DNA of 64,000 bases from Pseudodonghicola xiamenensis DSM 18339 (GTDB lineage Bacteria; Pseudomonadota; Alphaproteobacteria; Rhodobacterales; Rhodobacteraceae), in the NCBI RefSeq assembly GCF_000429365.1, contig NZ_AUBS01000016.1, positions 1 to 64,000 on the forward strand, in the 5' to 3' direction. This document shows, one piece after another, positions 1 through 64,000 of the stretch. The notes beneath the pieces were generated by a model. That model saw nothing but the letters and a program-made list of their open reading frames with translations, was not told where the DNA came from and did not search any database. A program made the translations under genes and the position numbers. Position 1 is the first letter of the stretch. The number at the start of each line of letters is the position of its first letter.

Positions 1-287
1 AGGGTGGAATAATCGGGAACGGGCCAGTCCAGCCCGGCCAGGTGCAAAAGGCTGGCGACCATCCCCGCCGTCTGTCTCAGCGGCAACTTGAACAGCACCT
101 TGACCGACAGGCAGAACTGGATCGCCGCATTCGAAAAGATCGGCGGGCGCCCAGGCCGTCCCCCACCCGGCGCGAGCCAGGTCATGTCCTTGTCCAGCCA
201 GATCAGCACAGACCCGCGCTTCCTGAGCGCTGAGTTGTAGCTGGACCAGTTCGTGGTGCGATAGCGGGCGGCTGTGGGCTTGCTCAT
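1..287 (-). CDS. IS5-family (IS903-like) transposase, N-terminal part
   Basis: About 95 codons are visible from ATG at 287 and continue past the left edge. The translation starts MSKPTAARYRTTNWSSYN and contains SALRKRGSVLIWLDKDM, a GRPGRPPIFSNAAIQFCL block and the KVLFKLPLRQTAGMVASLL segment. These are the characteristic N-terminal region of IS5/IS903 DDE transposases that are frequent in alphaproteobacteria. The DDE catalytic residues lie beyond the edge, so activity cannot be judged. Confidence 0.85.
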   Translation of the reverse strand, partial: MSKPTAARYRTTNWSSYNSALRKRGSVLIWLDKDMTWLAPGGGRPGRPPIFSNAAIQFCLSVKVLFKLPLRQTAGMVASLLHLAGLDWPVPDYST

Positions 288-353
288 CCGAACCATCTAA
301 CGCCATGGATTCACGATGTGAATCCTTCCTAGCCAGAGTTCTGCAACAATGCC
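1..353 (-). mobile_element. IS5-family insertion sequence, right-hand portion only
   Basis: The transposase gene reads leftward out of the window. The outer end of the element is placed at about 353, where the minus strand begins GGCATTGTTGCAGAA, resembling the GGC(A/T)TTGTTG terminal repeats of IS903-like IS5 elements. Between this end and the gene lies a perfect dyad, 307-325 (GGATTCAC, 3-nt centre, GTGAATCC). The other end and the target-site duplication are outside the window, so the outer boundary is inferred from the terminal motif only. Confidence 0.7.
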
Positions 354-1040
354 GACCCTATGAAGAAAATGGTCAGATCAGGATTGTCATCATGATTTCC
401 GATCACCCGGTTGTTATTTCCCTTGTCAACGATCTTGACCATGCACTCACGCCTCCGCAAAACTTATCTCCTTATCATTCTCTCGATTATTTTTTTCAAG
501 AGGCCTGAGATGCCAATTTCAAGGCGCCGAAAAACATAAATAGTTTTATATATCCAATTGAGTTTCCCGAAATTCATCAAAAATGAATATCTGTATATTC
601 TTGGGAATTTCATTTTATTTCAATGACTTGAGTTCTGGCTTGATCGTTGACTTGATGAATTGATCGCACATCTTCAGAAGGAACCAGTCAATTTCTGTCT
701 AAAGGGGGATCTGGTGCATAATTCGCCCGCAAGCCCCCAAATCTCGGGCCCATTCCCGTTCCCGCTGCGAGGCAGGCCATCTGCGCCAAATGCCCCAGGA
801 AAATACCTCGACAGGCTCCCTGAATTTTATGCCCGGCAGGCTGAGGAAGTCGAATATAACCTGGCATGTTTTCACACTCGATCCGGCGCAGCCCCCGCAT
901 CTGTCGCCCGGTGATCGGCATGGAAAATTGCGCGTGTCCTGCGACATGCCGTTTGCGGAGAAATGACACTTGCAGTGGAACCGGGGATATCCGACCGCCC
1001 CGATTTTCCGCCGCAAGTGCCGATGATATCGGCTTTTCCT
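354..1040. other. Intergenic region without a recognised gene, with an AT-rich core
   Basis: The stretch from about 500 to 665 is far richer in A and T than the rest of the window and contains an inverted repeat (GAAATTC at 569-575, GAATTTC at 605-611). Short reading frames on both strands between 660 and 1040 have no recognisable motif, ribosome site or plausible composition. It may be remnant or foreign DNA beside the insertion sequence; no function is assigned. Confidence 0.5.
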
Positions 1041-1556
1041 CTATCTTTCCGATATCCCGGGACCGGCAACCCGCCCATCCAGGTGGAAAACGAAACGCGG
1101 GGGAAAACTCGGTCGGCGCTGAAATCCAAATCGCAGGTAGAAGCCCTGGGCCGCAAGGTTGTCGGGGTCGGTGCCCACGGTCAGGTAATCGCAGCTCAGC
1201 CCCGACGCGAAAGTCAGGCAAGCCTCGACCAGTGCCTGCCCCACCCCCTGCCCGCGCATGTGTTTCTCGGTGAACAGGTGATGCAGCTCCATCCCACGGC
1301 GACCGAACTGAAATTGGGCGGTGCCAAAGAGCACGGCATAGCCGATCGGTTTCGCCTGCCGTTCAGCCACCAGCAGATGCAGCCAGCGCGGGTGGCAAAA
1401 TACATCGCGGACGATATGTTCTGTCGTTAACCCGCAGGCATCCTGGTGATGCCGGGCCAACCGCCTGGCCATGCGCAGGATATCGGCACAGTCTTGCGGT
1501 CGCGCCGCACGAATGGTGCCGAAGGATGTGGACCGGAAAAAGGGATCGGGGGGCAT
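1041..1556 (-). CDS. GNAT family N-acetyltransferase
   Basis: 171 aa. Contains the GNAT acetyl-CoA binding core: a beta4 strand followed by MRGQGVGQALVEACL, fitting the Q/RxxGxG/A pyrophosphate-binding loop, then the C-terminal DNLAAQGFYLRFGF segment typical of motif B (an amino-acid substrate or N-terminal amine acetylator fold). A GAGGAG ribosome site lies about ten bases before ATG 1556, supporting this start. Predicted cytosolic. The substrate cannot be inferred. It is the last gene on the minus strand before the AT-rich zone and stands apart from the Hint gene by about 230 bases. Confidence 0.85.
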   Translation of the reverse strand: MPPDPFFRSTSFGTIRAARPQDCADILRMARRLARHHQDACGLTTEHIVRDVFCHPRWLHLLVAERQAKPIGYAVLFGTAQFQFGRRGMELHHLFTEKHMRGQGVGQALVEACLTFASGLSCDYLTVGTDPDNLAAQGFYLRFGFQRRPSFPPRFVFHLDGRVAGPGISER

Positions 1557-1785
1557 TCTCGGGGCTCCTCACCGCAGACGCGGGAGCCGACCTGACATGC
1601 CCCCGGCGGCGGCATGTCGTGATAAGGGGATGCCGCGCTCAGATGAGGCGGCGGGAATAGGTCACAGAGGGAAAAACGGTCTGCGTCATGGCCGCGATTC
1701 AAGCGCTGAACCCATGCTTGTGTCAACCGGCCAGTGCGGCGTTACCGGCGAAAAGCGCCGCAAGGTGCGACAGGCCGGCCCCGGA

Positions 1786-2886
1786 TCAGGCGATGACCGT
1801 CGCCGCCAGCGGCTTGAAGGCCGCAGGTCGGCGCGCCAGCCGTTTGCGCCAATCCGCGCATTTCGCGAAATGCCGTGCCCGGCGTGGTGGCTGCGGGAAA
1901 AGCGCCCGCAACAGCAACAAATCGACCGCTCTCACCCCTTTCAACGCCTCGGGTCCGGGATAAAAGCTCTCAACCGCCAGGCCTTCGGCAAAGACGATCT
2001 CATGGCGCGGAAAGACCAGATTGATATAGCTCACTTTGCCCCGGGCCGGCCCACGCGATACTCCCGGCCGCGCCAGCAGGGCCTTGGCTGCGACCAGGCA
2101 CTGGTTCTGCGCCCCGGCATGAAGCAGGCGATGCTGCGGCGAACAGCGCAGCTCCCGCACCGGCAAGCCACTGCCCAGGCAGCCCTGTGGCAACACAACC
2201 GGCGCCAGCCTCTCGTCGCCATCGCGCAGCTCAGCCGTGCGGCGGACCAGCATCGCCAGAGGCTGCGGTCCGTGGTCCAGCGTCATCACCAGGTCCCCCG
2301 GGCGCACGCTTTCGATCGGGCGCCATCCATCGACGGTCTCGATACGGGTGCCGGGCAGGAAACAGGGCATCGTCGCGTTGACCATATCCTCGAAATCGAG
2401 GTTGCCGTCATTATCGCCGAGATCCGGATCACCGTTCTCATTCTCGGCGGAATAGGTCAGATGGGTCGGCTCCTCGGGCAGATTGCCGTTCAGGTCATAA
2501 AGAAGATAGCCGCCGCTGCCGCGCAGCATGACATATTCATCCCCCCCGCCAAGACCGCCGACGATGTCATGGGCCGGCACCAAATGTTTGAATCCGGGCA
2601 CGGCCGACCAGCCGGAATCGCCGGTGGAGGGATCGCCGTCGGGGTCTTTGGACGGGTCATAAACCTCCAGCCGCCACATCTGCCCGTTCTGGAATTCCGT
2701 CGCGGTCTGGTTGAGGTTCTGATACCACACCAAGCGATAGTTATCGCTGGCACTGCCAAGCGCCTCGACATCGTACAGCTCCATCGCGAACCCCGGCTGC
2801 CCGGGGTTACTGGTTTGGCCATACGAGCTGACCGAGGCCAGCATATCGCCACGCATCGGGATCGGAGCAGTGTAGGTGCCTGTCAT
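1786..2886 (-). CDS. Hint-domain (Hedgehog/intein, Hint_2 type) protein
   Basis: 366 aa. The N-terminal 170 residues are a unique region rich in Asp/Gly with acidic runs (about 77-92 and 152-165) that could bind calcium. The Hint module begins at Cys175 in the block PCFLPGTRIETVDGWRPIES, followed by PGDLV and, near residue 248, CSPQHRLL, the histidine-containing splicing block B equivalent. Related Rhodobacteraceae proteins are large, secreted and probably self-processing, with Cys175 as the expected nucleophile. The basic C-terminal tail (about 330-366) may be a separate extension. No N-terminal signal peptide is seen, so any export would need a C-terminal or other signal. Function unknown; the domain assignment is firm. 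Confidence 0.85.
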   Translation of the reverse strand: MTGTYTAPIPMRGDMLASVSSYGQTSNPGQPGFAMELYDVEALGSASDNYRLVWYQNLNQTATEFQNGQMWRLEVYDPSKDPDGDPSTGDSGWSAVPGFKHLVPAHDIVGGLGGGDEYVMLRGSGGYLLYDLNGNLPEEPTHLTYSAENENGDPDLGDNDGNLDFEDMVNATMPCFLPGTRIETVDGWRPIESVRPGDLVMTLDHGPQPLAMLVRRTAELRDGDERLAPVVLPQGCLGSGLPVRELRCSPQHRLLHAGAQNQCLVAAKALLARPGVSRGPARGKVSYINLVFPRHEIVFAEGLAVESFYPGPEALKGVRAVDLLLLRALFPQPPRRARHFAKCADWRKRLARRPAAFKPLAATVIA

Positions 2887-3051
2887 TTTGATGTCTTCTA
2901 CCTATTACGGCCCGCCACGCTGACCGTTTAGGTAGTCAGGCAAAGGTTATTGTTACAGCCTTGATATATAAAAACATCATCCGGGCATAAATATGGCGCT
3001 GCACATATCCGTCATGCGCAAGCGCGCCATCTCGGCGGAACGGCGCTCGCG

Positions 3052-4101
3052 CTATGCTCCGGCCAATTTCGCGGGCTCCCCCTCCTGCGCCGGTTTCACC
3101 GCGCTCGCCAGCATGGTCATTTTGGGAATCATCACGCCGACGTCGATATCGCTGAACCCGGCTTTGGCCAGCGCCTGTTTCAGCCACCCCTCATCCAAAG
3201 ACCGGGCACGCGGAGTGAATGCTGTGTGCTGCAGTTGCCAAAGCGCGGCGAGCTTCGGGCCGGTGCGATCCGCGCGCACCACGAAATCGTGCAACAGAAA
3301 CCGCCCGCCGGGGGCCAGATGATCAAACGCCCGGCCGACCAACCCATCGTGCGTTTCCCCCGGCACGCCGGAAAACAGATAGGACATCAGCACCGCATCC
3401 TGCGCCCCCGGCCAGGCGGTTTCCAGCGCATTGCCCTCGACGTAGGCGATCCGATCCGACAGCCCGGCCCTGGCGACATAGTTCCGCCCCAGCGCCGCGA
3501 CATTGGGAAAATCGACGATGGTGGCGGTGAGATCGGGGAAAGCCTGGCATAGGGTGATGGCAAAGGCCCCGGTGCCGCCGCCAACGTCCAGCAGCGTCTT
3601 CGCCCCCGACAGGTCGATCTGGCGCGCCAACTGACGCGCCGGTCCCAGAGATCCCGAATGCTGGCTGGCGGAATAGAGCCGCGCCTCCTCCGGATCGGAA
3701 AACCACTCGGCATAGGAGGCCGTCGCTTCCTCGGGAAGATTGTCCTGCAGGGCATCGTCGATCTGGTCCAAGAGCCCATACATCTGCTGGCCCACCTGTA
3801 GCCGCAGATAATCGCCGAAGTCGTATTTCGCCCCCTTGACCAGGAAGCTGTCGGCGGCGGGCGAATTGGCGAAGCGCCCGTCGCCCTGCACCTGAACCAG
3901 TCCGAGCCCCGCCAGCGCGGTCATCAGGGTTTCGGTGCGCGCCTCGTCCAAAGGACAGTTTTCGGCCAGTTCGGCGCAGCTTTGCGGCCCGTCGGCGAGA
4001 TGGGTGAAAACCCCCGCACCCAGTGCCGCAAACAGCGCCTTCGACCCCATGAACCCGAAGGCGATTTCGGAAATCTGGTCGGCTTCAGTCAATACGGTCA
4101 T
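3052..4101 (-). CDS. Acetylserotonin O-methyltransferase-like class I methyltransferase (possible DsyB)
   Basis: 349 aa. N-terminal winged-helix dimerisation region (about 1-110: ALFAALGAGVFTHLADGP, typical of plant-type O-methyltransferases), then a Rossmann methyltransferase domain with SAM motif LLDVGGGTGAFAITLCQAFP near residue 165 and an acidic strand end ATIVDFPNV. A GGGGGAG-like ribosome site precedes ATG 4101. It lies 118 bases downstream of sufS on the same strand, so it may be cotranscribed. The family includes hydroxyneurosporene and acetylserotonin methyltransferases and DsyB, the S-methyltransferase of bacterial DMSP synthesis. The DsyB reading is my inference from overall similarity; no carotenoid or other pathway genes are nearby to decide. 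Confidence 0.8.
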   Translation of the reverse strand: MTVLTEADQISEIAFGFMGSKALFAALGAGVFTHLADGPQSCAELAENCPLDEARTETLMTALAGLGLVQVQGDGRFANSPAADSFLVKGAKYDFGDYLRLQVGQQMYGLLDQIDDALQDNLPEEATASYAEWFSDPEEARLYSASQHSGSLGPARQLARQIDLSGAKTLLDVGGGTGAFAITLCQAFPDLTATIVDFPNVAALGRNYVARAGLSDRIAYVEGNALETAWPGAQDAVLMSYLFSGVPGETHDGLVGRAFDHLAPGGRFLLHDFVVRADRTGPKLAALWQLQHTAFTPRARSLDEGWLKQALAKAGFSDIDVGVMIPKMTMLASAVKPAQEGEPAKLAGA

Positions 4102-4219
4102 CGGCTCCCCCTGTTTCTGAGACAGGAGAAACCTAGAGGTATCGCACGAAGGTTGCCAATAACGACGCGAAAATGTCGCTTTTTGACGTGTCGAGATCGA
4201 GAAAACGATCAGGAAACAG

Positions 4220-5440
4220 TCAGGAGAACAGCTCTCGTGCCAGTTCCAGCGCCTCGATCAGCCGGTCGATTTCCTCTCGGGTGTTATACATCCCGAACGA
4301 GGCGCGGCAGGTGGCACTGACGCCCAGATGCTGCATCAGCGGACCGGCGCAATGGTGCCCGGCACGCACCGCCACCCCCTTCTTGTCGAGAATCGTCGAA
4401 ATATCGTGCGGATGCGCCGGCCCCTCCATCGTCAGGGAGAAGATCGCCGCCTTGCCCGGCGCCTGCCCCTGCACGTTCAACCAGTTCAGCTTGGCGAACT
4501 GCGCCTGGGCGTAATCACGAAGCCCCGCCTCATGCGCGGCGATATTCTCCACGCCGACGCCCATCATGTACTCCAACGCCACCCCCAGGCCGATGGTCTG
4601 GACGATGCCCGGGGTGCCGGCCTCGAACTTCAACGGCGGGTCGGCATAGATCACCTGATCCTTGGTCACCTCACGGATCATGTCGCCGCCGCCCAGGAAG
4701 GGGCGCATCTCGGCCATCCGATCGGCCTTGACATAGATCGCACCGGACCCCGAGGGGCCATAGAGCTTGTGGCCAGTGATGGCATAGAAATCGCAACCGA
4801 TATCCTGCACGTCGACCGGCATGTGGACCGCGCCCTGGCTGCCATCGACCAGCACCGGTACGCCCTTGGCATGGGCCCCTGCGGTGATCGCCTTCACATC
4901 CACCACGGTGCCCAGCACGTTGGAACAATGGGTCACCGCCACCAGTTTCGTCCTGGGCCCGATGGCGTCGATCACCGCCTGTGGGTCAAGCGACCCGTCG
5001 GGCGCGGTATCCACCCATTTCAGCACCACGCCTTGCCGTTCGCGCAGGAAATGCCAGGGCACGATATTGGCGTGGTGCTCCATCACGCTCAGCACGATTT
5101 CGTCGCCAGGCTGCAACCGCGGTGCCGCCCAGGCGTAGGAGACCATGTTGATCCCCTCGGTGGTGCCGGAGTTGAAGATGATCTCATCCTCATGGCCTGC
5201 ATTCAAGAACCGGGCGACGATGCCGCGCACGGCCTCGTATTTCTCGGTTGCGAGATTCGACAGGAAATGCAGCCCGCGGTGCACGTTGGCATATTCCATA
5301 GAATAGGCCTGGGTGATCGCGTCGATCACCACCTGCGGCTTTTGTGCCGAAGCGCCGTTGTCCAGATAGGTCAGCGGCTTGCCGTTCACCTCGCGCGCGA
5401 GGATCGGGAAATCGGCACGGATTTTCTGCACATCATACAT
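4220..5440 (-). CDS. sufS: SufS-type cysteine desulfurase
   Basis: 406 aa, the usual length for group II desulfurases. It converts cysteine to alanine and hands persulfide sulfur to the SufBCD scaffold; PLP dependent, cytosolic. Visible: the N-terminal YLDNGASAQKP, the PLP lysine in ITGHKLYGPSG (about residue 225), and the active-site loop RAGHHCAGPLM near residue 363 with the catalytic Cys. Its ATG overlaps the 3' end of the preceding YIP1 gene by eight bases, so it belongs to the suf operon. It is the second desulfurase of the operon. No sufE or sufU activator is present in the window. Confidence 0.97.
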   Translation of the reverse strand: MYDVQKIRADFPILAREVNGKPLTYLDNGASAQKPQVVIDAITQAYSMEYANVHRGLHFLSNLATEKYEAVRGIVARFLNAGHEDEIIFNSGTTEGINMVSYAWAAPRLQPGDEIVLSVMEHHANIVPWHFLRERQGVVLKWVDTAPDGSLDPQAVIDAIGPRTKLVAVTHCSNVLGTVVDVKAITAGAHAKGVPVLVDGSQGAVHMPVDVQDIGCDFYAITGHKLYGPSGSGAIYVKADRMAEMRPFLGGGDMIREVTKDQVIYADPPLKFEAGTPGIVQTIGLGVALEYMMGVGVENIAAHEAGLRDYAQAQFAKLNWLNVQGQAPGKAAIFSLTMEGPAHPHDISTILDKKGVAVRAGHHCAGPLMQHLGVSATCRASFGMYNTREEIDRLIEALELARELFS

Positions 5441-6017
5441 TGAAAGAGCCTCCCGGCTGTGTCCCCCCGACGATCGCGAGGAGAAGGATCATCAGGACCG
5501 TCATGATCACGATCGACAGAATCATCGTTCCTGCCGCCCGGCCCAGAGAATTGAAGTGGAACACCTGATTGAGGAAATGCACGGTGATGAAGAGGCCGAT
5601 GAACATGGCGGCAAAGACCGCCACCACCCCCAGCGCCGGCGACAGCGTGCCCAGGATCAGCACGATCACCTGAACCCCCATGCGCAGTACCTGCAGCCAC
5701 AGGACCGCGACCAGCAGATCCTCGACCCGGCCCTGCCCGCCCAGCATGCGACCGGCCAGATAAAAGCACAGGATCGTCAGCACCAGACTGGCAGCCATGA
5801 TCCCGAGATAGAAGAAGGGTGAGCCGAAAGCCCCGAAGATCGCCGCCCCCGAGAGCAGGCCTGACAGGCTGTAGATCAGTGTATTCAGGACCGCGGTCAG
5901 CGCCAGCCCGGTCCAGAGCAGATCACGCCGCAGGTTCAATGCCATCAGCTGCCGCGCCGCCATGGCCGGATCGGTCAGCGACAGGGTCACAAGATCGCGC
6001 CAGTAATTTCCGTTCAC
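5433..6017 (-). CDS. YIP1 family membrane protein (second of a pair)
   Basis: 194 aa from a GTG start at 6017, whose GTGA overlaps the stop of the preceding gene by four bases. A longer open frame upstream has atypical Arg/Cys/Pro-rich composition and lies over that neighbour, so I reject it. Four or five hydrophobic segments are evident after a short soluble N-terminus (WRDLVTLSLTDPAMAARQLM). The layout fits the YIP1 fold. Members are regularly found inside rhodobacterial suf operons, with no established role; a membrane role linked to Fe-S assembly is inference. Confidence 0.75.
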   Translation of the reverse strand: MNGNYWRDLVTLSLTDPAMAARQLMALNLRRDLLWTGLALTAVLNTLIYSLSGLLSGAAIFGAFGSPFFYLGIMAASLVLTILCFYLAGRMLGGQGRVEDLLVAVLWLQVLRMGVQVIVLILGTLSPALGVVAVFAAMFIGLFITVHFLNQVFHFNSLGRAAGTMILSIVIMTVLMILLLAIVGGTQPGGSFNV

Positions 6018-6499
6018 ACCGGTGTCCTTTCCGCCCGCCACAAGCCTGCCAGCCAGAACCACAAAAAGATCGCCAACCAGATCAGCCCCACCGCGTCGCG
6101 CCCGGGTCCCGGGCCGATCAGCCCCGAGACAAGCCCGTGCAACAGCATCAGCGGCGACGAGGCCAACAGCGCCCAGAACAGCGCCAGCCGCGCCCCATAC
6201 CAGCCGCCGTGCCCGCCGAAAAGCCGCGCGACGACATGGCTGAACGCAGCGAGGACATAGAACAGCAAGGGCGCAATGATCACCCAGGCCAGCAGGCTGC
6301 CGCCCAGGGTCGGGTTCAGTTCCTGGCTCGCAAGATGCGCCTCGCGCGCAAGGCGGGGCAATTGCGCCACGAAGACCAGCACACAACCCGCCATCAGGAT
6401 GGCCAGCGCGCGGTCTTCACGTTGGCCTGCGGTCAGCAGCCGAGCCACCACGCGCCCCGGCCCCCGGTAAGAGGCCAGGATATCGGTGGTCACCGCCAT
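6014..6499 (-). CDS. YIP1 family-like membrane protein (first of a pair)
   Basis: 161 aa with four likely membrane helices: about 35-50 (LAILMAGCVLVFVAQL), 68-90, 105-125 and 135-155. The start ATG shares one base with the sufD stop (TGATG), pointing to translational coupling, and the next gene overlaps by GTGA. It is shorter than and divergent from the second YIP1 protein; together they may form a hetero-oligomer. Function unknown. Confidence 0.7.
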   Translation of the reverse strand: MAVTTDILASYRGPGRVVARLLTAGQREDRALAILMAGCVLVFVAQLPRLAREAHLASQELNPTLGGSLLAWVIIAPLLFYVLAAFSHVVARLFGGHGGWYGARLALFWALLASSPLMLLHGLVSGLIGPGPGRDAVGLIWLAIFLWFWLAGLWRAERTPV

Positions 6500-7784
6500 C
6501 AGCCGTGCCGCAGCAGCCAGCCGCGCAGACGTTCAAGCAGATCGTCCGACAGACGCGGATCCTCGATCTCGTCCAGCGCCTCTGCCAGGAAGGCCAGCGT
6601 CAGCAGGCTGACCGCCTCGCGTTCGGGCACCCCGCGCGAGCGCAGATAGAACAGCCCCTCTTCGTCGATCGCGCCAGAGGTGGAGCCATGCGAACAGGCC
6701 ACGTCGTCGGCATAGATCTCAAGTTCAGGCTTGGCCAGGAATTGGCTATCGTCGTCCAGCAGCAGCGATTGACTGATCTGATAGCCATCGGTCTTCTGTG
6801 CGCCGGGCTTGACCAGGATCTTGCCCTGGAACACGCCGACCGCGCCGTTCTTCAGCACTTTCTTGAACACCTGCCGGCTTTCACAGCCGACCGCGTCATG
6901 GGTGATGAAAACGGTGTCGTCGTGATGGAAATCGCCGTCTCCGACACAGGCGCCGGCGACATGGGCCACCGCATCGTCGCCGGTGAATTCGACCACTTGT
7001 TCGTTGCGGGTCATCACACCGTTCACCGTGAGGGTGAAGGATTTATAGACCGATTCAGCGCCAAGACGGGCGAACATATGGGTCACCGTCCGGCGTTCGT
7101 GATCGCGGCCCTGGGCGCGCACATGATGCAACTTGCCACCGTCGGCGATGTCGATTTCGGTGCACTTGTTGAACCGGGCCGCCGCCGGGCCGTTTTCCAG
7201 CAACGTCAGCTCAGCACCGGCATCGACGCGGATCAGGTGATGCAACAGCGCGTCAGAGGTTTCCAAGCGGTGCTTGTAGACGATGCTGATCGGTCGCGCC
7301 GGGGTGCCGGTGACATGGATCGCCAGACCGTCCGTGGCGAATGCGCTGTTCAGCGCCGCCAAGGGACGGGCCACTGGGGTCTGACCGTTCGTTTCAAGAA
7401 CGCCGTACAAGTCCTTGGCCCAATGGATGTCCTTGTCGCAGACATCGGCGAGCCGCTCGATCGTGACCCCCTCCATCGCCAGTTCGTCAGAGGCCTCCGG
7501 ATCGAAAATACCATCGACGAAGACGATCTTCAGCCGCTCCACCGCATCGAACATCGGGCCCTCGTCATTGACGAAGGCCGGCGCCGGCACCGGATCGGGT
7601 TGGATCAGCGTATCGGGGCGGGTGAATTTCCAGTATTCGTCACGCCGCTGCGGCAGGCCCATCTGCCTCAGGCGGGACAGTGCCGCCTTGCGTGCCGGCG
7701 CCAGACAGCCGTCCTCAGGCAGGCTCAGCCCGGCGATCCGCACCTCGAGCGCTTCAAGCGCCTTGGGATCGGGAAGCGCAGCCA

Positions 7785-7785
<1 letters not shown>
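6499..7785 (-). CDS. sufD: Fe-S cluster assembly protein SufD
   Basis: 428 aa from ATG 7785; a GTG at 7788 would add one residue and overlap sufC as GTGA. SufD is the SufB paralogue that forms the SufBC2D scaffold with the SufC ATPase and is needed for iron entry. Seen: an N-terminal helical part (about 1-120), then the right-handed beta-helix core, ending in the conserved C-terminal region with VACSHGSTSGAIDEEGLFYL and SRGVPEREA. The His in SHGST is the family's cluster-site histidine. Tightly coupled to sufC and the YIP1 genes. Confidence 0.96.
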
Positions 7786-8540
<755 letters not shown>

Positions 8541-8607
8541 TTTTTCCTCTTTCTTGTCTCACGGCCACGGGTCTTGCCCGGGCGATGTTCCTATCTCTTT
8601 CCCGGCG

Positions 8608-9213
8608 TCAGGGCCGGGTCATGTATTTGATGACCTGCAACAGCCGGTCGGGCGGAATGGCCATCGGGGCCACTTCGAACGCGGCCATCCGGCCGATGAT
8701 CATCGGAGTGCCCAGAAACTCCTCAACCCGCGCAAACCAGCTCCGCTTGGTGTAATCGTCGAACAGCAGCGTCACCGGGCGCAGGATCGAAAAGGCCGTT
8801 GCCAAGGCGCAGCCGATGCGAAAACGTCCATCGACAAGCACCACATCCGGATGACGAAAATCCTTTTTCCGCCAGATCTTGAGGGGGTAGTTCGGGAACT
8901 TGCGCCAATCGCTATCGTCCTTCGGGTGGCCCCAATCCTCGGTCTTGCCGACATCGCTCCAGTGGATATCGACGCTCGAGCCTTCGGCTGGCGGGTTGGT
9001 GATGAACCACTCCTTCATCATCCGCGCCCATTTCCGATCGCTTTCGACCGAAGTGACATGTTTGCCCGGCATTTCCGCCGCCAGAACCGTCGAGCCGCCG
9101 GAACCGTATTCCAGGATGACCCCGGCCTGCGCATAGGCCGCGCGCAAGGCCTCGGCCTCAGGCACCGGCAAGGTCAGGACCGGACGGTCGATTTGGCGGG
9201 CGGCTTGGGTCAT
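8608..9213 (-). CDS. Conserved protein with methyltransferase-like N-terminus
   Basis: 201 aa. The segment [19 protein letters not shown] followed by [14 protein letters not shown] looks like motif I and the acidic strand-2 end of a Rossmann methyltransferase, and [11 protein letters not shown] resembles the motif IV strand. The rest is not assignable. Start codon ATG at 9213 overlaps the YbjQ gene stop as ATGA. It sits inside the suf operon between sufB and sufC, as does an FkbM methyltransferase. I do not recognise a defined function; modification of sugar or protein is only a guess. Confidence 0.7.
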
Positions 9214-9527
9214 GCCCGTTCGATCACCACCGCAGTGCCGGAGGCGCTGACCATCAGCATGTTGTTGATGACCTCATAATCCAGATCGACCCCCACGACC
9301 GCGGAGCCCCCAAGCGCTGCCGCTCGCCCCTCCATTTCGGCCAATGCGGTGGCCCGGGCTCGGCCCAGCTCCTTTTCATAGGCGCCGGAGCGGCCGCCGA
9401 CGATATCAGTGATGCCGGCAAAGAAATCACGGACCACATTGGCCCCCAGGATGGCCTCGCCGACGACGATCCCCTTGTATTCGCTGATCCGGTGCCCGTC
9501 GATACCGGGGGTAGTGGTAACGATCAT
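9210..9527 (-). CDS. YbjQ (UPF0145) family protein
   Basis: 105 aa, full length for this small family. Conserved features: the start [13 protein letters not shown], the central [32 protein letters not shown], and [15 protein letters not shown] at the C-terminal half. Members form pentamers and are annotated as possible heavy-metal-binding proteins, with little functional proof. Coupled by ATGA overlap to the downstream conserved protein. Its place in the suf operon would fit metal handling, which is inference. Confidence 0.9.
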
Positions 9528-9566
9528 CCTGATATCCTTTCATCATGAAAAATCAGCCGCTTGGGC

Positions 9567-10487
9567 TTACTTTTTCATCCACTCCGGCAAACAATCCAGA
9601 AACCCATCGGCCACCTCCGGCCCGATCACACCGCGCTCTTCCAGTCGGTCGAGACAGTGGATCGTCAGATCGAAACTGTCGAAGACCGCCCCTGAGGCGA
9701 TGGCAAGCTGTTTCCACTGCTCGTCACTCCAGTCATCGGGGGTTTCGGGGTTGCGGATATAGACCGCGTCCCCATCGATCAACTGACTGCGGACAGATTT
9801 TCCCTTCAGCCGCCCGGCCTTGGAATTCTCGATCATTGCGGCTTTCGAAAACATCAGCTTGTGCAACACGAAGCCTTGCTGATGCAATTCGACGTCCAGC
9901 TTGCCCCACAGCGGCTCTCCTTCGTAGATGCGGTAGAACCGCACCTCGGGCACCACGCAGACCGCCTGAGACAGCTTCTCTCGCCCGTGGCGGATCACAT
10001 CAAGCTCGGCCCCCTGCACGTCGATCTTCAGCATGTCGGGCGGCGGCAGATCGTCGAGATCGTCAAGCGCCACCACCTCCACCGGGATCGGGGTGATATC
10101 GTCACGATACCATCCCCGGTGCCCCAGAAAGGCCACCGACTCCCGCTGAATGGGATAAAGCGACCCCAGTCCGCTTTGCGGATGGGGATAGAAGTTGGCG
10201 GCGCCGGGGGTGCCTACGGCCTTATTGATGTAATGGGTCCCCGGACGCTGATCCGCGCCGAGTGCCGCAAAGGCCTCATCGTCGGGCTCAAAGCCCCAGA
10301 CCTCGCATCCGCCGAGATCCAGCAACGGATCGTAATCCGGAACATTGATCGGATTGGCGCCGACATCAAGAATGTGCAGCGGCCGCGCCGGCATCAGCCG
10401 GTCACGCAGATAGGCCACCCGTTCGGACAGCAGCCGGCGCCCTGCCCGTGACTGCGCATCCATCTGTTCGGCGCCGCCCGTCATCAT
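9567..10487 (-). CDS. FkbM family methyltransferase
   Basis: 306 aa. Class I SAM methyltransferase: [19 protein letters not shown] near residue 40 as motif I, the acidic [12 protein letters not shown] strand 2, and the FkbM-typical [20 protein letters not shown] near residue 150. Family members methylate hydroxyls of sugars and polyketides. Its ATG overlaps the sufB stop by four bases (ATGA), so it is translationally coupled to an Fe-S scaffold gene although no Fe-S role is known for the family. Confidence 0.88.
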
Positions 10488-12007
10488 CCCACCGAGCCCT
10501 CAAGGCTGATCGCGACCAGTTGCTGCGCTTCCATGGCGAATTCCATAGGCAGCGCCTGCAGCACGTCCTTGCAGAAACCGTTGACCACCAGCGCCACGGA
10601 TTCCTCCTCGTCCATCCCGCGCGAGCGGCAATAGAACAGCTGATCCTCATCCACCTTCGAGGTGGTCGCCTCGTGTTCGACCCGCGACGAGTTGTTCTTG
10701 ACCTCGATATAGGGCACCGTATGGGCGCCGCATTTGTCGCCGATCAGCAGGCTGTCGCATTGGGTATAGTTGCGGCTGTTCTTGGCCTTCGGGTGAATCG
10801 AGACCAACCCGCGATAGGTGTTCTGCGCCTTGCCCGCCGAAATCCCCTTGGACACGATGCGCGACTTGGTGCGCTTGCCCAGGTGGATCATCTTGGTGCC
10901 GGTATCGGCCTGCTGGTAATTGTTGGCGATGGCGATGGAATAGAATTCGCCCTGGGTATCGTCGCCGCGCAGAATGCAGGAGGGGTATTTCCAGGTCACG
11001 GCCGAGCCGGTCTCGACCTGGGTCCACATCACCTTGGCCCGGTCACCACGGCAATCGGCACGTTTGGTCACGAAGTTATAGATGCCGCCCTTGCCGTTCT
11101 CGTCGCCCGGATACCAGTTCTGGACGGTCGAATACTTCACCTCGGCGTCTTCTTCGATGATGATCTCCACCACCGCGGCGTGCAGCTGCGCCTTGTCGCG
11201 CTTGGGCGCGGTACAGCCTTCCAGATAGGAGACGTAAGACCCCTTGTCGGCGATGATCAGCGTGCGTTCGAACTGGCCGGTGTTCTCCGCGTTGATCCGG
11301 AAATAGGTCGACAGTTCCATCGGGCAGCGCACGCCCGGCGGCACGTAGACAAAGGACCCATCCGAGAAGACGGCAGAGTTCAGCGTGGCATAGAAGTTGT
11401 CCGATACCGGCACGACGGAGCCCAGGTATTTCTTCACCAGCTCCGGGTGTTCACGGATTGCCTCGGAGATCGAACAGAAGATGACACCGGCCTTCTTCAG
11501 CTCGGTCTGGAAGGTGGTGCCGACCGAAACCGAGTCAAACACCGCATCCACCGCGACCTTACGGCCTTCGGTCGGCATCTCCTCGGCGCCTTCCACCCCA
11601 GCCAGGATCATCTGTTCCTTCAAGGGGATGCCCAGCTTGGCATAGGTGGCCAGAAGCTTGGGGTCGACCTCGTCCAGCGACTTGGGCTTGACCTCCATGC
11701 TCTTGGGGCGGGCGTAGTAATATTGATCCTGAAAGTCGATCTCGGGGTAATCGACCATCGCCCAGGCCGGTTCCTTCATCTGCTGCCAGCGGGCATAGGC
11801 CTTGAGCCGCCAGTCGGTCATCCACTCCGGCTCTTCGTTCTTGGCCGAGATCAGGCGAACGATATCCTCGGTCAGACCCTTAGGGGCGTAATCGGTCTCG
11901 ATCTCGGTTTCCCAGCCATATTTATAGGTACCGCCAACCTCGCGCACCGCGTCGACCGTCTCCTGATCGACACCTTCCTTGACCTCGGTATGATCTATCG
12001 CGACCAT
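10484..12007 (-). CDS. sufB: Fe-S cluster assembly scaffold SufB
   Basis: 507 aa from ATG 12007, chosen over an upstream codon at 12028 because AGGAG lies eight bases before it and the earlier start would overlap the preceding gene. SufB carries the nascent cluster on the SufBC2D complex. Visible are an N-terminal [17 protein letters not shown], the long beta-helix core, [19 protein letters not shown] (with the sulfur-accepting Cys region) and the C-terminal [17 protein letters not shown] with SRGMDEEES. Length is slightly above the usual 480-500. Confidence 0.98.
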
Positions 12008-12024
12008 CTGTTTCACTCCTGACC

Positions 12025-13077
12025 TCACGCCGCGCGGGCGCGATGTTTTCTTTCCTTGTCACACCACGCTTCGGCGAAGCGCAGCACATCCTCTTCCGTC
12101 GTCGCCGGGCCGATGGAAACGCGGATTGCACCGCTGGCCGTGGCCGCATCGTATCCCATCGCACCGAGCGTATCACTGGGGCGCGCCTTGCCGCTGGAAC
12201 AGGCGCTGCCCGCGCTGATCGCGAAGCCGGCCAAATCCATCTGCATCACCTGCGTTTCACCCTTCCATCCCGGAGTGGCAAAGCACGAGGTATTGGGCAG
12301 ACGCGCCGCCGCTTTTCCGACGAAAATAGTCTGTGGGGCGGCGCCCGCAATAGATGACTCTAGAATATCCCTAAGTTTTTCGACCCGCTCCCAGACGCCA
12401 TCGGCCAAATCGCGCGCCGCCGCCTCGGCTGCGGCGGCGAAACCGGCGATCCCGACGATGTTCTCGGTGCCGGAGCGGCGACCCATCTCCTGACCGCCAC
12501 CGCGGATCTGCGCCGCCAGATCGGTGCCCCGCCGGATCACCAGCGCGCCGATTCCCTTGGGCCCGCCCAGCTTGTGGGCCGAGAGCATCGCCATGGTGAC
12601 CCCCAGCCAGTTGAAGGCCACCGGGATCTTGCCGAAGGCCTGGGTCGCATCGGTGACCGCCAGCCCATCGGGCAGGGTCTGCAGCACGCCGGTTTCCGAA
12701 TTGGCCATCTGCAGTACGCTCTGCCCTGGATGGGTCACGGTGACATGGCCCAGGGCATCGACGGCAAGATCATCGGTGATCCAGGCGCGCACTGCGTCAT
12801 GTTCCACCTTCGCCCCGTGCAGCCCGCGCCCGGCACAGGCCAGGGAGGCCGCCTCAGTCGCGCCGGAGGTAAAGATCACATCGGCCCCATCGGCGCCGAA
12901 GGCTGTGGCGATCTGGCCGCGCGCGCGTTCGATCAATGCCTTGGCGGCGCGTCCCTCGGCATGGACGCTGGAGGGATTGCCGATCACATCCATCGCCGCA
13001 CTCATCGCCGCTTTCGCCTCGGGCCGCAGTGGTGCGGTGGCGTTGTAATCAAGGTAAGTTCTGGCAGAGAAAGACAT
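12025..13077 (-). CDS. Class V aminotransferase, IscS/NifS-like cysteine desulfurase
   Basis: 350 aa from ATG 13077 ([20 protein letters not shown]). A longer frame to 13209 runs through the iscR coding region and is rejected. The YLDYNATAP start, [15 protein letters not shown] with the PLP lysine (about residue 187), and [13 protein letters not shown] with the catalytic Cys near 310 place it in group I. It is the second gene of the suf operon, five bases after iscR, as in other Rhodobacterales. It presumably supplies sulfur; why the operon carries two desulfurases is unclear. Confidence 0.93.
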
Positions 13078-13082
13078 TTCTC

Positions 13083-13544
13083 TCACTCCGCGTCGACGAC
13101 CGAAAAGATTGAAGGCACCGCGGGACAGGGCGCCAGCCCGTTGCCGATCACGTCGGCCAGGCTGGTCTGATGCAGAAAGACATAGACATGCGCGCTCAGG
13201 CTTTCCCACAGTCGGTTGGTCAGGGATTGCGCCCGGCTGCCCGACGATCCGCCCGAGGCGCCCGCGCCCTTGTGCATCGCATCGACCGTCTCGTCGACCG
13301 CCGCCAGCACATCGACCACCCGGATATCCTCGGCCGGCCGGGCCAGACGATAGCCACCACCGGGGCCGCGTACCGAGGCAACCAGATCGGCGCGCCGCAG
13401 CTTGACGAACAACTGCTCAAGATACGGCAGCGAGATCTTCTGACGCTGCGCGATATCTCCCAGCGTCACCAGCGCCCCTTCGGGCTGCAACGCGATATCG
13501 GCCAAAGCGACCATCGCGTAACGTCCTTTGGTTGACAGCTTCAT
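13083..13544 (-). CDS. iscR: Rrf2 family regulator IscR (single-cysteine type)
   Basis: 153 aa from ATG 13544 (MKLSTKGRYAMVALADIALQ); an in-frame codon 18 bases earlier is less likely because Rrf2 proteins begin MKLSTKGRYA. The winged helix is at about 1-65 with the SLPYLEQLFVKLRRADLV recognition region, then a dimer helix. The three-cysteine cluster site of enterobacterial IscR is absent: residues 92-120 are Gly/Ser-rich and the only Cys is residue 140 near the C-terminus. This matches the Rhodobacter sphaeroides IscR, described as binding an Fe-S cluster with one Cys. First gene of the suf operon; expected to repress it when clusters are sufficient. Confidence 0.95.
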   Translation of the reverse strand: MKLSTKGRYAMVALADIALQPEGALVTLGDIAQRQKISLPYLEQLFVKLRRADLVASVRGPGGGYRLARPAEDIRVVDVLAAVDETVDAMHKGAGASGGSSGSRAQSLTNRLWESLSAHVYVFLHQTSLADVIGNGLAPCPAVPSIFSVVDAE

Positions 13545-13581
13545 TCCCGATCGCCTCCACACCCGTTTTTTCGCGAGATTC

Positions 13582-13600
13582 TTGACGTTGCGCCTGTCAA
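13582..13600. promoter_or_regulatory. IscR-type operator overlapping the suf operon promoter
   Basis: A perfect dyad TTGAC-N9-GTCAA lies 38 bases upstream of the iscR start. Read on the minus strand its right arm gives TTGACA, a consensus -35 element, so a bound regulator would cover the promoter. Position and symmetry fit autoregulation by IscR; identification is by inference. Confidence 0.65.
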
Positions 13601-13642
13601 TGCGTATCTCCGCCTAGCAGCACAAAACCGCGCTCCGCGCCA

Positions 13643-13659
13643 TTTAGAAACGTTCTAAG
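13643..13659. promoter_or_regulatory. Irr-type iron control element (ICE box)
   Basis: TTTAGAA-N3-TTCTAAG, one base from the symmetric TTTAGAA-N3-TTCTAAA consensus reported for Irr sites in Rhizobiales and Rhodobacterales. It lies about 100 bases upstream of iscR and 67 bases before the divergent hydrolase gene, so it could serve either. Irr would link the suf operon to haem and iron status. Confidence 0.75.
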
Positions 13660-13725
13660 GTATCCTAGCGATTTCGTCAAGAATATCCCGGATGCCTTCC
13701 GACCAAAACAGGACAGACGCCAAAT

Positions 13726-14379
13726 ATGCCCGAGGTGATTTTCGCCGGACCCGAAGGCCGCCTGGAAGGCCGCTATCACCCGCAGAAGGAAAAGGACGCG
13801 CCGATCGCCATCGTGCTGCATCCCCATCCGCAATTCGGCGGTACGATGAACAACAAGGTCGTGTATAACCTGCATTACGCCTTCTACAACATGGGGTTCA
13901 CCGTTCTGCGGTTCAATTTCCGTGGCGTGGGCCGCAGCCAGGGTGAATACGATCAGGGCATCGGAGAGCTGTCGGATGCGGCCTCGGCGCTGGATTACCT
14001 GCAGTCCATGAACAACAACTCCAAACATTGCTGGGTCGCAGGCTTTTCCTTCGGCGCCTGGATCGGCATGCAACTGCTGATGCGCCGGCCCGAGATCACC
14101 GGCTTTATCAGCGTCTCGCCGCCGGCGAATATGTATGACTTCTCGTTCCTGGCCCCCTGCCCGTCCTCCGGCCTTGTCATCAACGGCACCGCCGACCGGG
14201 TGGCCCCCCCGGCTGACACCACCGCATTGGTGAACAAGCTGCACGAGCAGAAAGGCATCACCATCACCCATGAGGAAATCGAGGGCGCAGACCACTTCTT
14301 CCAGGGGGAGCATATGGACACGATGATCGGCACGGTCAGCGATTACGTCAAACGCCGCCTGACCGAGAACACACGATAA
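13726..14379 (+). CDS. Alpha/beta hydrolase (CocE/dienelactone hydrolase-like)
   Basis: 217 aa. Cytosolic alpha/beta hydrolase: HPHPQFGGTMNNKVVYN oxyanion region near residue 32, RFNFRGVGRSQGEYDQG, nucleophile elbow AGFSFGAWIG (Ser about residue 108), an Asp in NGTADRVAPP near 161, and His in EGADHFFQGE near 187. This arrangement is widely conserved in alphaproteobacteria with unknown substrate. Divergent from iscR; the intervening 180 bases carry the IscR and Irr-type sites. Confidence 0.88.
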   Translation: MPEVIFAGPEGRLEGRYHPQKEKDAPIAIVLHPHPQFGGTMNNKVVYNLHYAFYNMGFTVLRFNFRGVGRSQGEYDQGIGELSDAASALDYLQSMNNNSKHCWVAGFSFGAWIGMQLLMRRPEITGFISVSPPANMYDFSFLAPCPSSGLVINGTADRVAPPADTTALVNKLHEQKGITITHEEIEGADHFFQGEHMDTMIGTVSDYVKRRLTENTR

Positions 14380-14445
14380 CTCCACCCCGGGGACCAGCGC
14401 CGCGCCGGTCCCCGAGGGACACGGGCGGCGGGAAAGGCATATCCC

Positions 14446-15054
14446 ATGACCGACCCAAGACTCGCGCGACTCGACGCGCAGGTCGATTTTCTCAAAGAAG
14501 CCGACAAGCTGAAATCCGTGCTGCGCGCGACGCCGCTGATCGACGGGTCGCGCCGCGAGAATTCCGCCGAACATAGCTGGCACATCTGTCTTCATGCCAT
14601 GGTTCTGGCCGATCAGGCGGCGCCTGACGTCAGCATCGACCGGGTGATCCGGATGCTGCTGTTGCACGATATCGTCGAAATCGACGCCGGCGACGCGCCG
14701 ATCCACGGCGACGTCGATCACGCTGCCATGGCCGCCAAGGAAGCCGCCGCCGCCCGCCGGCTGTTCGGCCTGCTGCCCGGCGATCAGGGGGTGGATTTCC
14801 TCGCCCTTTGGGAGGAGTTCGAAGCCGCCGAAACCCCGGATGCGCAATTCGCCAAGGCCATCGACCGCTTTCAGAGCCCGGTGATCAACTTGGAGAACGG
14901 CGGCGGTAGCTGGGTCGAATACAAGGTGACGCTCGATCAGCTCGATACCCGGGTCGGCAAGCCGATCAATCGCGGCGCGCCCGGCCTGTGGTCCTGGCTG
15001 CGCCCGAGGCTGGCCGATTTCTTCGACAAGCACATGCGCAAACAGGCCGGCTGA
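14446..15054 (+). CDS. HD domain phosphohydrolase (YfbR-like)
   Basis: 202 aa. Metal-binding HD signature: His in [15 protein letters not shown] (about residues 42-56), HD pair in [15 protein letters not shown] near 70-80, and a distal Asp in [13 protein letters not shown]. The family contains 5'-deoxynucleotidases acting on dNMPs, but many members have other nucleotide substrates. Begins 66 bases after the hydrolase gene and may be cotranscribed with it. Confidence 0.87.
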
Positions 15055-15214
15055 GCCGCCGGTCTGCCACCGGTCTGCACAATTGGCGTGCCGGCGATGC
15101 GACAAATCTGTATACTTTCGCATACAATCTTTTCCGCAGAGCGGAATTGCGCTAAACCGCGCGCGACTCCCCTATCGGAGCCTCCTCCTCCACCGCAGCA
15201 CAGGGACCACACCG

Positions 15215-16429
15215 ATGACCAAGATCAAGGTGAACAACCCGATCGTCGATATCGACGGCGACGAAATGACCCGGATCATCTGGGATTTTATCAAGAAAAA
15301 GCTGATCCTGCCCTATCTGGACGTCGATCTGCTCTATTACGATCTGGGGATCATGGAGCGTGACCGCACCGACGACCAGATCACCGTGGATGCCGCCATG
15401 AAGATCAAAGAGGTCGGCGTCGGCGTCAAATGCGCCACCATCACCCCGGATGAAGCGCGGGTCGAGGAATTCGGCCTCAAGCGCATGTACCCGAGCCCGA
15501 ACGGCACCATCCGCAACATCCTGGGTGGCGTCGTCTTCCGCGCGCCGATCATCTGCCGCAACGTGCCGCGCCTGGTGCCCGGCTGGACCAAGCCGATCGT
15601 CGTCGGCCGCCATGCCTTTGGCGATCAGTACAAATGCACTGACTTCCGCTTCCCAGGGCCCGGCAAGATCACCCTCAAGTTCGAGGGCGAGGACGGTACC
15701 GTGATCGAGCGCGATGTCTATGACGCCCCATCGGCCGGCATCACCATGGCGATGTATAATCTCGACAAGTCGATCATCGACTTTGCCCGCGCCTCACTGA
15801 ACTACGGGCTGAACCTGGGCTGGCCGGTCTATCTGTCGACCAAGAACACCATCATGAAAGCCTATGACGGTCGCTTCAAGGATCTGTTCCAGCAGGTCTT
15901 TGATGAGGAATTTGCCGAGGCCTTCAAGGAAAAGGGCATCTGGTACGAACACCGGCTGATCGACGACATGGTTGCCTCGTCGCTAAAATGGTCGGGCGGC
16001 TATGTCTGGGCCTGCAAGAACTACGACGGTGACGTGCAATCCGACACTGTGGCGCAGGGGTTTGGCTCTCTCGGCATGATGACCTCGCAGCTGATGACGC
16101 CCGACGGCAAGATCGTCGAGGCCGAAGCGGCGCATGGCACCGTCACCCGCCACTATCGCCAGCATCAGGCCGGTAAGGAAACCTCGACCAACTCGATCGC
16201 CTCAATCTTCGCCTGGACCGGCGGGCTGAAACACCGCGCCAAGCTGGACGGCAATGAGCCCTTGAAGAATTTCGCCGAGACGCTGGAAAAGGTCATCGTC
16301 GACACCGTGGAATCGGGCTGGATGACCAAGGATCTGGCGCTGCTGGTCGGCCCGGATCAGAAGTGGCTGACCACGATGGGCTTCCTCGAGAAGATCGACG
16401 AGAACCTGAACAAGGCGCTGGCCGGCTAA
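15215..16429 (+). CDS. icd: NADP-dependent isocitrate dehydrogenase
   Basis: 404 aa from ATG 15215 ([20 protein letters not shown]); the frame is open further upstream but lacks the conserved start. TCA-cycle enzyme converting isocitrate to 2-oxoglutarate with NADPH. This is the homodimeric eukaryote-like subfamily, as shown by the length and by [15 protein letters not shown] (isocitrate phosphate-binding), the [13 protein letters not shown] segment and [16 protein letters not shown]. Metal-binding acids lie in the [20 protein letters not shown] region. A good terminator follows. Confidence 0.97.
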
Positions 16430-16454
16430 GCCTGGTCACAAGCGGCATTCATCT

Positions 16455-16490
16455 GCCCGGAACCTCTGCCGAGGTTTCGGGCATTTTCAT
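16455..16490 (+). terminator. Rho-independent terminator after icd
   Basis: Twelve-base stem GCCCGGAACCTC / GAGGTTTCGGGC (one mismatch) with a four-base loop, 16455-16482, followed by ATTTTCATT. It lies 25 bases after the icd stop codon. Confidence 0.8.
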
Positions 16491-16609
16491 TGCCGTAGCC
16501 GCGAATATCCTGGGGGCCGGACCGCGCCCAATTGACTGGTCAGTACTTCTGTCCTATTTTCTGCATATGCAAACAACAACGTAGACCGCAACAGACTGTG
16601 GGAACGGCG

Positions 16610-17224
16610 ATGCAGAGCAACATTGAAAAATCCATAAATCACAGTGCCTTGGACGATGTCCAAGGGCTGAGCCTGGGAATCTTCCTGTCCGGCGTCGGCA
16701 TTCATGTGCTGACCAGCGCCGGATTGATCACCGGACAGACAGCCGGGCTTGCGGTGATCCTGTCCTATCTTACCGGCTGGTCTTTCGGTGCGGTTTTTTT
16801 CCTGATTAACCTGCCCTTCTACCTGCTGGCCTATCGCCGGCTGGGGCTGGAGTTCACGATGAAATCGGCGCTGTCGGTGACGCTGCTGTCGGTGGTGACC
16901 GAGCTGCTGCCACTGGGTTGGACGGTGGGGCCGATGTCTCAGCCGCTGGCGGCCCTGGTGTTCGGTGCCGCCACCGGGTTGGGACTGTTGGCGATGTTCC
17001 GCCACAACGGATCGCTGGGTGGGCTGGGCATCGTGGCGCTGCTGGTGCAGGACACCACCGGCTTCAAGGCGGGTTATGTGCAGTTGGCCGTCGATGCGCT
17101 GATCTTTTCCATGGGCTTCTTCCTGTTTCCCACCGAAACCGTGCTGTGGTCGCTGTTGGGTGCGGTGGTGCTGAACATGGTGATTGCCTTCAATCACCGC
17201 CGCGACCGCTATATCGCCACCTGA
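16610..17224 (+). CDS. YitT family membrane protein
   Basis: 204 aa from ATG 16610 (MQSNIEKSINH); upstream codons are not preceded by a ribosome site. Five or six hydrophobic helices. YitT-type signature: GIHVLTSAGLITGQTAGLAV and an FFLINLPFYLLAYRRLG segment, and a Gly-rich NGSLGGLGIVALLVQD near residue 140. Lacks the C-terminal DUF2179 domain of longer relatives. Function unknown. Confidence 0.82.
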   Translation: MQSNIEKSINHSALDDVQGLSLGIFLSGVGIHVLTSAGLITGQTAGLAVILSYLTGWSFGAVFFLINLPFYLLAYRRLGLEFTMKSALSVTLLSVVTELLPLGWTVGPMSQPLAALVFGAATGLGLLAMFRHNGSLGGLGIVALLVQDTTGFKAGYVQLAVDALIFSMGFFLFPTETVLWSLLGAVVLNMVIAFNHRRDRYIAT

Positions 17225-17325
17225 CACAGCGCGGCCTTCCCCGCGCTTTACCCGGGGCATCGTCTCTGTATACAGGACATTGGAGGGCTGTTCGGCCCGC
17301 CGCCCTTGTCCGTTCGAGAACCGCC

Positions 17326-17661
17326 ATGCCCGCCCACTATCTTTACCTGATCCTCGCCGTCGCGGCAGAGACCATCGGCACCTCGGCCCTGCAGGCCAGC
17401 CAGCAATTCAGTCGGCTGATGCCTTCGATCCTGGTGGTGCTGTCCTACGCGATCAGCTTCTACCTGCTGGCCCAGGTGCTCAGGACCATGCCGGTGGGCA
17501 TCGTCTATGCGATCTGGTCCGGTCTCGGCATCGTCTTCATCGCGATGATCGGTTTCGTCGTCTTCGGTCAGAAGCTCGACCTGCCGGCAATGCTGGGTCT
17601 GGGGCTGATCATCGCCGGGATCGCGGTCATCAACCTGTTCTCGGGCTCTACCGGGCACTGA
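17326..17661 (+). CDS. Small multidrug resistance (SMR/EmrE) family transporter
   Basis: 111 aa from ATG 17326 ([18 protein letters not shown]). Four transmembrane helices; the proton- and substrate-coupling Glu is Glu15, with the SMR-characteristic [17 protein letters not shown] around residue 61 and [17 protein letters not shown] at the end. Works as a proton-driven antiporter of cations, possibly guanidinium or quaternary ammonium; the substrate is not inferable. About 100 bases downstream of the YitT gene. Confidence 0.92.
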
Positions 17662-17736
17662 TCACGCGTTTTGCACTGGCGTTCAGCGCTGCAGCGCGTT
17701 ATGCGCGCATCAATTCCCGCATTCGAGGCATGACAT

Positions 17737-19554
17737 ATGGACCTTCGCAATATCGCGATCATCGCGCACGTTGACCACGGCAAGACCACCCTGGTGGACG
17801 AGCTGCTGAAACAATCGGGCGCCTTCCGCGAAAACCAGGCCGTGGCAGAACGCGCCATGGACTCCAACGACCTGGAGCGCGAACGCGGCATCACAATCTT
17901 CGCCAAGCCGACCTCGGTGGAATGGAAAGGCACGCGCATCAACATCGTCGACACCCCTGGCCACGCCGACTTCGGCGGTGAGGTCGAGCGGATCCTGTCG
18001 ATGGTCGATGGTGTGGTGCTGCTGGTGGACGCCGCCGAGGGCCCGATGCCGCAGACCAAATTCGTCACCTCCAAGGCGCTGGCGCTGGGGCTGCGCCCCA
18101 TCGTGGTGCTGAACAAGGTCGACAAACCCGATGCCGAACCCGACCGTGCGCTGGACGAATGTTTCGATCTCTTCGCCTCGCTCGACGCGGATGACGACCA
18201 GCTCGATTTCCCGCATATGTACGCCTCGGGCCGCTCCGGCTGGGCCGATGCCGAACTGGACGGGCCGCGCAAGGATCTGTCGGCGCTGTTCAACCTGATC
18301 GTCAACCACGTGCCGGCGCCGAAGCAGATCCAGCATCAGGACGATGATTTCCGCATGCTGGCCACCACACTGGGATCGGATCCCTTCGTTGGCCGTCTGC
18401 TGACCGGCCGCATCGAAAGCGGCAAGGTCAAGGTCGGCCAGACGGTTCAGGCGATCTCTCGCATCGGTCAGAAGATCGAACAGTTCCGCGTCACCCGGGT
18501 GCAGGCCTTCCGCGGCCTCGGCCAGCAGGACATCGACGAAGGCATCGCAGGCGATATCGTCAGCCTCGCCGGCATGTCGAAGGCGACCGTCGCTGATACG
18601 ATCTGCGCCCTGGCCGTGGACGAACCGCTCGATGCGCAGCCGATCGACCCGCCGACCATCACCGTCACCTTCGGCATCAACGACAGCCCGCTGGCGGGCC
18701 GCGAAGGCAAGAAGGTGCAATCGCGCGTCATCCGTGAACGGCTGATGAAAGAGGCGGAATCGAACGTCGCCATCAAGATCGCCGACACGCCAGGCGGCGA
18801 GGCCTTCGAGGTCTCGGGGCGTGGCGAATTGCAAATGGGCGTTCTGATCGAGAACATGCGCCGCGAAGGCTTCGAACTGTCGATCTCGCGCCCGCAGGTG
18901 ATCATGCGCGAAGAGAACGGCCAGAAGCTGGAGCCGATCGAGGAAGTCACCATCGACGTCGATGATGAATATTCCGGCGCCGTGATCGAAAAGATCACCG
19001 GAACGCGCAAGGGCGAGTTGGCCGAGATGAGGCAGAACGCTGGCAAGACCCGGATCGTGGCACATGTGCCGTCGCGCGGCCTGATCGGCTATCATGGTGA
19101 GTTCCTCACCGACACCCGCGGCACCGGCGTGCTGAACCGCGTGTTCCATTCCTGGGCCCCCTACAAGGGGCCGATCCCGGGCCGGCGCCAGGGCGTGTTG
19201 ATCTCGATGGAAGACGGTGAGGCCGTGGCCTATGCGCTGTGGAACCTCGAAGAGCGCGGCAAGCTGTTCCTGGGCGCCCAGGCCAAGGTCTATCAGGGCA
19301 TGATCATCGGCGAACATTCGCGCGATAACGATCTGGAAGTGAACCCGCTGAAGGGCAAGAAGCTGACCAACGTCCGCGCTTCGGGCACCGACGAGGCGGT
19401 CAAGCTGACCACCCCGATCACGCTGTCGCTGGAAGAGGCCATCGCCTATATCAACGATGACGAACTGGTTGAGGTGACGCCGGAATCGATCCGGCTGCGC
19501 AAGCGCTATCTCGATCCGCACGAACGCAAGCGGATGGCCAAGTCCATCGGCTAA
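17737..19554 (+). CDS. typA: Translational GTPase TypA/BipA
   Basis: 605 aa, normal length. Ribosome-associated GTPase of the EF-G family used in stress adaptation and large-subunit assembly. G1 [15 protein letters not shown] (about 11-25), switch [13 protein letters not shown]3 [13 protein letters not shown]4 NKVDKPDA. Then the beta-barrel domain II, domain III and the TypA-specific C-terminal domain with [12 protein letters not shown] strong terminator follows the stop. Confidence 0.98.
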
Positions 19555-19561
19555 GTCCAAG

Positions 19562-19591
19562 GGCCGCTCCGCTGGAGCGGCCTTTTTCTTT
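19562..19591 (+). terminator. Rho-independent terminator of typA
   Basis: Perfect nine-base stem GGCCGCTCC / GGAGCGGCC with a three-base loop, then TTTTTCTTTT. Begins seven bases after the typA stop. Confidence 0.93.
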
Positions 19592-19681
19592 TCGCCAATG
19601 GCCGCCCCTTACCGGTCCGGCTCCATTTGGCGCCGGCAGGAGTTTGGTGCTCCCCCGACAGGACATTGTCGCCGGCACGAA

Positions 19682-19714
19682 AAAGCGCGCGAGGCCCAGG
19701 CCCGCGCGCTTTTC
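19682..19714. terminator. Bidirectional terminator between typA and the DUF1330 gene
   Basis: Perfect inverted repeat AAAAGCGCGCG / CGCGCGCTTTT (11 bases each arm, 11-base loop), with T-tracts in both directions. Located between convergent transcription units. Confidence 0.8.
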
Positions 19715-19795
19715 CGTTTCTCGATATCCGACCGATGGGCCGGAGCCCCGACATTTCCTTGTCCCGACGCGAGACGGAAATGGCAGAGGGTCTTC

Positions 19796-20083
19796 TTAGT
19801 CGCTGGTCTCCACCACCATCAGTTCGCGTTCGGAGGCGCCGCGCGCGTGGCTCAGGGCCTCCTGATATTCGGGGGAATGATAACAGTCGACCGCCGCCTC
19901 GACGCTGGGGAACTTGGCAACGACATTGCGCGGCCGCTCCTTGCCCTCGAGCTGCACGTAACGACCGCCCCGGGCGACGAACTCACCACCATGTTTGGCA
20001 ATGGCAGGCCCGGCGAGCTTGGCGTATTTGCCATAGGCCTCTTCGTCGGTGACGCTCACATGCGCGATCCAGAGTGCACCCAT
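19796..20083 (-). CDS. DUF1330 domain protein
   Basis: 95 aa. Small ferredoxin-like alpha+beta barrel family: LWIAHVSVTDEEAYGKYAKL at the start, the GGRYVQLEGKERPRNVVAKF strand pair, and a YHSPEYQEALSHARGAS C-terminal helix containing the family's conserved SPEYQ. Enzymatic role of the family unknown. Immediately downstream of alaS (two-base gap), so likely cotranscribed. Confidence 0.9.
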   Translation of the reverse strand: MGALWIAHVSVTDEEAYGKYAKLAGPAIAKHGGEFVARGGRYVQLEGKERPRNVVAKFPSVEAAVDCYHSPEYQEALSHARGASERELMVVETSD

Positions 20084-20085
20084 CG

Positions 20086-22743
20086 TTATCCCTCCAACAC
20101 TTTCTCGGCCGCGGCGATCGCCTCATCGGCCTTGCTGAAATCGCTGCCGCCGCCCTGCGCCATGTCGGGCCGACCGCCGCCGCCCTTGCCGCCAAGCGCA
20201 GCCACCGCCGGCCGCAGCAGTTCCGGCGCCTTGATCTTGTCGGTCAGATCGGGCGTGACACCAACCGCGACGGCAACCTTGCCACCGGTATCTGCGATCA
20301 GCAGCACAGCGCCGGAGCCGAGCCGCGCCTTGTGTTCGTCAATCAGCGGCGGCAGATCCTTGCCGGTCACCCCGGTCAGGGCCTGGGCCACGAACTTGAC
20401 GCCGCCGATTTCCTTGACCTCGGGCGCAGCAACGCCGTTTCCGGCCATCGCCAACTCCCGACGAAGCTGCGCCAGTTCATTGGTCAGCTCCTTGATCCGA
20501 TGCTGATCCGAACGCACCCGCTCAACCATCTCATCGGGTGCTGCCTTCAGTTCGCTCTGGAGATCGGAGAGGATACCGCGCATCTTCACCACATAGGCCT
20601 CGGCCCCCGGGCCGGTCAGCGCCTCAATCCGGCGCACGCCAGCGCTGCTGGCACTGTCGCCCAGCAGGATGAATTCGCCGATATCGCCGGTCCGCTTCAC
20701 ATGGGTCCCGCCGCAAAGCTCAAGCGAATATGTCTGCCGATCCGCCCCCTTGCCAGAGCCGGGCTGCACGCCCATCGACACGACGCGAACCTCATCGCCG
20801 TATTTCTCGCCAAAAAGCGCCTGGGCTCCAAGCTCACGGGCGTCGTCCGGGGTCATGATCCGGGTCTCGACCGCGGTATTCTGCCGGATGTAATCGTTCA
20901 CCTCGGCCTCGACCTGGGCGATCTCCTCCGGGCTCAGCGCCTTGGCATGGCTGAAGTCGAACCGTAGCCGATCAGCAGCATTGAGCGAGCCACGCTGTGC
21001 CACGTGATCGCCCAGTGCATGGCGCAACGCCTCGTGCAGCAGGTGGGTTGCGGAGTGGTTGGCCCGGATCGCCGAGCGGCGGTCCTGATCGACCTCAAGC
21101 AACGCGCCCTCGCCCGCGGCGATGGAGCCTTCGGTCACTTCGGCGAAATGGATGAAGACGCCGGCGGCCTTGCGGGTGTCGGTGATCCGTGCCACGCCGC
21201 TGTCGGTGCGCAGGGTGCCGGTATCGCCGACTTGACCACCGGATTCGCCATAAAACGGCGTCTGGTTCAGGGCAATCTGCACCGTCTCACCAACCTTGGC
21301 CGCCGTCACTTCGGCGCCGTCCTTGATCAGCGTCAGAATCTGCCCCTCGGCCGTCTCGGTGTCATAGCCGAGGAATTCAGTCGTGCCCTTGGTCTCGGCG
21401 ATATCGTACCAGATGGTGGCATCCGCCGCCTCGCCCGAGCCCGCCCAGGCGGCGCGCGCCTTGGCCTTCTGTTCGGCCATGGCGCTGTCGAAGCCGTCGG
21501 TATCGACGGTACGTCCCTTTTCGCGCAGCGCATCCTGCGTCAGGTCGAGCGGAAAGCCATAGGTGTCGTAGAGCTTGAACGCTGCCTCACCCGGTAGCGC
21601 CGCATCCTCGGGCAGATCGGCCAGTTCGTCATCGAGCAGCTTCAAACCGCGATCGAGGGTCTGCTTGAAGCGGGTTTCCTCCAGCTTCAGCGTTTCTTCG
21701 ATCAGCGCCTGGGCGCGGCCCAGTTCGGGGTAAGCCTCACCCATCTGGCGAACCAGCGCCGGCACCAGGCGATGCATCAGCGGGTCCTTGGCCCCCAGCA
21801 GGTGGGCGTGGCGCATTGCCCGGCGCATGATCCGCCGCAGCACATATCCGCGCCCGTCATTGCTGGGCATGACGCCGTCGGCGATCAGGAAAGAGGTCGA
21901 CCTCAGGTGATCGGCGATCACCCGGTGATGGATCCGCCCGGTCCCGTCAGGATCGGTGCTGGTGGCATCGGCGCTGGCCAGGATCAGGCTGCGCATCAGG
22001 TCGGTGGCATAGTTGTCGTTAGTGCCCTGCAGCAGCGCCGCAACCCGTTCGATCCCCATGCCGGTGTCGATCGACTGCGCGGCCAGCTCGCGCCGCGTGC
22101 CGTCCTCGAACTGCTCGTATTGCATGAAGACGAGGTTCCAGATCTCGACGAAACGGTCGCCATCCTCTTCCGGGCTGCCCGGAGGACCGCCCCAGATGTG
22201 ATCTCCGTGATCATAGAAGATCTCGGTGCAGGGGCCGCAGGGGCCGGTGGCGCCCATCATCCAGAAGTTATCGTTAGTCGGGATGCGGATGATCCGGTCA
22301 TCCGAGAAACCGGCGACCTTCTTCCAGATCGCGGCGGCCTCGTCATCGGTGTGATAGACGGTGACCAGAAGCCGGTTTTTGTCGATCCCCAGCTCCTTGG
22401 TGATCAGCTCCCAGGCGAAGGGAATCGCGTCTTCCTTGAAATAATCCCCGAAGGAAAAATTCCCCAGCATTTCGAAGAACGTGTGGTGACGCGCGGTATA
22501 GCCGACATTGTCGAGGTCGTTGTGCTTGCCACCGGCGCGGACGCATTTCTGCGCCGAGGTGGCGCGCGTGTAATCGCGATGTTCGACCCCGGTGAACAGG
22601 TTCTTGAACTGAACCATGCCGGCGTTGGTGAACATCAGCGTCGGGTCATTGCGCGGCACCAGCGGGCTGGAGGGGACGACTTCATGCCCCTGCCGAGCGA
22701 AATAGGACAAGAAGGTCGAGCGGATGTCGTTCAGACTCTGCAT
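20086..22743 (-). CDS. alaS: Alanyl-tRNA synthetase
   Basis: 885 aa from ATG 22743 ([15 protein letters not shown]); four extra codons upstream are unlikely. Class II synthetase: motif 1 [20 protein letters not shown], motif 2 and 3 regions in the first 250 residues, tRNA-binding region, the editing domain with [12 protein letters not shown] (about 570) and [13 protein letters not shown] (about 668), and the C-terminal DHHA1 domain ending [19 protein letters not shown]. All zinc and editing-site residues appear present. Confidence 0.98.
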
Positions 22744-23327
22744 GGCGGGCGGCACTTTCCGGTTCGTTAGGCTCCCGCTGATTTAGCTCCCGCGCGATGT
22801 CCTGTCCACCGTCCGCTGGCCCGGTTTGCGGCGGGATCGCAGGCAAACCGTCTTGCAATGGGGCAAGCCGGCCCGGATCGCAGCGCATTGGCCCTGCTGC
22901 ATCCTGTTTTCGCGAGGATCGCGCCGCAGCCATGACGACCGATCCGGAACCTCCGGCAGCTCATCCCCCGACCGCGGGCCATCGCTGGCAGCGCCGTCAC
23001 CCTCGGCGGGACAGAACCGGGGGGCCTCCTGCACACATGGCACGCCAGCGGTGCAGGCGAATCCCCTGGCGGCCGATCAAGAAAGCGGCAGAGCCCGCCC
23101 GATCAGATCAGAAGCTCACGAGAAAGCCAGCCGCGGGCTGCAGGAGACCGCAAGGCGACGCCCCTGCTGAGCCGGAAACACACCACCCCGCGCAGATGAA
23201 CCGGCACAGACGGCTCGCCCGCGCCATCAGAAGCACAACCATTCAGAGGCAGCAGTGGAACGGCGTGACGGAACGGAAAGCTGCGCTTCGAAGTTATCTC
23301 GGGCACGCATCCCATGCCCGCGAAAGC
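22744..23327. other. Intergenic region between recA and alaS, no gene recognised
   Basis: About 580 GC-rich bases. Reading frames on both strands here have Arg/Pro/Ser/Cys-rich translations with no motif, as expected for chance frames. A short inverted repeat (CGGGCA 23300-23305, TGCCCG 23315-23320) follows the recA stop but lacks a T-tract. The alaS promoter is presumably here; I cannot point to it. Confidence 0.5.
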
Positions 23328-24407
23328 TTATGCCTCGAGAATATCGTCGTTTTCGTCAGAGCGGTCAGCCATGTCAAATTCCAGGCCGTGAGATGCCCGG
23401 ATCTTATCCTCGATCTCCAAGGCGATGGTCTCATGCTCGCGCAGGAACTGCTTGGCATTTTCACGCCCCTGTCCGATGCGCTCATCACCATAACTGAACC
23501 AGGCGCCGGATTTGTTGACCACCCCGGCCTTGACCCCGAGATCCAGCAACTCGCCCATTTTCGAGATGCCTTCACCATACATGATGTCGAATTCCACCTG
23601 CTTGAAGGGCGGCGCCACCTTGTTCTTGACCACCTTGACCCGGGTGGCGTTGCCGACAACCTCATCACGATCCTTGATCGACCCGATGCGACGGATATCC
23701 AGACGCACCGAGGAATAGAATTTCAGCGCGTTACCGCCGGTGGTGGTTTCTGGGCTGCCGAACATCACGCCGATCTTCATCCGGATCTGGTTGATGAAGA
23801 TCACCATGCAATTCGATCGGCTGATCGACCCGGTCAGCTTGCGCATCGCCTGGCTCATCAAGCGGGCCTGCACGCCAACGCTGGAATCGCCCATATCGCC
23901 CTCAAGCTCGGACTTCGGGGTCAGGGCCGCCACCGAATCGACCACCACCATGTTCACCGCCCCGGATCGCACCAGCGTATCGGTGATCTCGAGCGCCTGT
24001 TCGCCGGTGTCAGGCTGGGAAATCAGCAATTCGTCCAGATCGACGCCGAGCTTTCGGGCATATTGCGGATCCAGCGCATGTTCCGCATCGACGAAGGCAC
24101 AGACCCCGCCACGTTTCTGCTGCTCGGCGATGCAATGCAGCGTCAGCGTGGTTTTCCCAGAACTTTCCGGGCCATAGATCTCGACGATCCGCCCCATCGG
24201 CAGACCGCCGATCCCCAGCGCGATATCCAGCCCCAGCGACCCGGTCGAGCTCGCCTCGATTTCGGGCAGCGCATTGTCGCCCCCGAGTTTCATGATCGAG
24301 CCCTTGCCGAACTGCCGTTCGATCTGGGCCAGCGCACTGTCCAGCGCCTTCTGCTTGTCGGCGCTCGCCTTGTCGCTCTTGCTGCTCATCGTCAAAAGAT
24401 CCGCCAT
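23328..24407 (-). CDS. recA: Recombinase RecA
   Basis: 359 aa from ATG 24407 ([19 protein letters not shown]); a frame extending 36 bases upstream would run toward the LexA operator and is disfavoured. Walker [10 protein letters not shown] near residue 78, Walker [12 protein letters not shown] near 150, DNA-binding loops L1 ([19 protein letters not shown]) and L2 ([19 protein letters not shown]-like, here [11 protein letters not shown]), followed by the acidic C-terminal tail. Mediates homologous recombination and LexA self-cleavage in the SOS response. Confidence 0.98.
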
Positions 24408-24463
24408 TGTCCCATTCGCCCTCTGTTGTGGCACACCCGTCACCGGGCGGCAATCGCGCGTTT

Positions 24464-24478
24464 GTTCACCTCTTGTTC
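24464..24478. promoter_or_regulatory. LexA (SOS) box of recA
   Basis: A perfect GTTC-N7-GTTC direct repeat, the alphaproteobacterial LexA box described in Rhodobacter, lies 57 bases upstream of the recA ATG. This is the expected location for SOS control of recA. Confidence 0.88.
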
Positions 24479-24543
24479 CTTATGGGGGTAAAAAGGGAAC
24501 ATTTCAATCGTAAACTTGCACCTCCAGCATTTTCCGATTTTAG

Positions 24544-24558
24544 TTAAATTTGCGTTTA
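24544..24558. promoter_or_regulatory. Possible CtrA half-matching site before the sulfotransferase gene
   Basis: TTAA-N7-TTTA, one base from TTAA-N7-TTAA, 43 bases before the ATG at 24601. AT-rich promoter DNA gives such matches by chance, so this is weak. Confidence 0.3.
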
Positions 24559-24600
24559 CGCCAGACTTGGCGGCCCGCACCGCAAGAGGTAGAAGGCTAA

Positions 24601-25194
24601 ATGCTTGTTTTTTATAAAGAACGACTGGTCTTTTTGTCGGTGCCGAAAACCGGCACCACCGCCTATCAGACCGCCCTACGGGATCGCGCGGATATCGTCA
24701 TCTCAGATCCGCCGGAACTGAAACATGCGCCCGTCTACCGCTATAACCGGTTCTTTCGCCCGATGTTCGACAAGGTCTGCCATGCCGAGATGGAGACGCT
24801 GGCGGTAATGCGTGAACCGATAAGCTGGTTGGGAAGCTGGTATAGATACCGCCGCCGTCCCTTCATGGCGGGCAAGCCGAACTCCACCCATGACATCAGC
24901 TTCGATGATTTCGTCAACGCCTATGCAAAGGGGGAACCGCCCGCTTTCGCCCGGGTCGGCAGCCAGGCGAAATTCCTTGAACCCCGGCCCAACGGCACCC
25001 GGGTGACACATCTGTTCCGCTATGAGGACCCCGACCGGTTGCGCCGGTTTCTGGAGGAACGGCTGGGCATGGCCATCGACACCGCGCGTGAAAATGTCTC
25101 TCCGCAGATGCCCCTCGAGCTCTCTGCATCGACCGAAGCGAAGCTGCGCCGCAAATGCGCCGAGGAGTTCGCCCTTTACGACTCGATCAGGTGA
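24601..25194 (+). CDS. Sulfotransferase-family-like protein
   Basis: 197 aa. The N-terminal LVFLSVPKTGTTAYQTALRD (about 8-27) resembles the PAPS 5'-phosphosulfate loop (PKTGTT) of sulfotransferases, and MREPISWLGSWYRYRRR near residue 65 resembles the 3'-phosphate-binding motif (REPxxxxxSxY). It is short for a sulfotransferase. Rhodobacteraceae relatives are sometimes mislabelled gamma-glutamyl kinase. Acceptor unknown. Divergent from recA and convergent with cckA. Confidence 0.75.
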   Translation: MLVFYKERLVFLSVPKTGTTAYQTALRDRADIVISDPPELKHAPVYRYNRFFRPMFDKVCHAEMETLAVMREPISWLGSWYRYRRRPFMAGKPNSTHDISFDDFVNAYAKGEPPAFARVGSQAKFLEPRPNGTRVTHLFRYEDPDRLRRFLEERLGMAIDTARENVSPQMPLELSASTEAKLRRKCAEEFALYDSIR

Positions 25195-25213
25195 TCGCGG
25201 TCCGCAGCGGTTG

Positions 25214-27601
25214 TCAATGCAGCCTCGGACGATGCATCTGCTGATAGACCGTCTCGGCCAATTGGGTGAGTGAGAAGGGTTTCGGCAGGAAAACCGAATT
25301 GGGCACCTCGGGCGCGTCCTCCTCGAAGGCGCCCTCGGCATAGCCCGACACGAAAACGACCTTCACGTCGGGACGTTGGTCCTGTGCCTTGCGTACCCAG
25401 CTCGGGCCGTCCATGCCGGGCATCACCACATCGGTAACGAAGACATCGACCATCAGCCCCGGGTCCTCCAGAATCTCAAGCGCGTCCTCGGCGGATTCGG
25501 CCTCCAGAACGGTATAGCCACGCAGTCGCAACGCGCGGGAGGCAAAGGCGCGCACCGGCGCCTCGTCCTCGACCAGCAAGATCACCCCCTCGCCCTGCTG
25601 CGGGGCCTCGGCCTCCGGCGCGGCCTGGGGTGCGGGCTGATCCTCCTCTCGGGGTTCATAGGCCGGGAAATAGAGGGTGAATTCAGTGCCCACCCCTTCG
25701 ACGGAATCGACAAATATATACCCACCGGTCTGCTTGATGATGCCATAGGCGGTCGACAGCCCCAGTCCGGTCCCCTCGCCGGTGCGCTTGGTCGTATAGA
25801 AGGGTTCGAAAATCTTCTGCAGCTTGTCACGCGGAATGCCAACGCCCTCGTCGCGCACCTTGACGGTGACGTAATCCCCCGCCGGCACCGTGGCACGATC
25901 GCGTTCCAGAGGCATGTCCAGGCTCAGCACCTCGGTCTCGATCCGTATCTCGCCCCCTTGGGGCATCGCGTCACGGGCATTGACCACGAGGTTCATCAGC
26001 ACCTGTTCCAACTGCCGCTTGTCGGCGCGGATCGGCCGCAACACCGGATCATGGCTCAGCGTCAGGGTGACCTTTTCGCCCACCAGACGGTTCAACAAAT
26101 GGGTCAGATCGGATAGCGTATCACGCAGGTCCACCACCTGGGGGCGCAGCGTCTGCTTGCGCGAGAAGGCCAACAACTGGCCGACGAGCGATCCCGCACG
26201 ATTGGCATTCTGCCGGATCTGCACCAGATCGCCGTAATCCTGATCGCCTTGATCGTGCCGCAGCAGCAACAGGTCGCAATGCCCTGAAATCGCCGTCAAC
26301 AGGTTGTTGAAATCATGCGCGATCCCGCCGGCAAGCTGGCCGATCGCCTGCATCTTCTGGCTCTGGACGAATTGCGCCTCGAGGGATTTCAGTTCGGTGG
26401 CGTCATTCATCACCGCGATCAGGATCGGCTCGCCCTCCTCCACCACGCGGCTCAGGCTGACCTGAACGAAGGCCTCTCGATCCTTGCGGGTCAGCCGCAG
26501 GAATTCGCTGGGATGAGCTCCGGCGTCACGGGCGGTATCCCGCAGCCAGTCCGCGATCGGCCGGCCCAGCCCCTGCATGAAGCTACCGATCATCGCCTCG
26601 GACCCCACCGGTGCCCCCAAGAGCTCTACCGCCTGACGATTGGCTGCCAATATCCGTCCCGAGGGGGCCAGCTTGAGCATCGGCACCGGCAGCGTGTCAA
26701 AGCCCGAGGCCTTGGCGGCACCGATCTTGCCCTCGATCGGCATCAAAAACAGCTCGACCCGACCCGCCGCGCCCTGGAATTCCGAGACCAGCACGTCGCG
26801 CAGCCCCCCCGTCGTCGAGATCACGTTGACCTCTCCGGTTCTGACCGGCAGCGCCGGGAACAGGCGATCCAGCGATTTGACCCTCTGGCCGACGATGGCC
26901 CGGGCGGCTTCGTTCATGAACAACACCGCCCCCCCGCGCCCCAGGGTGATCACCGGCACCGGCATCGCCTCGGCACCGCGGGCGGAATGCGGCCGTTCCG
27001 ACATATCCTCGACCCGCCACAAAAATCCTTGATCGCCCATCTGATGCACCGCCAGCCGTACATGCCCACGCCGGGTCACCAGAACCTCGCGCGCTGCACC
27101 GGCCTGCGCAGCACGGCTTTGCAGCCGGTAGAGCACTGCCGAAGGATTGGCGAAGACTGACCTGAGCGTCGCCGCCAGCGTCGCCTCCCCGGTTTCGGGA
27201 AACTGCTTCTCGGCGGCGGTATTGCGCGCCCTTATCCGCCCCTCGGCATCGACGACAAAGCTCGGCACCGCGTCCTTGTCGATAAATCCCTCCAGCAGAT
27301 CATTCGCCAGCGACAGCGCGTGACGGCTCACCTGCCGGCGGACCCAGAGCCCCAGACCGACGGCGATCAGCGTGCCCCCGGCGGCCAGCGCCGCCAGTTG
27401 CGGCAACCCCGCCGGGGCCAGCATCACACCGCCCACGATCAGGCACAACGCCAGCACCAAGACACCGACTATGCGCGCCGCGGTCGGGGCGGCAAGTTGA
27501 AACAGGTTTCGAACCGTGATCGGGCGGCTGGTCACTGCGGGCTCCGTCCCTCGAATAATGACGCCGTGCCAGAGATCGTACAGCACGGAGTCGGGTGGCA
27601 T
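25214..27601 (-). CDS. cckA: Cell-cycle hybrid histidine kinase CckA
   Basis: 795 aa. Two N-terminal membrane helices (about 42-62 and 66-87), PAS-like sensor regions (about 100-200, 205-290 and 300-400), HisKA with phospho-acceptor His429 in [13 protein letters not shown], HATPase with N-box [12 protein letters not shown] (near 537) and G-box DEGVGIP (near 584), and a C-terminal receiver with acidic pocket VEDE, phospho-acceptor Asp724 and Lys774 in FLPKPF. This is the CckA architecture that passes phosphate to ChpT and then CtrA. In Rhodobacterales CckA-ChpT-CtrA governs motility, gene transfer agent production and dormancy rather than division. The exact start is uncertain. Confidence 0.92.
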
Positions 27602-27629
27602 TGAGGCCTACTATTTCGCGGCTGAACAG

Positions 27630-27644
27630 TTAAACCCATATTAA
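27630..27644. promoter_or_regulatory. CtrA-binding box upstream of cckA
   Basis: Perfect TTAA-N7-TTAA, 29 bases before the cckA start codon at 27601. It lies in the short gap between cckA and the upstream methyltransferase gene on the same strand. The motif is palindromic-insensitive to orientation. It suggests feedback of CtrA on its own kinase. Confidence 0.7.
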
Positions 27645-27682
27645 CGCTGATCTTTTCCACCAAGGGTAGATTAATGGGCGTT

Positions 27683-28845
27683 TCAGTCGCGGGTCAAGTG
27701 CGCTGCAAAGAAGCCATCGGTGCCGCCTTCAACCGGCCAGCTCCGGCGCCAATCGCACCGCCAACCGGGATGACGAGCCAGAAAGGCGTCGATCCGTTCA
27801 CCGTTCTCGCGGTCGAGCTGGGAACAGGTGGCATAGGCCAGCATCCCCTGCGGCGCCACCAGCCCGGCGGCGCGATCGAGGATCTGGTCCTGCGTGGCAT
27901 TGAGCTGATCGAGCCCCTCCGGCGTCAGCAGCCATTTGCCCTCGGGTGCCCGCCGCCACGAGCCGCTGCCGGAACAGGGCACATCGCAGAGCACCAGATC
28001 ATAGGGCGCCTTGCGGCCGACCTCATCACCGTCCAGCAGCGTCACCCTGAGCCCGGCCCGATCGGCCCGGGCGGGCAGATCGCGCATCCGGCGCGGCGCG
28101 GCGTCATGGGCAAAGAGGCTCAGCCGCGCCCGGGCGCCAAGCGCCAGCGTCTTGCCGCCGCCACCGGCGCAATAATCCAACACCCGCATGCCGTCGCGCA
28201 ATGGCAGCGCCGCGACCACCGCCTGGCTGGCGGCATCCTGCAATTCGACCCGACCGTCGAGATAGGCGGCTGAATTGCGGATCGCCCGCGCGCCCTCGAT
28301 GACCTCAAGCGCGGTCTCGGCGGCGGGATGGGGCACGCAGGTGACCCCGTCGGCAGCCAGGGCAGCAATGGCGTCCTGGCGCGAGGCCTTGGCCAGATTG
28401 ACGCGCAGATGCACCGGGGCGCGCGATTGCAGCACCCGAGCAGCGGCCTCTGCCCGCTCGCCCAGACTTTCGGAGAAGACAGGCCAGAGCCAATCGGGGA
28501 TGTCCATCGCCTCCGGTCCCGGCGCAGGCGCGCGCCCGACGGCAAGTTCCTCGGTCGAAAGCGGCGCCGGCGCATGCCCCTCGCCGGTGAACAGCGTTCC
28601 GGGGTCGATCCCGTCGCGACGGCACAGCCCCAGCATCAGCCCGCGCCCGGTCTCCGCCCCGCCAAGGGCCGCCAGCGAGCGGCGCGCGCGCAGCGCATCG
28701 AAGACATGATCGCGCACCGCCGCGCGGTCCTTCGATCCGGCAAAGCGACTGCGCCGGGCCCAACCGGTCAGCGCCTGTTCGGCGGCGCTTCCGGCACGGA
28801 TGGCATCAAGAATTTCGATGGCGGCGGCGACGCGTGCGGCGGGGG

Positions 28846-28849
<4 letters not shown>
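27683..28849 (-). CDS. RsmB/NOP2-family RNA (cytosine-5) methyltransferase
   Basis: 388 aa. NOL1/NOP2/Sun methyltransferase: VLDYCAGGGGKTLALGARA (SAM motif, near residue 224), LCDVPCSGSGSWRRAP near 290 with a catalytic Cys in motif IV/VI, and the ATCS motif near 345 holding the second active Cys. It lacks the N-terminal NusB-like domain typical of E. coli RsmB, so the exact rRNA or tRNA target is not fixed. Starts with a four-base overlap with the upstream hydrolase. Confidence 0.85.
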
Positions 28850-31124
<2,275 letters not shown>

Positions 31125-31315
31125 CTATTGCATGGATGGGGGGGAGAGGAAAGGCCAATTCGCCATGCCCTCCCCCGGATCAGGCCATTGCCGGCGCCTT
31201 GAACAAACCTGCCCTGCGTCTGGCGCACAATCTTTTGACAGATTGTCGCAGCGCCATGATCGCCCTAGACTTAAGGGACCAGGCGAACGGAGTATTTTCC
31301 TTGTCCCTGTTTCTG

Positions 31316-32134
31316 ATGATCCGGCCGCTGCGGCCGCGCGACCCGCATGAACACCACCGCGCCGCCACCCAGCTCGAACTGTTCTTCGATCTGATCAGCG
31401 TCATCGCCATCGCAGCGATCACCGCCGCGTTTCACCATGAGATCAGCGCCCATCACGGCGCCGAGATGCTGCCGAACTTTTTGTTTCTGTTCTTCGCCAC
31501 CGGGAGGGGCCGCCTTCTTCATCGGCGGCATCGCGATCTTTATGGTCGAGCTCGCCGTTCCGGCGCTGGCCGAGCGATACAGGGCCACCCCCTGGCACCG
31601 TCACCACATCATCGAACGCTATGGCCTGTTGAACATCTTCATCCTGGGCGAGATCCTGCTGTCGATCTCCTTCATGATGGGACCGCTTTATTCCCACGGC
31701 TTCGACTGGGCGCTGATCTCGGCCGCCCTCGCCAGCCTTATGATTGTCTTCACCCTCTCTGGTGGCTCTATTTCCTCGAGGCCGAACATCTGGTCTCCAG
31801 CCGGCTGTCGACCGCGTTGATCTGGGGCTATGGCCATGTCGTCTACTTCTTCGCCGGGGCCCTGCTGGCCGCGGGCCTTGGCGCCACCTTCGACGTGATC
31901 AACCATCATTCGCAACTGACCACAGATCAGGCCGGCCAATATGTCGCCGCCGCCGTCGCGCTCTATTTTGCCGGCCTCTGGCTGGTGCGCGACCGCTTCA
32001 TGCCCGGCGGCTGGCCGCTGCTGCCGGCGGCGACACTGGCGCTTTGGGGGGCGGTGTCGGGGATTGCGCTCTGGCCCGTGGCCGCGCTTTGCCTGGCAAC
32101 GCTGGTTCTGCGCGCCTGGCTCGGGGCACGCTGA
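31316..32134 (+). pseudogene. ltrA: Broken ltrA (low temperature requirement A) gene
   Basis: Two reading frames must be joined. Frame 1 begins MIRPLRPRDPHEHHRAATQ with ELFFDLISVIAIAAITAAFHH, the LtrA N-terminus. The protein then needs a frame change near 31503 to read ELAVPALAERYRATPWHRHH and YGLLNIFILGEILL. A second change at 31751-31760 restores frame 1 for LWWLYFLEAEHL to the end. Removing one CT from CACCCTCTCTGG gives FTLWWLYF as in intact proteins, so that site is a dinucleotide gain. The usual central segment of roughly 130 residues is missing at the first junction. About 270 codons remain of roughly 390. Nonfunctional unless the sequence has errors. Confidence 0.8.
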
Positions 32135-32224
32135 GAGGTCGCGGGCCGACCGCAAAGCGCCGCAAACCCGCCACCGCCACCGGCCCCGCGCTGTAGTCTG
32201 GCCCGACATAGCGCAGAAAGTCCC

Positions 32225-34261
32225 ATGACCCAGGATCCGCTCGTCATCTTCACCCCCTCCGGCAAGCGCGGACGCTTTCCGGCGGGTACGCCTGTTCTGA
32301 CCGCCGCACGGCAACTTGGCGTCGATCTCGATTCCGTCTGCGGCGGGCGCGGCATTTGTTCGAAATGCCAGATCACCCCGGCCTACGGCGATTTCCCCAA
32401 ACACGGGGTTCACGTTGCCGAGGACGCGCTATCGCCCTGGAACACGGTCGAACAGCAATACAAGGACAAACGCGGCATCAAACCGGGGCGTCGCCTGGGC
32501 TGTCAGGCAACGATCCAGAGCGATGTGGTGATCGACGTCCCCCCCGAGAGCCAGGTGCATCGTCAGGTCGTGCGCAAGGAGGCCTCTGACCGGGCGATCA
32601 GCATGGATCCGGCGACCCGGCTCTTTCTGGTCCAGGTCGATCAGCCTGACATGCACACGCCAACCGGAGACCTGGAACGCCTGGAACGCGCCCTGCGCAG
32701 TCAATGGGGTGTCGAGGCGGCAACGGCCGACCCGAGCTTTCTGGCCCGGCTGCAGCCGGCGCTGCGCAAGGGCGGCTGGCAGGTCAGCGTCGCTGTCTTT
32801 CGCGACCATCACGGCGGGCCGGCGCGGCTGATCGACATCTGGCCCGGATTGCACGAGGGCGGGCTCTACGGGCTGGCGGTGGATCTGGGCTCGACCACCA
32901 TCGCCGCGCATCTGACCGATCTCGACAGCGGCGCCGTGGTGGCCTCGGCCGGGATCATGAACCCGCAGATCCGCTTTGGCGAGGATCTGATGAGCCGGGT
33001 CTCCTATGCGATGATGAACCCCGGCGGCGCCGAAGAGATGACCGCAGCGGTGCGCGCGGCGCTGAACGATCTGGCCAGCGAGATCGCCGAGCAGGCAAAA
33101 ATCGACCCGGCGCTGATCGTTGAAACCGTCTTCGTCTGCAATCCGGTGATGCATCACCTGCTGCTGGGCATCGACCCGGTGGAATTGGGACAGGCCCCCT
33201 TTGCACTGGCCACGGCCGAAGCGCTGCGGCTGGGCGCCGGCGATCTGGGACTGACGGCGATCAACCCGCGGGCACGGATCTATATCCTGCCCTGCATCGC
33301 CGGCCATGTCGGTGCAGATGCTGCCGCCGTGGCGCTGGCGGAAGAGCCGCAGACATCCGAAGATCTGGTGCTGATCGTCGATGTCGGCACCAATGCGGAA
33401 CTGCTGCTGGGCAATAAAGATCGCGTGCTGGCCTGTTCGTCGCCGACCGGACCGGCCTTCGAGGGGGCGCAGATCAGTTCGGGCCAGCGCGCCGCCCCGG
33501 GTGCAATCGAGGCGATCCGGATCGACCCCGAGACCAAGGAACCCCGCTTTCGCATCATCGGCAGCAAATTCTGGTCCGATCAGCCCGGTTTCGCCAAGGC
33601 GATGGCGCGCAGCGGCATCACCGGCATCTGCGGCTCCGGCATCATCGAGGCGGTGGCGGAGATGCGCATCGCCGGCCTGCTTGACGAAAGCGGCCTGATC
33701 GGTTCGGCGGAACAGACCGGCTCGGCCCGTTGCGTTCCGCAGGGGCGCACCCATGCCTATGTGATCCACGACGGCAGCGCCGAGGGCGGCCCCGTGATCT
33801 CCGTGACCCAGGGCGATATCCGGGCGATCCAGCTTGCCAAATCGGCGCTTTATGCCGGGGCGCGTCTGCTGATGGACGAATTGGGTGTCGACCATGTCGA
33901 TCGGGTGGTTCTGGCCGGCGCCTTCGGCGCGCATATCTCATCAAAACATGCGATGGTGCTGGGAATGATCCCCGACGCACCGCTCGACAAAGTGTCCAGC
34001 GCCGGCAATGCCGCCGGAACCGGCGCACGCATTGCGCTGTGCAATATCGCCGCCCGCGCCGAGGTCGAGCGCATGGTGCGCCAGATCACCAAGGTTGAAA
34101 CCGCGATCGAACCGAAGTTTCAGGAGCATTTCGTCGCGGCCAACGCGATCCCGCACAAGACCGATCCGTTCCCGGAGCTTGCCAGAATCGTTACGCTGCC
34201 GCAGGTTGCCTTCAATGCCGGGGCAGAGACCGGCGGCCGCCGCCGCAGGCGGCGGGGATAG
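32225..34261 (+). CDS. ASKHA-domain iron-sulfur protein (RACo/RamA-type corrinoid activator, DUF4445)
   Basis: 678 aa. N-terminal [2Fe-2S] ferredoxin domain with cluster cysteines Cys39, Cys45, Cys48 (VCGGRGICSKC) and Cys93, a linker of about 100 residues, a small subdomain, then the ASKHA ATPase (LAVDLGSTTIAAHLTDLD near 222, IVDVGTNAELLLGN near 385, VVLAGAFGAHIS near 562). Such proteins use ATP to re-reduce the inactive Co(II) corrinoid of methyltransferases. Aerobic alphaproteobacterial members occur with glycine-betaine or other methylotrophy methyltransferases. No corrinoid methyltransferase is in the window. The C-terminal Arg-rich tail (GGRRRRRRG) is unusual. Confidence 0.9.
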   Translation: MTQDPLVIFTPSGKRGRFPAGTPVLTAARQLGVDLDSVCGGRGICSKCQITPAYGDFPKHGVHVAEDALSPWNTVEQQYKDKRGIKPGRRLGCQATIQSDVVIDVPPESQVHRQVVRKEASDRAISMDPATRLFLVQVDQPDMHTPTGDLERLERALRSQWGVEAATADPSFLARLQPALRKGGWQVSVAVFRDHHGGPARLIDIWPGLHEGGLYGLAVDLGSTTIAAHLTDLDSGAVVASAGIMNPQIRFGEDLMSRVSYAMMNPGGAEEMTAAVRAALNDLASEIAEQAKIDPALIVETVFVCNPVMHHLLLGIDPVELGQAPFALATAEALRLGAGDLGLTAINPRARIYILPCIAGHVGADAAAVALAEEPQTSEDLVLIVDVGTNAELLLGNKDRVLACSSPTGPAFEGAQISSGQRAAPGAIEAIRIDPETKEPRFRIIGSKFWSDQPGFAKAMARSGITGICGSGIIEAVAEMRIAGLLDESGLIGSAEQTGSARCVPQGRTHAYVIHDGSAEGGPVISVTQGDIRAIQLAKSALYAGARLLMDELGVDHVDRVVLAGAFGAHISSKHAMVLGMIPDAPLDKVSSAGNAAGTGARIALCNIAARAEVERMVRQITKVETAIEPKFQEHFVAANAIPHKTDPFPELARIVTLPQVAFNAGAETGGRRRRRRG

Positions 34262-34383
34262 GACAGCCGGGGCCGTTTCCGCCCAGCGAGCTCCGCAATC
34301 GGCGCCAGATGACTTGCCTCACGGCGGCGCTCTGACCATTCTGGCACGGGGCCCGGATTGGTCAGGGCCGCGGAGGGGCGGAC

Positions 34384-35733
34384 ATGGCAACGCGCAAGAT
34401 CATCATCTGTTTTGACGGAACCGGCAACGAGGTCGGCGACCGGGAAAGCAATATCCTGCGCCTTTACAAGGGGCTGACCGAAACGCAGGACCAAATCGTC
34501 CATTACGTGCCAGGGATCGGCACGCTTGAAGGACCGCGCCTGATCCTTTGGGAGGCGGCGCGCAAGCTGCGCTCTCTGGCCGGGTTGGCCTTTGGGCTCG
34601 GCCTGGAAAACGATGTTCTCGATGCCTACGCCTTCCTGTCGCGCACCTATCAGAGCGCCGGCGACAAGAGCGCCGCGGCCAGCGCCCGGCGCCGCGAGCT
34701 GCGCGAGACCGCCAAGGTGCTGGGGCTTGCACGCCCGCAGTTCCAGGCCGAGCGGACCGAGGCGGATCAGATCTATATCTTCGGATTTTCGCGCGGCGCC
34801 TATGCGGCGCGGATCCTCGCCGGGTTTCTCAACAACTTCGGACTGCTGGCCCCGGAAAAGCTGCATATCGTCACCGAAGCGTTTCGAGCCTATCGCAGTG
34901 TGACCGAGGCAGACCGCGACACCGATCCCGATGTGGTCTTTCGTCGCCTGCGTCAGTATCACGATGCCTTTTCACCACGCGCCTCGGTGCCGATACGGGC
35001 GTTGGGGCTGTTTGACACGGTGGCTTCCATGGCCCGCTTCAGCCGCCCGCTGCGCAGTCTTCGGCGCTACGGTTCGGTGATGGATCTGGCGGTCCACGCC
35101 AATGTGCTCAGCAATCCCTCGGTGCGGATCGTGCTGCAGGCGCTCGCCCTGGACGAGCGGCGCACCATGTACCGCCCCCTGCCCTGGCAGCGAGGCGACT
35201 ATTACGGCAACCGGTTCAAGGCAGGTCGGCGCCGCGATCAGATCGTCACGCAACGGTGGTTTCCCGGCTATCACAGCGACATCGGCGGAACCATGATCGA
35301 CGGGATCGGCATCGGCCAGCGCACCATGGCCTGGATGCTCGATGCTTTGGCGGCGGCAGAGGCGCGCGCCGATGCAGAAGATGCAACCGATCCGGGCAAG
35401 CCGCTGCGGTTGAACCAGGCCTTTCGCGACACACTGCCACCGCTCGGGCCACCACCAGGCTGGACACCCGGTTGCGGCTGGGAGGATCCGCTGGCGATGG
35501 CGCCCCTGCACCCCTCGCTCACCTTCCCCTGGCAAATTCTCGAATGGGTGCCGAAAACCCGGCTGCGCCGGGAATGGCCCGCCCCGGGCGTCGGGCCGCG
35601 CTGGTATCTGCCCCGGGCGGAGCCGCGCCGCGTCCCCGAAGACCATGAGGTCGATGCCAGCGTCTTCGCCCGCAAACGCGGCCATTCGGGCTATCGCCCG
35701 GAGAACCTGCCGGAGCGGCATCAAAAAACTTGA
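34384..35733 (+). CDS. DUF2235 family alpha/beta hydrolase (Tle1-like)
   Basis: 449 aa. Conserved DUF2235 elements: KIIICFDGTGNEVGDRESN at the N-terminus, nucleophile in IFGFSRGAYAARI (Ser137), a catalytic Asp in ALGLFDTVASM near 210 and His in WFPGYHSDIGGTMIDG near 297. The family contains the type VI phospholipase effectors Tle1 and many cytosolic relatives. No secretion gene or immunity partner flanks it, so effector status is not supported. The tail past residue 350 is Arg/Pro-rich. Confidence 0.85.
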   Translation: MATRKIIICFDGTGNEVGDRESNILRLYKGLTETQDQIVHYVPGIGTLEGPRLILWEAARKLRSLAGLAFGLGLENDVLDAYAFLSRTYQSAGDKSAAASARRRELRETAKVLGLARPQFQAERTEADQIYIFGFSRGAYAARILAGFLNNFGLLAPEKLHIVTEAFRAYRSVTEADRDTDPDVVFRRLRQYHDAFSPRASVPIRALGLFDTVASMARFSRPLRSLRRYGSVMDLAVHANVLSNPSVRIVLQALALDERRTMYRPLPWQRGDYYGNRFKAGRRRDQIVTQRWFPGYHSDIGGTMIDGIGIGQRTMAWMLDALAAAEARADAEDATDPGKPLRLNQAFRDTLPPLGPPPGWTPGCGWEDPLAMAPLHPSLTFPWQILEWVPKTRLRREWPAPGVGPRWYLPRAEPRRVPEDHEVDASVFARKRGHSGYRPENLPERHQKT

Positions 35734-35797
35734 CCGACAAGCCCGCCTCCCCCTCTTGACGCCCGCTGCCTGCGCGATTATCCAGTCGCTCCAGAGC

Positions 35798-35871
35798 GCG
35801 GGTATGGTGAAAAGGTATCACGCGAGCTTCCCAAGCTTAAGTTACGGGTTCGATTCCCGTTACCCGCTCCA
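35798..35871 (+). tRNA. tRNA-Gly (anticodon CCC)
   Basis: Cloverleaf with acceptor stem GCGGGTA (35798-35804) pairing with TACCCGC (35861-35867), discriminator T, encoded CCA (35869-35871). The anticodon loop reads TTCCCAA, giving anticodon CCC for GGG codons. T arm ACGGG-TTCGATT-CCCGT is perfect. The 3' half of tRNA-Gly genes is a common integration site; a repeat of this end was not found by eye in the window. Confidence 0.95.
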
Positions 35872-36061
35872 TTTCCATGATATTTCGATTTTTCCGACCT
35901 GACACTTAGGTGGTGGTTGTGTTCCCCTGCCTGCGGCGGGCCATGGAGCTTTTGGCACGGCAAAGCGTTTGGGGCGCCCCCCGTACCTGGGTCACCACAC
36001 ATGACATGCGATGACGGAAATTTCATCTGACGGGCGCCGACAAAGTGGGTAGGCTACGCAT

Positions 36062-36383
36062 ATGTCAATCATGGCTACCCTCTTGCGATTCTTCGTGATT
36101 ATCGCTTTCGCGGTCACTATCGGCTTGCCCTCTGCCCACGCCCGGGCGGATGCGCCCCATGGCGAGCCATGAAACCTGCCACACCGCCGCCCCGGGCCAT
36201 CCCGGCCAGCCCCTGCCGCAAGACGAGATTTGCCGCGCGCATTGTCTCGGGCTGAGCATGTTTCCAGGCGCTGCGGCACCCGCGCCACATGGGACGCGCG
36301 ATACCGCGCTGCCGGTGCATCGGTTCGCCGAAACCGCCCCCTCGCTCTGGCCGCTTCCCGAACCGCGTCCACCACGTCTGTAA
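36062..36383 (+). pseudogene. Secreted Cys/His-rich small protein, apparently frameshifted
   Basis: An ATG at 36071 (or 36062) opens a signal-peptide-like frame: MATLLRFFVIIAFAVTIG then LPSAHARADAP, ending in TGA at 36171-36173 or nearby. The next frame, from 36150, reads ASHETCHTAAPGHPGQ, then EICRAHCLGLSMFPG and a Pro-rich tail to 36383. Together they resemble a signal peptide followed by a small Cys/His protein of the kind found before copper-resistance genes. A one-base gain or loss near 36150 would unite them. It could instead be two overlapping frames. Upstream of a multicopper oxidase; probably once a copper-handling protein. Confidence 0.5.
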
Positions 36384-36432
36384 CTCCCGAACAACCCGGC
36401 CTTCGGCCCCCAACTTTGTTCTGGAGTTCATC

Positions 36433-37908
36433 ATGACCCTGATTTCCCGCCGCGGCTTCCTTGCCGCCTCTGCCGCGACTGCGGCGTCCCTCGTCCTGCC
36501 CGCCCGAGTGCGGGCCACACCTGACAGCTTTGCGCTCTCGGCCACCACCCGCGTCATCGAGGTGAATGGCCGCGCCGCCACTGTGCTCGGCCTGACCAAC
36601 GCGCAAGGCGGCCTTGGCCTGACGCTAGAGCCCGGCCAGCGCTTCCGCACCGATCTGACCAATACGCTCGATTTCGACACGATCGTGCATTGGCACGGAC
36701 AGATCCCGCCCAATGCGCAGGACGGCGTTCCCAACACCAACCCGATGCTGACACCAGGCGAAACCCGCGCCTATGATTTCGTGCCGCGTCCCGGCACCTT
36801 CTGGATGCACAGCCACATCCCCGAGCAGGAGATCGGCCTGCTCGCCGCGCCGCTGATCGTGCATAGCGCCGAGGAGCTCGCCGCCGACCGTCAGGAGGTT
36901 GTGATGTTCCTGCACGACTTTGCCTTCCGCACGCCGCAGGACGTCCTGGTCGAAGTGACCGGTGGCTCTGCGACGGATCACACGACGATGGGCCATTCGG
37001 CGATGCCAATGGCGGGAGGCATGGGCACAATGTCGGGCATGCAGGGCATGGGCAACATGTCCGCGACGATGCCCGGTGCCGGCGGCATGGCCATGGACCT
37101 GAACGATTTCGACTTCGACGCCTACCTTGTCAATGATCGCACATTGGACGACCCGGATGTGGTCGCGGTCGAGCGCAGTGGCCGGGTGCGGCTGCGGGTG
37201 ATCAATGGCGCCTCGATGACGGCCTTCTGGATCGACCTCGGCGCGGTCGGAGGACGGCTTGTCGCAGTGGATGGCGAACCGGTGGCGCCACTCGCGGGCA
37301 CGCGCTTCTCTGTCGCTCCGGCGCAACGGCTCGATATCGAGATCGACCTGCCCGCCGACGGCGCGGCGCTGCCGGTGCTGGCGCTGCGCGAGGGCGCGCG
37401 CGAACGCAGCGGCCTGATCCTCGCACCGCGGGGGGCCGCCGTGCCACGGCTGAGCGGGCTCTCCGATGCGGTGCATCCGCCCGTCGCCGGGGACATGTCT
37501 CAGGAGCTGGCACTCCGCGCGGTCTCCCCGTTGCCGGATCGCCCAGTGCAAAACGGCCAGATGGTCATGCTGGGCGGGTCGATGCAGCCCTATCTCTGGA
37601 CCATCAACGGCCAGGTCTGGAAAAACCGCGTTCCCGTCAGGGCCAAGAGCGGCGAACGGGTGGAACTGATGTTCCACAACATGTCGATGATGGCGCATCC
37701 GATGCACCTGCATGGCCATGTCTTCCAGGTGGTCGAGGTGAACGGCACCCGATTTTCCGGAGCGATGCGCGACACCGTCCATGTGCCTGCCATGGGCAGC
37801 GTGACGATCGCCTTCGACGCCGGAGAAGTGGCGCCCTGGATGCTGCATTGCCACCATATGGGCCATCTCGCCAGCGGCATGATGACCGAACTCGCCATTT
37901 CAGCATAA
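36433..37908 (+). CDS. Multicopper oxidase (CueO/CopA type), Tat-exported
   Basis: 491 aa from ATG 36433 (MTLISRRGFLAASAATAAS), a twin-arginine signal peptide ending near the ARVRA cleavage site. Three cupredoxin-like domains. Copper ligands: HWHGQIPPN near 77, FWMHSHIPEQEIG near 119, HPMHLHGHVFQ near 420 and HCHHMGHLASGMM near 475, giving type 1, 2 and 3 sites. The insertion at about 180-220 is rich in Met and His (MAGGMGTMSGMQGMGNM), as in copper-binding Met-rich loops. Likely oxidises Cu(I) in the periplasm. Partner genes copB or copC are not seen. Confidence 0.94.
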   Translation: MTLISRRGFLAASAATAASLVLPARVRATPDSFALSATTRVIEVNGRAATVLGLTNAQGGLGLTLEPGQRFRTDLTNTLDFDTIVHWHGQIPPNAQDGVPNTNPMLTPGETRAYDFVPRPGTFWMHSHIPEQEIGLLAAPLIVHSAEELAADRQEVVMFLHDFAFRTPQDVLVEVTGGSATDHTTMGHSAMPMAGGMGTMSGMQGMGNMSATMPGAGGMAMDLNDFDFDAYLVNDRTLDDPDVVAVERSGRVRLRVINGASMTAFWIDLGAVGGRLVAVDGEPVAPLAGTRFSVAPAQRLDIEIDLPADGAALPVLALREGARERSGLILAPRGAAVPRLSGLSDAVHPPVAGDMSQELALRAVSPLPDRPVQNGQMVMLGGSMQPYLWTINGQVWKNRVPVRAKSGERVELMFHNMSMMAHPMHLHGHVFQVVEVNGTRFSGAMRDTVHVPAMGSVTIAFDAGEVAPWMLHCHHMGHLASGMMTELAISA

Positions 37909-37911
37909 ACC

Positions 37912-37942
37912 GCACGGGGGGCGATCCTTTCGCCCCCCGTGC
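37912..37942. terminator. Strong hairpin after the multicopper oxidase gene
   Basis: Perfect twelve-base stem GCACGGGGGGCG / CGCCCCCCGTGC with a seven-base loop, three bases after the stop codon. There is no T-tract, so it may be a stabilising hairpin or a weak terminator. Confidence 0.55.
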
Positions 37943-38233
37943 TTGCCCGCCGGGCGTTCATTCGATCCGCTTGGCCTGAGACATGCACTTGGCCAGGAGC
38001 GGCATCTTCACCCAAAGCCAAAACCTCCCGCGCCTCCCAGGGACGCGTGCCCCCGAACCAGAACTGACGTGGTCCGGGGCGGGGTGCACCCCCACGTCGC
38101 CATTGCCGATCAGCCCACGAACGATGGCCCCTCCGCGAAGAACGGAGGCCGGCAAGATGGATACCCCGCCGGGCCCGACCCCTCGTTTCACCGGCGACAT
38201 CATCCGCCGACCATTGGGGCGAGCAGTTCGCGC
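37943..38233. other. Gene-free spacer before the lipoprotein gene
   Basis: GC-rich, with short frames of random composition on both strands. The lipoprotein gene reads toward this spacer and ends at 38234. Nothing recognised. Confidence 0.4.
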
Positions 38234-38518
38234 CTACCCTTTTGCCGCGCAGTCGAAGACCACATCAAAGGCAAATGTCGTCTGCTGCGTCATCGACACG
38301 AAAACCGGCGTCTTGCCAGCCCGGGCGCACTCGCGGGCGGCGAGAGCCTCAAAGCGCGGCGGCGGCGTTTTCCGGGTGGCGTCGATCAGGCCGCGCAGCA
38401 CCACGGTCTCGCCATCGCTTTTCAGGATCCTGACCGGTTCGTCCTGAGCGCCTTGATTGCAAGCCGCCAACCCCAGAGCAAGAAGCGACGCCGCCGCGAA
38501 AGCCAGGGAAGATTTCAT
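38234..38518 (-). CDS. Small putative lipoprotein
   Basis: 94 aa from ATG 38518 (MKSSLAFAAASLLALGLAAC); the frame extends upstream but this start puts the signal peptide first. Lipobox LAAC with lipidated Cys20. The mature part, about 75 residues, has two further cysteines (about residues 60 and 88; ARECARAG and FDCAAKG) that could form a disulfide. No domain recognised. Reads toward the multicopper oxidase gene. Confidence 0.65.
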   Translation of the reverse strand: MKSSLAFAAASLLALGLAACNQGAQDEPVRILKSDGETVVLRGLIDATRKTPPPRFEALAARECARAGKTPVFVSMTQQTTFAFDVVFDCAAKG

Positions 38519-38845
38519 TACCACATTCCTTTTTCCATTATTCGCCCGGTTCGAAGTCAAAGGGAGCCGGAGAACTCACTCGAATTATTTGCTTCCATAT
38601 TGCCCCAACCCCGGTTTCCACGGGTCTGAGCCCCTGCCGACCCCCCGCAGCGCTGGTGCGTCGCCAAGTTCCACATGATACCCGCGTCCTTATAGTCGTG
38701 TCGCTTCTGATCCACCACTGCGCGCCAGTTGTCCTGATCTCATTACGTCCGCAAGCATCGTACATCACACAGAACCACGCGCTTTGGGGCGCCGGTTGCG
38801 GATCGCAGGACGGATGGTTGATCATGCCCTGATCGTCTCGCCCAC
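38519..38845. other. Gene-free spacer between the lipoprotein and barrel genes
   Basis: No frame here with credible composition or start. A minus-strand frame at 38538-38825 is Arg/Trp/Thr-rich without recognisable motifs. It may contain the lipoprotein promoter. Confidence 0.4.
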
Positions 38846-39565
38846 TCAGAACCGCCAGGTCAGACCAACCAGCGGCCCCGACATGGTCACGTCCAGGCGG
38901 GTTCCCCCGTTGCGATAATCCACGCTCAGATACCGATACCCCACGGACGCATAAAGTCCTTCGTTGACCCGATAATTCGCGGTGGCGACAATCTGATCGG
39001 TCTGTTCCGAGCCGACACCAAAGCCCCCGAAATCCAGATAGACCAGCGCGCTCCAGCGCGGCGCCAGTCTGACATTGGCCCTGAGTGCAAGGATCGGGTC
39101 GGCGAACCTCTCGCTTGGCGATGATTTCAACGCGCCCCCCGCCGCCGAGACACTGCCCTTGATGTCCCAGGCCCGGGCGCCCGCCAGAAGATCGAGCGTC
39201 AACCGCTCGTCTGCCACCGCACGATACCCCGCCAACATGGTCAGGGAGCTTTGGCTCACCTTGCCCTCAGCCGGCACCCCCGGGGGAAGTCGTCCTGATT
39301 TCGAGCTCGACGACCAGCTGAAATCCCCCATCAGGACCAGCCGGTCGCGCCGGGCAAAGCCCGACAGGAAAAAGGCACCGTCCAGATCCTCCATCAGATC
39401 GGAAAACGACTTGTCGAACGATATCGTCGGCGCACCGGCAAAGGGCGTGATGTCGCCGCCAAGACCGGTCCCCCAGACGTAGGGCGTGATCTGCCCCCGC
39501 CACTCTGCGGCGGCGACAGGCAGCGCGAGCATTGTCATCCCCACCGCCGCGAAAAGGTTCCGCAT
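38846..39565 (-). CDS. Outer-membrane beta-barrel protein
   Basis: 239 aa from ATG 39565 (MRNLFAAVGMTMLALPVAAA), a clear signal peptide cleaved near AAA-EW. The mature protein has alternating strands and ends in the LTWRF terminal aromatic motif typical of BAM-inserted barrels. Repeated motifs such as VGYRYLSVDYRNGG and SALVYLDFGGFGVG are like OmpW or OmpA-like small porins. Substrate unknown. Follows the amidohydrolase by 14 bases and likely shares its transcript. Confidence 0.75.
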   Translation of the reverse strand: MRNLFAAVGMTMLALPVAAAEWRGQITPYVWGTGLGGDITPFAGAPTISFDKSFSDLMEDLDGAFFLSGFARRDRLVLMGDFSWSSSSKSGRLPPGVPAEGKVSQSSLTMLAGYRAVADERLTLDLLAGARAWDIKGSVSAAGGALKSSPSERFADPILALRANVRLAPRWSALVYLDFGGFGVGSEQTDQIVATANYRVNEGLYASVGYRYLSVDYRNGGTRLDVTMSGPLVGLTWRF

Positions 39566-39579
39566 CCTGCAGGCCCCGC

Positions 39580-41028
39580 TCAGAGCGAGTTCTTGAAGAG
39601 CTGACCGCCCTTCATGATAAGCCGCAGGTTGTTCTCCTCCTTCAGCCAATCCAGGCTGGTTTCGGTATCGCCGTCGATTACCAGAAGATCGGCGCAGGCA
39701 CCGGCCTCGATCACCCCCAGACGCCCGTCATAGGGCGCCCTCGCCCCGGAGAGCGCCAGCAAGGCCCCCGCCGCCCCGGTGGCGCGATGCAGCGCCTCAA
39801 GCGGCGTCATGAAGCGGGCGAGCTTGGCAAGCTGGCGGCCCTGGCTGGCGCCGCCGCTATAGAGGATGTCGGTGCCGAATGCCCAGTTCACCTTGTGCTT
39901 GTCGGCCCATTCGAAGGCGCGCATCGTACCTTCGGCCACCTCCTTCTGCGCCGCGATCGCCTTGGGGTCATCGTATTTGTTCGCGTCCTCATCCGCCAGG
40001 AAGGGCTGGATCGACCACCATATGTCATTGTCGGCCATCATCCGGACGGTGTCCTCATCGGCCAGTTGCCCGTGTTCGATGGATTTCACCCCAGCCTTGA
40101 TGCAGCGCTGGATGCCGGGAGAGGTATAGACATGGGCGCAGACATAGGTGCCCCAGTCGCGCGCGGCATCGACGGCGGCTGACATCTCGGCTTCGGTAAA
40201 TTGCAACGATTCCAGCGGGTCGTATTTCGACGCGACCCCGCCGCCTGCGGCGATCTTGATCTGACTGGCGCCCTTCATCAACTGCTCCCGCGTGCGCCGC
40301 AATACCTCGGGCACCCCATCGGCCAGGGCCGAGACACCGACCTTGGTGGCATAGTCGGGCTGGTCGATCGGCATCATCGGCAGCGTGTTCTGCAGACGAA
40401 AATCCCCATGGCCCGAAGTTTGCGAGATGATCGCGCCGGCCGGGAAGATGCGTGGCCCGGCCACCACGCCGCGATCGACCGCAGCCTTCAGGCCGAAGGA
40501 CGGGCCGCCAACATCGCGCACCGTGGTAAAGCCGCGCAGCAGGGTGGCGCCGGCCTCTCGCCCCGCCATCAGATGCACGAAACCGATGTCCTGCGTCATG
40601 GCGGCAATCTGGCTGACGGCGACAAGCGTGGTGTGCCAATGGGTGTCGATCAGCCCGGGCACGACGGTGCGCCCGCCGCAGTCGATCCATTCGGCGTCCT
40701 CAGGCCCCTGCCCACGCGCCGGCAATGCGGCGATCCTTCCATCCCGGATCAGAATGTCGATGCCATCGTGCAGCACCAGTCGGGTGCCGTCGAAAAAGCG
40801 CAGGTTGGTCAGCAGCAGCGGACGTCCCGCGCCCGCGGCCTGCGCCTCTTTCGAGGCGAGACCGAAGCCCGCGAACATGCCGACGACCGATGTCATCCCG
40901 CCCAGCATCTGACGACGGGAAAGATCAACCTCGACCCGACGCATCGCCGCAAGCGTTTCCGGCGTTCCGCACTGGCAGAAATGCATCGCACCAGACTGAG
41001 TGGCAGCCTCAAAACAAGCTTGGCACAT
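39580..41028 (-). CDS. Amidohydrolase family protein with Cys-rich N-terminus and Tat-like motif
   Basis: 482 aa. Before the enzyme, the N-terminus has Cys2, Cys5, Cys18 and Cys20 (MCQACFEAATQS, then HFCQCGTP), followed by a twin-arginine segment SRRQMLGGMTSVVGM at about 38-52 and a hydrophobic stretch ending AQA. The TIM-barrel amidohydrolase follows with metal ligands DTHWHT near 126, HVYTSPG near 297, IEHGQLADED near 318 and a GTDILYSGG aspartate near 400. Resembles imidazolonepropionase or Xaa-Pro dipeptidase-type amidohydrolases, probably zinc-dependent. Substrate unknown. Confidence 0.85.
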   Translation of the reverse strand: MCQACFEAATQSGAMHFCQCGTPETLAAMRRVEVDLSRRQMLGGMTSVVGMFAGFGLASKEAQAAGAGRPLLLTNLRFFDGTRLVLHDGIDILIRDGRIAALPARGQGPEDAEWIDCGGRTVVPGLIDTHWHTTLVAVSQIAAMTQDIGFVHLMAGREAGATLLRGFTTVRDVGGPSFGLKAAVDRGVVAGPRIFPAGAIISQTSGHGDFRLQNTLPMMPIDQPDYATKVGVSALADGVPEVLRRTREQLMKGASQIKIAAGGGVASKYDPLESLQFTEAEMSAAVDAARDWGTYVCAHVYTSPGIQRCIKAGVKSIEHGQLADEDTVRMMADNDIWWSIQPFLADEDANKYDDPKAIAAQKEVAEGTMRAFEWADKHKVNWAFGTDILYSGGASQGRQLAKLARFMTPLEALHRATGAAGALLALSGARAPYDGRLGVIEAGACADLLVIDGDTETSLDWLKEENNLRLIMKGGQLFKNSL

Positions 41029-41647
41029 CCAAAACTCCTCATCCTAATAGACGCCAGATCGGAACCGGCGATTTAAACAGAAGGAAAAAACCTTTTGTGA
41101 GGCTGTCTTTAGCCCCCTACGATGTCAAGAAAACTTCTAATGACATTATCAGAAGTTGAGCGATTGGCCCCCTTGACGCAAGATTTGCCCAATGCATACC
41201 GCAGGGGAAGTCCGGGCCCCGGCCGGCGCGCGGTTGACGCCACGGATCGCCGGAGATTAAGCATTGGACAACAGCTTTCTACGTTTCTGCCAAAGGTAAA
41301 GCCTATGCTGCGAGTTCGCATTTCCCGCCCGCAAAGCGACCCCATGCGCCGCCCCCGGGAATACAGGCCGCAACCGGATTTCTGACCGACTGTCGCAAGC
41401 GGACGCACCGCCAGTCCGATCACGACCGAACCGGTGCCCCGAAGATTTCCATCGAGCCCTCCGGCCCCCTGGCCCTGACGTTTCACACATCGAGACCTGC
41501 GCGACAGCCCGACGCCCCTTTGCCTATGTCACAAGAATTTACCCAGCCAGACAGACCAGATCATGCGCCCGGCGATTTTCCCGTAAGGGATCTGAAACGA
41601 TCGAAACAGCGGCGCCATGACCCAATGTTGCAAGGAACCCGCTCCTC
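41029..41647. other. Intergenic region with an operator-like dyad
   Basis: About 620 bases between divergent transcription units (amidohydrolase and Ca2+/H+ antiporter). Contains the dyad at 41132-41157; otherwise no gene recognised. The plus-strand frame at 41122 has Arg/Pro-rich noise composition. Confidence 0.5.
41132..41157. promoter_or_regulatory. Imperfect palindrome, possible operator of the amidohydrolase gene
   Basis: AACTTCT (41132-41138) and AGAAGTT (41151-41157) flank TAATGACATTA (41138-41148), itself a perfect dyad. About 105 bases upstream of the amidohydrolase ATG. The shape suits a GntR or TetR-type dimer; the cognate regulator is not in the immediate vicinity. Confidence 0.4.
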
Positions 41648-42751
41648 ATGAAAGCAATCGGCTCTCCCGCATGGACGCTTTTCGCCCCGCTTCTGGGGCT
41701 GGGAACCGTCGGAGTTCTCGAGACAGTCTATCACGATCACCCGCCCGCGGCGCTCTATCTGATTTCCGCCGCCGTCCTGTTCGGCTCGGTCTTCGCGGCA
41801 GTGCACCATGCCGAGGTCATCGCCCACCGCATCGGACAACCCTTCGGATCGGTTCTTCTCGCCCTTGCGGTGACGCTGATCGAAGTCTCGCTGATCGTAT
41901 CGGTTTTGTTCTCGGACAGTTCCGGCGACAGCAGCGTGGCCCGCGATACGGTTTTCGCGGCGATCATGATCGTGCTGAACGGGATCGTCGGGCTTTGCCT
42001 TCTGATTGGCGGGCTGCGCTATCATGAGCAGGGATTTCAGCCACGCGGCACCGCTGCGGCGCTGGGTGTTCTGGGAACCCAGGCGGTTCTGGGCCTGATC
42101 CTGCCCAATTATACCGAGGCGATCCCCGGCCCGGTCTATGCTCCGGAACAGCTCATCTTCGTCGCCGTGTTCTCGCTTCTGCTCTATCTGCTCTTTCTCT
42201 TCGTGCAGATGGTGTCGCACCAAAGTGATTTTCTCGAACCGATCGAACTGTCCCGGCCCCCTGCCACCGAGCCGGAGAGACATCACGAGGTTTCGAGGCC
42301 CACATTGATTGTCTCGGCGATCGCCCTGCCCGTCTCTCTTGTCGCGGTTGTCCTGCTGGCCGAGGCATTGGCCGCGCCGGTCCGCCATGCGATCTTGGGT
42401 GCCGGGCTGCCCGAGGCCCTGGTCGGGGTCGTCATCGCCTTGATCGTACTGCTGCCCGAGGGGCTCGCCTCGGTGAAGGCGGCGATGCAGAATCGGTTGC
42501 AAACCAGTCTGAACCTGGCAATGGGATCCGCACTGGCCAGCCTGTGCCTGACAATCCCCATCGTCGCGCTGGTATCGGTGGCGATGGGTCACACCCTGGT
42601 TCTGGGGCTGGATGCCGAACATATCGTGCTGCTGGTCCTGACCCTGTTCATGAGCACCCTGTCCCTCGCGATGGGACGCACGACCATCATGCAGGGAGGC
42701 ATCCACCTTGTCATTTTCGGCGCTTTTTTGACAATAGCCACGATCCCCTGA
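41648..42751 (+). CDS. chaA: Calcium:proton antiporter (ChaA family)
   Basis: 367 aa, eleven or so hydrophobic helices. CaCA-superfamily alpha repeats: ALAVTLIEVSLIVSVLFSD near residue 77 and VLLPEGLASVKAAMQNR near 273, each with the conserved Glu that binds cations in the membrane centre. Family members exchange Ca2+ or Na+ for H+. A 54-base gap leads to the glutamate-receptor-like gene, same strand, suggesting a joint transcript and a role in cation homeostasis. Confidence 0.9.
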   Translation: MKAIGSPAWTLFAPLLGLGTVGVLETVYHDHPPAALYLISAAVLFGSVFAAVHHAEVIAHRIGQPFGSVLLALAVTLIEVSLIVSVLFSDSSGDSSVARDTVFAAIMIVLNGIVGLCLLIGGLRYHEQGFQPRGTAAALGVLGTQAVLGLILPNYTEAIPGPVYAPEQLIFVAVFSLLLYLLFLFVQMVSHQSDFLEPIELSRPPATEPERHHEVSRPTLIVSAIALPVSLVAVVLLAEALAAPVRHAILGAGLPEALVGVVIALIVLLPEGLASVKAAMQNRLQTSLNLAMGSALASLCLTIPIVALVSVAMGHTLVLGLDAEHIVLLVLTLFMSTLSLAMGRTTIMQGGIHLVIFGAFLTIATIP

Positions 42752-42805
42752 CCCAGGCTGTCGCATCTCCGTTTGCCCACAGATCTATTTACAAGGACAG
42801 TTTCC

Positions 42806-43915
42806 ATGATCCCTCTCGAGCGCCCCACAGGATATCGAAAGAGCGTCTTGTGTTTCCTCTCCCTGACAGTCCTCGCGCTGATCAACTGGGGGGGCATGGT
42901 GCATGCCCAGCAATCCAAGCCTCTGACCGTCGCGGTGCATGAAAGCCCGCCGTTCGTCATCCTCTCGGACGGCGTCTATTCGGGCCTGGCAATAGATCTC
43001 TGGGAGACCGTGGCAACGGAACTCGGCTATGAGTTCACCTATCAGGAATACGATACCGTCCGCAGCATGATCGACGCGACTGCGGCGGGCAATGCCGATG
43101 TCGCCGTCAGCAATCTGACCGTCACCGAGGAACGGGCGGCGCGGGTGGATTTCACCCAGCCCTGGTACGATTCCGGCCTGCGCATCATGGTCAATGACAG
43201 TTCCGGCGCCAGTTTCTGGAGCATTTTCACCGGCCTCAGGGATTCCGGTTTTCTGCGCGCTTACGGCTGGCTCGCCTTCGCGATCCTCGTCGCCTCGCTC
43301 TGCTTCACCCTGTTCGACCGGAAATTCGACAAGGATTTTCCGAAAAGTTTCCGCAACGGTTTCGCTGAAAGCTTCTATACCGTCATGACGGTGGCCACCT
43401 CGGGCAAGCCTCCGAAACGCAAGAACCTGTTCGGATGGCTCGGGCGGATGTGGCAAGGCCTGTGGCTGGTCTTCGGCGTTATCGTCGTGGCCTTCGTAAC
43501 CTCGACCATCACCAGCGTCATGACCACCCTGTCCATCAAGAACGATATCCGCAGCGTGTCGGATCTGCCCGGGCTGAACGTGGCGGTGGCGGACGGTAGC
43601 ACCGCCGAGGGCTTCGCCATGAACAACGGGTTCGACCTGACCGCCTACCCCAATATCAACGCATCTGCGCAGGCGCTTCTGGATGAAGAAGTTGATGCCA
43701 TCATCGGCGACAAGCCGGTGCTGGAATATTACGCCCACACTCACCCTGACGAACCGCTCACTGTGGTCGGCGCCGTTTTCAACCCCGAGAAATACGGCTT
43801 TGCCCTGCCCCCGGGCAGCCCGTTGCGACGCGATATCACGATTGAAGTCGTCGGTGCGCGGGAAGACGGCACATTGCGCGCTCTGTCCGAGGAATATTTC
43901 GGCCTCAACCCATGA
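42806..43915 (+). CDS. Prokaryotic ionotropic glutamate receptor-like ligand-gated channel
   Basis: 369 aa from ATG 42806 with AAGGA eight bases before. Signal peptide (about 1-35), then the split periplasmic-binding domain: lobe S1 at about 38-130 (TVAVHESPPFVI, TEERAARVDFTQPWY with ligand-binding Arg region), helix M1 (about 153-170, YGWLAFAILVASLCF), re-entrant pore (185-200, YTVMTVATSG), M2 (about 210-240) and lobe S2 at about 250-369 (LNVAVADGSTAEGF). This is the GluR0 plan. The pore lacks the K+-channel TVGYG filter, so selectivity differs. Ligand is unknown, perhaps an amino acid. Lies between chaA and a pentapeptide protein. Confidence 0.9.
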   Translation: MIPLERPTGYRKSVLCFLSLTVLALINWGGMVHAQQSKPLTVAVHESPPFVILSDGVYSGLAIDLWETVATELGYEFTYQEYDTVRSMIDATAAGNADVAVSNLTVTEERAARVDFTQPWYDSGLRIMVNDSSGASFWSIFTGLRDSGFLRAYGWLAFAILVASLCFTLFDRKFDKDFPKSFRNGFAESFYTVMTVATSGKPPKRKNLFGWLGRMWQGLWLVFGVIVVAFVTSTITSVMTTLSIKNDIRSVSDLPGLNVAVADGSTAEGFAMNNGFDLTAYPNINASAQALLDEEVDAIIGDKPVLEYYAHTHPDEPLTVVGAVFNPEKYGFALPPGSPLRRDITIEVVGAREDGTLRALSEEYFGLNP

Positions 43916-44122
43916 TCCTGCGCCCGGAGCAGATTGCAACCGCATCCGGGCAGTCCAGGACAGGACGATGCATCGCAATCACCGGGGCGGATCACAGCCC
44001 CGGCCATGTGAAGGTTCTTCTTGCTCCCCCCCTTGAAACGGCCCGCGCAAATCAGATGTAACAGGCCGGTGCGGAGGCAGAATTCCCGCCCCCGCGTCGG
44101 CCATTGTATCAAGGGATCCCAA

Positions 44123-44584
44123 ATGCAAATTCACCGCTCTCAAACTGGCCGGAAAGCCGCGTTCCTGACGGCGGCGCTGTTCGCTTCCTGCATCCCCGCC
44201 CTCGCTGAAAGCGAGGATCGCAGCCGGGTGAGGATGATGGGGAATTGCAAGGAATGCTCTCTCTCGGATCAGGACTTTGCCCGCGGAAAGCTGACCGGTA
44301 TCGACTTCACCGGGGCGGCTCTACAGCGCACCAGATTTGATAGCGCCCGTCTGAGTATCTCGATCTTCTCGCGGGCCGATCTGACTGATGTCTCATTTGA
44401 AAACGCCGATCTGACAGGCGCCAGTTTCGTCGGGAGCCGATTGAAAAACGTTTCGTTTTCCGGAGCTAATCTGACCGGAGCGGTGTTCGAAGGCGCCAGC
44501 CTCGAAGGGACCACGCTGGAGGGTGCCATCCGGTGCAACACCCAGATGGCCGACGACACCATGGATAATTCGGACTGCAGATAG
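44123..44584 (+). CDS. Secreted pentapeptide-repeat protein
   Basis: 153 aa from ATG 44123; AAGGGA is nine bases upstream. Signal peptide to about residue 27 (ALFASCIPALAESED), a short Cys-containing region (GNCKECSLS), then about 16 pentapeptide A(D/N)LxX repeats (e.g. LSDQDFARGKLTGIDFTG, SADLTGASFVGSRL) forming a right-handed quadrilateral beta-helix, and a C-terminal RCNTQMADDTMDNSDC. The two end cysteines may cap the helix. Start 207 bases after the channel gene. Function of exported members unknown. Confidence 0.85.
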   Translation: MQIHRSQTGRKAAFLTAALFASCIPALAESEDRSRVRMMGNCKECSLSDQDFARGKLTGIDFTGAALQRTRFDSARLSISIFSRADLTDVSFENADLTGASFVGSRLKNVSFSGANLTGAVFEGASLEGTTLEGAIRCNTQMADDTMDNSDCR

Positions 44585-44610
44585 CCCGATGCCGCCGGCC
44601 CGCCGGAGTG

Positions 44611-45903
44611 TCAGAACCGCTCCAGCCGATAGGGGGACGGGTCGACCAGCGGCTCTGCGCCGGAGACCAGATCGGCGGCAAGCTGTCCCGCCGCCGGCCC
44701 GGTTCCGAACCCATGCCCCGAAAACCCCGTGGCCAGCGTCAGCCCCGGCATCGAGGCCACCGGCCCGATCACCGGCAGGGAATCCGGCGTGATATCCATG
44801 GTGCCGGCCCAGGCCTCGACAATGCGGGCGTTGGCAAAGGCCGGCCAGGCGGCCGAGAGATTTTCCATAGCTTCCCGGTTCAGCGCTGGCAGCGTCGGGG
44901 GATCCATCACCCGCAGCTTTTCAAACGGCGAGACCTGCTTGCCCGACCAGCGCCGCGCCAGACGCAGATCGGTCAGGCTCTGGCGGTTCAGCGTAATGCG
45001 CAGCAGGCCGCGCTGATCGCGCAGAAGATGCATGTACCGCCGACCGACCAGCAGGTGATCCAGCACCAGCGGGCTGGACAGCGCACCGCGCTGGGTGACG
45101 ATGAAACCGCCGTCGATATGCTTGCGGAACGAGAAATCCGGCCCGCCCACCGCGATATCCGTCGGCCCCTCCATCGGGGCGGTGCGAAAGACCGAACAGG
45201 TCAGTGGCAGGATCGGCAGGCCGATGCCAAGATTGCCCAGAAAGCGGCGCGACCACAGGCCGCCGGCCAATAGCACCTGATCGCAGGCGATCTCGCCACG
45301 CTCCGTGACCACGCCGCTGATCCGTCCGGCGCTGGTCTGCACCGTCCGCACCGCACAATGTTCGACGATGACCGCACCTTTTTCCTGTGCCGCTGCGGCA
45401 ATGGCGCTGGTGGCCAGGGTCGGCTCTGCCCGCCCGTCCGAGGGCGTGAAGAGACCGCCGGCCCAACGCCCCTGCCCGCCCGGAACAGATCGGTCGATCT
45501 GCGCCGGCGACAACAGGCGCGCATCCAGTCCCAGCGCCTCGACCGAAGCGAGCCAGGCCCGATGCACCTCCATCTCGGCCTCGCTCCGGGCCAGGAACAT
45601 GATCCCCGCCTGCCGATAGCCCACCGTCCTGCCAATGCGCGCCGGCAGATCGGCCCAAAGCCGGTCCGCCGCCTGCGCCATCGGTACATCCGCCGCCCCG
45701 CGCGATGTCTTGCGCACCCAGCCTAGATTGCGCGAACTTTGTTCCGCCGCGATACGGCCCTTTTCCAGCAGCACGACGGGTATGCCGCGTTCCGCCAGCG
45801 TCAGGGCGGCGGTCACCCCGACGATACCGCCGCCGATCACCACCACCTGGCAGCGCGCGGGTATCTCCTGCGACGTCTCGACCGGCTCTATCCGCGGTGC
45901 CAT
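44611..45903 (-). CDS. FAD-dependent oxidoreductase (DAO family)
   Basis: 430 aa. Rossmann FAD motif VVVIGGGIVGVTAALTLAER near residue 20, the ELGERG-like KGRIAAEQSSRNLGWVRKTSR region of the DAO family that supports covalent or tight FAD binding, and C-terminal TPDSLPVIGPV with ATGFSGHGFGTGPAAG. It oxidises amines or amino acids to imines in the cytosol or at the inner membrane. Members such as glycine oxidase or D-amino-acid dehydrogenase have this layout. Substrate undetermined. Follows the RidA gene by 23 bases. Confidence 0.85.
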   Translation of the reverse strand: MAPRIEPVETSQEIPARCQVVVIGGGIVGVTAALTLAERGIPVVLLEKGRIAAEQSSRNLGWVRKTSRGAADVPMAQAADRLWADLPARIGRTVGYRQAGIMFLARSEAEMEVHRAWLASVEALGLDARLLSPAQIDRSVPGGQGRWAGGLFTPSDGRAEPTLATSAIAAAAQEKGAVIVEHCAVRTVQTSAGRISGVVTERGEIACDQVLLAGGLWSRRFLGNLGIGLPILPLTCSVFRTAPMEGPTDIAVGGPDFSFRKHIDGGFIVTQRGALSSPLVLDHLLVGRRYMHLLRDQRGLLRITLNRQSLTDLRLARRWSGKQVSPFEKLRVMDPPTLPALNREAMENLSAAWPAFANARIVEAWAGTMDITPDSLPVIGPVASMPGLTLATGFSGHGFGTGPAAGQLAADLVSGAEPLVDPSPYRLERF

Positions 45904-45926
45904 GGCTCGATCCTCCTTTGAAAGTG

Positions 45927-46349
45927 TCAGACCGAAATGGTCTTGCGCTCGACATCGGCATCGGCGGCGCCCCGGAAGGCAGTCACCTCGATCTCGACCT
46001 TGTATATCGTCGAGCCCAGCGGCGGACAGGTGACCGTTGCGGTCGGGTCGATACCGCGGAACTTCTGCCCCACCGTGGTCATCACCGTTTCGGTATCCGT
46101 CGGATCCTGGATGAAGATGCGACTGGCCACCACATCGGCCAGGCTGCTGCCCACCGCCCCGAGGGCACTTTCGATATTGGCGAAGACCTGCAGCGTCTGC
46201 TCGGTCACATCTTCGGGGATTTCCTTGGTCTCGGGATTGCGCCCGGCGGTGTTGGACACGAAGATCCAGTTATCCACCGCAACCAGGCGGGAGTAGCTGG
46301 CGTGATCCTCGAATTTCGATCCGGTCTTGAGCTTGATGATTTTCGTCAT
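45927..46349 (-). CDS. RidA/YjgF family imine deaminase-like protein
   Basis: 140 aa. Rid-family motifs: WIFVSNTAGRNPETKE and EDVTEQTLQVFANIESALGAVGSSLADVVASR, and the ATVTCPPLGSTIYKVEIEVTA region near the C-terminus. RidA proteins hydrolyse reactive enamine or imine products; the usual active-site Arg at the position of Arg105 in RidA is not obvious here, with Thr-Cys-Pro-Pro instead, suggesting a Rid4-7 type. It probably clears the imine made by the adjoining FAD oxidase. Confidence 0.85.
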   Translation of the reverse strand: MTKIIKLKTGSKFEDHASYSRLVAVDNWIFVSNTAGRNPETKEIPEDVTEQTLQVFANIESALGAVGSSLADVVASRIFIQDPTDTETVMTTVGQKFRGIDPTATVTCPPLGSTIYKVEIEVTAFRGAADADVERKTISV

Positions 46350-46440
46350 GATCTGTCCTGTGTTCGGATGGCCGCGATCTGGGCGGCCCAGTGTCGGGGA
46401 AACGGCCCCGGGCGCAGGTCCAGGGCCTTGGGGGACGGGG

Positions 46441-47589
46441 TCAGCGCAGCGCCGGCTCTTTCCACAGGTTCAGCTTGACGCCGATGCCCTTCTCGATGGC
46501 ATTGCGATAGATGACGGTGCCCCAGGCGACATCCTCCACCGGCATGCCACCGACCGACATCAGCACGATCTCGTCGTCCGAACGCCGCCCCGGAGCCGCT
46601 CCCGCGACGATGGCGCCCAGATCCTCCAACGCATCGGGCGACATCGCGCCTGCGGCGATCATGTCCATGAACTTGACACCGACCAGCGGGATCACCTCGT
46701 GCGCGGGTTTCGGGACCTCTTCGTACCAGGCTTCGTAAAGGCCAGTGTTGTCAAGCACCTTGCGGATCTCGGGCGCCTCCATCCCGGCGTCGAAATTGCA
46801 CGGCGCGGGCATCGCCAGAAAGGCGCCCGGCTTGACCCATTCCCGCTTGACCAGAGGGTAGTCCGCCGGGTTCCCCACCTCGCCCGAGGCGCAATAGGTC
46901 ACGATATCGCTGTCACGCACCACCGCTTCAATGTCGTCCACGATCTCGATCCTGCTCACCTGCGGATAACTCTCCTTCACCCAGGCGATAAAGACATCGA
47001 GACTGCGCTGACCGCGCCCCTTCACCTTGACCGTGTCGATATTCGGGCAGGCAGCGATAAAGGCCGCCAGTGCGGTACGCGCCATGACGCCCGGCCCAAA
47101 GATGCCAACAACGCGGGAATCCTTGCGGGCCAGATACCGCGCCCCGACACCGGGCACCGCGCCGGTCCGATAGGCCGACAGAAGGTTGGCCGACATGAAG
47201 GCCAGCGGCGCGCCGGTATCGGCATCGTTCAGCACGAAGGTCAGGATCGACCGCGGCAGCCCCTTTTCCCGGTTGGCGATATTCGATCCGTACCACTTCA
47301 CCCCGGCGGTGCAGAAATTGCCGCCCAGATAGGCCGGCATCGCCATGAACCGACGGTCGGCGGTGGGTTTCGGCATGGTGGGGAATGGCGAATTTTCGGG
47401 AAAGGTCACCATGGCGCCATGGCTGTCGCTGTTTGCCCCGGCCATGCGGTAATCGCCGTGGTGCAGCAGCGCGAACATCTCTTCCATGCAGTCGACGCAG
47501 GCCGGCATGTCGGTGACGCCGGCACGGATCATGTCCTCTTCCGACAGGTAGATGAAATCAATCTTTGGCAGATCGGGCAGATCGGTCAT
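46441..47589 (-). CDS. Ornithine cyclodeaminase/mu-crystallin family protein (tyramine oxidase subunit B-like)
   Basis: 382 aa. NAD(P)-binding OCD/mu-crystallin fold: IYLSEEDMIRAGVTDMPAC at the start, RFMAMPAYLGGNFCTAGVKWY with the substrate-binding Lys region, and VVGIFGPGVMARTALAAFIA as Rossmann motif. The C-terminal block SDDEIVLMSVGGMPVEDVAW is typical. Longer than bona fide OCD (about 320-340) and similar to proteins annotated tyramine oxidase subunit B. May reduce a ketimine or form a complex with the adjoining oxidase. Confidence 0.8.
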   Translation of the reverse strand: MTDLPDLPKIDFIYLSEEDMIRAGVTDMPACVDCMEEMFALLHHGDYRMAGANSDSHGAMVTFPENSPFPTMPKPTADRRFMAMPAYLGGNFCTAGVKWYGSNIANREKGLPRSILTFVLNDADTGAPLAFMSANLLSAYRTGAVPGVGARYLARKDSRVVGIFGPGVMARTALAAFIAACPNIDTVKVKGRGQRSLDVFIAWVKESYPQVSRIEIVDDIEAVVRDSDIVTYCASGEVGNPADYPLVKREWVKPGAFLAMPAPCNFDAGMEAPEIRKVLDNTGLYEAWYEEVPKPAHEVIPLVGVKFMDMIAAGAMSPDALEDLGAIVAGAAPGRRSDDEIVLMSVGGMPVEDVAWGTVIYRNAIEKGIGVKLNLWKEPALR

Positions 47590-47631
47590 GTGTGGTATCC
47601 TCTTGTTGAAGCGATTGGGAAAGGGCCGGGA

Positions 47632-49062
47632 TCAGTCGAGACTGCGGCCGAGATTGACGTAAAGCGCCGGGTCGCGCCGCCGGATGCCAAGCGCCAGCAG
47701 CGCGCCGACCAGTCCGACGGCCACCACCAGCACCGGGAAGGCCCGCACGATCAGCCTGTCACTGCCCGTCAGAAGCGAGATATTGGCGCCCACCAGAACG
47801 AAGGCCGCCCCCAGCCCAAGCGTCGCCAGGGCCGGCGCGACCAGAACCACCAGCCCCGAGCGTGCATGCGGCTGGTGGCGGAAAAACCGGATGACAGAGA
47901 CCGAGACCAGGACCTGCGTGCCCAGGATCGCTAGCACGGCAAGCCCCGCCATCCACGAGAACACCACCGTATAGGGATCTGCCTGCCCCAGCGCGAAACC
48001 GCCCAGGATCAGCGCCACCAGCACCGCCTGCACCAGCCCCGCCACATGCGGCGAACCGTGTTCTGGATGCACCCGTCCCATTGCGCGCCAGGCCAGGCTT
48101 TCGCAGGCCAGGGTATAGAAATAACGGTTCAGAGTGTTGTGAAAGGACAGCAGGCAGGCGAACAGGCTGGTCAACAGCAGCAGGTTCATCACCTGCACCG
48201 ACCAGGGCCCCAACAGCTCTGCCGCGGCGTTGAAATAGAACCCCTCGAGCGAGGCGCTTGCCGCCTCGCGCACGGTGGACGGCCCATAATATTGCGAGAT
48301 CGCCCAAGTGGAGAGGGCATAGAAGACGGTGATCAGCAAGACCGCGACATAGGTGGCGCGCGGGATGGTCCGATGCGGCTGGTGCGCCTCCTCGGCAAAG
48401 ATCGCGGTGGCCTCGAAGCCGACATAGGCACCCAGCACGAAGACCATGCTGACCCCCAGCCCCGGACCGAAGACATCGGCGGGACGGAACCCGGCCAGGC
48501 TCAGCCCCTCCGGGCCGCCGCCATGCAGCAGGATCGCCACATCCAGAAGCAGCAGGATCAGCAGCTCTGCCACCATGCAGGCTCCGAGGATACGGCCCGA
48601 GATGGCAATATTGCGCCGTCCGAGGACCACCACTGCCGCCAGCGCTGCCAGCGCCCAGATCCACCAGGGCAGATCGACACCCAGAGGCGCCAGAGTGGCC
48701 GATGTGAAGACCGCGAACAGCGCATAGATACCAAGCTGAATCGCAAAATAGGCCACCAGCGCCATCAATGCGCCGGCGATCCCGGCGGCGCCTCCGAGCC
48801 CGCGGGAGATATAGCTGAAGAAACCACCCGCGCCCGAGATATGGGGCGTCATCGCCGTATATCCCACCGAGAACAGCAGATAGAGCGCCCCGGCCAGCAC
48901 GAAGGCTCCCGGCACGCCGGCACCGTTGCCGAAGGCAAAGGCCGGAGGCGTCGCCCCCACCACCGCCGTCATCGGCGCGGCTGCCGCCACCACAAAGAAA
49001 ACAATATGAGTAAGGCCTATGGAATTCCCCTGGAGTCGGCTCTCGCCAGTCATGTCGGTCAT
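47632..49062 (-). CDS. APC superfamily amino acid/polyamine permease
   Basis: 476 aa from ATG 49062 (MTDMTGESRLQGNSIGL), chosen since the frame beyond has random composition. Twelve helices with the APC motif GATPPAFAFGNGAGVPGAF near residue 40, GAGGFFSYISRGLGG near 80 and the conserved GAYVGFEATAIFAEEAHQP near 215. Sodium- or proton-coupled uptake. First gene of the minus-strand amine cluster, so its product likely imports the oxidase substrate. Confidence 0.88.
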   Translation of the reverse strand: MTDMTGESRLQGNSIGLTHIVFFVVAAAAPMTAVVGATPPAFAFGNGAGVPGAFVLAGALYLLFSVGYTAMTPHISGAGGFFSYISRGLGGAAGIAGALMALVAYFAIQLGIYALFAVFTSATLAPLGVDLPWWIWALAALAAVVVLGRRNIAISGRILGACMVAELLILLLLDVAILLHGGGPEGLSLAGFRPADVFGPGLGVSMVFVLGAYVGFEATAIFAEEAHQPHRTIPRATYVAVLLITVFYALSTWAISQYYGPSTVREAASASLEGFYFNAAAELLGPWSVQVMNLLLLTSLFACLLSFHNTLNRYFYTLACESLAWRAMGRVHPEHGSPHVAGLVQAVLVALILGGFALGQADPYTVVFSWMAGLAVLAILGTQVLVSVSVIRFFRHQPHARSGLVVLVAPALATLGLGAAFVLVGANISLLTGSDRLIVRAFPVLVVAVGLVGALLALGIRRRDPALYVNLGRSLD

Positions 49063-49197
49063 TGCGCGCCCCTGTTGCACATTTGTTATGGATGGAATCC
49101 TGTTAGCGCGGCGGACCACCTGCAGGACCATTGCAGCCCACGCCATGAATCCGATAGTCTGCGCCAAATGGCGTTTACAAACGGGGAGCCATGCAAA

Positions 49198-50229
49198 ATG
49201 TCGACGCCCGGGGCACCGCTGCCGAAATTGCTGTCTGTCAGAGCGGTAATTCTTAGGCCCATTTTCGAGGCCTTTGCCGATGATTTGAGCGGCTTGAAAA
49301 TCTTGTTGCACCGTCACGGCCTTGATTCGCGGCTTCTGGAAGACCATTACGCCCCGGTTCCGCTGCAATCCTACCTGGCGCTATTCGAGGATGCGGCCAC
49401 CCATTTGGGCGACCCGGGCCTGGGGCTCAGACTGGGATCGCGGCTGCGTCCCGGTGGGCTTGGCCCGATGGGGCTGCGGGCAGCGCAATGCGCCACCATC
49501 CGCCGCGGGCTGGAAAGCCTGGCCCGTTTTTCCTCGGCGCTGCAAAGCGGCACCCAGGTCAGCCTGGAAGAGGACGGCCCGCATCTGATCCTGCGCTACA
49601 TGCTCACCGCACCGCAGATCGGCACCAGCCGTCAGGACAGCGAATTCTCGCTCGCCGGCATGTGCAGCCTGATCCGCAAGGGGTTCGACCTGCGCTGGCG
49701 CCCGGACGAGGTGCATTTCACCCATCCCGCCCCGGAGGTTCCGAACGAGGCGGAGCACTGGTTCGATGCGCCGGTGCTCTATTCCCAGCCGGTCAACATG
49801 CTGGTCATCGACGCGCAGGATGCAGACCGGATCCATCGCAGCGAAGATCCCGACATGCTCGACCTGATCGACCATCACCTTGCCGGCCTGTTCGAAGAAG
49901 CCCATCGCGATCACTCGACCGGTGACCAGGTCCGGGCGCTGATCGCCCTCTACCTCGGGGCCCGTCCCATCGACCTGACCACGATCTCGGGCCTGCTGCA
50001 GACCTCGCCCCGCAGTCTGCAGCGCCACCTGGCCGAGGAGGGCGAAACCCTGAGCGGGCTGTTGCAGGCCTATCGCCAGGAGCGGGCCGAACTGCTGCTG
50101 CGCGATGGGAGATCAAGCGTCGAGGCAATCGCCATCTCACTGGGCTATGCCGATGGCACCGCCTTCTGGCGCGCCTATCGCGGCTGGACCGGCCAGAGCC
50201 CGAGCCAGGCCAAGGATGCCCCCCGATAG
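49198..50229 (+). CDS. AraC family transcriptional regulator (OruR/ArgR-like)
   Basis: 343 aa from ATG 49198 with GGGGAG nine bases upstream (49183-49188); an ATG at 49168 is a less likely start. N-terminal arabinose-type ligand domain of about 190 residues, then the AraC DNA-binding domain with two helix-turn-helices: LQTSPRSLQRHLAEEGETL and VEAIAISLGYADGTAFWRAY followed by WTGQSPS. Divergent from the permease gene across 135 bases, so it is the presumed activator of the amine cluster. Confidence 0.9.
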   Translation: MSTPGAPLPKLLSVRAVILRPIFEAFADDLSGLKILLHRHGLDSRLLEDHYAPVPLQSYLALFEDAATHLGDPGLGLRLGSRLRPGGLGPMGLRAAQCATIRRGLESLARFSSALQSGTQVSLEEDGPHLILRYMLTAPQIGTSRQDSEFSLAGMCSLIRKGFDLRWRPDEVHFTHPAPEVPNEAEHWFDAPVLYSQPVNMLVIDAQDADRIHRSEDPDMLDLIDHHLAGLFEEAHRDHSTGDQVRALIALYLGARPIDLTTISGLLQTSPRSLQRHLAEEGETLSGLLQAYRQERAELLLRDGRSSVEAIAISLGYADGTAFWRAYRGWTGQSPSQAKDAPR

Positions 50230-50311
50230 CCCCCCAACCGCGCGCCGGCCAGCCAAGGGACCGCAGAGCCTTCGTCCAGAAACCGCCCTGCTCCCTGCCC
50301 GGTGGCAGGGC

Positions 50312-50346
50312 AAAAGAAACGGCCCGGGAAACCGTCCCCGGGCCGT
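50312..50346. terminator. Terminator of the acyl-CoA ligase gene
   Basis: Perfect ten-base stem ACGGCCCGGG (50319-50328) / CCCGGGCCGT (50337-50346). Read on the minus strand the stem is followed by TTTCTTTTG, so it ends transcripts of the ligase gene, whose stop is at 50374. It lies 83 bases after the AraC gene stop and could act for that gene too. Confidence 0.8.
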
Positions 50347-50373
50347 CTGTTCAAACCGATCGGCAGCGCCGGC

Positions 50374-52005
50374 TTAGCTGGCGGCCTCGATCAGCACTTT
50401 GCCGTATTGCTCGCGCAGGGTGCGTTTGAGCACTTTGCCAGTGGCGTTCAACGGCAGCGCATCGGCGAAGATCACCGTATCGGGGATCTGCCACTTGGCG
50501 ATCTTGCCGTCATAATAGGCCAGCAGTTCCTCGGCCGTCGGGGTTTCGCCTTCGGCAGCCACCGCGATCAGTACCGGGCGTTCGTCCCATTTCGGATGTT
50601 CGACGCCGATCACCGCCGCATTGGCAAGCTTCGGGTGGCCCACCGCAATATTCTCCAGTTCGACCGAGCTGATCCATTCGCCGCCCGATTTGATGATGTC
50701 CTTCGACCGGTCGCGAATGGTCATATAGCCATTTGGATCCAGCGTGGAGACATCGCCGGTGGCGAACCAGCCATCATGCAGGATCTCGGTATCTTCCATG
50801 CGGAAATAGCTGTCCAGAACCCAATGTCCCTGCACCAGCAGATCGCCCTGCAGCACACCATCCATCGGCAGATCGTGATAATCGTCATCGACGATCTTCA
50901 GATCGATCCCAAAGGGCGGACGGCCCTGGTTTTCGCGCAGGCGCTGCTGTTCTTCCGGCGGCAGAGAATGGTGTTTGGCCAGCGGATGGTTGGCCGATCC
51001 CAGCGGGCTGAGCTCGGTCATCCCCCAGGCGTGAATGGTGTCGACGCCATAGAGTTCGCGGAATTCCGTGATCATCGACGGCGGGCACGCGGAACCGCCG
51101 ATCACGGTGCGCTCGAGGCTTTCCAGACGGGAGCCGGATTTCTTGGCATAGGCCAAAAGCCCCAGCCAGATCGTCGGCACGCCCATGGCGCAGGTCACAC
51201 CATGGTTGTCGATCAGCTTCACCAGCGCCTCGCCATGCAGATCCGGCCCCGGCATCACCATCGCACTGCCCGACATCGCACAGCCATAGGGCGCGCCCCA
51301 AGCGTTGACGTGGAACATCGGCACCACCGGCATCACCACGTCAGCCGCGGAATAGCCGATCACGTCGCGCGAATTGGTCGAGAAGCTGTGCAGCATCGTC
51401 GAGCGGTGCGAATAGAGCACGCCCTTGGGGTGGCCCGTGGTGCCCGAGGTATAGCACAGGCTGGACGCGGTCAGCTCGTCGAACTCAGGCCAGGTGAAAT
51501 GCATGTCGCCGGGCGCGATGAAGTCGTCATAGAACTCAAGCCAGTCGTGTTCGGCGGCCAGTTTCTCGTTGCGCGGCCCCATCATCACGATGTGTTCCAG
51601 TGTCGGCATCTGGTCGCGCAGGTTCACCGCCAGCGGCAGGAAGGTCTCCTCGATGAACAACACCTTATCTTCGGCGTGGTTGACGATATAGACCAGTTGT
51701 TCAGGGAACAGACGCGGGTTGATGGTGTGGCAGACAAAGCCCGCGCCGGAAACGCCATAATAGATTTCCAGGTGCCGGCGGTTGTTCCAGGCGATGGTGG
51801 CGACGCGATCCTGCGGATCAAGACCGATCTGGTTCAGAACCGAGCCCAGCTTGCGGGCGTTCATTGCAACCGAGGCCCAGTTGGTATGTTCGACGCCGCC
51901 GCCGGTCGTGTTCACCGAAACGATCGGCGTATCCCCGTGATACCGTGCCGCATGTTCGATCAGCGACGAGATCAGCAGGGGTTTGGTCATCATCTGACCC
52001 AGCAT
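50374..52005 (-). CDS. AMP-forming acyl-CoA ligase, DmdB/long-chain fatty acid type
   Basis: 543 aa from ATG 52005 with a strong AAGGAGGAG ribosome site. ANL superfamily: P-loop-like [20 protein letters not shown] near 180, NAWGAPYG acyl-site helix near 237, [14 protein letters not shown] near 333, the adenylate [20 protein letters not shown] near 435 with catalytic Asp, and the C-terminal Lys in [10 protein letters not shown]. Activates a carboxylic acid to a CoA thioester. The overall sequence resembles methylmercaptopropionate-CoA ligase DmdB of roseobacters, which are hard to tell from fatty-acyl ligases by eye. Monocistronic. Confidence 0.82.
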
Positions 52006-52288
52006 GGCAGACTCCTCCTTTTAAATCGGATCGGGCGGTTGCCCGTCACATCCATCGTCTCATGAGGAAGAAATCACGGCGATCACGGCCGCTGCAGTCC
52101 CCTCCTCCCATATCCGGAGTCCTGCCAAATCACCCGGGGGCTTGGCAATAAGCGACGTACGGGCACAACACCAAGAAAACGCCATTCCTGCCCGCCCGGC
52201 GCGCGCCGCCGCCTCCCGCCCGCGGACAACGATGCCGCAACGCAGAAACGCCCTTGCCCCACTGCGGAGGGGCCGCTAGCAAGCCGGC

Positions 52289-52765
52289 ATGACCCTGAGA
52301 TATCTCACCCCGCTGACCGCCGAGGAGCAATTGGCCCAAGGTCTGAGCGACCCGCAACCGCTGGCGATTGCCGACCGGGTGCGGTTTTCCGAACTGGACA
52401 CCCAGAATCACGTCAACAACAAGGCCTATATGGACTGGTTCGAACGTGCCCGGGTGGAACATATGTTCAACGTCTGGCGCCCGCTGTTCGACGGGCTGCC
52501 CCGGCCCCGGGTGGCCGTGCACAGCGCCACGATCCGCTATGTCAAAGAGATGCTCGAGAACGAATCCTATGTCGTGACCTCGCGCGCCGAGAGCTTTCGC
52601 AACAGCTCGATCGTGTTCGATCAACAGATCTGGTCAGGCGACCTGCGCGCCACGCTGAAACTGGTGGCGGTGATGCAGACCCCAGACAGCCATGACCGAT
52701 ATCCCATCCCAGAGGCACTGCGTGCCTATCTGACCGACGTCGAGGGCGCCCGCTTCGAGGGCTGA
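52289..52765 (+). CDS. Acyl-CoA thioesterase (4HBT hotdog fold)
   Basis: 158 aa. Hotdog signature RVRFSELDTQNHVNNKAYMD (about residues 33-52), with Asp and His of the catalytic helix, then FERARVEHMF. Family members hydrolyse short acyl-CoA or hydroxybenzoyl-CoA esters. Convergent with pgi, which ends 16 bases away. It lies near the acyl-CoA ligase but on the opposite strand. Confidence 0.88.
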   Translation: MTLRYLTPLTAEEQLAQGLSDPQPLAIADRVRFSELDTQNHVNNKAYMDWFERARVEHMFNVWRPLFDGLPRPRVAVHSATIRYVKEMLENESYVVTSRAESFRNSSIVFDQQIWSGDLRATLKLVAVMQTPDSHDRYPIPEALRAYLTDVEGARFEG

Positions 52766-52781
52766 TGCCCGCGCGTGAGGG

Positions 52782-54458
52782 CTAAGACCGCCGCGGCCTC
52801 TCGGGATCCGGCGGCCCGAACCTGAGGCCCGGGGCCCCGCCCGACTGGGCCTTGCCCGCTTCGTCGCGCAGATAGGCGATCAGCGCGGCGGTCGATCCGT
52901 CCAGTTCCACATCCCCATGGCCATGTTCCAGAACAGGCCCCAGCGATGTGGCGATCTCCTTGCCCAGTTCGACACCGAACTGATCGAAAGAATTGATACC
53001 GAGAATCACCCCCTCTACGAACACCCGATGTTCGTAGAGCGCCACGATCTGGCCCAGCACCCCCGGGGTGAGCAGCGGATAGGCCAGCGTGATCGACGGC
53101 CGGTTGCCCGGGAACACCCGGTGGCGCGCCTGGCGCTCCTGCTCGACACCGGTGAAACCGGCCTCGGCGGCCATTGCGCGAGCCTGCCGCAGGCTGCGCC
53201 CGATCATCAACGCCTGCGACTGGGCCAGACAATTGGCCACCAGCAGCCGGTGATGATGCGCCAGCTCGGGCTCATGCCCCCTGGCCGCGACCAGGAATTC
53301 ACAGGGCACCGCCTGCGTGCCCTGATGCAGGAGCTGGAAGAAGGCGTGCTGCCCGTTGGTACCCGGTTCGCCCCAGACGATGGCGCCGGTGGCGCCGCGC
53401 ACCGGGCGGCCATCCATGCCGACGGATTTGCCGTTCGATTCCATCTCGAGCTGTTGCAGATACGCCGGCAGCCGCGCCAGCCGCTGGTCATAGGGCACCA
53501 CCACCCGGCTGCGAAAGCCGCAGACCCGGCTGTGCCAGAGCCCGACCAACGCCAGCAAGGCCGGCAGGTTCTCGGCCCAGGGTGCGCTGCGAAAATGGCT
53601 ATCCATCTGATAGCCGCCGTGCAGGAACTCCCGGAAATGCTCGGGGCCTACCGCCAACATCACAGGCAGACCGATCGGCCCCCAGATCGAAAAGCGGCCA
53701 CCGACCCAGTCGCTGAAGCCGAAGATATGTTCAAGCGGCACGCCGAATTCCGTGGCCCGCGCCGCATCTGAGGAAATCGCCATGAACTGCTGCGCCGGAT
53801 CCCCGCCGCCGGCTTGCATCCAGGCCCGGGTGGTGTGCGCATTGGTCATGGTTTCCGATGTCGTGAAGGTCTTGGAGGCGACGTTGACCAAGGTGCGCGT
53901 CGGATCCAGCCCCTTGAGCGTATCGAAGATATGCGCCCCGTCGACATTCGACACATAGTGCAGCCGCGGCCCGTCGTGATAGGGCGCCAGTGCCAGTGTC
54001 GCCATCACCGGTCCCAGGTCCGACCCGCCAATGCCAATGCTCACAACATCGGTGAAGCTTCCCCCGGTGCCCCGCAGCCGGCCGGAACGCACATCACGCG
54101 CGAAAGCCGACATCCGCTCCAGCGAGTCACGCACATCGGGCATCACATCGGCGCCATCGACCAGCACCGGCTCCTCCGAGAAATTGCGCAACGCCGTATG
54201 CAAGGCTGCCCGGCCTTCAGTCTCGTTGATCTTGGCCCCGTCGAACATCGCCTCGCGGCGTTCGGCAAGCCCGTTGCGGTCACACAACGCGGTCAGGGCC
54301 TCGAGGACCTCGTCGTCGATATGGGTCTTCGAAATATCCAAGCGGAGATCGCAGGCCTGCATGGTGAAACGCTCTGCCCGCGCCGGATCGGCGCCGAAGA
54401 GCGCAACCAGGTTGTGCTTCCGCTTGGTCTGCCGAAGGGCCTTCAGGTCCTCCCACAT
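52782..54458 (-). CDS. pgi: Glucose-6-phosphate isomerase
   Basis: 558 aa from ATG 54458 (MWEDLKALRQTKRKHN). Interconverts glucose-6-phosphate and fructose-6-phosphate. Signature sequences: VSIGIGGSDLGPVMA near residue 152, WVGGRFSIWGPIGLP with the sugar-binding region near 260, GEPGTNGQHAFFQLLHQG near 370 containing catalytic His, and the C-terminal NSFDQFGVELGKEIA near 495. Third gene of zwf-pgl-pgi, 23 bases after pgl. Confidence 0.97.
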   Translation of the reverse strand: MWEDLKALRQTKRKHNLVALFGADPARAERFTMQACDLRLDISKTHIDDEVLEALTALCDRNGLAERREAMFDGAKINETEGRAALHTALRNFSEEPVLVDGADVMPDVRDSLERMSAFARDVRSGRLRGTGGSFTDVVSIGIGGSDLGPVMATLALAPYHDGPRLHYVSNVDGAHIFDTLKGLDPTRTLVNVASKTFTTSETMTNAHTTRAWMQAGGGDPAQQFMAISSDAARATEFGVPLEHIFGFSDWVGGRFSIWGPIGLPVMLAVGPEHFREFLHGGYQMDSHFRSAPWAENLPALLALVGLWHSRVCGFRSRVVVPYDQRLARLPAYLQQLEMESNGKSVGMDGRPVRGATGAIVWGEPGTNGQHAFFQLLHQGTQAVPCEFLVAARGHEPELAHHHRLLVANCLAQSQALMIGRSLRQARAMAAEAGFTGVEQERQARHRVFPGNRPSITLAYPLLTPGVLGQIVALYEHRVFVEGVILGINSFDQFGVELGKEIATSLGPVLEHGHGDVELDGSTAALIAYLRDEAGKAQSGGAPGLRFGPPDPERPRRS

Positions 54459-54481
54459 GTTGTAACCTCTTATACTTGAAC

Positions 54482-55153
54482 CTAATCCGCCCAATGGACC
54501 GTCGTGTTTTTCAGGACCGCCTGAACCGGCGCCTCTTCTGGAGGCAATGTCATCGCCCTCTCTAGCGCGGCACGTTTGGCTTCACCATAGAGGACGAGGT
54601 GTTTCGACAACGCGCCGTTCAGAACCGGCGCGGTCAGGCTGATGCGTGCCTCGGGAACGGTTTCGGGCCGCAACACCACCACCGCCGGCGCGTCTTCTGA
54701 CAGCGCCAGAGACAGCCACTCGGCGCCAGGGAACAGCGACGCGACATGCAGATCCTCCCCCATCCCCAGCAACAGCACCGACAGCGGCAGCTCCGGCCGG
54801 ACCCGCGCGATGATTGCGGGCAAGGCCGCCTCAGGGGTTTCCTCCGGTTCCCACAGCGGCAGAAAACCGGCCACGGCCGCCCGCCCGGTGATCAGCCGCG
54901 ACCGGATCAGCCCGGCGTTCGATCGCGGGTGGTCGGGCGCCACCCAACGTTCGTCAGTGGGCAGCAGATGCACCCGTTCCCACTCCAGATCCGCGGCACA
55001 AAGCGCATCGAATATCGGCCCCGGCGTGGTGCCGCCAGGCACCGCGAAGGCAACGGTCTCGGCCACAGTCAAATGCGATTTCAGATCCCCTGCCAACTGG
55101 TTGGCCAAATCCATCGCCAGCATTTCACGATCTGGATATTCGAGAAATTTCAT
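54482..55153 (-). CDS. pgl: 6-phosphogluconolactonase
   Basis: 223 aa from ATG 55153 (MKFLEYPDREMLAMDL), which overlaps the zwf stop as ATGA, so it is the true start. Hydrolyses 6-phosphogluconolactone to 6-phosphogluconate. Conserved PGGTTPGPIFDAL near residue 48, LLPTDERWVAPDHPRSN near 75, and LLGMGEDLHVASLFPG near 127 (GMGxDGHxAS-type, here with Glu-Asp-Leu-His). Middle gene of the glucose-6-phosphate oxidation operon, feeding an Entner-Doudoroff route. Confidence 0.93.
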   Translation of the reverse strand: MKFLEYPDREMLAMDLANQLAGDLKSHLTVAETVAFAVPGGTTPGPIFDALCAADLEWERVHLLPTDERWVAPDHPRSNAGLIRSRLITGRAAVAGFLPLWEPEETPEAALPAIIARVRPELPLSVLLLGMGEDLHVASLFPGAEWLSLALSEDAPAVVVLRPETVPEARISLTAPVLNGALSKHLVLYGEAKRAALERAMTLPPEEAPVQAVLKNTTVHWAD

Positions 55154-56616
55154 GGGTTTATCCCCCGCCATCGGCGTTCGTCGCGCTTCATCAGCAAATC
55201 GGCATCCGCCGGCCCCGTGCTGCCGATCACATAGGGTTTGGGCACATCGCCACACGATTGCCAGCCTGCGATCACCGGGTCGGTCCAGGCCCAGGCGGCC
55301 TCGACCTCGTCACCGCGCATGAACAGCGTCTGATTGCCCCGGATCACATCCACGATCAACCGTTCGTAGGCATCGGCCGGATCGCGACCGTCCGGCCCCA
55401 GCGCCTTTGCAAAGGTCATGTCCAGCGGCACGTCGGTCAACTGGATCCCGCCCGGCCCCGGTTCTTTGATGGTCACCTGCAGAGTAATGCCTTCGTTCGG
55501 CTGAAGCCGGATCGACAACACATTGGAATGCTGCCCGGGCTGGGCGCCGAACATCGAATGCGGCGCGTCCTTGAACCGCACGTTGATCACCGAAGATCGC
55601 GCAACCAGCCGCTTGCCTGTGCGCAGGTAGAAGGGCGTCCCGGCCCATCGCCAGTTGCTGATATGGGCCTTCAGCCCGATATAGCTTTCTGTCCTGCTAC
55701 GCGGATTTCCAACCTCGTCACGATACCCCAGACCCAGCTCCGGCCTCTCGGGATCGGCGACATACTGGCCACGGACGATGTGATGCGGCTTCACCGGATC
55801 AAGGGCCCGGATCACCTTGAGCTTTTCGTCGCGCACCGCATCGGGATCGTATTTCGCCGGCGGCTCCATCGCGATCAGGCACAGAAGCTGCATCAGGTGG
55901 TTCTGCACCATGTCGCGCATCGCGCCGGCACGATCATAATATTCCGCCCTGCCCCCGACGCCGACGGATTCGGCCACGGTGATCTGGATATGATCGACAT
56001 ACTGGCTGTTCCAAAGCGGTTCGAACAGCATATTCCCGAACCGAACCACCATCAGATTCTGGACCGTTTCCTTGCCCAGATAGTGGTCGATCCGGTAAAT
56101 CACGCTTTCGTCGAAATGGCTGGCCAATGTCGCATTCAATGCCTTGGCACTTTCCAGATCCTGCCCGAAGGGTTTTTCCACCACGATGCGAGTCTGATCC
56201 GTCACCATGCCGTATTCACGAATCCGACGGGCCAGATCGGCAAACAGGCTGGGCCCGACCGAGAAATAGAATGCCCTGACCCGATCCAGAACCAGCAAGG
56301 CGGCCAGTTCGCCCCAGCCTTCGGCGCTGCGCGCGTCGACCTTTTGATAGACAAGGCACTCAAGAAACCGGTCGAGCATGCCGGGCTCCCGCACGTGTTC
56401 GGGCGCGTATTCGGTCACACTTGCGGTCAGCAGATCGCGAAACGCCTGTACGCTCAGATCACTGCGCGCCGCGCCGATGATACGGGCCTCGGCCGGCACC
56501 TGGCCGGCACAGAACCGTTTGAACAGCGCCGGCAGAATCTTGCGCCGTGCCAGATCCCCGGTGGCCCCGAAGATCACCAGATCGAAAGGATCGACCGGTC
56601 TTGCGCGCGCAATCAT
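55150..56616 (-). CDS. zwf: Glucose-6-phosphate 1-dehydrogenase
   Basis: 488 aa from ATG 56616, chosen because AGGAGG lies six bases before it; an ATG 21 bases upstream lacks one. Oxidises glucose-6-phosphate with NADP to the lactone. Nucleotide-binding FGATGDLARRKILPALF near residue 14, substrate motif RIDHYLGKETVQNLM near 188 with catalytic His and Lys, and PFYLRTGKRLVARS near 335. First gene of zwf-pgl-pgi. The edd and eda genes are not in the window. Confidence 0.98.
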   Translation of the reverse strand: MIARARPVDPFDLVIFGATGDLARRKILPALFKRFCAGQVPAEARIIGAARSDLSVQAFRDLLTASVTEYAPEHVREPGMLDRFLECLVYQKVDARSAEGWGELAALLVLDRVRAFYFSVGPSLFADLARRIREYGMVTDQTRIVVEKPFGQDLESAKALNATLASHFDESVIYRIDHYLGKETVQNLMVVRFGNMLFEPLWNSQYVDHIQITVAESVGVGGRAEYYDRAGAMRDMVQNHLMQLLCLIAMEPPAKYDPDAVRDEKLKVIRALDPVKPHHIVRGQYVADPERPELGLGYRDEVGNPRSRTESYIGLKAHISNWRWAGTPFYLRTGKRLVARSSVINVRFKDAPHSMFGAQPGQHSNVLSIRLQPNEGITLQVTIKEPGPGGIQLTDVPLDMTFAKALGPDGRDPADAYERLIVDVIRGNQTLFMRGDEVEAAWAWTDPVIAGWQSCGDVPKPYVIGSTGPADADLLMKRDERRWRGINP

Positions 56617-56779
56617 TTCTTTCCTCCTGGCGTTCACCCAGTACCATCCTGCCCCCTCCTAGCACATTCCCCGGGCTGCGGGAGAGCGGTTCGGCATTAA
56701 GGCTGTTTTTTGCGCGACTTTACGTCTCGGCGTCACTCAGGCTAGAACAAACTTGCCGGTTGTGAAGGAAAAGACAGCC

Positions 56780-57727
56780 ATGAAAGACAGTTCCGCCGCC
56801 AATATTGGTAAATTTACCGACCCGGCCAAAACCGCGACCGGCCAGGAGCGTGCCTCGGTCCGGCTGAACCGCCTTGAGACGCTCTGGTTCAATACCGGCA
56901 CCCTGTGCAACATCACCTGCGCCAATTGCTATATCAACAGCAGCCCCACCAATGACGCGCTGGTCTATATCTCCGCGCGGGAGGTGTCGGGGTTTCTCGA
57001 TCAACTGGCGTCCGGCGAAGCGCGCCGGTGTGAAATCGGCTTCACCGGGGGTGAACCTTTCATGAACCCGCAGATGATCGCGCTGGCCGAGACCGCATTG
57101 ACCCGCGGCCATCAGGTGCTGATCCTCACCAATGCCATGCAACCGATGATGCGGCCGAAGGTGAAGGCGGGGCTTGTCGATCTAGCGGCGCGCTTTGGCG
57201 ACCGGCTGACGCTGCGCGTCTCTCTCGATCACCATGGGGCGGCGCGCCACGACGCCGAGCGCGGCTCTGGCAGTTTCGAACGCACCCTCAAGGGCATGGA
57301 CTGGCTGACCGCGCAGGGCATCCGGATGACCGTCGCAGGCCGCAGTCTCTGGCACGAGGACGCCGCCACGGCCCGCGCCGGATATGCCGCCCTATTCGCC
57401 GCGCGCGGCTATGACATCGACGCTTTCGACCCCGGCCAGACGCTGCTGTTTCCCGAAATGGACCTGAACGTCGAAGTGCCAGAAATAACCACCGCCTGCT
57501 GGGATATCCTGAAGAAATCGCCCGACACGGTGATGTGTGCCTCGTCCCGGATGGTGGTGAAACGCCGCGGCGCCCGCCTCCCCACGGTGGTGGCCTGCAC
57601 CCTGCTGCCTTATGATCCGCAATTCGATCTGGGCGAAACTCTCGCGGCCGCCGATCGCCCTGTGGCACTGAACCACCCGCATTGCGCGAAATTCTGCGTT
57701 CTCGGCGGAGCGAGCTGTTCCGCCTGA
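56780..57727 (+). CDS. Radical SAM protein with C-terminal Cys cluster
   Basis: 315 aa from ATG 56780 (MKDSSAANIGK); AAGGA upstream. The [4Fe-4S] motif is LCNITCANC (Cys43, Cys47, Cys50) and the SAM motif GFTGGEPFMNP follows near 90, with a partial barrel to about 230. Extra cysteines TACWDI, VMCASS and VACTLL, and a terminal HCAKFCVLGGASC, could hold an auxiliary cluster, as in SPASM/twitch proteins. No precursor peptide or partner was found next to it. Divergent from zwf; reaction unknown. Confidence 0.85.
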   Translation: MKDSSAANIGKFTDPAKTATGQERASVRLNRLETLWFNTGTLCNITCANCYINSSPTNDALVYISAREVSGFLDQLASGEARRCEIGFTGGEPFMNPQMIALAETALTRGHQVLILTNAMQPMMRPKVKAGLVDLAARFGDRLTLRVSLDHHGAARHDAERGSGSFERTLKGMDWLTAQGIRMTVAGRSLWHEDAATARAGYAALFAARGYDIDAFDPGQTLLFPEMDLNVEVPEITTACWDILKKSPDTVMCASSRMVVKRRGARLPTVVACTLLPYDPQFDLGETLAAADRPVALNHPHCAKFCVLGGASCSA

Positions 57728-57769
57728 GCCCCTGCGAATACCCTGTGTCGCCACGGTGGTAGTGCGGCG

Positions 57770-58051
57770 TCAGTGCAGGGTGAATTCCCCCACCACATTG
57801 CGCCATTCGCCCGGACCGATCAGCTTTCGATGAGTGAAGCGCACGGAATGCAGCGGTCCGTCGATCTCTTTCTGCCAGAAGTCGACGAATTGGAACAATC
57901 GCGGATGATCGGGTGCCAGATCGTACTCCTGCCACAGAAAGCTGTTCAGGACATGGATGTAGTCGGGCATGCGATAAAAGAATTCCGCCGTCGTCAGCCC
58001 ATATCCTTTCAGAAGCAGTTCGGTTTCGCTCATCCCCCGGGGCTCTGTCAT
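57770..58051 (-). CDS. Usg family protein
   Basis: 93 aa from ATG 58051 with AAGGAGG seven bases before. Contains the usg-family block YGLTTAEFFYRMPDYIHVLN and SFLWQEYDLAPDHPRLFQFV, then FWQKEIDGPLHSVRF. Usg proteins are restricted mostly to alphaproteobacteria and were once suspected to be linked to phosphoribosylanthranilate isomerase, without proof. A longer frame upstream is a shadow of gyrA. Divergent from gyrA. Confidence 0.9.
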   Translation of the reverse strand: MTEPRGMSETELLLKGYGLTTAEFFYRMPDYIHVLNSFLWQEYDLAPDHPRLFQFVDFWQKEIDGPLHSVRFTHRKLIGPGEWRNVVGEFTLH

Positions 58052-58252
58052 TCTCCGGCCTCCTTGTCCGTTGATGCTGCCTTGCCCGATCATGATCGTC
58101 AAAAAATCAAAGTTTTCAATCAAAACAGCATGTTGGCAGAGGAGTTCAGTGGCTGCCAATGGATCGCAGAATGGGCCATTGCACCCTATATGCCGGGTCT
58201 GATAAGGTGTTCCCACAAGATATAGAACCTGCACAAGAAACGGGCACGAGCT

Positions 58253-61000
58253 TTGAGCGATACGCCGGAATCCCCTGAAAACACGGACGAAATGCCGCCC
58301 GAACGCCCCGCCTACGAGGGGCCGACCGTTACCATCGAGTCCGAAATGCGCACGTCCTATCTGGACTATGCCATGTCGGTCATCGTCAGCCGCGCGATCC
58401 CCGATCTGCGCGACGGGCTGAAGCCGGTGCACCGCCGCATCCTTTTCGCGATGCACGAGACCGGCAACACCCATGACAAGCCCTATCGCAAATCGGCGCG
58501 CCCCGTGGGCGACACCATGGGGAAATACCACCCCCATGGCGATGCCTCGATCTATGACGCTCTGGTGCGGATGGCGCAGGACTTCTCGATGTCGCTGCCG
58601 CTGCTGGACGGTCAGGGCAACTTCGGCTCGATGGACGGCGACAGCCCGGCGGCCATGCGGTATACCGAGGTCCGGATGGACAAGCCGGCCGCCTTCATGC
58701 TGGCCGACATCGAAAAGGAAACCGTCGATTTCCAGGACAACTATGACGGCAAGGACCGTGAACCGACGGTGTTGCCGGCGCGGTTCCCGAACATGCTGGT
58801 CAATGGTGCCGGCGGTATCGCTGTCGGCATGGCAACCAACATTCCGCCGCACAACCTGGGCGAGGTCGTCGATGCCACCCTGGCGCTGATCCAGGACCCG
58901 GATCTGACCAGCGAACAGCTGATCCAATATGTCCCCGGCCCTGACTTTCCCACCGGGGGGCTGATGCTGGGCCGCTCCGGCGCACGCAAGGCCTATCTCG
59001 AGGGCCGTGGCAGCGTCATCATCCGTGCCAAGACCCGGATCGAGGAACTGCGCAAGGATCGTTACGCCATCATCGTCGAAGAGATCCCCTATCAGGTCAA
59101 TAAGGCGACGATGATCGAGAAGATCGCCGAACAGGTTCGCGAAAAGCGGATCGAAGGCGTTGCCCATGTGCAGGACGAATCCGACCGCAACGGCGTGCGG
59201 GTGGTCATCGAGCTGAAGCGCGACGCCACCGCAGAGGTGGTGCTGAACCAGCTCTATCGCTTCACGCCGATGCAGACCTCCTTTGGCTGCAACATGCTGG
59301 CGCTGAATGGAGGCCGGCCGGAAACCCTGACCCTGCGCCGCTTCCTCACCTCCTTCCTCGACTTCCGGGAAGAGGTGGTGATCCGCCGCACCGCCTTCGA
59401 TCTGCGCAAGGCCCGCGATCGCAGCCATATCCTTTGCGGTCTGGCCGTCGCGGTGTCGAATGTCGACGAGGTGGTGGCGACGATCCGCAGTTCCGCCGAT
59501 GCGGCTGAGGCGCGGAAACGGCTAATGGAACGGCGCTGGCCGGCGCATGAGATCGCCGGTTATATCCGGCTGATCGACGATCCGTCCCATACGATGAATG
59601 AGGACGGCACTTATAACCTGTCCGAACTTCAGGCCCGCGCCATTCTCGAACTGCGGCTGCAGCGCCTCACGCAACTCGGCGTGAAAGAGGTCACCGACGA
59701 GCTGGAAGAGCTCGCCGCCAAGATCAAGGATTACCTCGACATCCTCAGCTCGCGCGAGCGGATCCTCGAGATCATCTCGAACGAGCTGATCGAGGTGAAG
59801 GATCAATTCGCCGTGCCGCGCCGGACCGAGATCACCGAATGGGCCGGTGACATGGACGACGAGGATCTGATCGAACGCGAGGATATGGTCGTCACCGTCA
59901 CCTCGGGCGGCTATATCAAGCGCACCCCGCTGGTCGATTTCCGCGCCCAGAAGCGCGGCGGCAAGGGCCTGTCCGGCATGTCGACCAAGGACGAGGATGT
60001 GGTGACCACCCTCTTCGTCGCCAATACCCATACCGCGCTTTTGTTCTTCACCACCGATGGCATGGTCTATCAGCTCAAATGCTGGCGCCTGCCCGCGGGC
60101 GGACGCACCTCCAAGGGCAAGGCGATCGTCAACATCCTGCCGATCCCGCAGGGCGTGTCGATTGCTGCCATCATGCCAGTCGATCGCCCGGAAGAGGAAT
60201 GGGCCGATCTGCAGGTGGTCTTCGCCACCGATGCCGGCACCGTGCGCCGCAACCGGCTGTCGGACTTCACCAACATCATGCGCAACGGCAAGATCGCGAT
60301 GAAGTTCGAGGACGAGCATGAGGGCACGCAACTGATCAACGCCCGCATCTGTTCGGACGATGACGATGTGATGCTGGTCACCGATTCAGGCCGCGCCATC
60401 CGCTTCCCGGCCACCGATGTGCGGGTGTTCAACAGCCGCAATTCGGTCGGCGTGCGTGGGATCAGGCTGCAGAATGGCGACAAGGTCGTATCGATGTCGG
60501 TAATCCGCCACTTCGAGGCGGATTCCGACGAACGCGCCGCCTATCTCAAGATGCGCCGCGCCGTGGCCGGCCTGGCCGATGACGCCGAGGCCAGCGAGGA
60601 CGAGGCGATCAACGAAAACGCCACCATCAGCCAGGACCGCTATGCCGAGATGTCGGCGGCCGAGAACCTGATCCTGACCATCACCGCCCGCGGTCTGGGC
60701 AAGATCAGCTCGTCGCAGGATTACCCGGTGCGCGGCCGTGGCGGCCAGGGCGTCACCGCCTGGGAGAAGACCATGCGCGGCGGCCCCATCGTCGCCTCCT
60801 TCCCGGTGGAGACGGACGACCAGATCATGCTGGCCACCTCGACCGGCCAGTCAATCCGGGTGCCGGTCGAAGGCATCTCCTTCCGCTCGCGCAGCGCCGG
60901 CGGCGTCAAGGTGTTCAACACCGGTGGCGGCGAGGAAGTCGTCAGCGTCGCCCGCATCGCCGATCAAGGGGACGAGGACGAGGGTGAGGCGGAAAGCTGA
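58253..61000 (+). CDS. gyrA: DNA gyrase subunit A
   Basis: 915 aa, TTG start at 58253. Breaks and rejoins DNA for negative supercoiling. Catalytic tyrosine Tyr137 in [14 protein letters not shown] region [12 protein letters not shown] at 93-104, where the residue equivalent to E. coli Ser83 is Ala98 and Asp87 is Asp102. Five or six beta-pinwheel repeats of the C-terminal domain include the GyrA box [10 protein letters not shown] near 563. An acidic tail ends the protein. A terminator follows. Confidence 0.97.
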
Positions 61001-61028
61001 GCCGTTCGAGGGTTTGGGAATTGGAAGA

Positions 61029-61054
61029 GGCGGGCCTTTGGGTCCGCCTTTTTT
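61029..61054 (+). terminator. Rho-independent terminator of gyrA
   Basis: Stem GGCGGGCC / GGTCCGCC (one wobble pair) with a four-base loop at 61029-61048, then a run of six T. It lies 28 bases after the gyrA stop. Confidence 0.9.
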
Positions 61055-61323
61055 GTTGGGGGGAAGGTTGTGCGTTCTGGCGGAGAATGGGGACGCCTTG
61101 GCTAGGCCGCTATTCGCTGGGCTTGGCGCGGCTGTTACAACGGGCGGGGAGCGGAAGTTCGCCGCACTCGGGAGGAAAGTCCGCAATACGAAGGGGAACA
61201 TTCAAAAAGGCGTACCGATTGGTTGAGCCAAAGCATTGATCCGACCTACAAGCTCGCTGCGGCCTTGCGACAAGAGATGGGTGATCGCGTCAACGAAGCT
61301 ATTATGTCAAGAAAAGACACCAG
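61055..61323. other. Spacer between gyrA and the AIPR gene, no gene recognised
   Basis: Mixed composition, turning AT-richer toward 61320. Includes GCGGA/TCCGC inverted repeats (61151 and 61180 area). Short frames show no motif. Confidence 0.4.
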
Positions 61324-63069
61324 TTATTCAAGCAACTCATCGAAGGCATCAGCTACTGAATCAGCCTTATCGCGCCGAACATCCTTCTTATGCTGAGCGA
61401 GCAGTTTTGCCGACATGGCCCTACACCATTTTGGGCTCTTGAGATCGCTTTTGTAGTCGAAGTAATCGTCTTCTTCCGGCGCAAGCTCAGCATTCAGATC
61501 AATCGCAGCATTCCGAGCCAAGATCGCAAAGCCTGCGGCAAGCTCATCAAGTTGGTCGTTCTTTGAGAACTCATCCAGTGATTTTAGGATGTGCGCACCC
61601 TCCGAGCTATCCTTAATGATTTGGATCACAGCAAAGAAAATAAAATATTTTGTAAGGGCGTAATTTGCGAACGGTTTATTTTCCAGCTCGTCCAAGACTG
61701 TAGGTATCTCCTGGAAACATTCCCATAGTGCAAGAATTCTTGCACCTGTAACGCCTGGTCGACCGAAGATTTCGGAATGGAGGTCGTCCATGACTTTGTA
61801 TTTTTGATGGCAACTCCAAGGCTGCTCAAGATCCGCAGCCAGCAACACCAAGCCAGCAGCTTCGTTAGAAATAATTTCCTTCCCTTTATTGCTCTCGCCT
61901 TGCTTTATCTCATACGCAAAATTGCCATCACTTACTTTGCTAACTTCAGCTTTGAGACGTTGCTGCAAGTTGTGGTTGGACTTCATATCGCGAGCCTTGA
62001 TCGCGTTCTGGTTATTGCTGTTGCGTGTGATTTTCTGGGATAGGGAAACGTCGCCTTTGACCTCTATGAGTTTGACAAGAATTTTCAGATCATCAGTGAT
62101 TTTAGCTCGCTCGGAGAGCAATGAGGTAAGACTTTGTGCGCCGTTAACTACCACATAGTCTTCGACTGAAATGGTTTGGTCACTTTCTTCGAGTATCTCT
62201 CGGCAGAGAACATTTATTCCATTGTGATACAATGGAAAGTTTCCGTGCTCTTTCTTTTCGCGAATGCTTGCCTTGATGCTCTTGTTAACCTTTGTGTTCC
62301 CCAAGGACAATCGGACGTTTTGCTCGAAAAGGGCGCCGTCGGAAATTCCCTTCATTTTTGTGAGGTTCAAGGCAGATGCGAGAAAAATTCGGGCGGAAGC
62401 GCCTCCAGCGTCATACTCGATGACATCGCTATCGGAAACGTCGAAATCAAACCTTTCGGAGATGCCACCGTCGACATCCAAATCGACATAATCCGCGGCA
62501 ATCTCTGTAGCGTCATGCAGATCGATAACCTCGGCTTTTTCAATGTAGTTGTAAGCATCGTCATTCGCCGGAACGTTGGTGATAAAGACACCTTGCACAT
62601 CATAGCCGGCGGCAACCTTCTCGGACACCTCATTTCTGGTTATCGCTTGCCTAAGTCGCTCATTTTTTGTTTCCTTTTCGAGTTCCTCAATTTTCTCCGC
62701 ACTACCAAATTGAACCAGCGTCCCGTAAAAATCCTTTAGCTCAGTATCTCCAAGTTCAGCCTTGTCACTCGTTTTTGTCTTGGCCTGTATTACATAGACA
62801 ACTTCGGAAACATCATCGACGTAAATTGCATCCACGCCTTTGTCGTGTTTCGCGTCAACGCAAGCATCATCGGCTGCAAATTCATCGAGCCTAAAAATGT
62901 TCTCAAGAAACCACTTTAGGAATCTCTTCGAAAAATCAGACGCACGCCCAGAGTAGTGCTTTTCCAGGACGTTAGAGAATTCAGAGTGCCTGAGGTCTTT
63001 TGCTTCCATATCTCTTGCGTCCTGGCCTGCTTGGCGGGGTGCCATGTTATCTTTGGATTTCGTCACCAT
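61324..63069 (-). CDS. AIPR-family protein, candidate abortive phage-resistance nuclease
   Basis: 581 aa from ATG 63069 (MVTKSKDNMAPRQAGQ); ATG at 63045 and 63009 are alternatives because ribosome sites are poor. N-terminal PD-(D/E)XK-like nuclease fold (about 20-110) with GVDAIYVDD (Asp80) and VIQAKTK (Gln95, Lys97), then an AIPR domain of about 350 residues with AYNYIEKAEVIDLHDATE, the VVNGAQSLTSLL block and FPLYHNGINVLCR. AIPR genes were found in phage-resistance loci. The DNA is visibly AT-richer than flanks, indicating horizontal gain. It sits alone between gyrA and the carboxypeptidase. Confidence 0.85.
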   Translation of the reverse strand: MVTKSKDNMAPRQAGQDARDMEAKDLRHSEFSNVLEKHYSGRASDFSKRFLKWFLENIFRLDEFAADDACVDAKHDKGVDAIYVDDVSEVVYVIQAKTKTSDKAELGDTELKDFYGTLVQFGSAEKIEELEKETKNERLRQAITRNEVSEKVAAGYDVQGVFITNVPANDDAYNYIEKAEVIDLHDATEIAADYVDLDVDGGISERFDFDVSDSDVIEYDAGGASARIFLASALNLTKMKGISDGALFEQNVRLSLGNTKVNKSIKASIREKKEHGNFPLYHNGINVLCREILEESDQTISVEDYVVVNGAQSLTSLLSERAKITDDLKILVKLIEVKGDVSLSQKITRNSNNQNAIKARDMKSNHNLQQRLKAEVSKVSDGNFAYEIKQGESNKGKEIISNEAAGLVLLAADLEQPWSCHQKYKVMDDLHSEIFGRPGVTGARILALWECFQEIPTVLDELENKPFANYALTKYFIFFAVIQIIKDSSEGAHILKSLDEFSKNDQLDELAAGFAILARNAAIDLNAELAPEEDDYFDYKSDLKSPKWCRAMSAKLLAQHKKDVRRDKADSVADAFDELLE

Positions 63070-63233
63070 AGAAGATAGCGCCGCGAAGGTCGACAACCGT
63101 CTCATCGTCATCCCGTGGCGATGTTTTGCGACTGGAGTTCGCCGCGATCGAACTATCGTGTTGGCCATGTGCAAGGGGACGACTGTTGCAAGACTGACCA
63201 TTGGGAGAGGTCTGAAGGTGTAGACAGAGCAGT

Positions 63234-63286
63234 CGGCCGAAAAGCCGCCGTTGCGCATCACAGCAACGAAAGGCGGCTCTGGGCCG
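63234..63286. repeat. Imperfect hairpin between AIPR and carboxypeptidase genes
   Basis: Nested arms CGGCC / GGCCG, AGCCGCC / GGCGGCT and GTTGC / GCAAC around an eight-base loop. Looks like a REP-type palindrome of the sort seen between roseobacter genes; copy number elsewhere cannot be judged. Confidence 0.5.
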
Positions 63287-63318
63287 TTGCATTCGCCCCC
63301 GCCCCCCCAAACACAAAA

Positions 63319-63337
63319 GGCGGGTCACTGACCCGCC
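63319..63337 (-). terminator. Terminator of the carboxypeptidase gene
   Basis: Perfect stem GGCGGGTCA / TGACCCGCC with one-base loop; on the minus strand it is followed by TTTTGTGTTT. It lies 25 bases beyond the carboxypeptidase stop codon. Confidence 0.85.
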
Positions 63338-63361
63338 CCTTGTGTCTCTCGCTGTCCCCGC

Positions 63362-64000
63362 TCAAAGCCCGTAGAGCGCGCCGAATTTGGACTCCAGATA
63401 CTCCATCAGCGGCGCCTCGGTGGGCGCGGCGCCGGTGGCGCGGGTGATTACCTCGCGCGGGGCGTAGCGGGCGCCGTGGCGTTGCAGGTTGTCCTTCAGC
63501 CAGCCGGTGGCGCCGGAGGTGTCACCCACCGCCAGTTGCGCGTCGAGGTCGGGCAGCGCCTGGCGCAGCGCCGCGTGCAGGCAGCCGGCATAGACGTTCC
63601 CCAGCGCATAGGTCGGGAAATAGCCGAACAGCCCGACCGACCAATGCACATCCTGCAGCACCCCGTTCGAGGGCTTGTCGACCGCGGTGCCGAAATCGGC
63701 CAGGAAGCGATCGTTCCACGCCGCCTCGAGATCGCCGACCTGCAGATCATTCGCCATCAGCGCGCGTTCCAGATCGAAGCGCAGCATGATGTGGAGGTTA
63801 TATTGCACCTCATCCGCCTCGGTGCGGATAAAGCCCGGATGCACCCGGTTGGCGGCGGCGTAGAAGGCATCTGCATCCGGGACGCCGATATCGCCATAGG
63901 CCTCTCCCATGCGGTCGAAAAGCCAGCCGGTGAAGGCGCGCGAGCGGCCAAGCTGGTTTTCGAAAATCCGGCTCTGGCTTTCGTGCACCCCCATCGAGAC
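63362..64000 (-). CDS. M32 family carboxypeptidase, C-terminal part
   Basis: Over 210 codons visible; the gene continues beyond the right edge. Motif HESQSRIFENQLGRS of M32 (Taq) carboxypeptidases follows the catalytic HEXXH, which lies off-window. Also RTEADEVQYNLHIMLRFDLE and YFPTYALGNVYAGCL, typical of the family. Zinc-dependent cytosolic removal of C-terminal residues. The segment includes the final helices and stop at 63362. A terminator follows. Confidence 0.93.
   Translation of the reverse strand, partial: VSMGVHESQSRIFENQLGRSRAFTGWLFDRMGEAYGDIGVPDADAFYAAANRVHPGFIRTEADEVQYNLHIMLRFDLERALMANDLQVGDLEAAWNDRFLADFGTAVDKPSNGVLQDVHWSVGLFGYFPTYALGNVYAGCLHAALRQALPDLDAQLAVGDTSGATGWLKDNLQRHGARYAPREVITRATGAAPTEAPLMEYLESKFGALYGL

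Follow-up and report, generated by a model that had tools for sequence, protein, structure and literature searches.

An ionotropic glutamate receptor (iGluR)-like gene of the marine-type bacterium Pseudodonghicola xiamenensis lies directly behind a gene for a cation/H+ antiporter, which raises the question of whether the two genes belong together and, if so, which ions such a unit would serve. A sequence-only reading of this locus had joined three neighbouring genes into one block, and had proposed that ligand-triggered cation entry through the channel was coupled to removal by the antiporter, as a possible calcium-signalling module. The window referred to below is the whole stretch of DNA that was analysed, 64,000 nucleotides of contig NZ_AUBS01000016.1.

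The gene row and the antiporter

On the + strand of the window, a ChaA/Y4hA-type cation/H+ antiporter of the CaCA family (41648-42751, 367 aa) is followed by an exported, prokaryotic-type iGluR-like channel subunit (ATG 42806 to stop 43915, 369 aa) and an exported pentapeptide-repeat protein (ATG 44123 to 44584, 153 aa); 54 nt separate the first two genes and 207 nt the last two. The sequence-only reading had given the three genes, their position and both gaps correctly. AAGGA/AAGGGA ribosome-binding-like stretches are present upstream of all three starts, and the chaA-iGluR junction (42752-42805, +, 54 nt) holds such an AAGGA and no terminator-like hairpin. Counts of terminators and promoters at the locus were near the shuffled expectation, and an Rfam search of the locus matched no riboswitch or other known RNA. 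It is probable that chaA and the iGluR-like gene share one operon and one message.

The third gene does not appear to be part of this unit. Its product has a signal-like N-terminus and matches Pfam Pentapeptide with an E value of 7e-22. No relative was found in the two other loci where the pair occurs (L002 and L004, see below) or among the surveyed channel loci, and the nearest relative, 41% identical and the best in 61 genomes, belongs to a genome without a channel homologue (G036). The gene was ruled out as a member on these grounds and, judged by comparative gene content, is incidental to the pair, so that the single block of three genes is reduced to two. On the opposite strand, a run of genes for a DAO-type oxidase, a RidA-like protein, an ornithine-cyclodeaminase-family protein (PRK06199) and an amino-acid permease (44611-49368, -) constitutes an amine/amino-acid catabolic cluster adjoining the channel.

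The antiporter matches Pfam Na_Ca_ex with an E value of 1.6e-26 and scored 231 bits against caca2 and 198 bits against ChaA, both under the curated cut-offs; for the ChaA equivalog (NCBIfam NF007895) the score was 197.8 bits against a cut-off of 505. The Na_Ca_ex repeats and the Glu of both alpha-repeat motifs (VTLIEVSLI and LLPEGLASVKAAMQNRLQ), present in 25/25 aligned homologues, place it in the CaCA superfamily, and it shares the CaCA fold and these motifs with E. coli ChaA and rhizobial Y4hA. It is ~49-55% identical to plasmid proteins annotated "ionic transporter y4hA" and by sequence is nearest in name to ChaA/Y4hA; no Y4hA operon containing a channel was found in this analysis. One description of E. 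coli ChaA makes it a Na+/H+ antiporter that also shows Ca2+/H+ activity (PMC514712), and another places it in monovalent cation/H+ exchange under alkaline conditions (PMC3668916). Since ChaA also exchanges Na+ and K+, the Ca2+ specificity that had been assigned to the antiporter could not be upheld. Another CaCA exchanger is encoded elsewhere in the same genome (C2:127850-128797).

The channel and its pore

The channel matches Pfam SBP_bac_3 (2.4e-24), Lig_chan-Glu_bd (2.2e-11) and, at 30.7 bits and just under the cut-off of 30.8, Lig_chan (3.2e-7), with the SBP_bac_3 match interrupted by the Lig_chan region. Two ligand-core halves thus surround two transmembrane helices and a P-loop in the S1-M1-P-M2-S2 order. 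An AlphaFold2 model, run on nine homologues, has a mean pLDDT of 72.9, with the ligand core mostly at ~80-93 and the membrane part at ~50-60, and places a signal helix at residues 11-28, S1 at 40-131, M1 at 149-174, the pore helix at 180-199, M2 at 211-245 and S2 at 246-369. The signal peptide, as predicted from sequence inspection and the model helix, comprises residues 1-34 and ends in MVHA (42806-42907, +). Alignment to GlnH, NpGluR0 and GluR0 places the S1 half at 42923-43198 (+) with Arg110 at 43133-43135, and alignment together with the model places the S2 half at 43541-43912 (+) with Asp302 at 43709-43711. Between them lie M1 (43250-43327, +; low confidence, pLDDT ~60), the pore helix ending in T198-S199 (43343-43402, +), the filter with a cytoplasmic basic stretch, S-G-K-P-P-K-R-K-N (43400-43426, +), and M2 (43436-43540, +), which aligns with the M3/SYTANLAAF gate region of animal receptors (AFVTSTITSVMTT).

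The best solved relative is the Nostoc GluR0 ligand core (2pyy, 6e-37), with GlnH also matched and the animal and plant receptors lower in the list. The ligand core of the model superposed on NpGluR0 2pyy with Z 30.5 and an rmsd of 1.3 A over 212 residues (VIA-align), and on 1ii5 with Z 29.8, while over the full-length chain Foldseek gave matches to AMPA, delta and NMDA receptors and the end of M2 aligned with the M3 gate of GluD2. Arg110 and Asp302 are kept in all displayed sequences of the alignment. In the iGluR family these residues hold the amino-acid backbone (the alpha-carboxylate and alpha-amino groups), and since both are kept, the channel is likely to bind an L-alpha-amino acid or an analogue of one. 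An alignable pore helix, a SYTANLAAF-like gate helix and the ligand core are shared with GluA2, GluN2B, GluD2 and GLR3.4; unlike the animal and plant receptors, however, the window channel has no amino-terminal domain and no M4, carries Ser in place of Q/R/N and lacks the +4 acid. With Synechocystis GluR0 and Nostoc NpGluR0 it shares the ligand core fold and the inverted P-loop topology. GluR0 is a K+ channel, whereas the window protein has TVATSGKPP where the TVGYG filter would align, and the sequence-only reading was right in setting it apart from GluR0-type (Ger et al. Group 1) channels.

The pore string TVMTVATSG occupies residues 192-200. Ser199 was placed on the Q/R/N site of animal receptors by MAFFT, HHalign and phmmer, the last by direct alignment to GluN2B, in which it falls on the first Asn of FNNS. 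Thr198 was also considered for this site and was set aside once residues had been counted from the start of the pore helix and HHalign applied; the register could be one off, with Thr198 instead of Ser199 at the site. With that uncertainty of one residue, the Gln or Asn of Ca2+-permeable iGluRs is absent from the window channel. Across its clade (n=17), the equivalent residue is Ser in 12, Ala in 2, Thr in 2 and Asn in 1, and Gly200 (17/17), Lys/Arg201 (17/17), Arg205 (16/17) and Lys206 (17/17) are nearly or fully invariant. The filter contains no acidic residue, and the invariant basic residue two places past Ser199 would be unusual at the filter mouth of a cation channel. In a placozoan receptor, Ser at the Q/R/N site gives low selectivity among monovalent cations and reduced Ca2+ permeation, and when the +4 acid is lost, the main effect is that polyamine block disappears, with ion permeation almost unchanged (PMC12226733). 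By this analogy, the pore points to a non-selective channel with low Ca2+ permeation, and the Ca2+ entry on which the earlier proposal depended is not what these residues would predict.

A survey of 94 non-redundant iGluR-type proteins revealed at least three filter classes. The window channel belongs to class A (n=17), a distinct clade of prokaryotic iGluRs without a K+ filter (support 100/100) with the consensus S-F-Y-x-V-M-x-[VI]-A-T-S-G-[KR]-x(2,3)-R-K-N-L-F-G-W. Class B has F-W-W-A-L-N-L-V-V-N-G-G-F-E-E-R-x-P-R and numbers 60 by a simple motif rule that leaves 14 of the 94 unassigned, and the K+ type (n=3; L146, L153, L091) has T-V-G-Y-G-D. Class B, with Asn at the Q/R/N site, has an AMPA-like pore; in an alignment spanning the pore, its Asn falls on the Q/R site of GluA2, and MAFFT and HHalign both place Ser199 of class A on this Asn. 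Class A members are found in Rhodobacterales and Hyphomicrobiales, and many are plasmid-borne. A 40%-identical class A relative was also observed on Salmonella plasmids near transposase genes (L088 on pCFSAN024579, and hits H15-H18); on the Salmonella plasmid NC_019125 the match spans two annotated features.

Conservation and possible role of the pair

The chaA-iGluR adjacency was found in three genera, namely that of the window, Rhodobacteraceae F11138 (L002) and Chachezhania (L004), and the spacing stays at about 55 nt or less while the flanking genes have changed. Both proteins are ~70% identical between the window and L002/L004. In both genes 49-55% of third codon positions differ as against 12-29% of first and second positions, a pattern of purifying selection on each of them, so the linkage has been preserved over substantial divergence. 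Directly after the pair, L002 and L004 carry a CBS-MgtE gene (an MgtE-type Mg2+ channel), with FUSC further on and, in L002, HlyD in between. The window genome has no such mgtE orthologue, its only relative of the gene, located elsewhere, being 33% identical.

The pairing is nevertheless narrow. A profile search over the ORFs of the 94 iGluR-type loci, which reaches the window's type of antiporter and not every CaCA protein, detected the antiporter at only three (window, L002 and L004). It is missing beside 14 of the 17 class A members, so the channel can do without it, and F11138 itself has a second class A gene without an antiporter (L003). In the family sample, which spans 394 genomes from 393 genera, 93 genomes have a full-length relative of the channel (E<1e-30) and 14 have the window antiporter type (E<1e-50), and in wider class and order surveys homologues were rare. 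The tree of antiporter genes places the three that are linked to an iGluR within a clade of five (98/92) with two unlinked genes nested inside, L004 grouping with the unlinked L045/L046 (96/92). Since the linked genes do not form a clade, there was either one old linkage with losses or two gains. These comparisons suggest that the pairing is probably selected, in a lineage-specific manner, and is not a general channel-antiporter module. The co-occurrence in other genomes on which the earlier proposal had been staked therefore extends to two further genera and no further among the loci surveyed; what stands of its coupling is an iGluR without a K+ filter in a probable operon with a CaCA antiporter.

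For the pair we tentatively propose, as a possible rather than a probable role, that an amino-acid-gated, non-K+-selective cation channel and an H+-coupled antiporter work together to maintain ion or osmotic balance. The product of 42806-43915 would be a subunit of a homotetrameric channel of the Ger et al. Group 2 kind, gated by a periplasmic ligand, not selective for K+ and probably translated from the same message as the antiporter. An L-alpha-amino acid or close analogue may bind the periplasmic S1S2 clamshell and open the inverted P-loop pore, which, from the alignment and the published Ser receptor, would pass monovalent cations with little preference and little Ca2+. The antiporter could then draw on the proton gradient to restore the Na+/K+ (and Ca2+) balance, and the pair may in this way serve ion, salt or osmotic homeostasis, with the mgtE-type gene completing the cluster in two sister genera. 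The one studied role found for a prokaryotic receptor is likewise homeostatic: Synechocystis GluR0 takes part in the response of cell volume to KCl upshock (PMC13099474).

Ion balance appears likelier than calcium signalling because the pore resembles that of a low-Ca2+, K+-unselective channel. A calcium-signalling module, in which ligand binding would open a pore permeable to Ca2+ and the antiporter would return cytosolic Ca2+ to its earlier level, would fit the adjacency conserved across three genera, the Ca2+/H+ exchangers among CaCA-family antiporters and the presence of another divalent-cation gene, mgtE, in the sister cluster. However, the receptor studied is less permeable to Ca2+ with Ser at the Q/R/N-equivalent site (PMC12226733), the filter has an invariant Lys/Arg and no acid, ChaA also moves Na+ and K+, the genome contains the other CaCA exchanger, and most class A members have no antiporter, so that this module is poorly supported and quite improbable. 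The same basic filter mouth could mean that the channel passes no cations and is anion-permeable or a non-conducting amino-acid sensor. Gly200, Lys/Arg201 and the Arg-Lys at 205-206 are conserved in 16-17 of 17 members and the loop is devoid of acid; the basic loop, though, is explicable by the positive-inside rule, and the gate and pore helices are conserved as in cation iGluRs, which makes this unlikely.

The adjacency may instead be a matter of lineage history only, the channel gene having arrived together with a cation-transport cluster (chaA-mgtE-HlyD-FUSC), or been inserted into one, and acting independently of its neighbour. One genome (G215) has chaA-mgtE with FUSC and no channel, and a genome of the window's own genus (G001) lacks both genes; an empty-site comparison with it found no syntenic DNA. 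Elsewhere, class A genes lie, often on plasmids, beside mdtN-FUSC-TolC efflux genes (Roseibium), RND (Paracoccus), MFS (Agrobacterium), LysR and CYTH-CHAD (Rhizobiaceae) or LtrA (two genomes of the window's family). Against this, two genes as uncommon as these (in 14 and 93 of 394 genomes) have stayed close together in three genera, and the window retains the pair though mgtE has gone; we consider an adjacency by lineage history only somewhat unlikely. It is a long shot that the pair is a selected operon acting as a bacterial electrical or ionic signalling unit, in which the clade filter, with Ser at Q/R/N, Gly and the invariant Lys/Arg, would have a selectivity new among iGluRs, possibly monovalent-only or anionic.

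Relation to known prokaryotic receptors

Descriptions of prokaryotic iGluRs that lack a K+ filter go back to 2010 (PMC2950845). With its iGluR topology, no K+ filter and no ABC-transporter permease domain, the window channel falls in Group 2 of Ger et al., and Group 2 shares with it the S1-TM-P-TM-S2 plan, Arg in S1 and Asp in S2. The description of Group 2 gives no shared filter motif and, in its available part, no gene context, whereas class A, compared with Group 2 by description, is a separate clade with an invariant G-[KR] filter end and a K-x-x-F-G stretch, paired in one lineage with an antiporter. The class A filter signature with antiporter linkage, a ChaA/MgtE operon with an iGluR, and Rhodobacteraceae iGluRs were not found in the accessible portion of the open-licence literature searched. 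For prokaryotic iGluRs, the one physiological role found there belongs to GluR0 (2026), which is K+-selective. A clade that lacks the K+ filter, and that combines a defined filter signature with conservation of an antiporter partner, offers a test of the roles of amino-acid-gated non-K+ channels in bacteria, and class A also bears on how the iGluR filter diversified.

Other gene neighbours recur at iGluR-type loci. At 37 of the 60 class B loci, against 1 of the 34 other loci, a gene for a ~360-aa Hint_2-domain protein lies just upstream on the same strand (L064, L068, L103, L108, L112, L122 and others), and to our knowledge no function has been ascribed to this pairing. By the same test, no Hint_2 neighbour accompanies the class B paralogue of the window genome (L071, G000:C3:164775-165776). 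A gene of the linear amide C-N hydrolase/choloylglycine-hydrolase family lies downstream of the channel, directly or a few genes on, in two different genera (L003, 6319-7413; L080, from 10886). At L007, L008, L010 and L101, channels with the filter VVTNASFTIFTP are followed after 72-78 nt by a same-strand gene of 407 aa.
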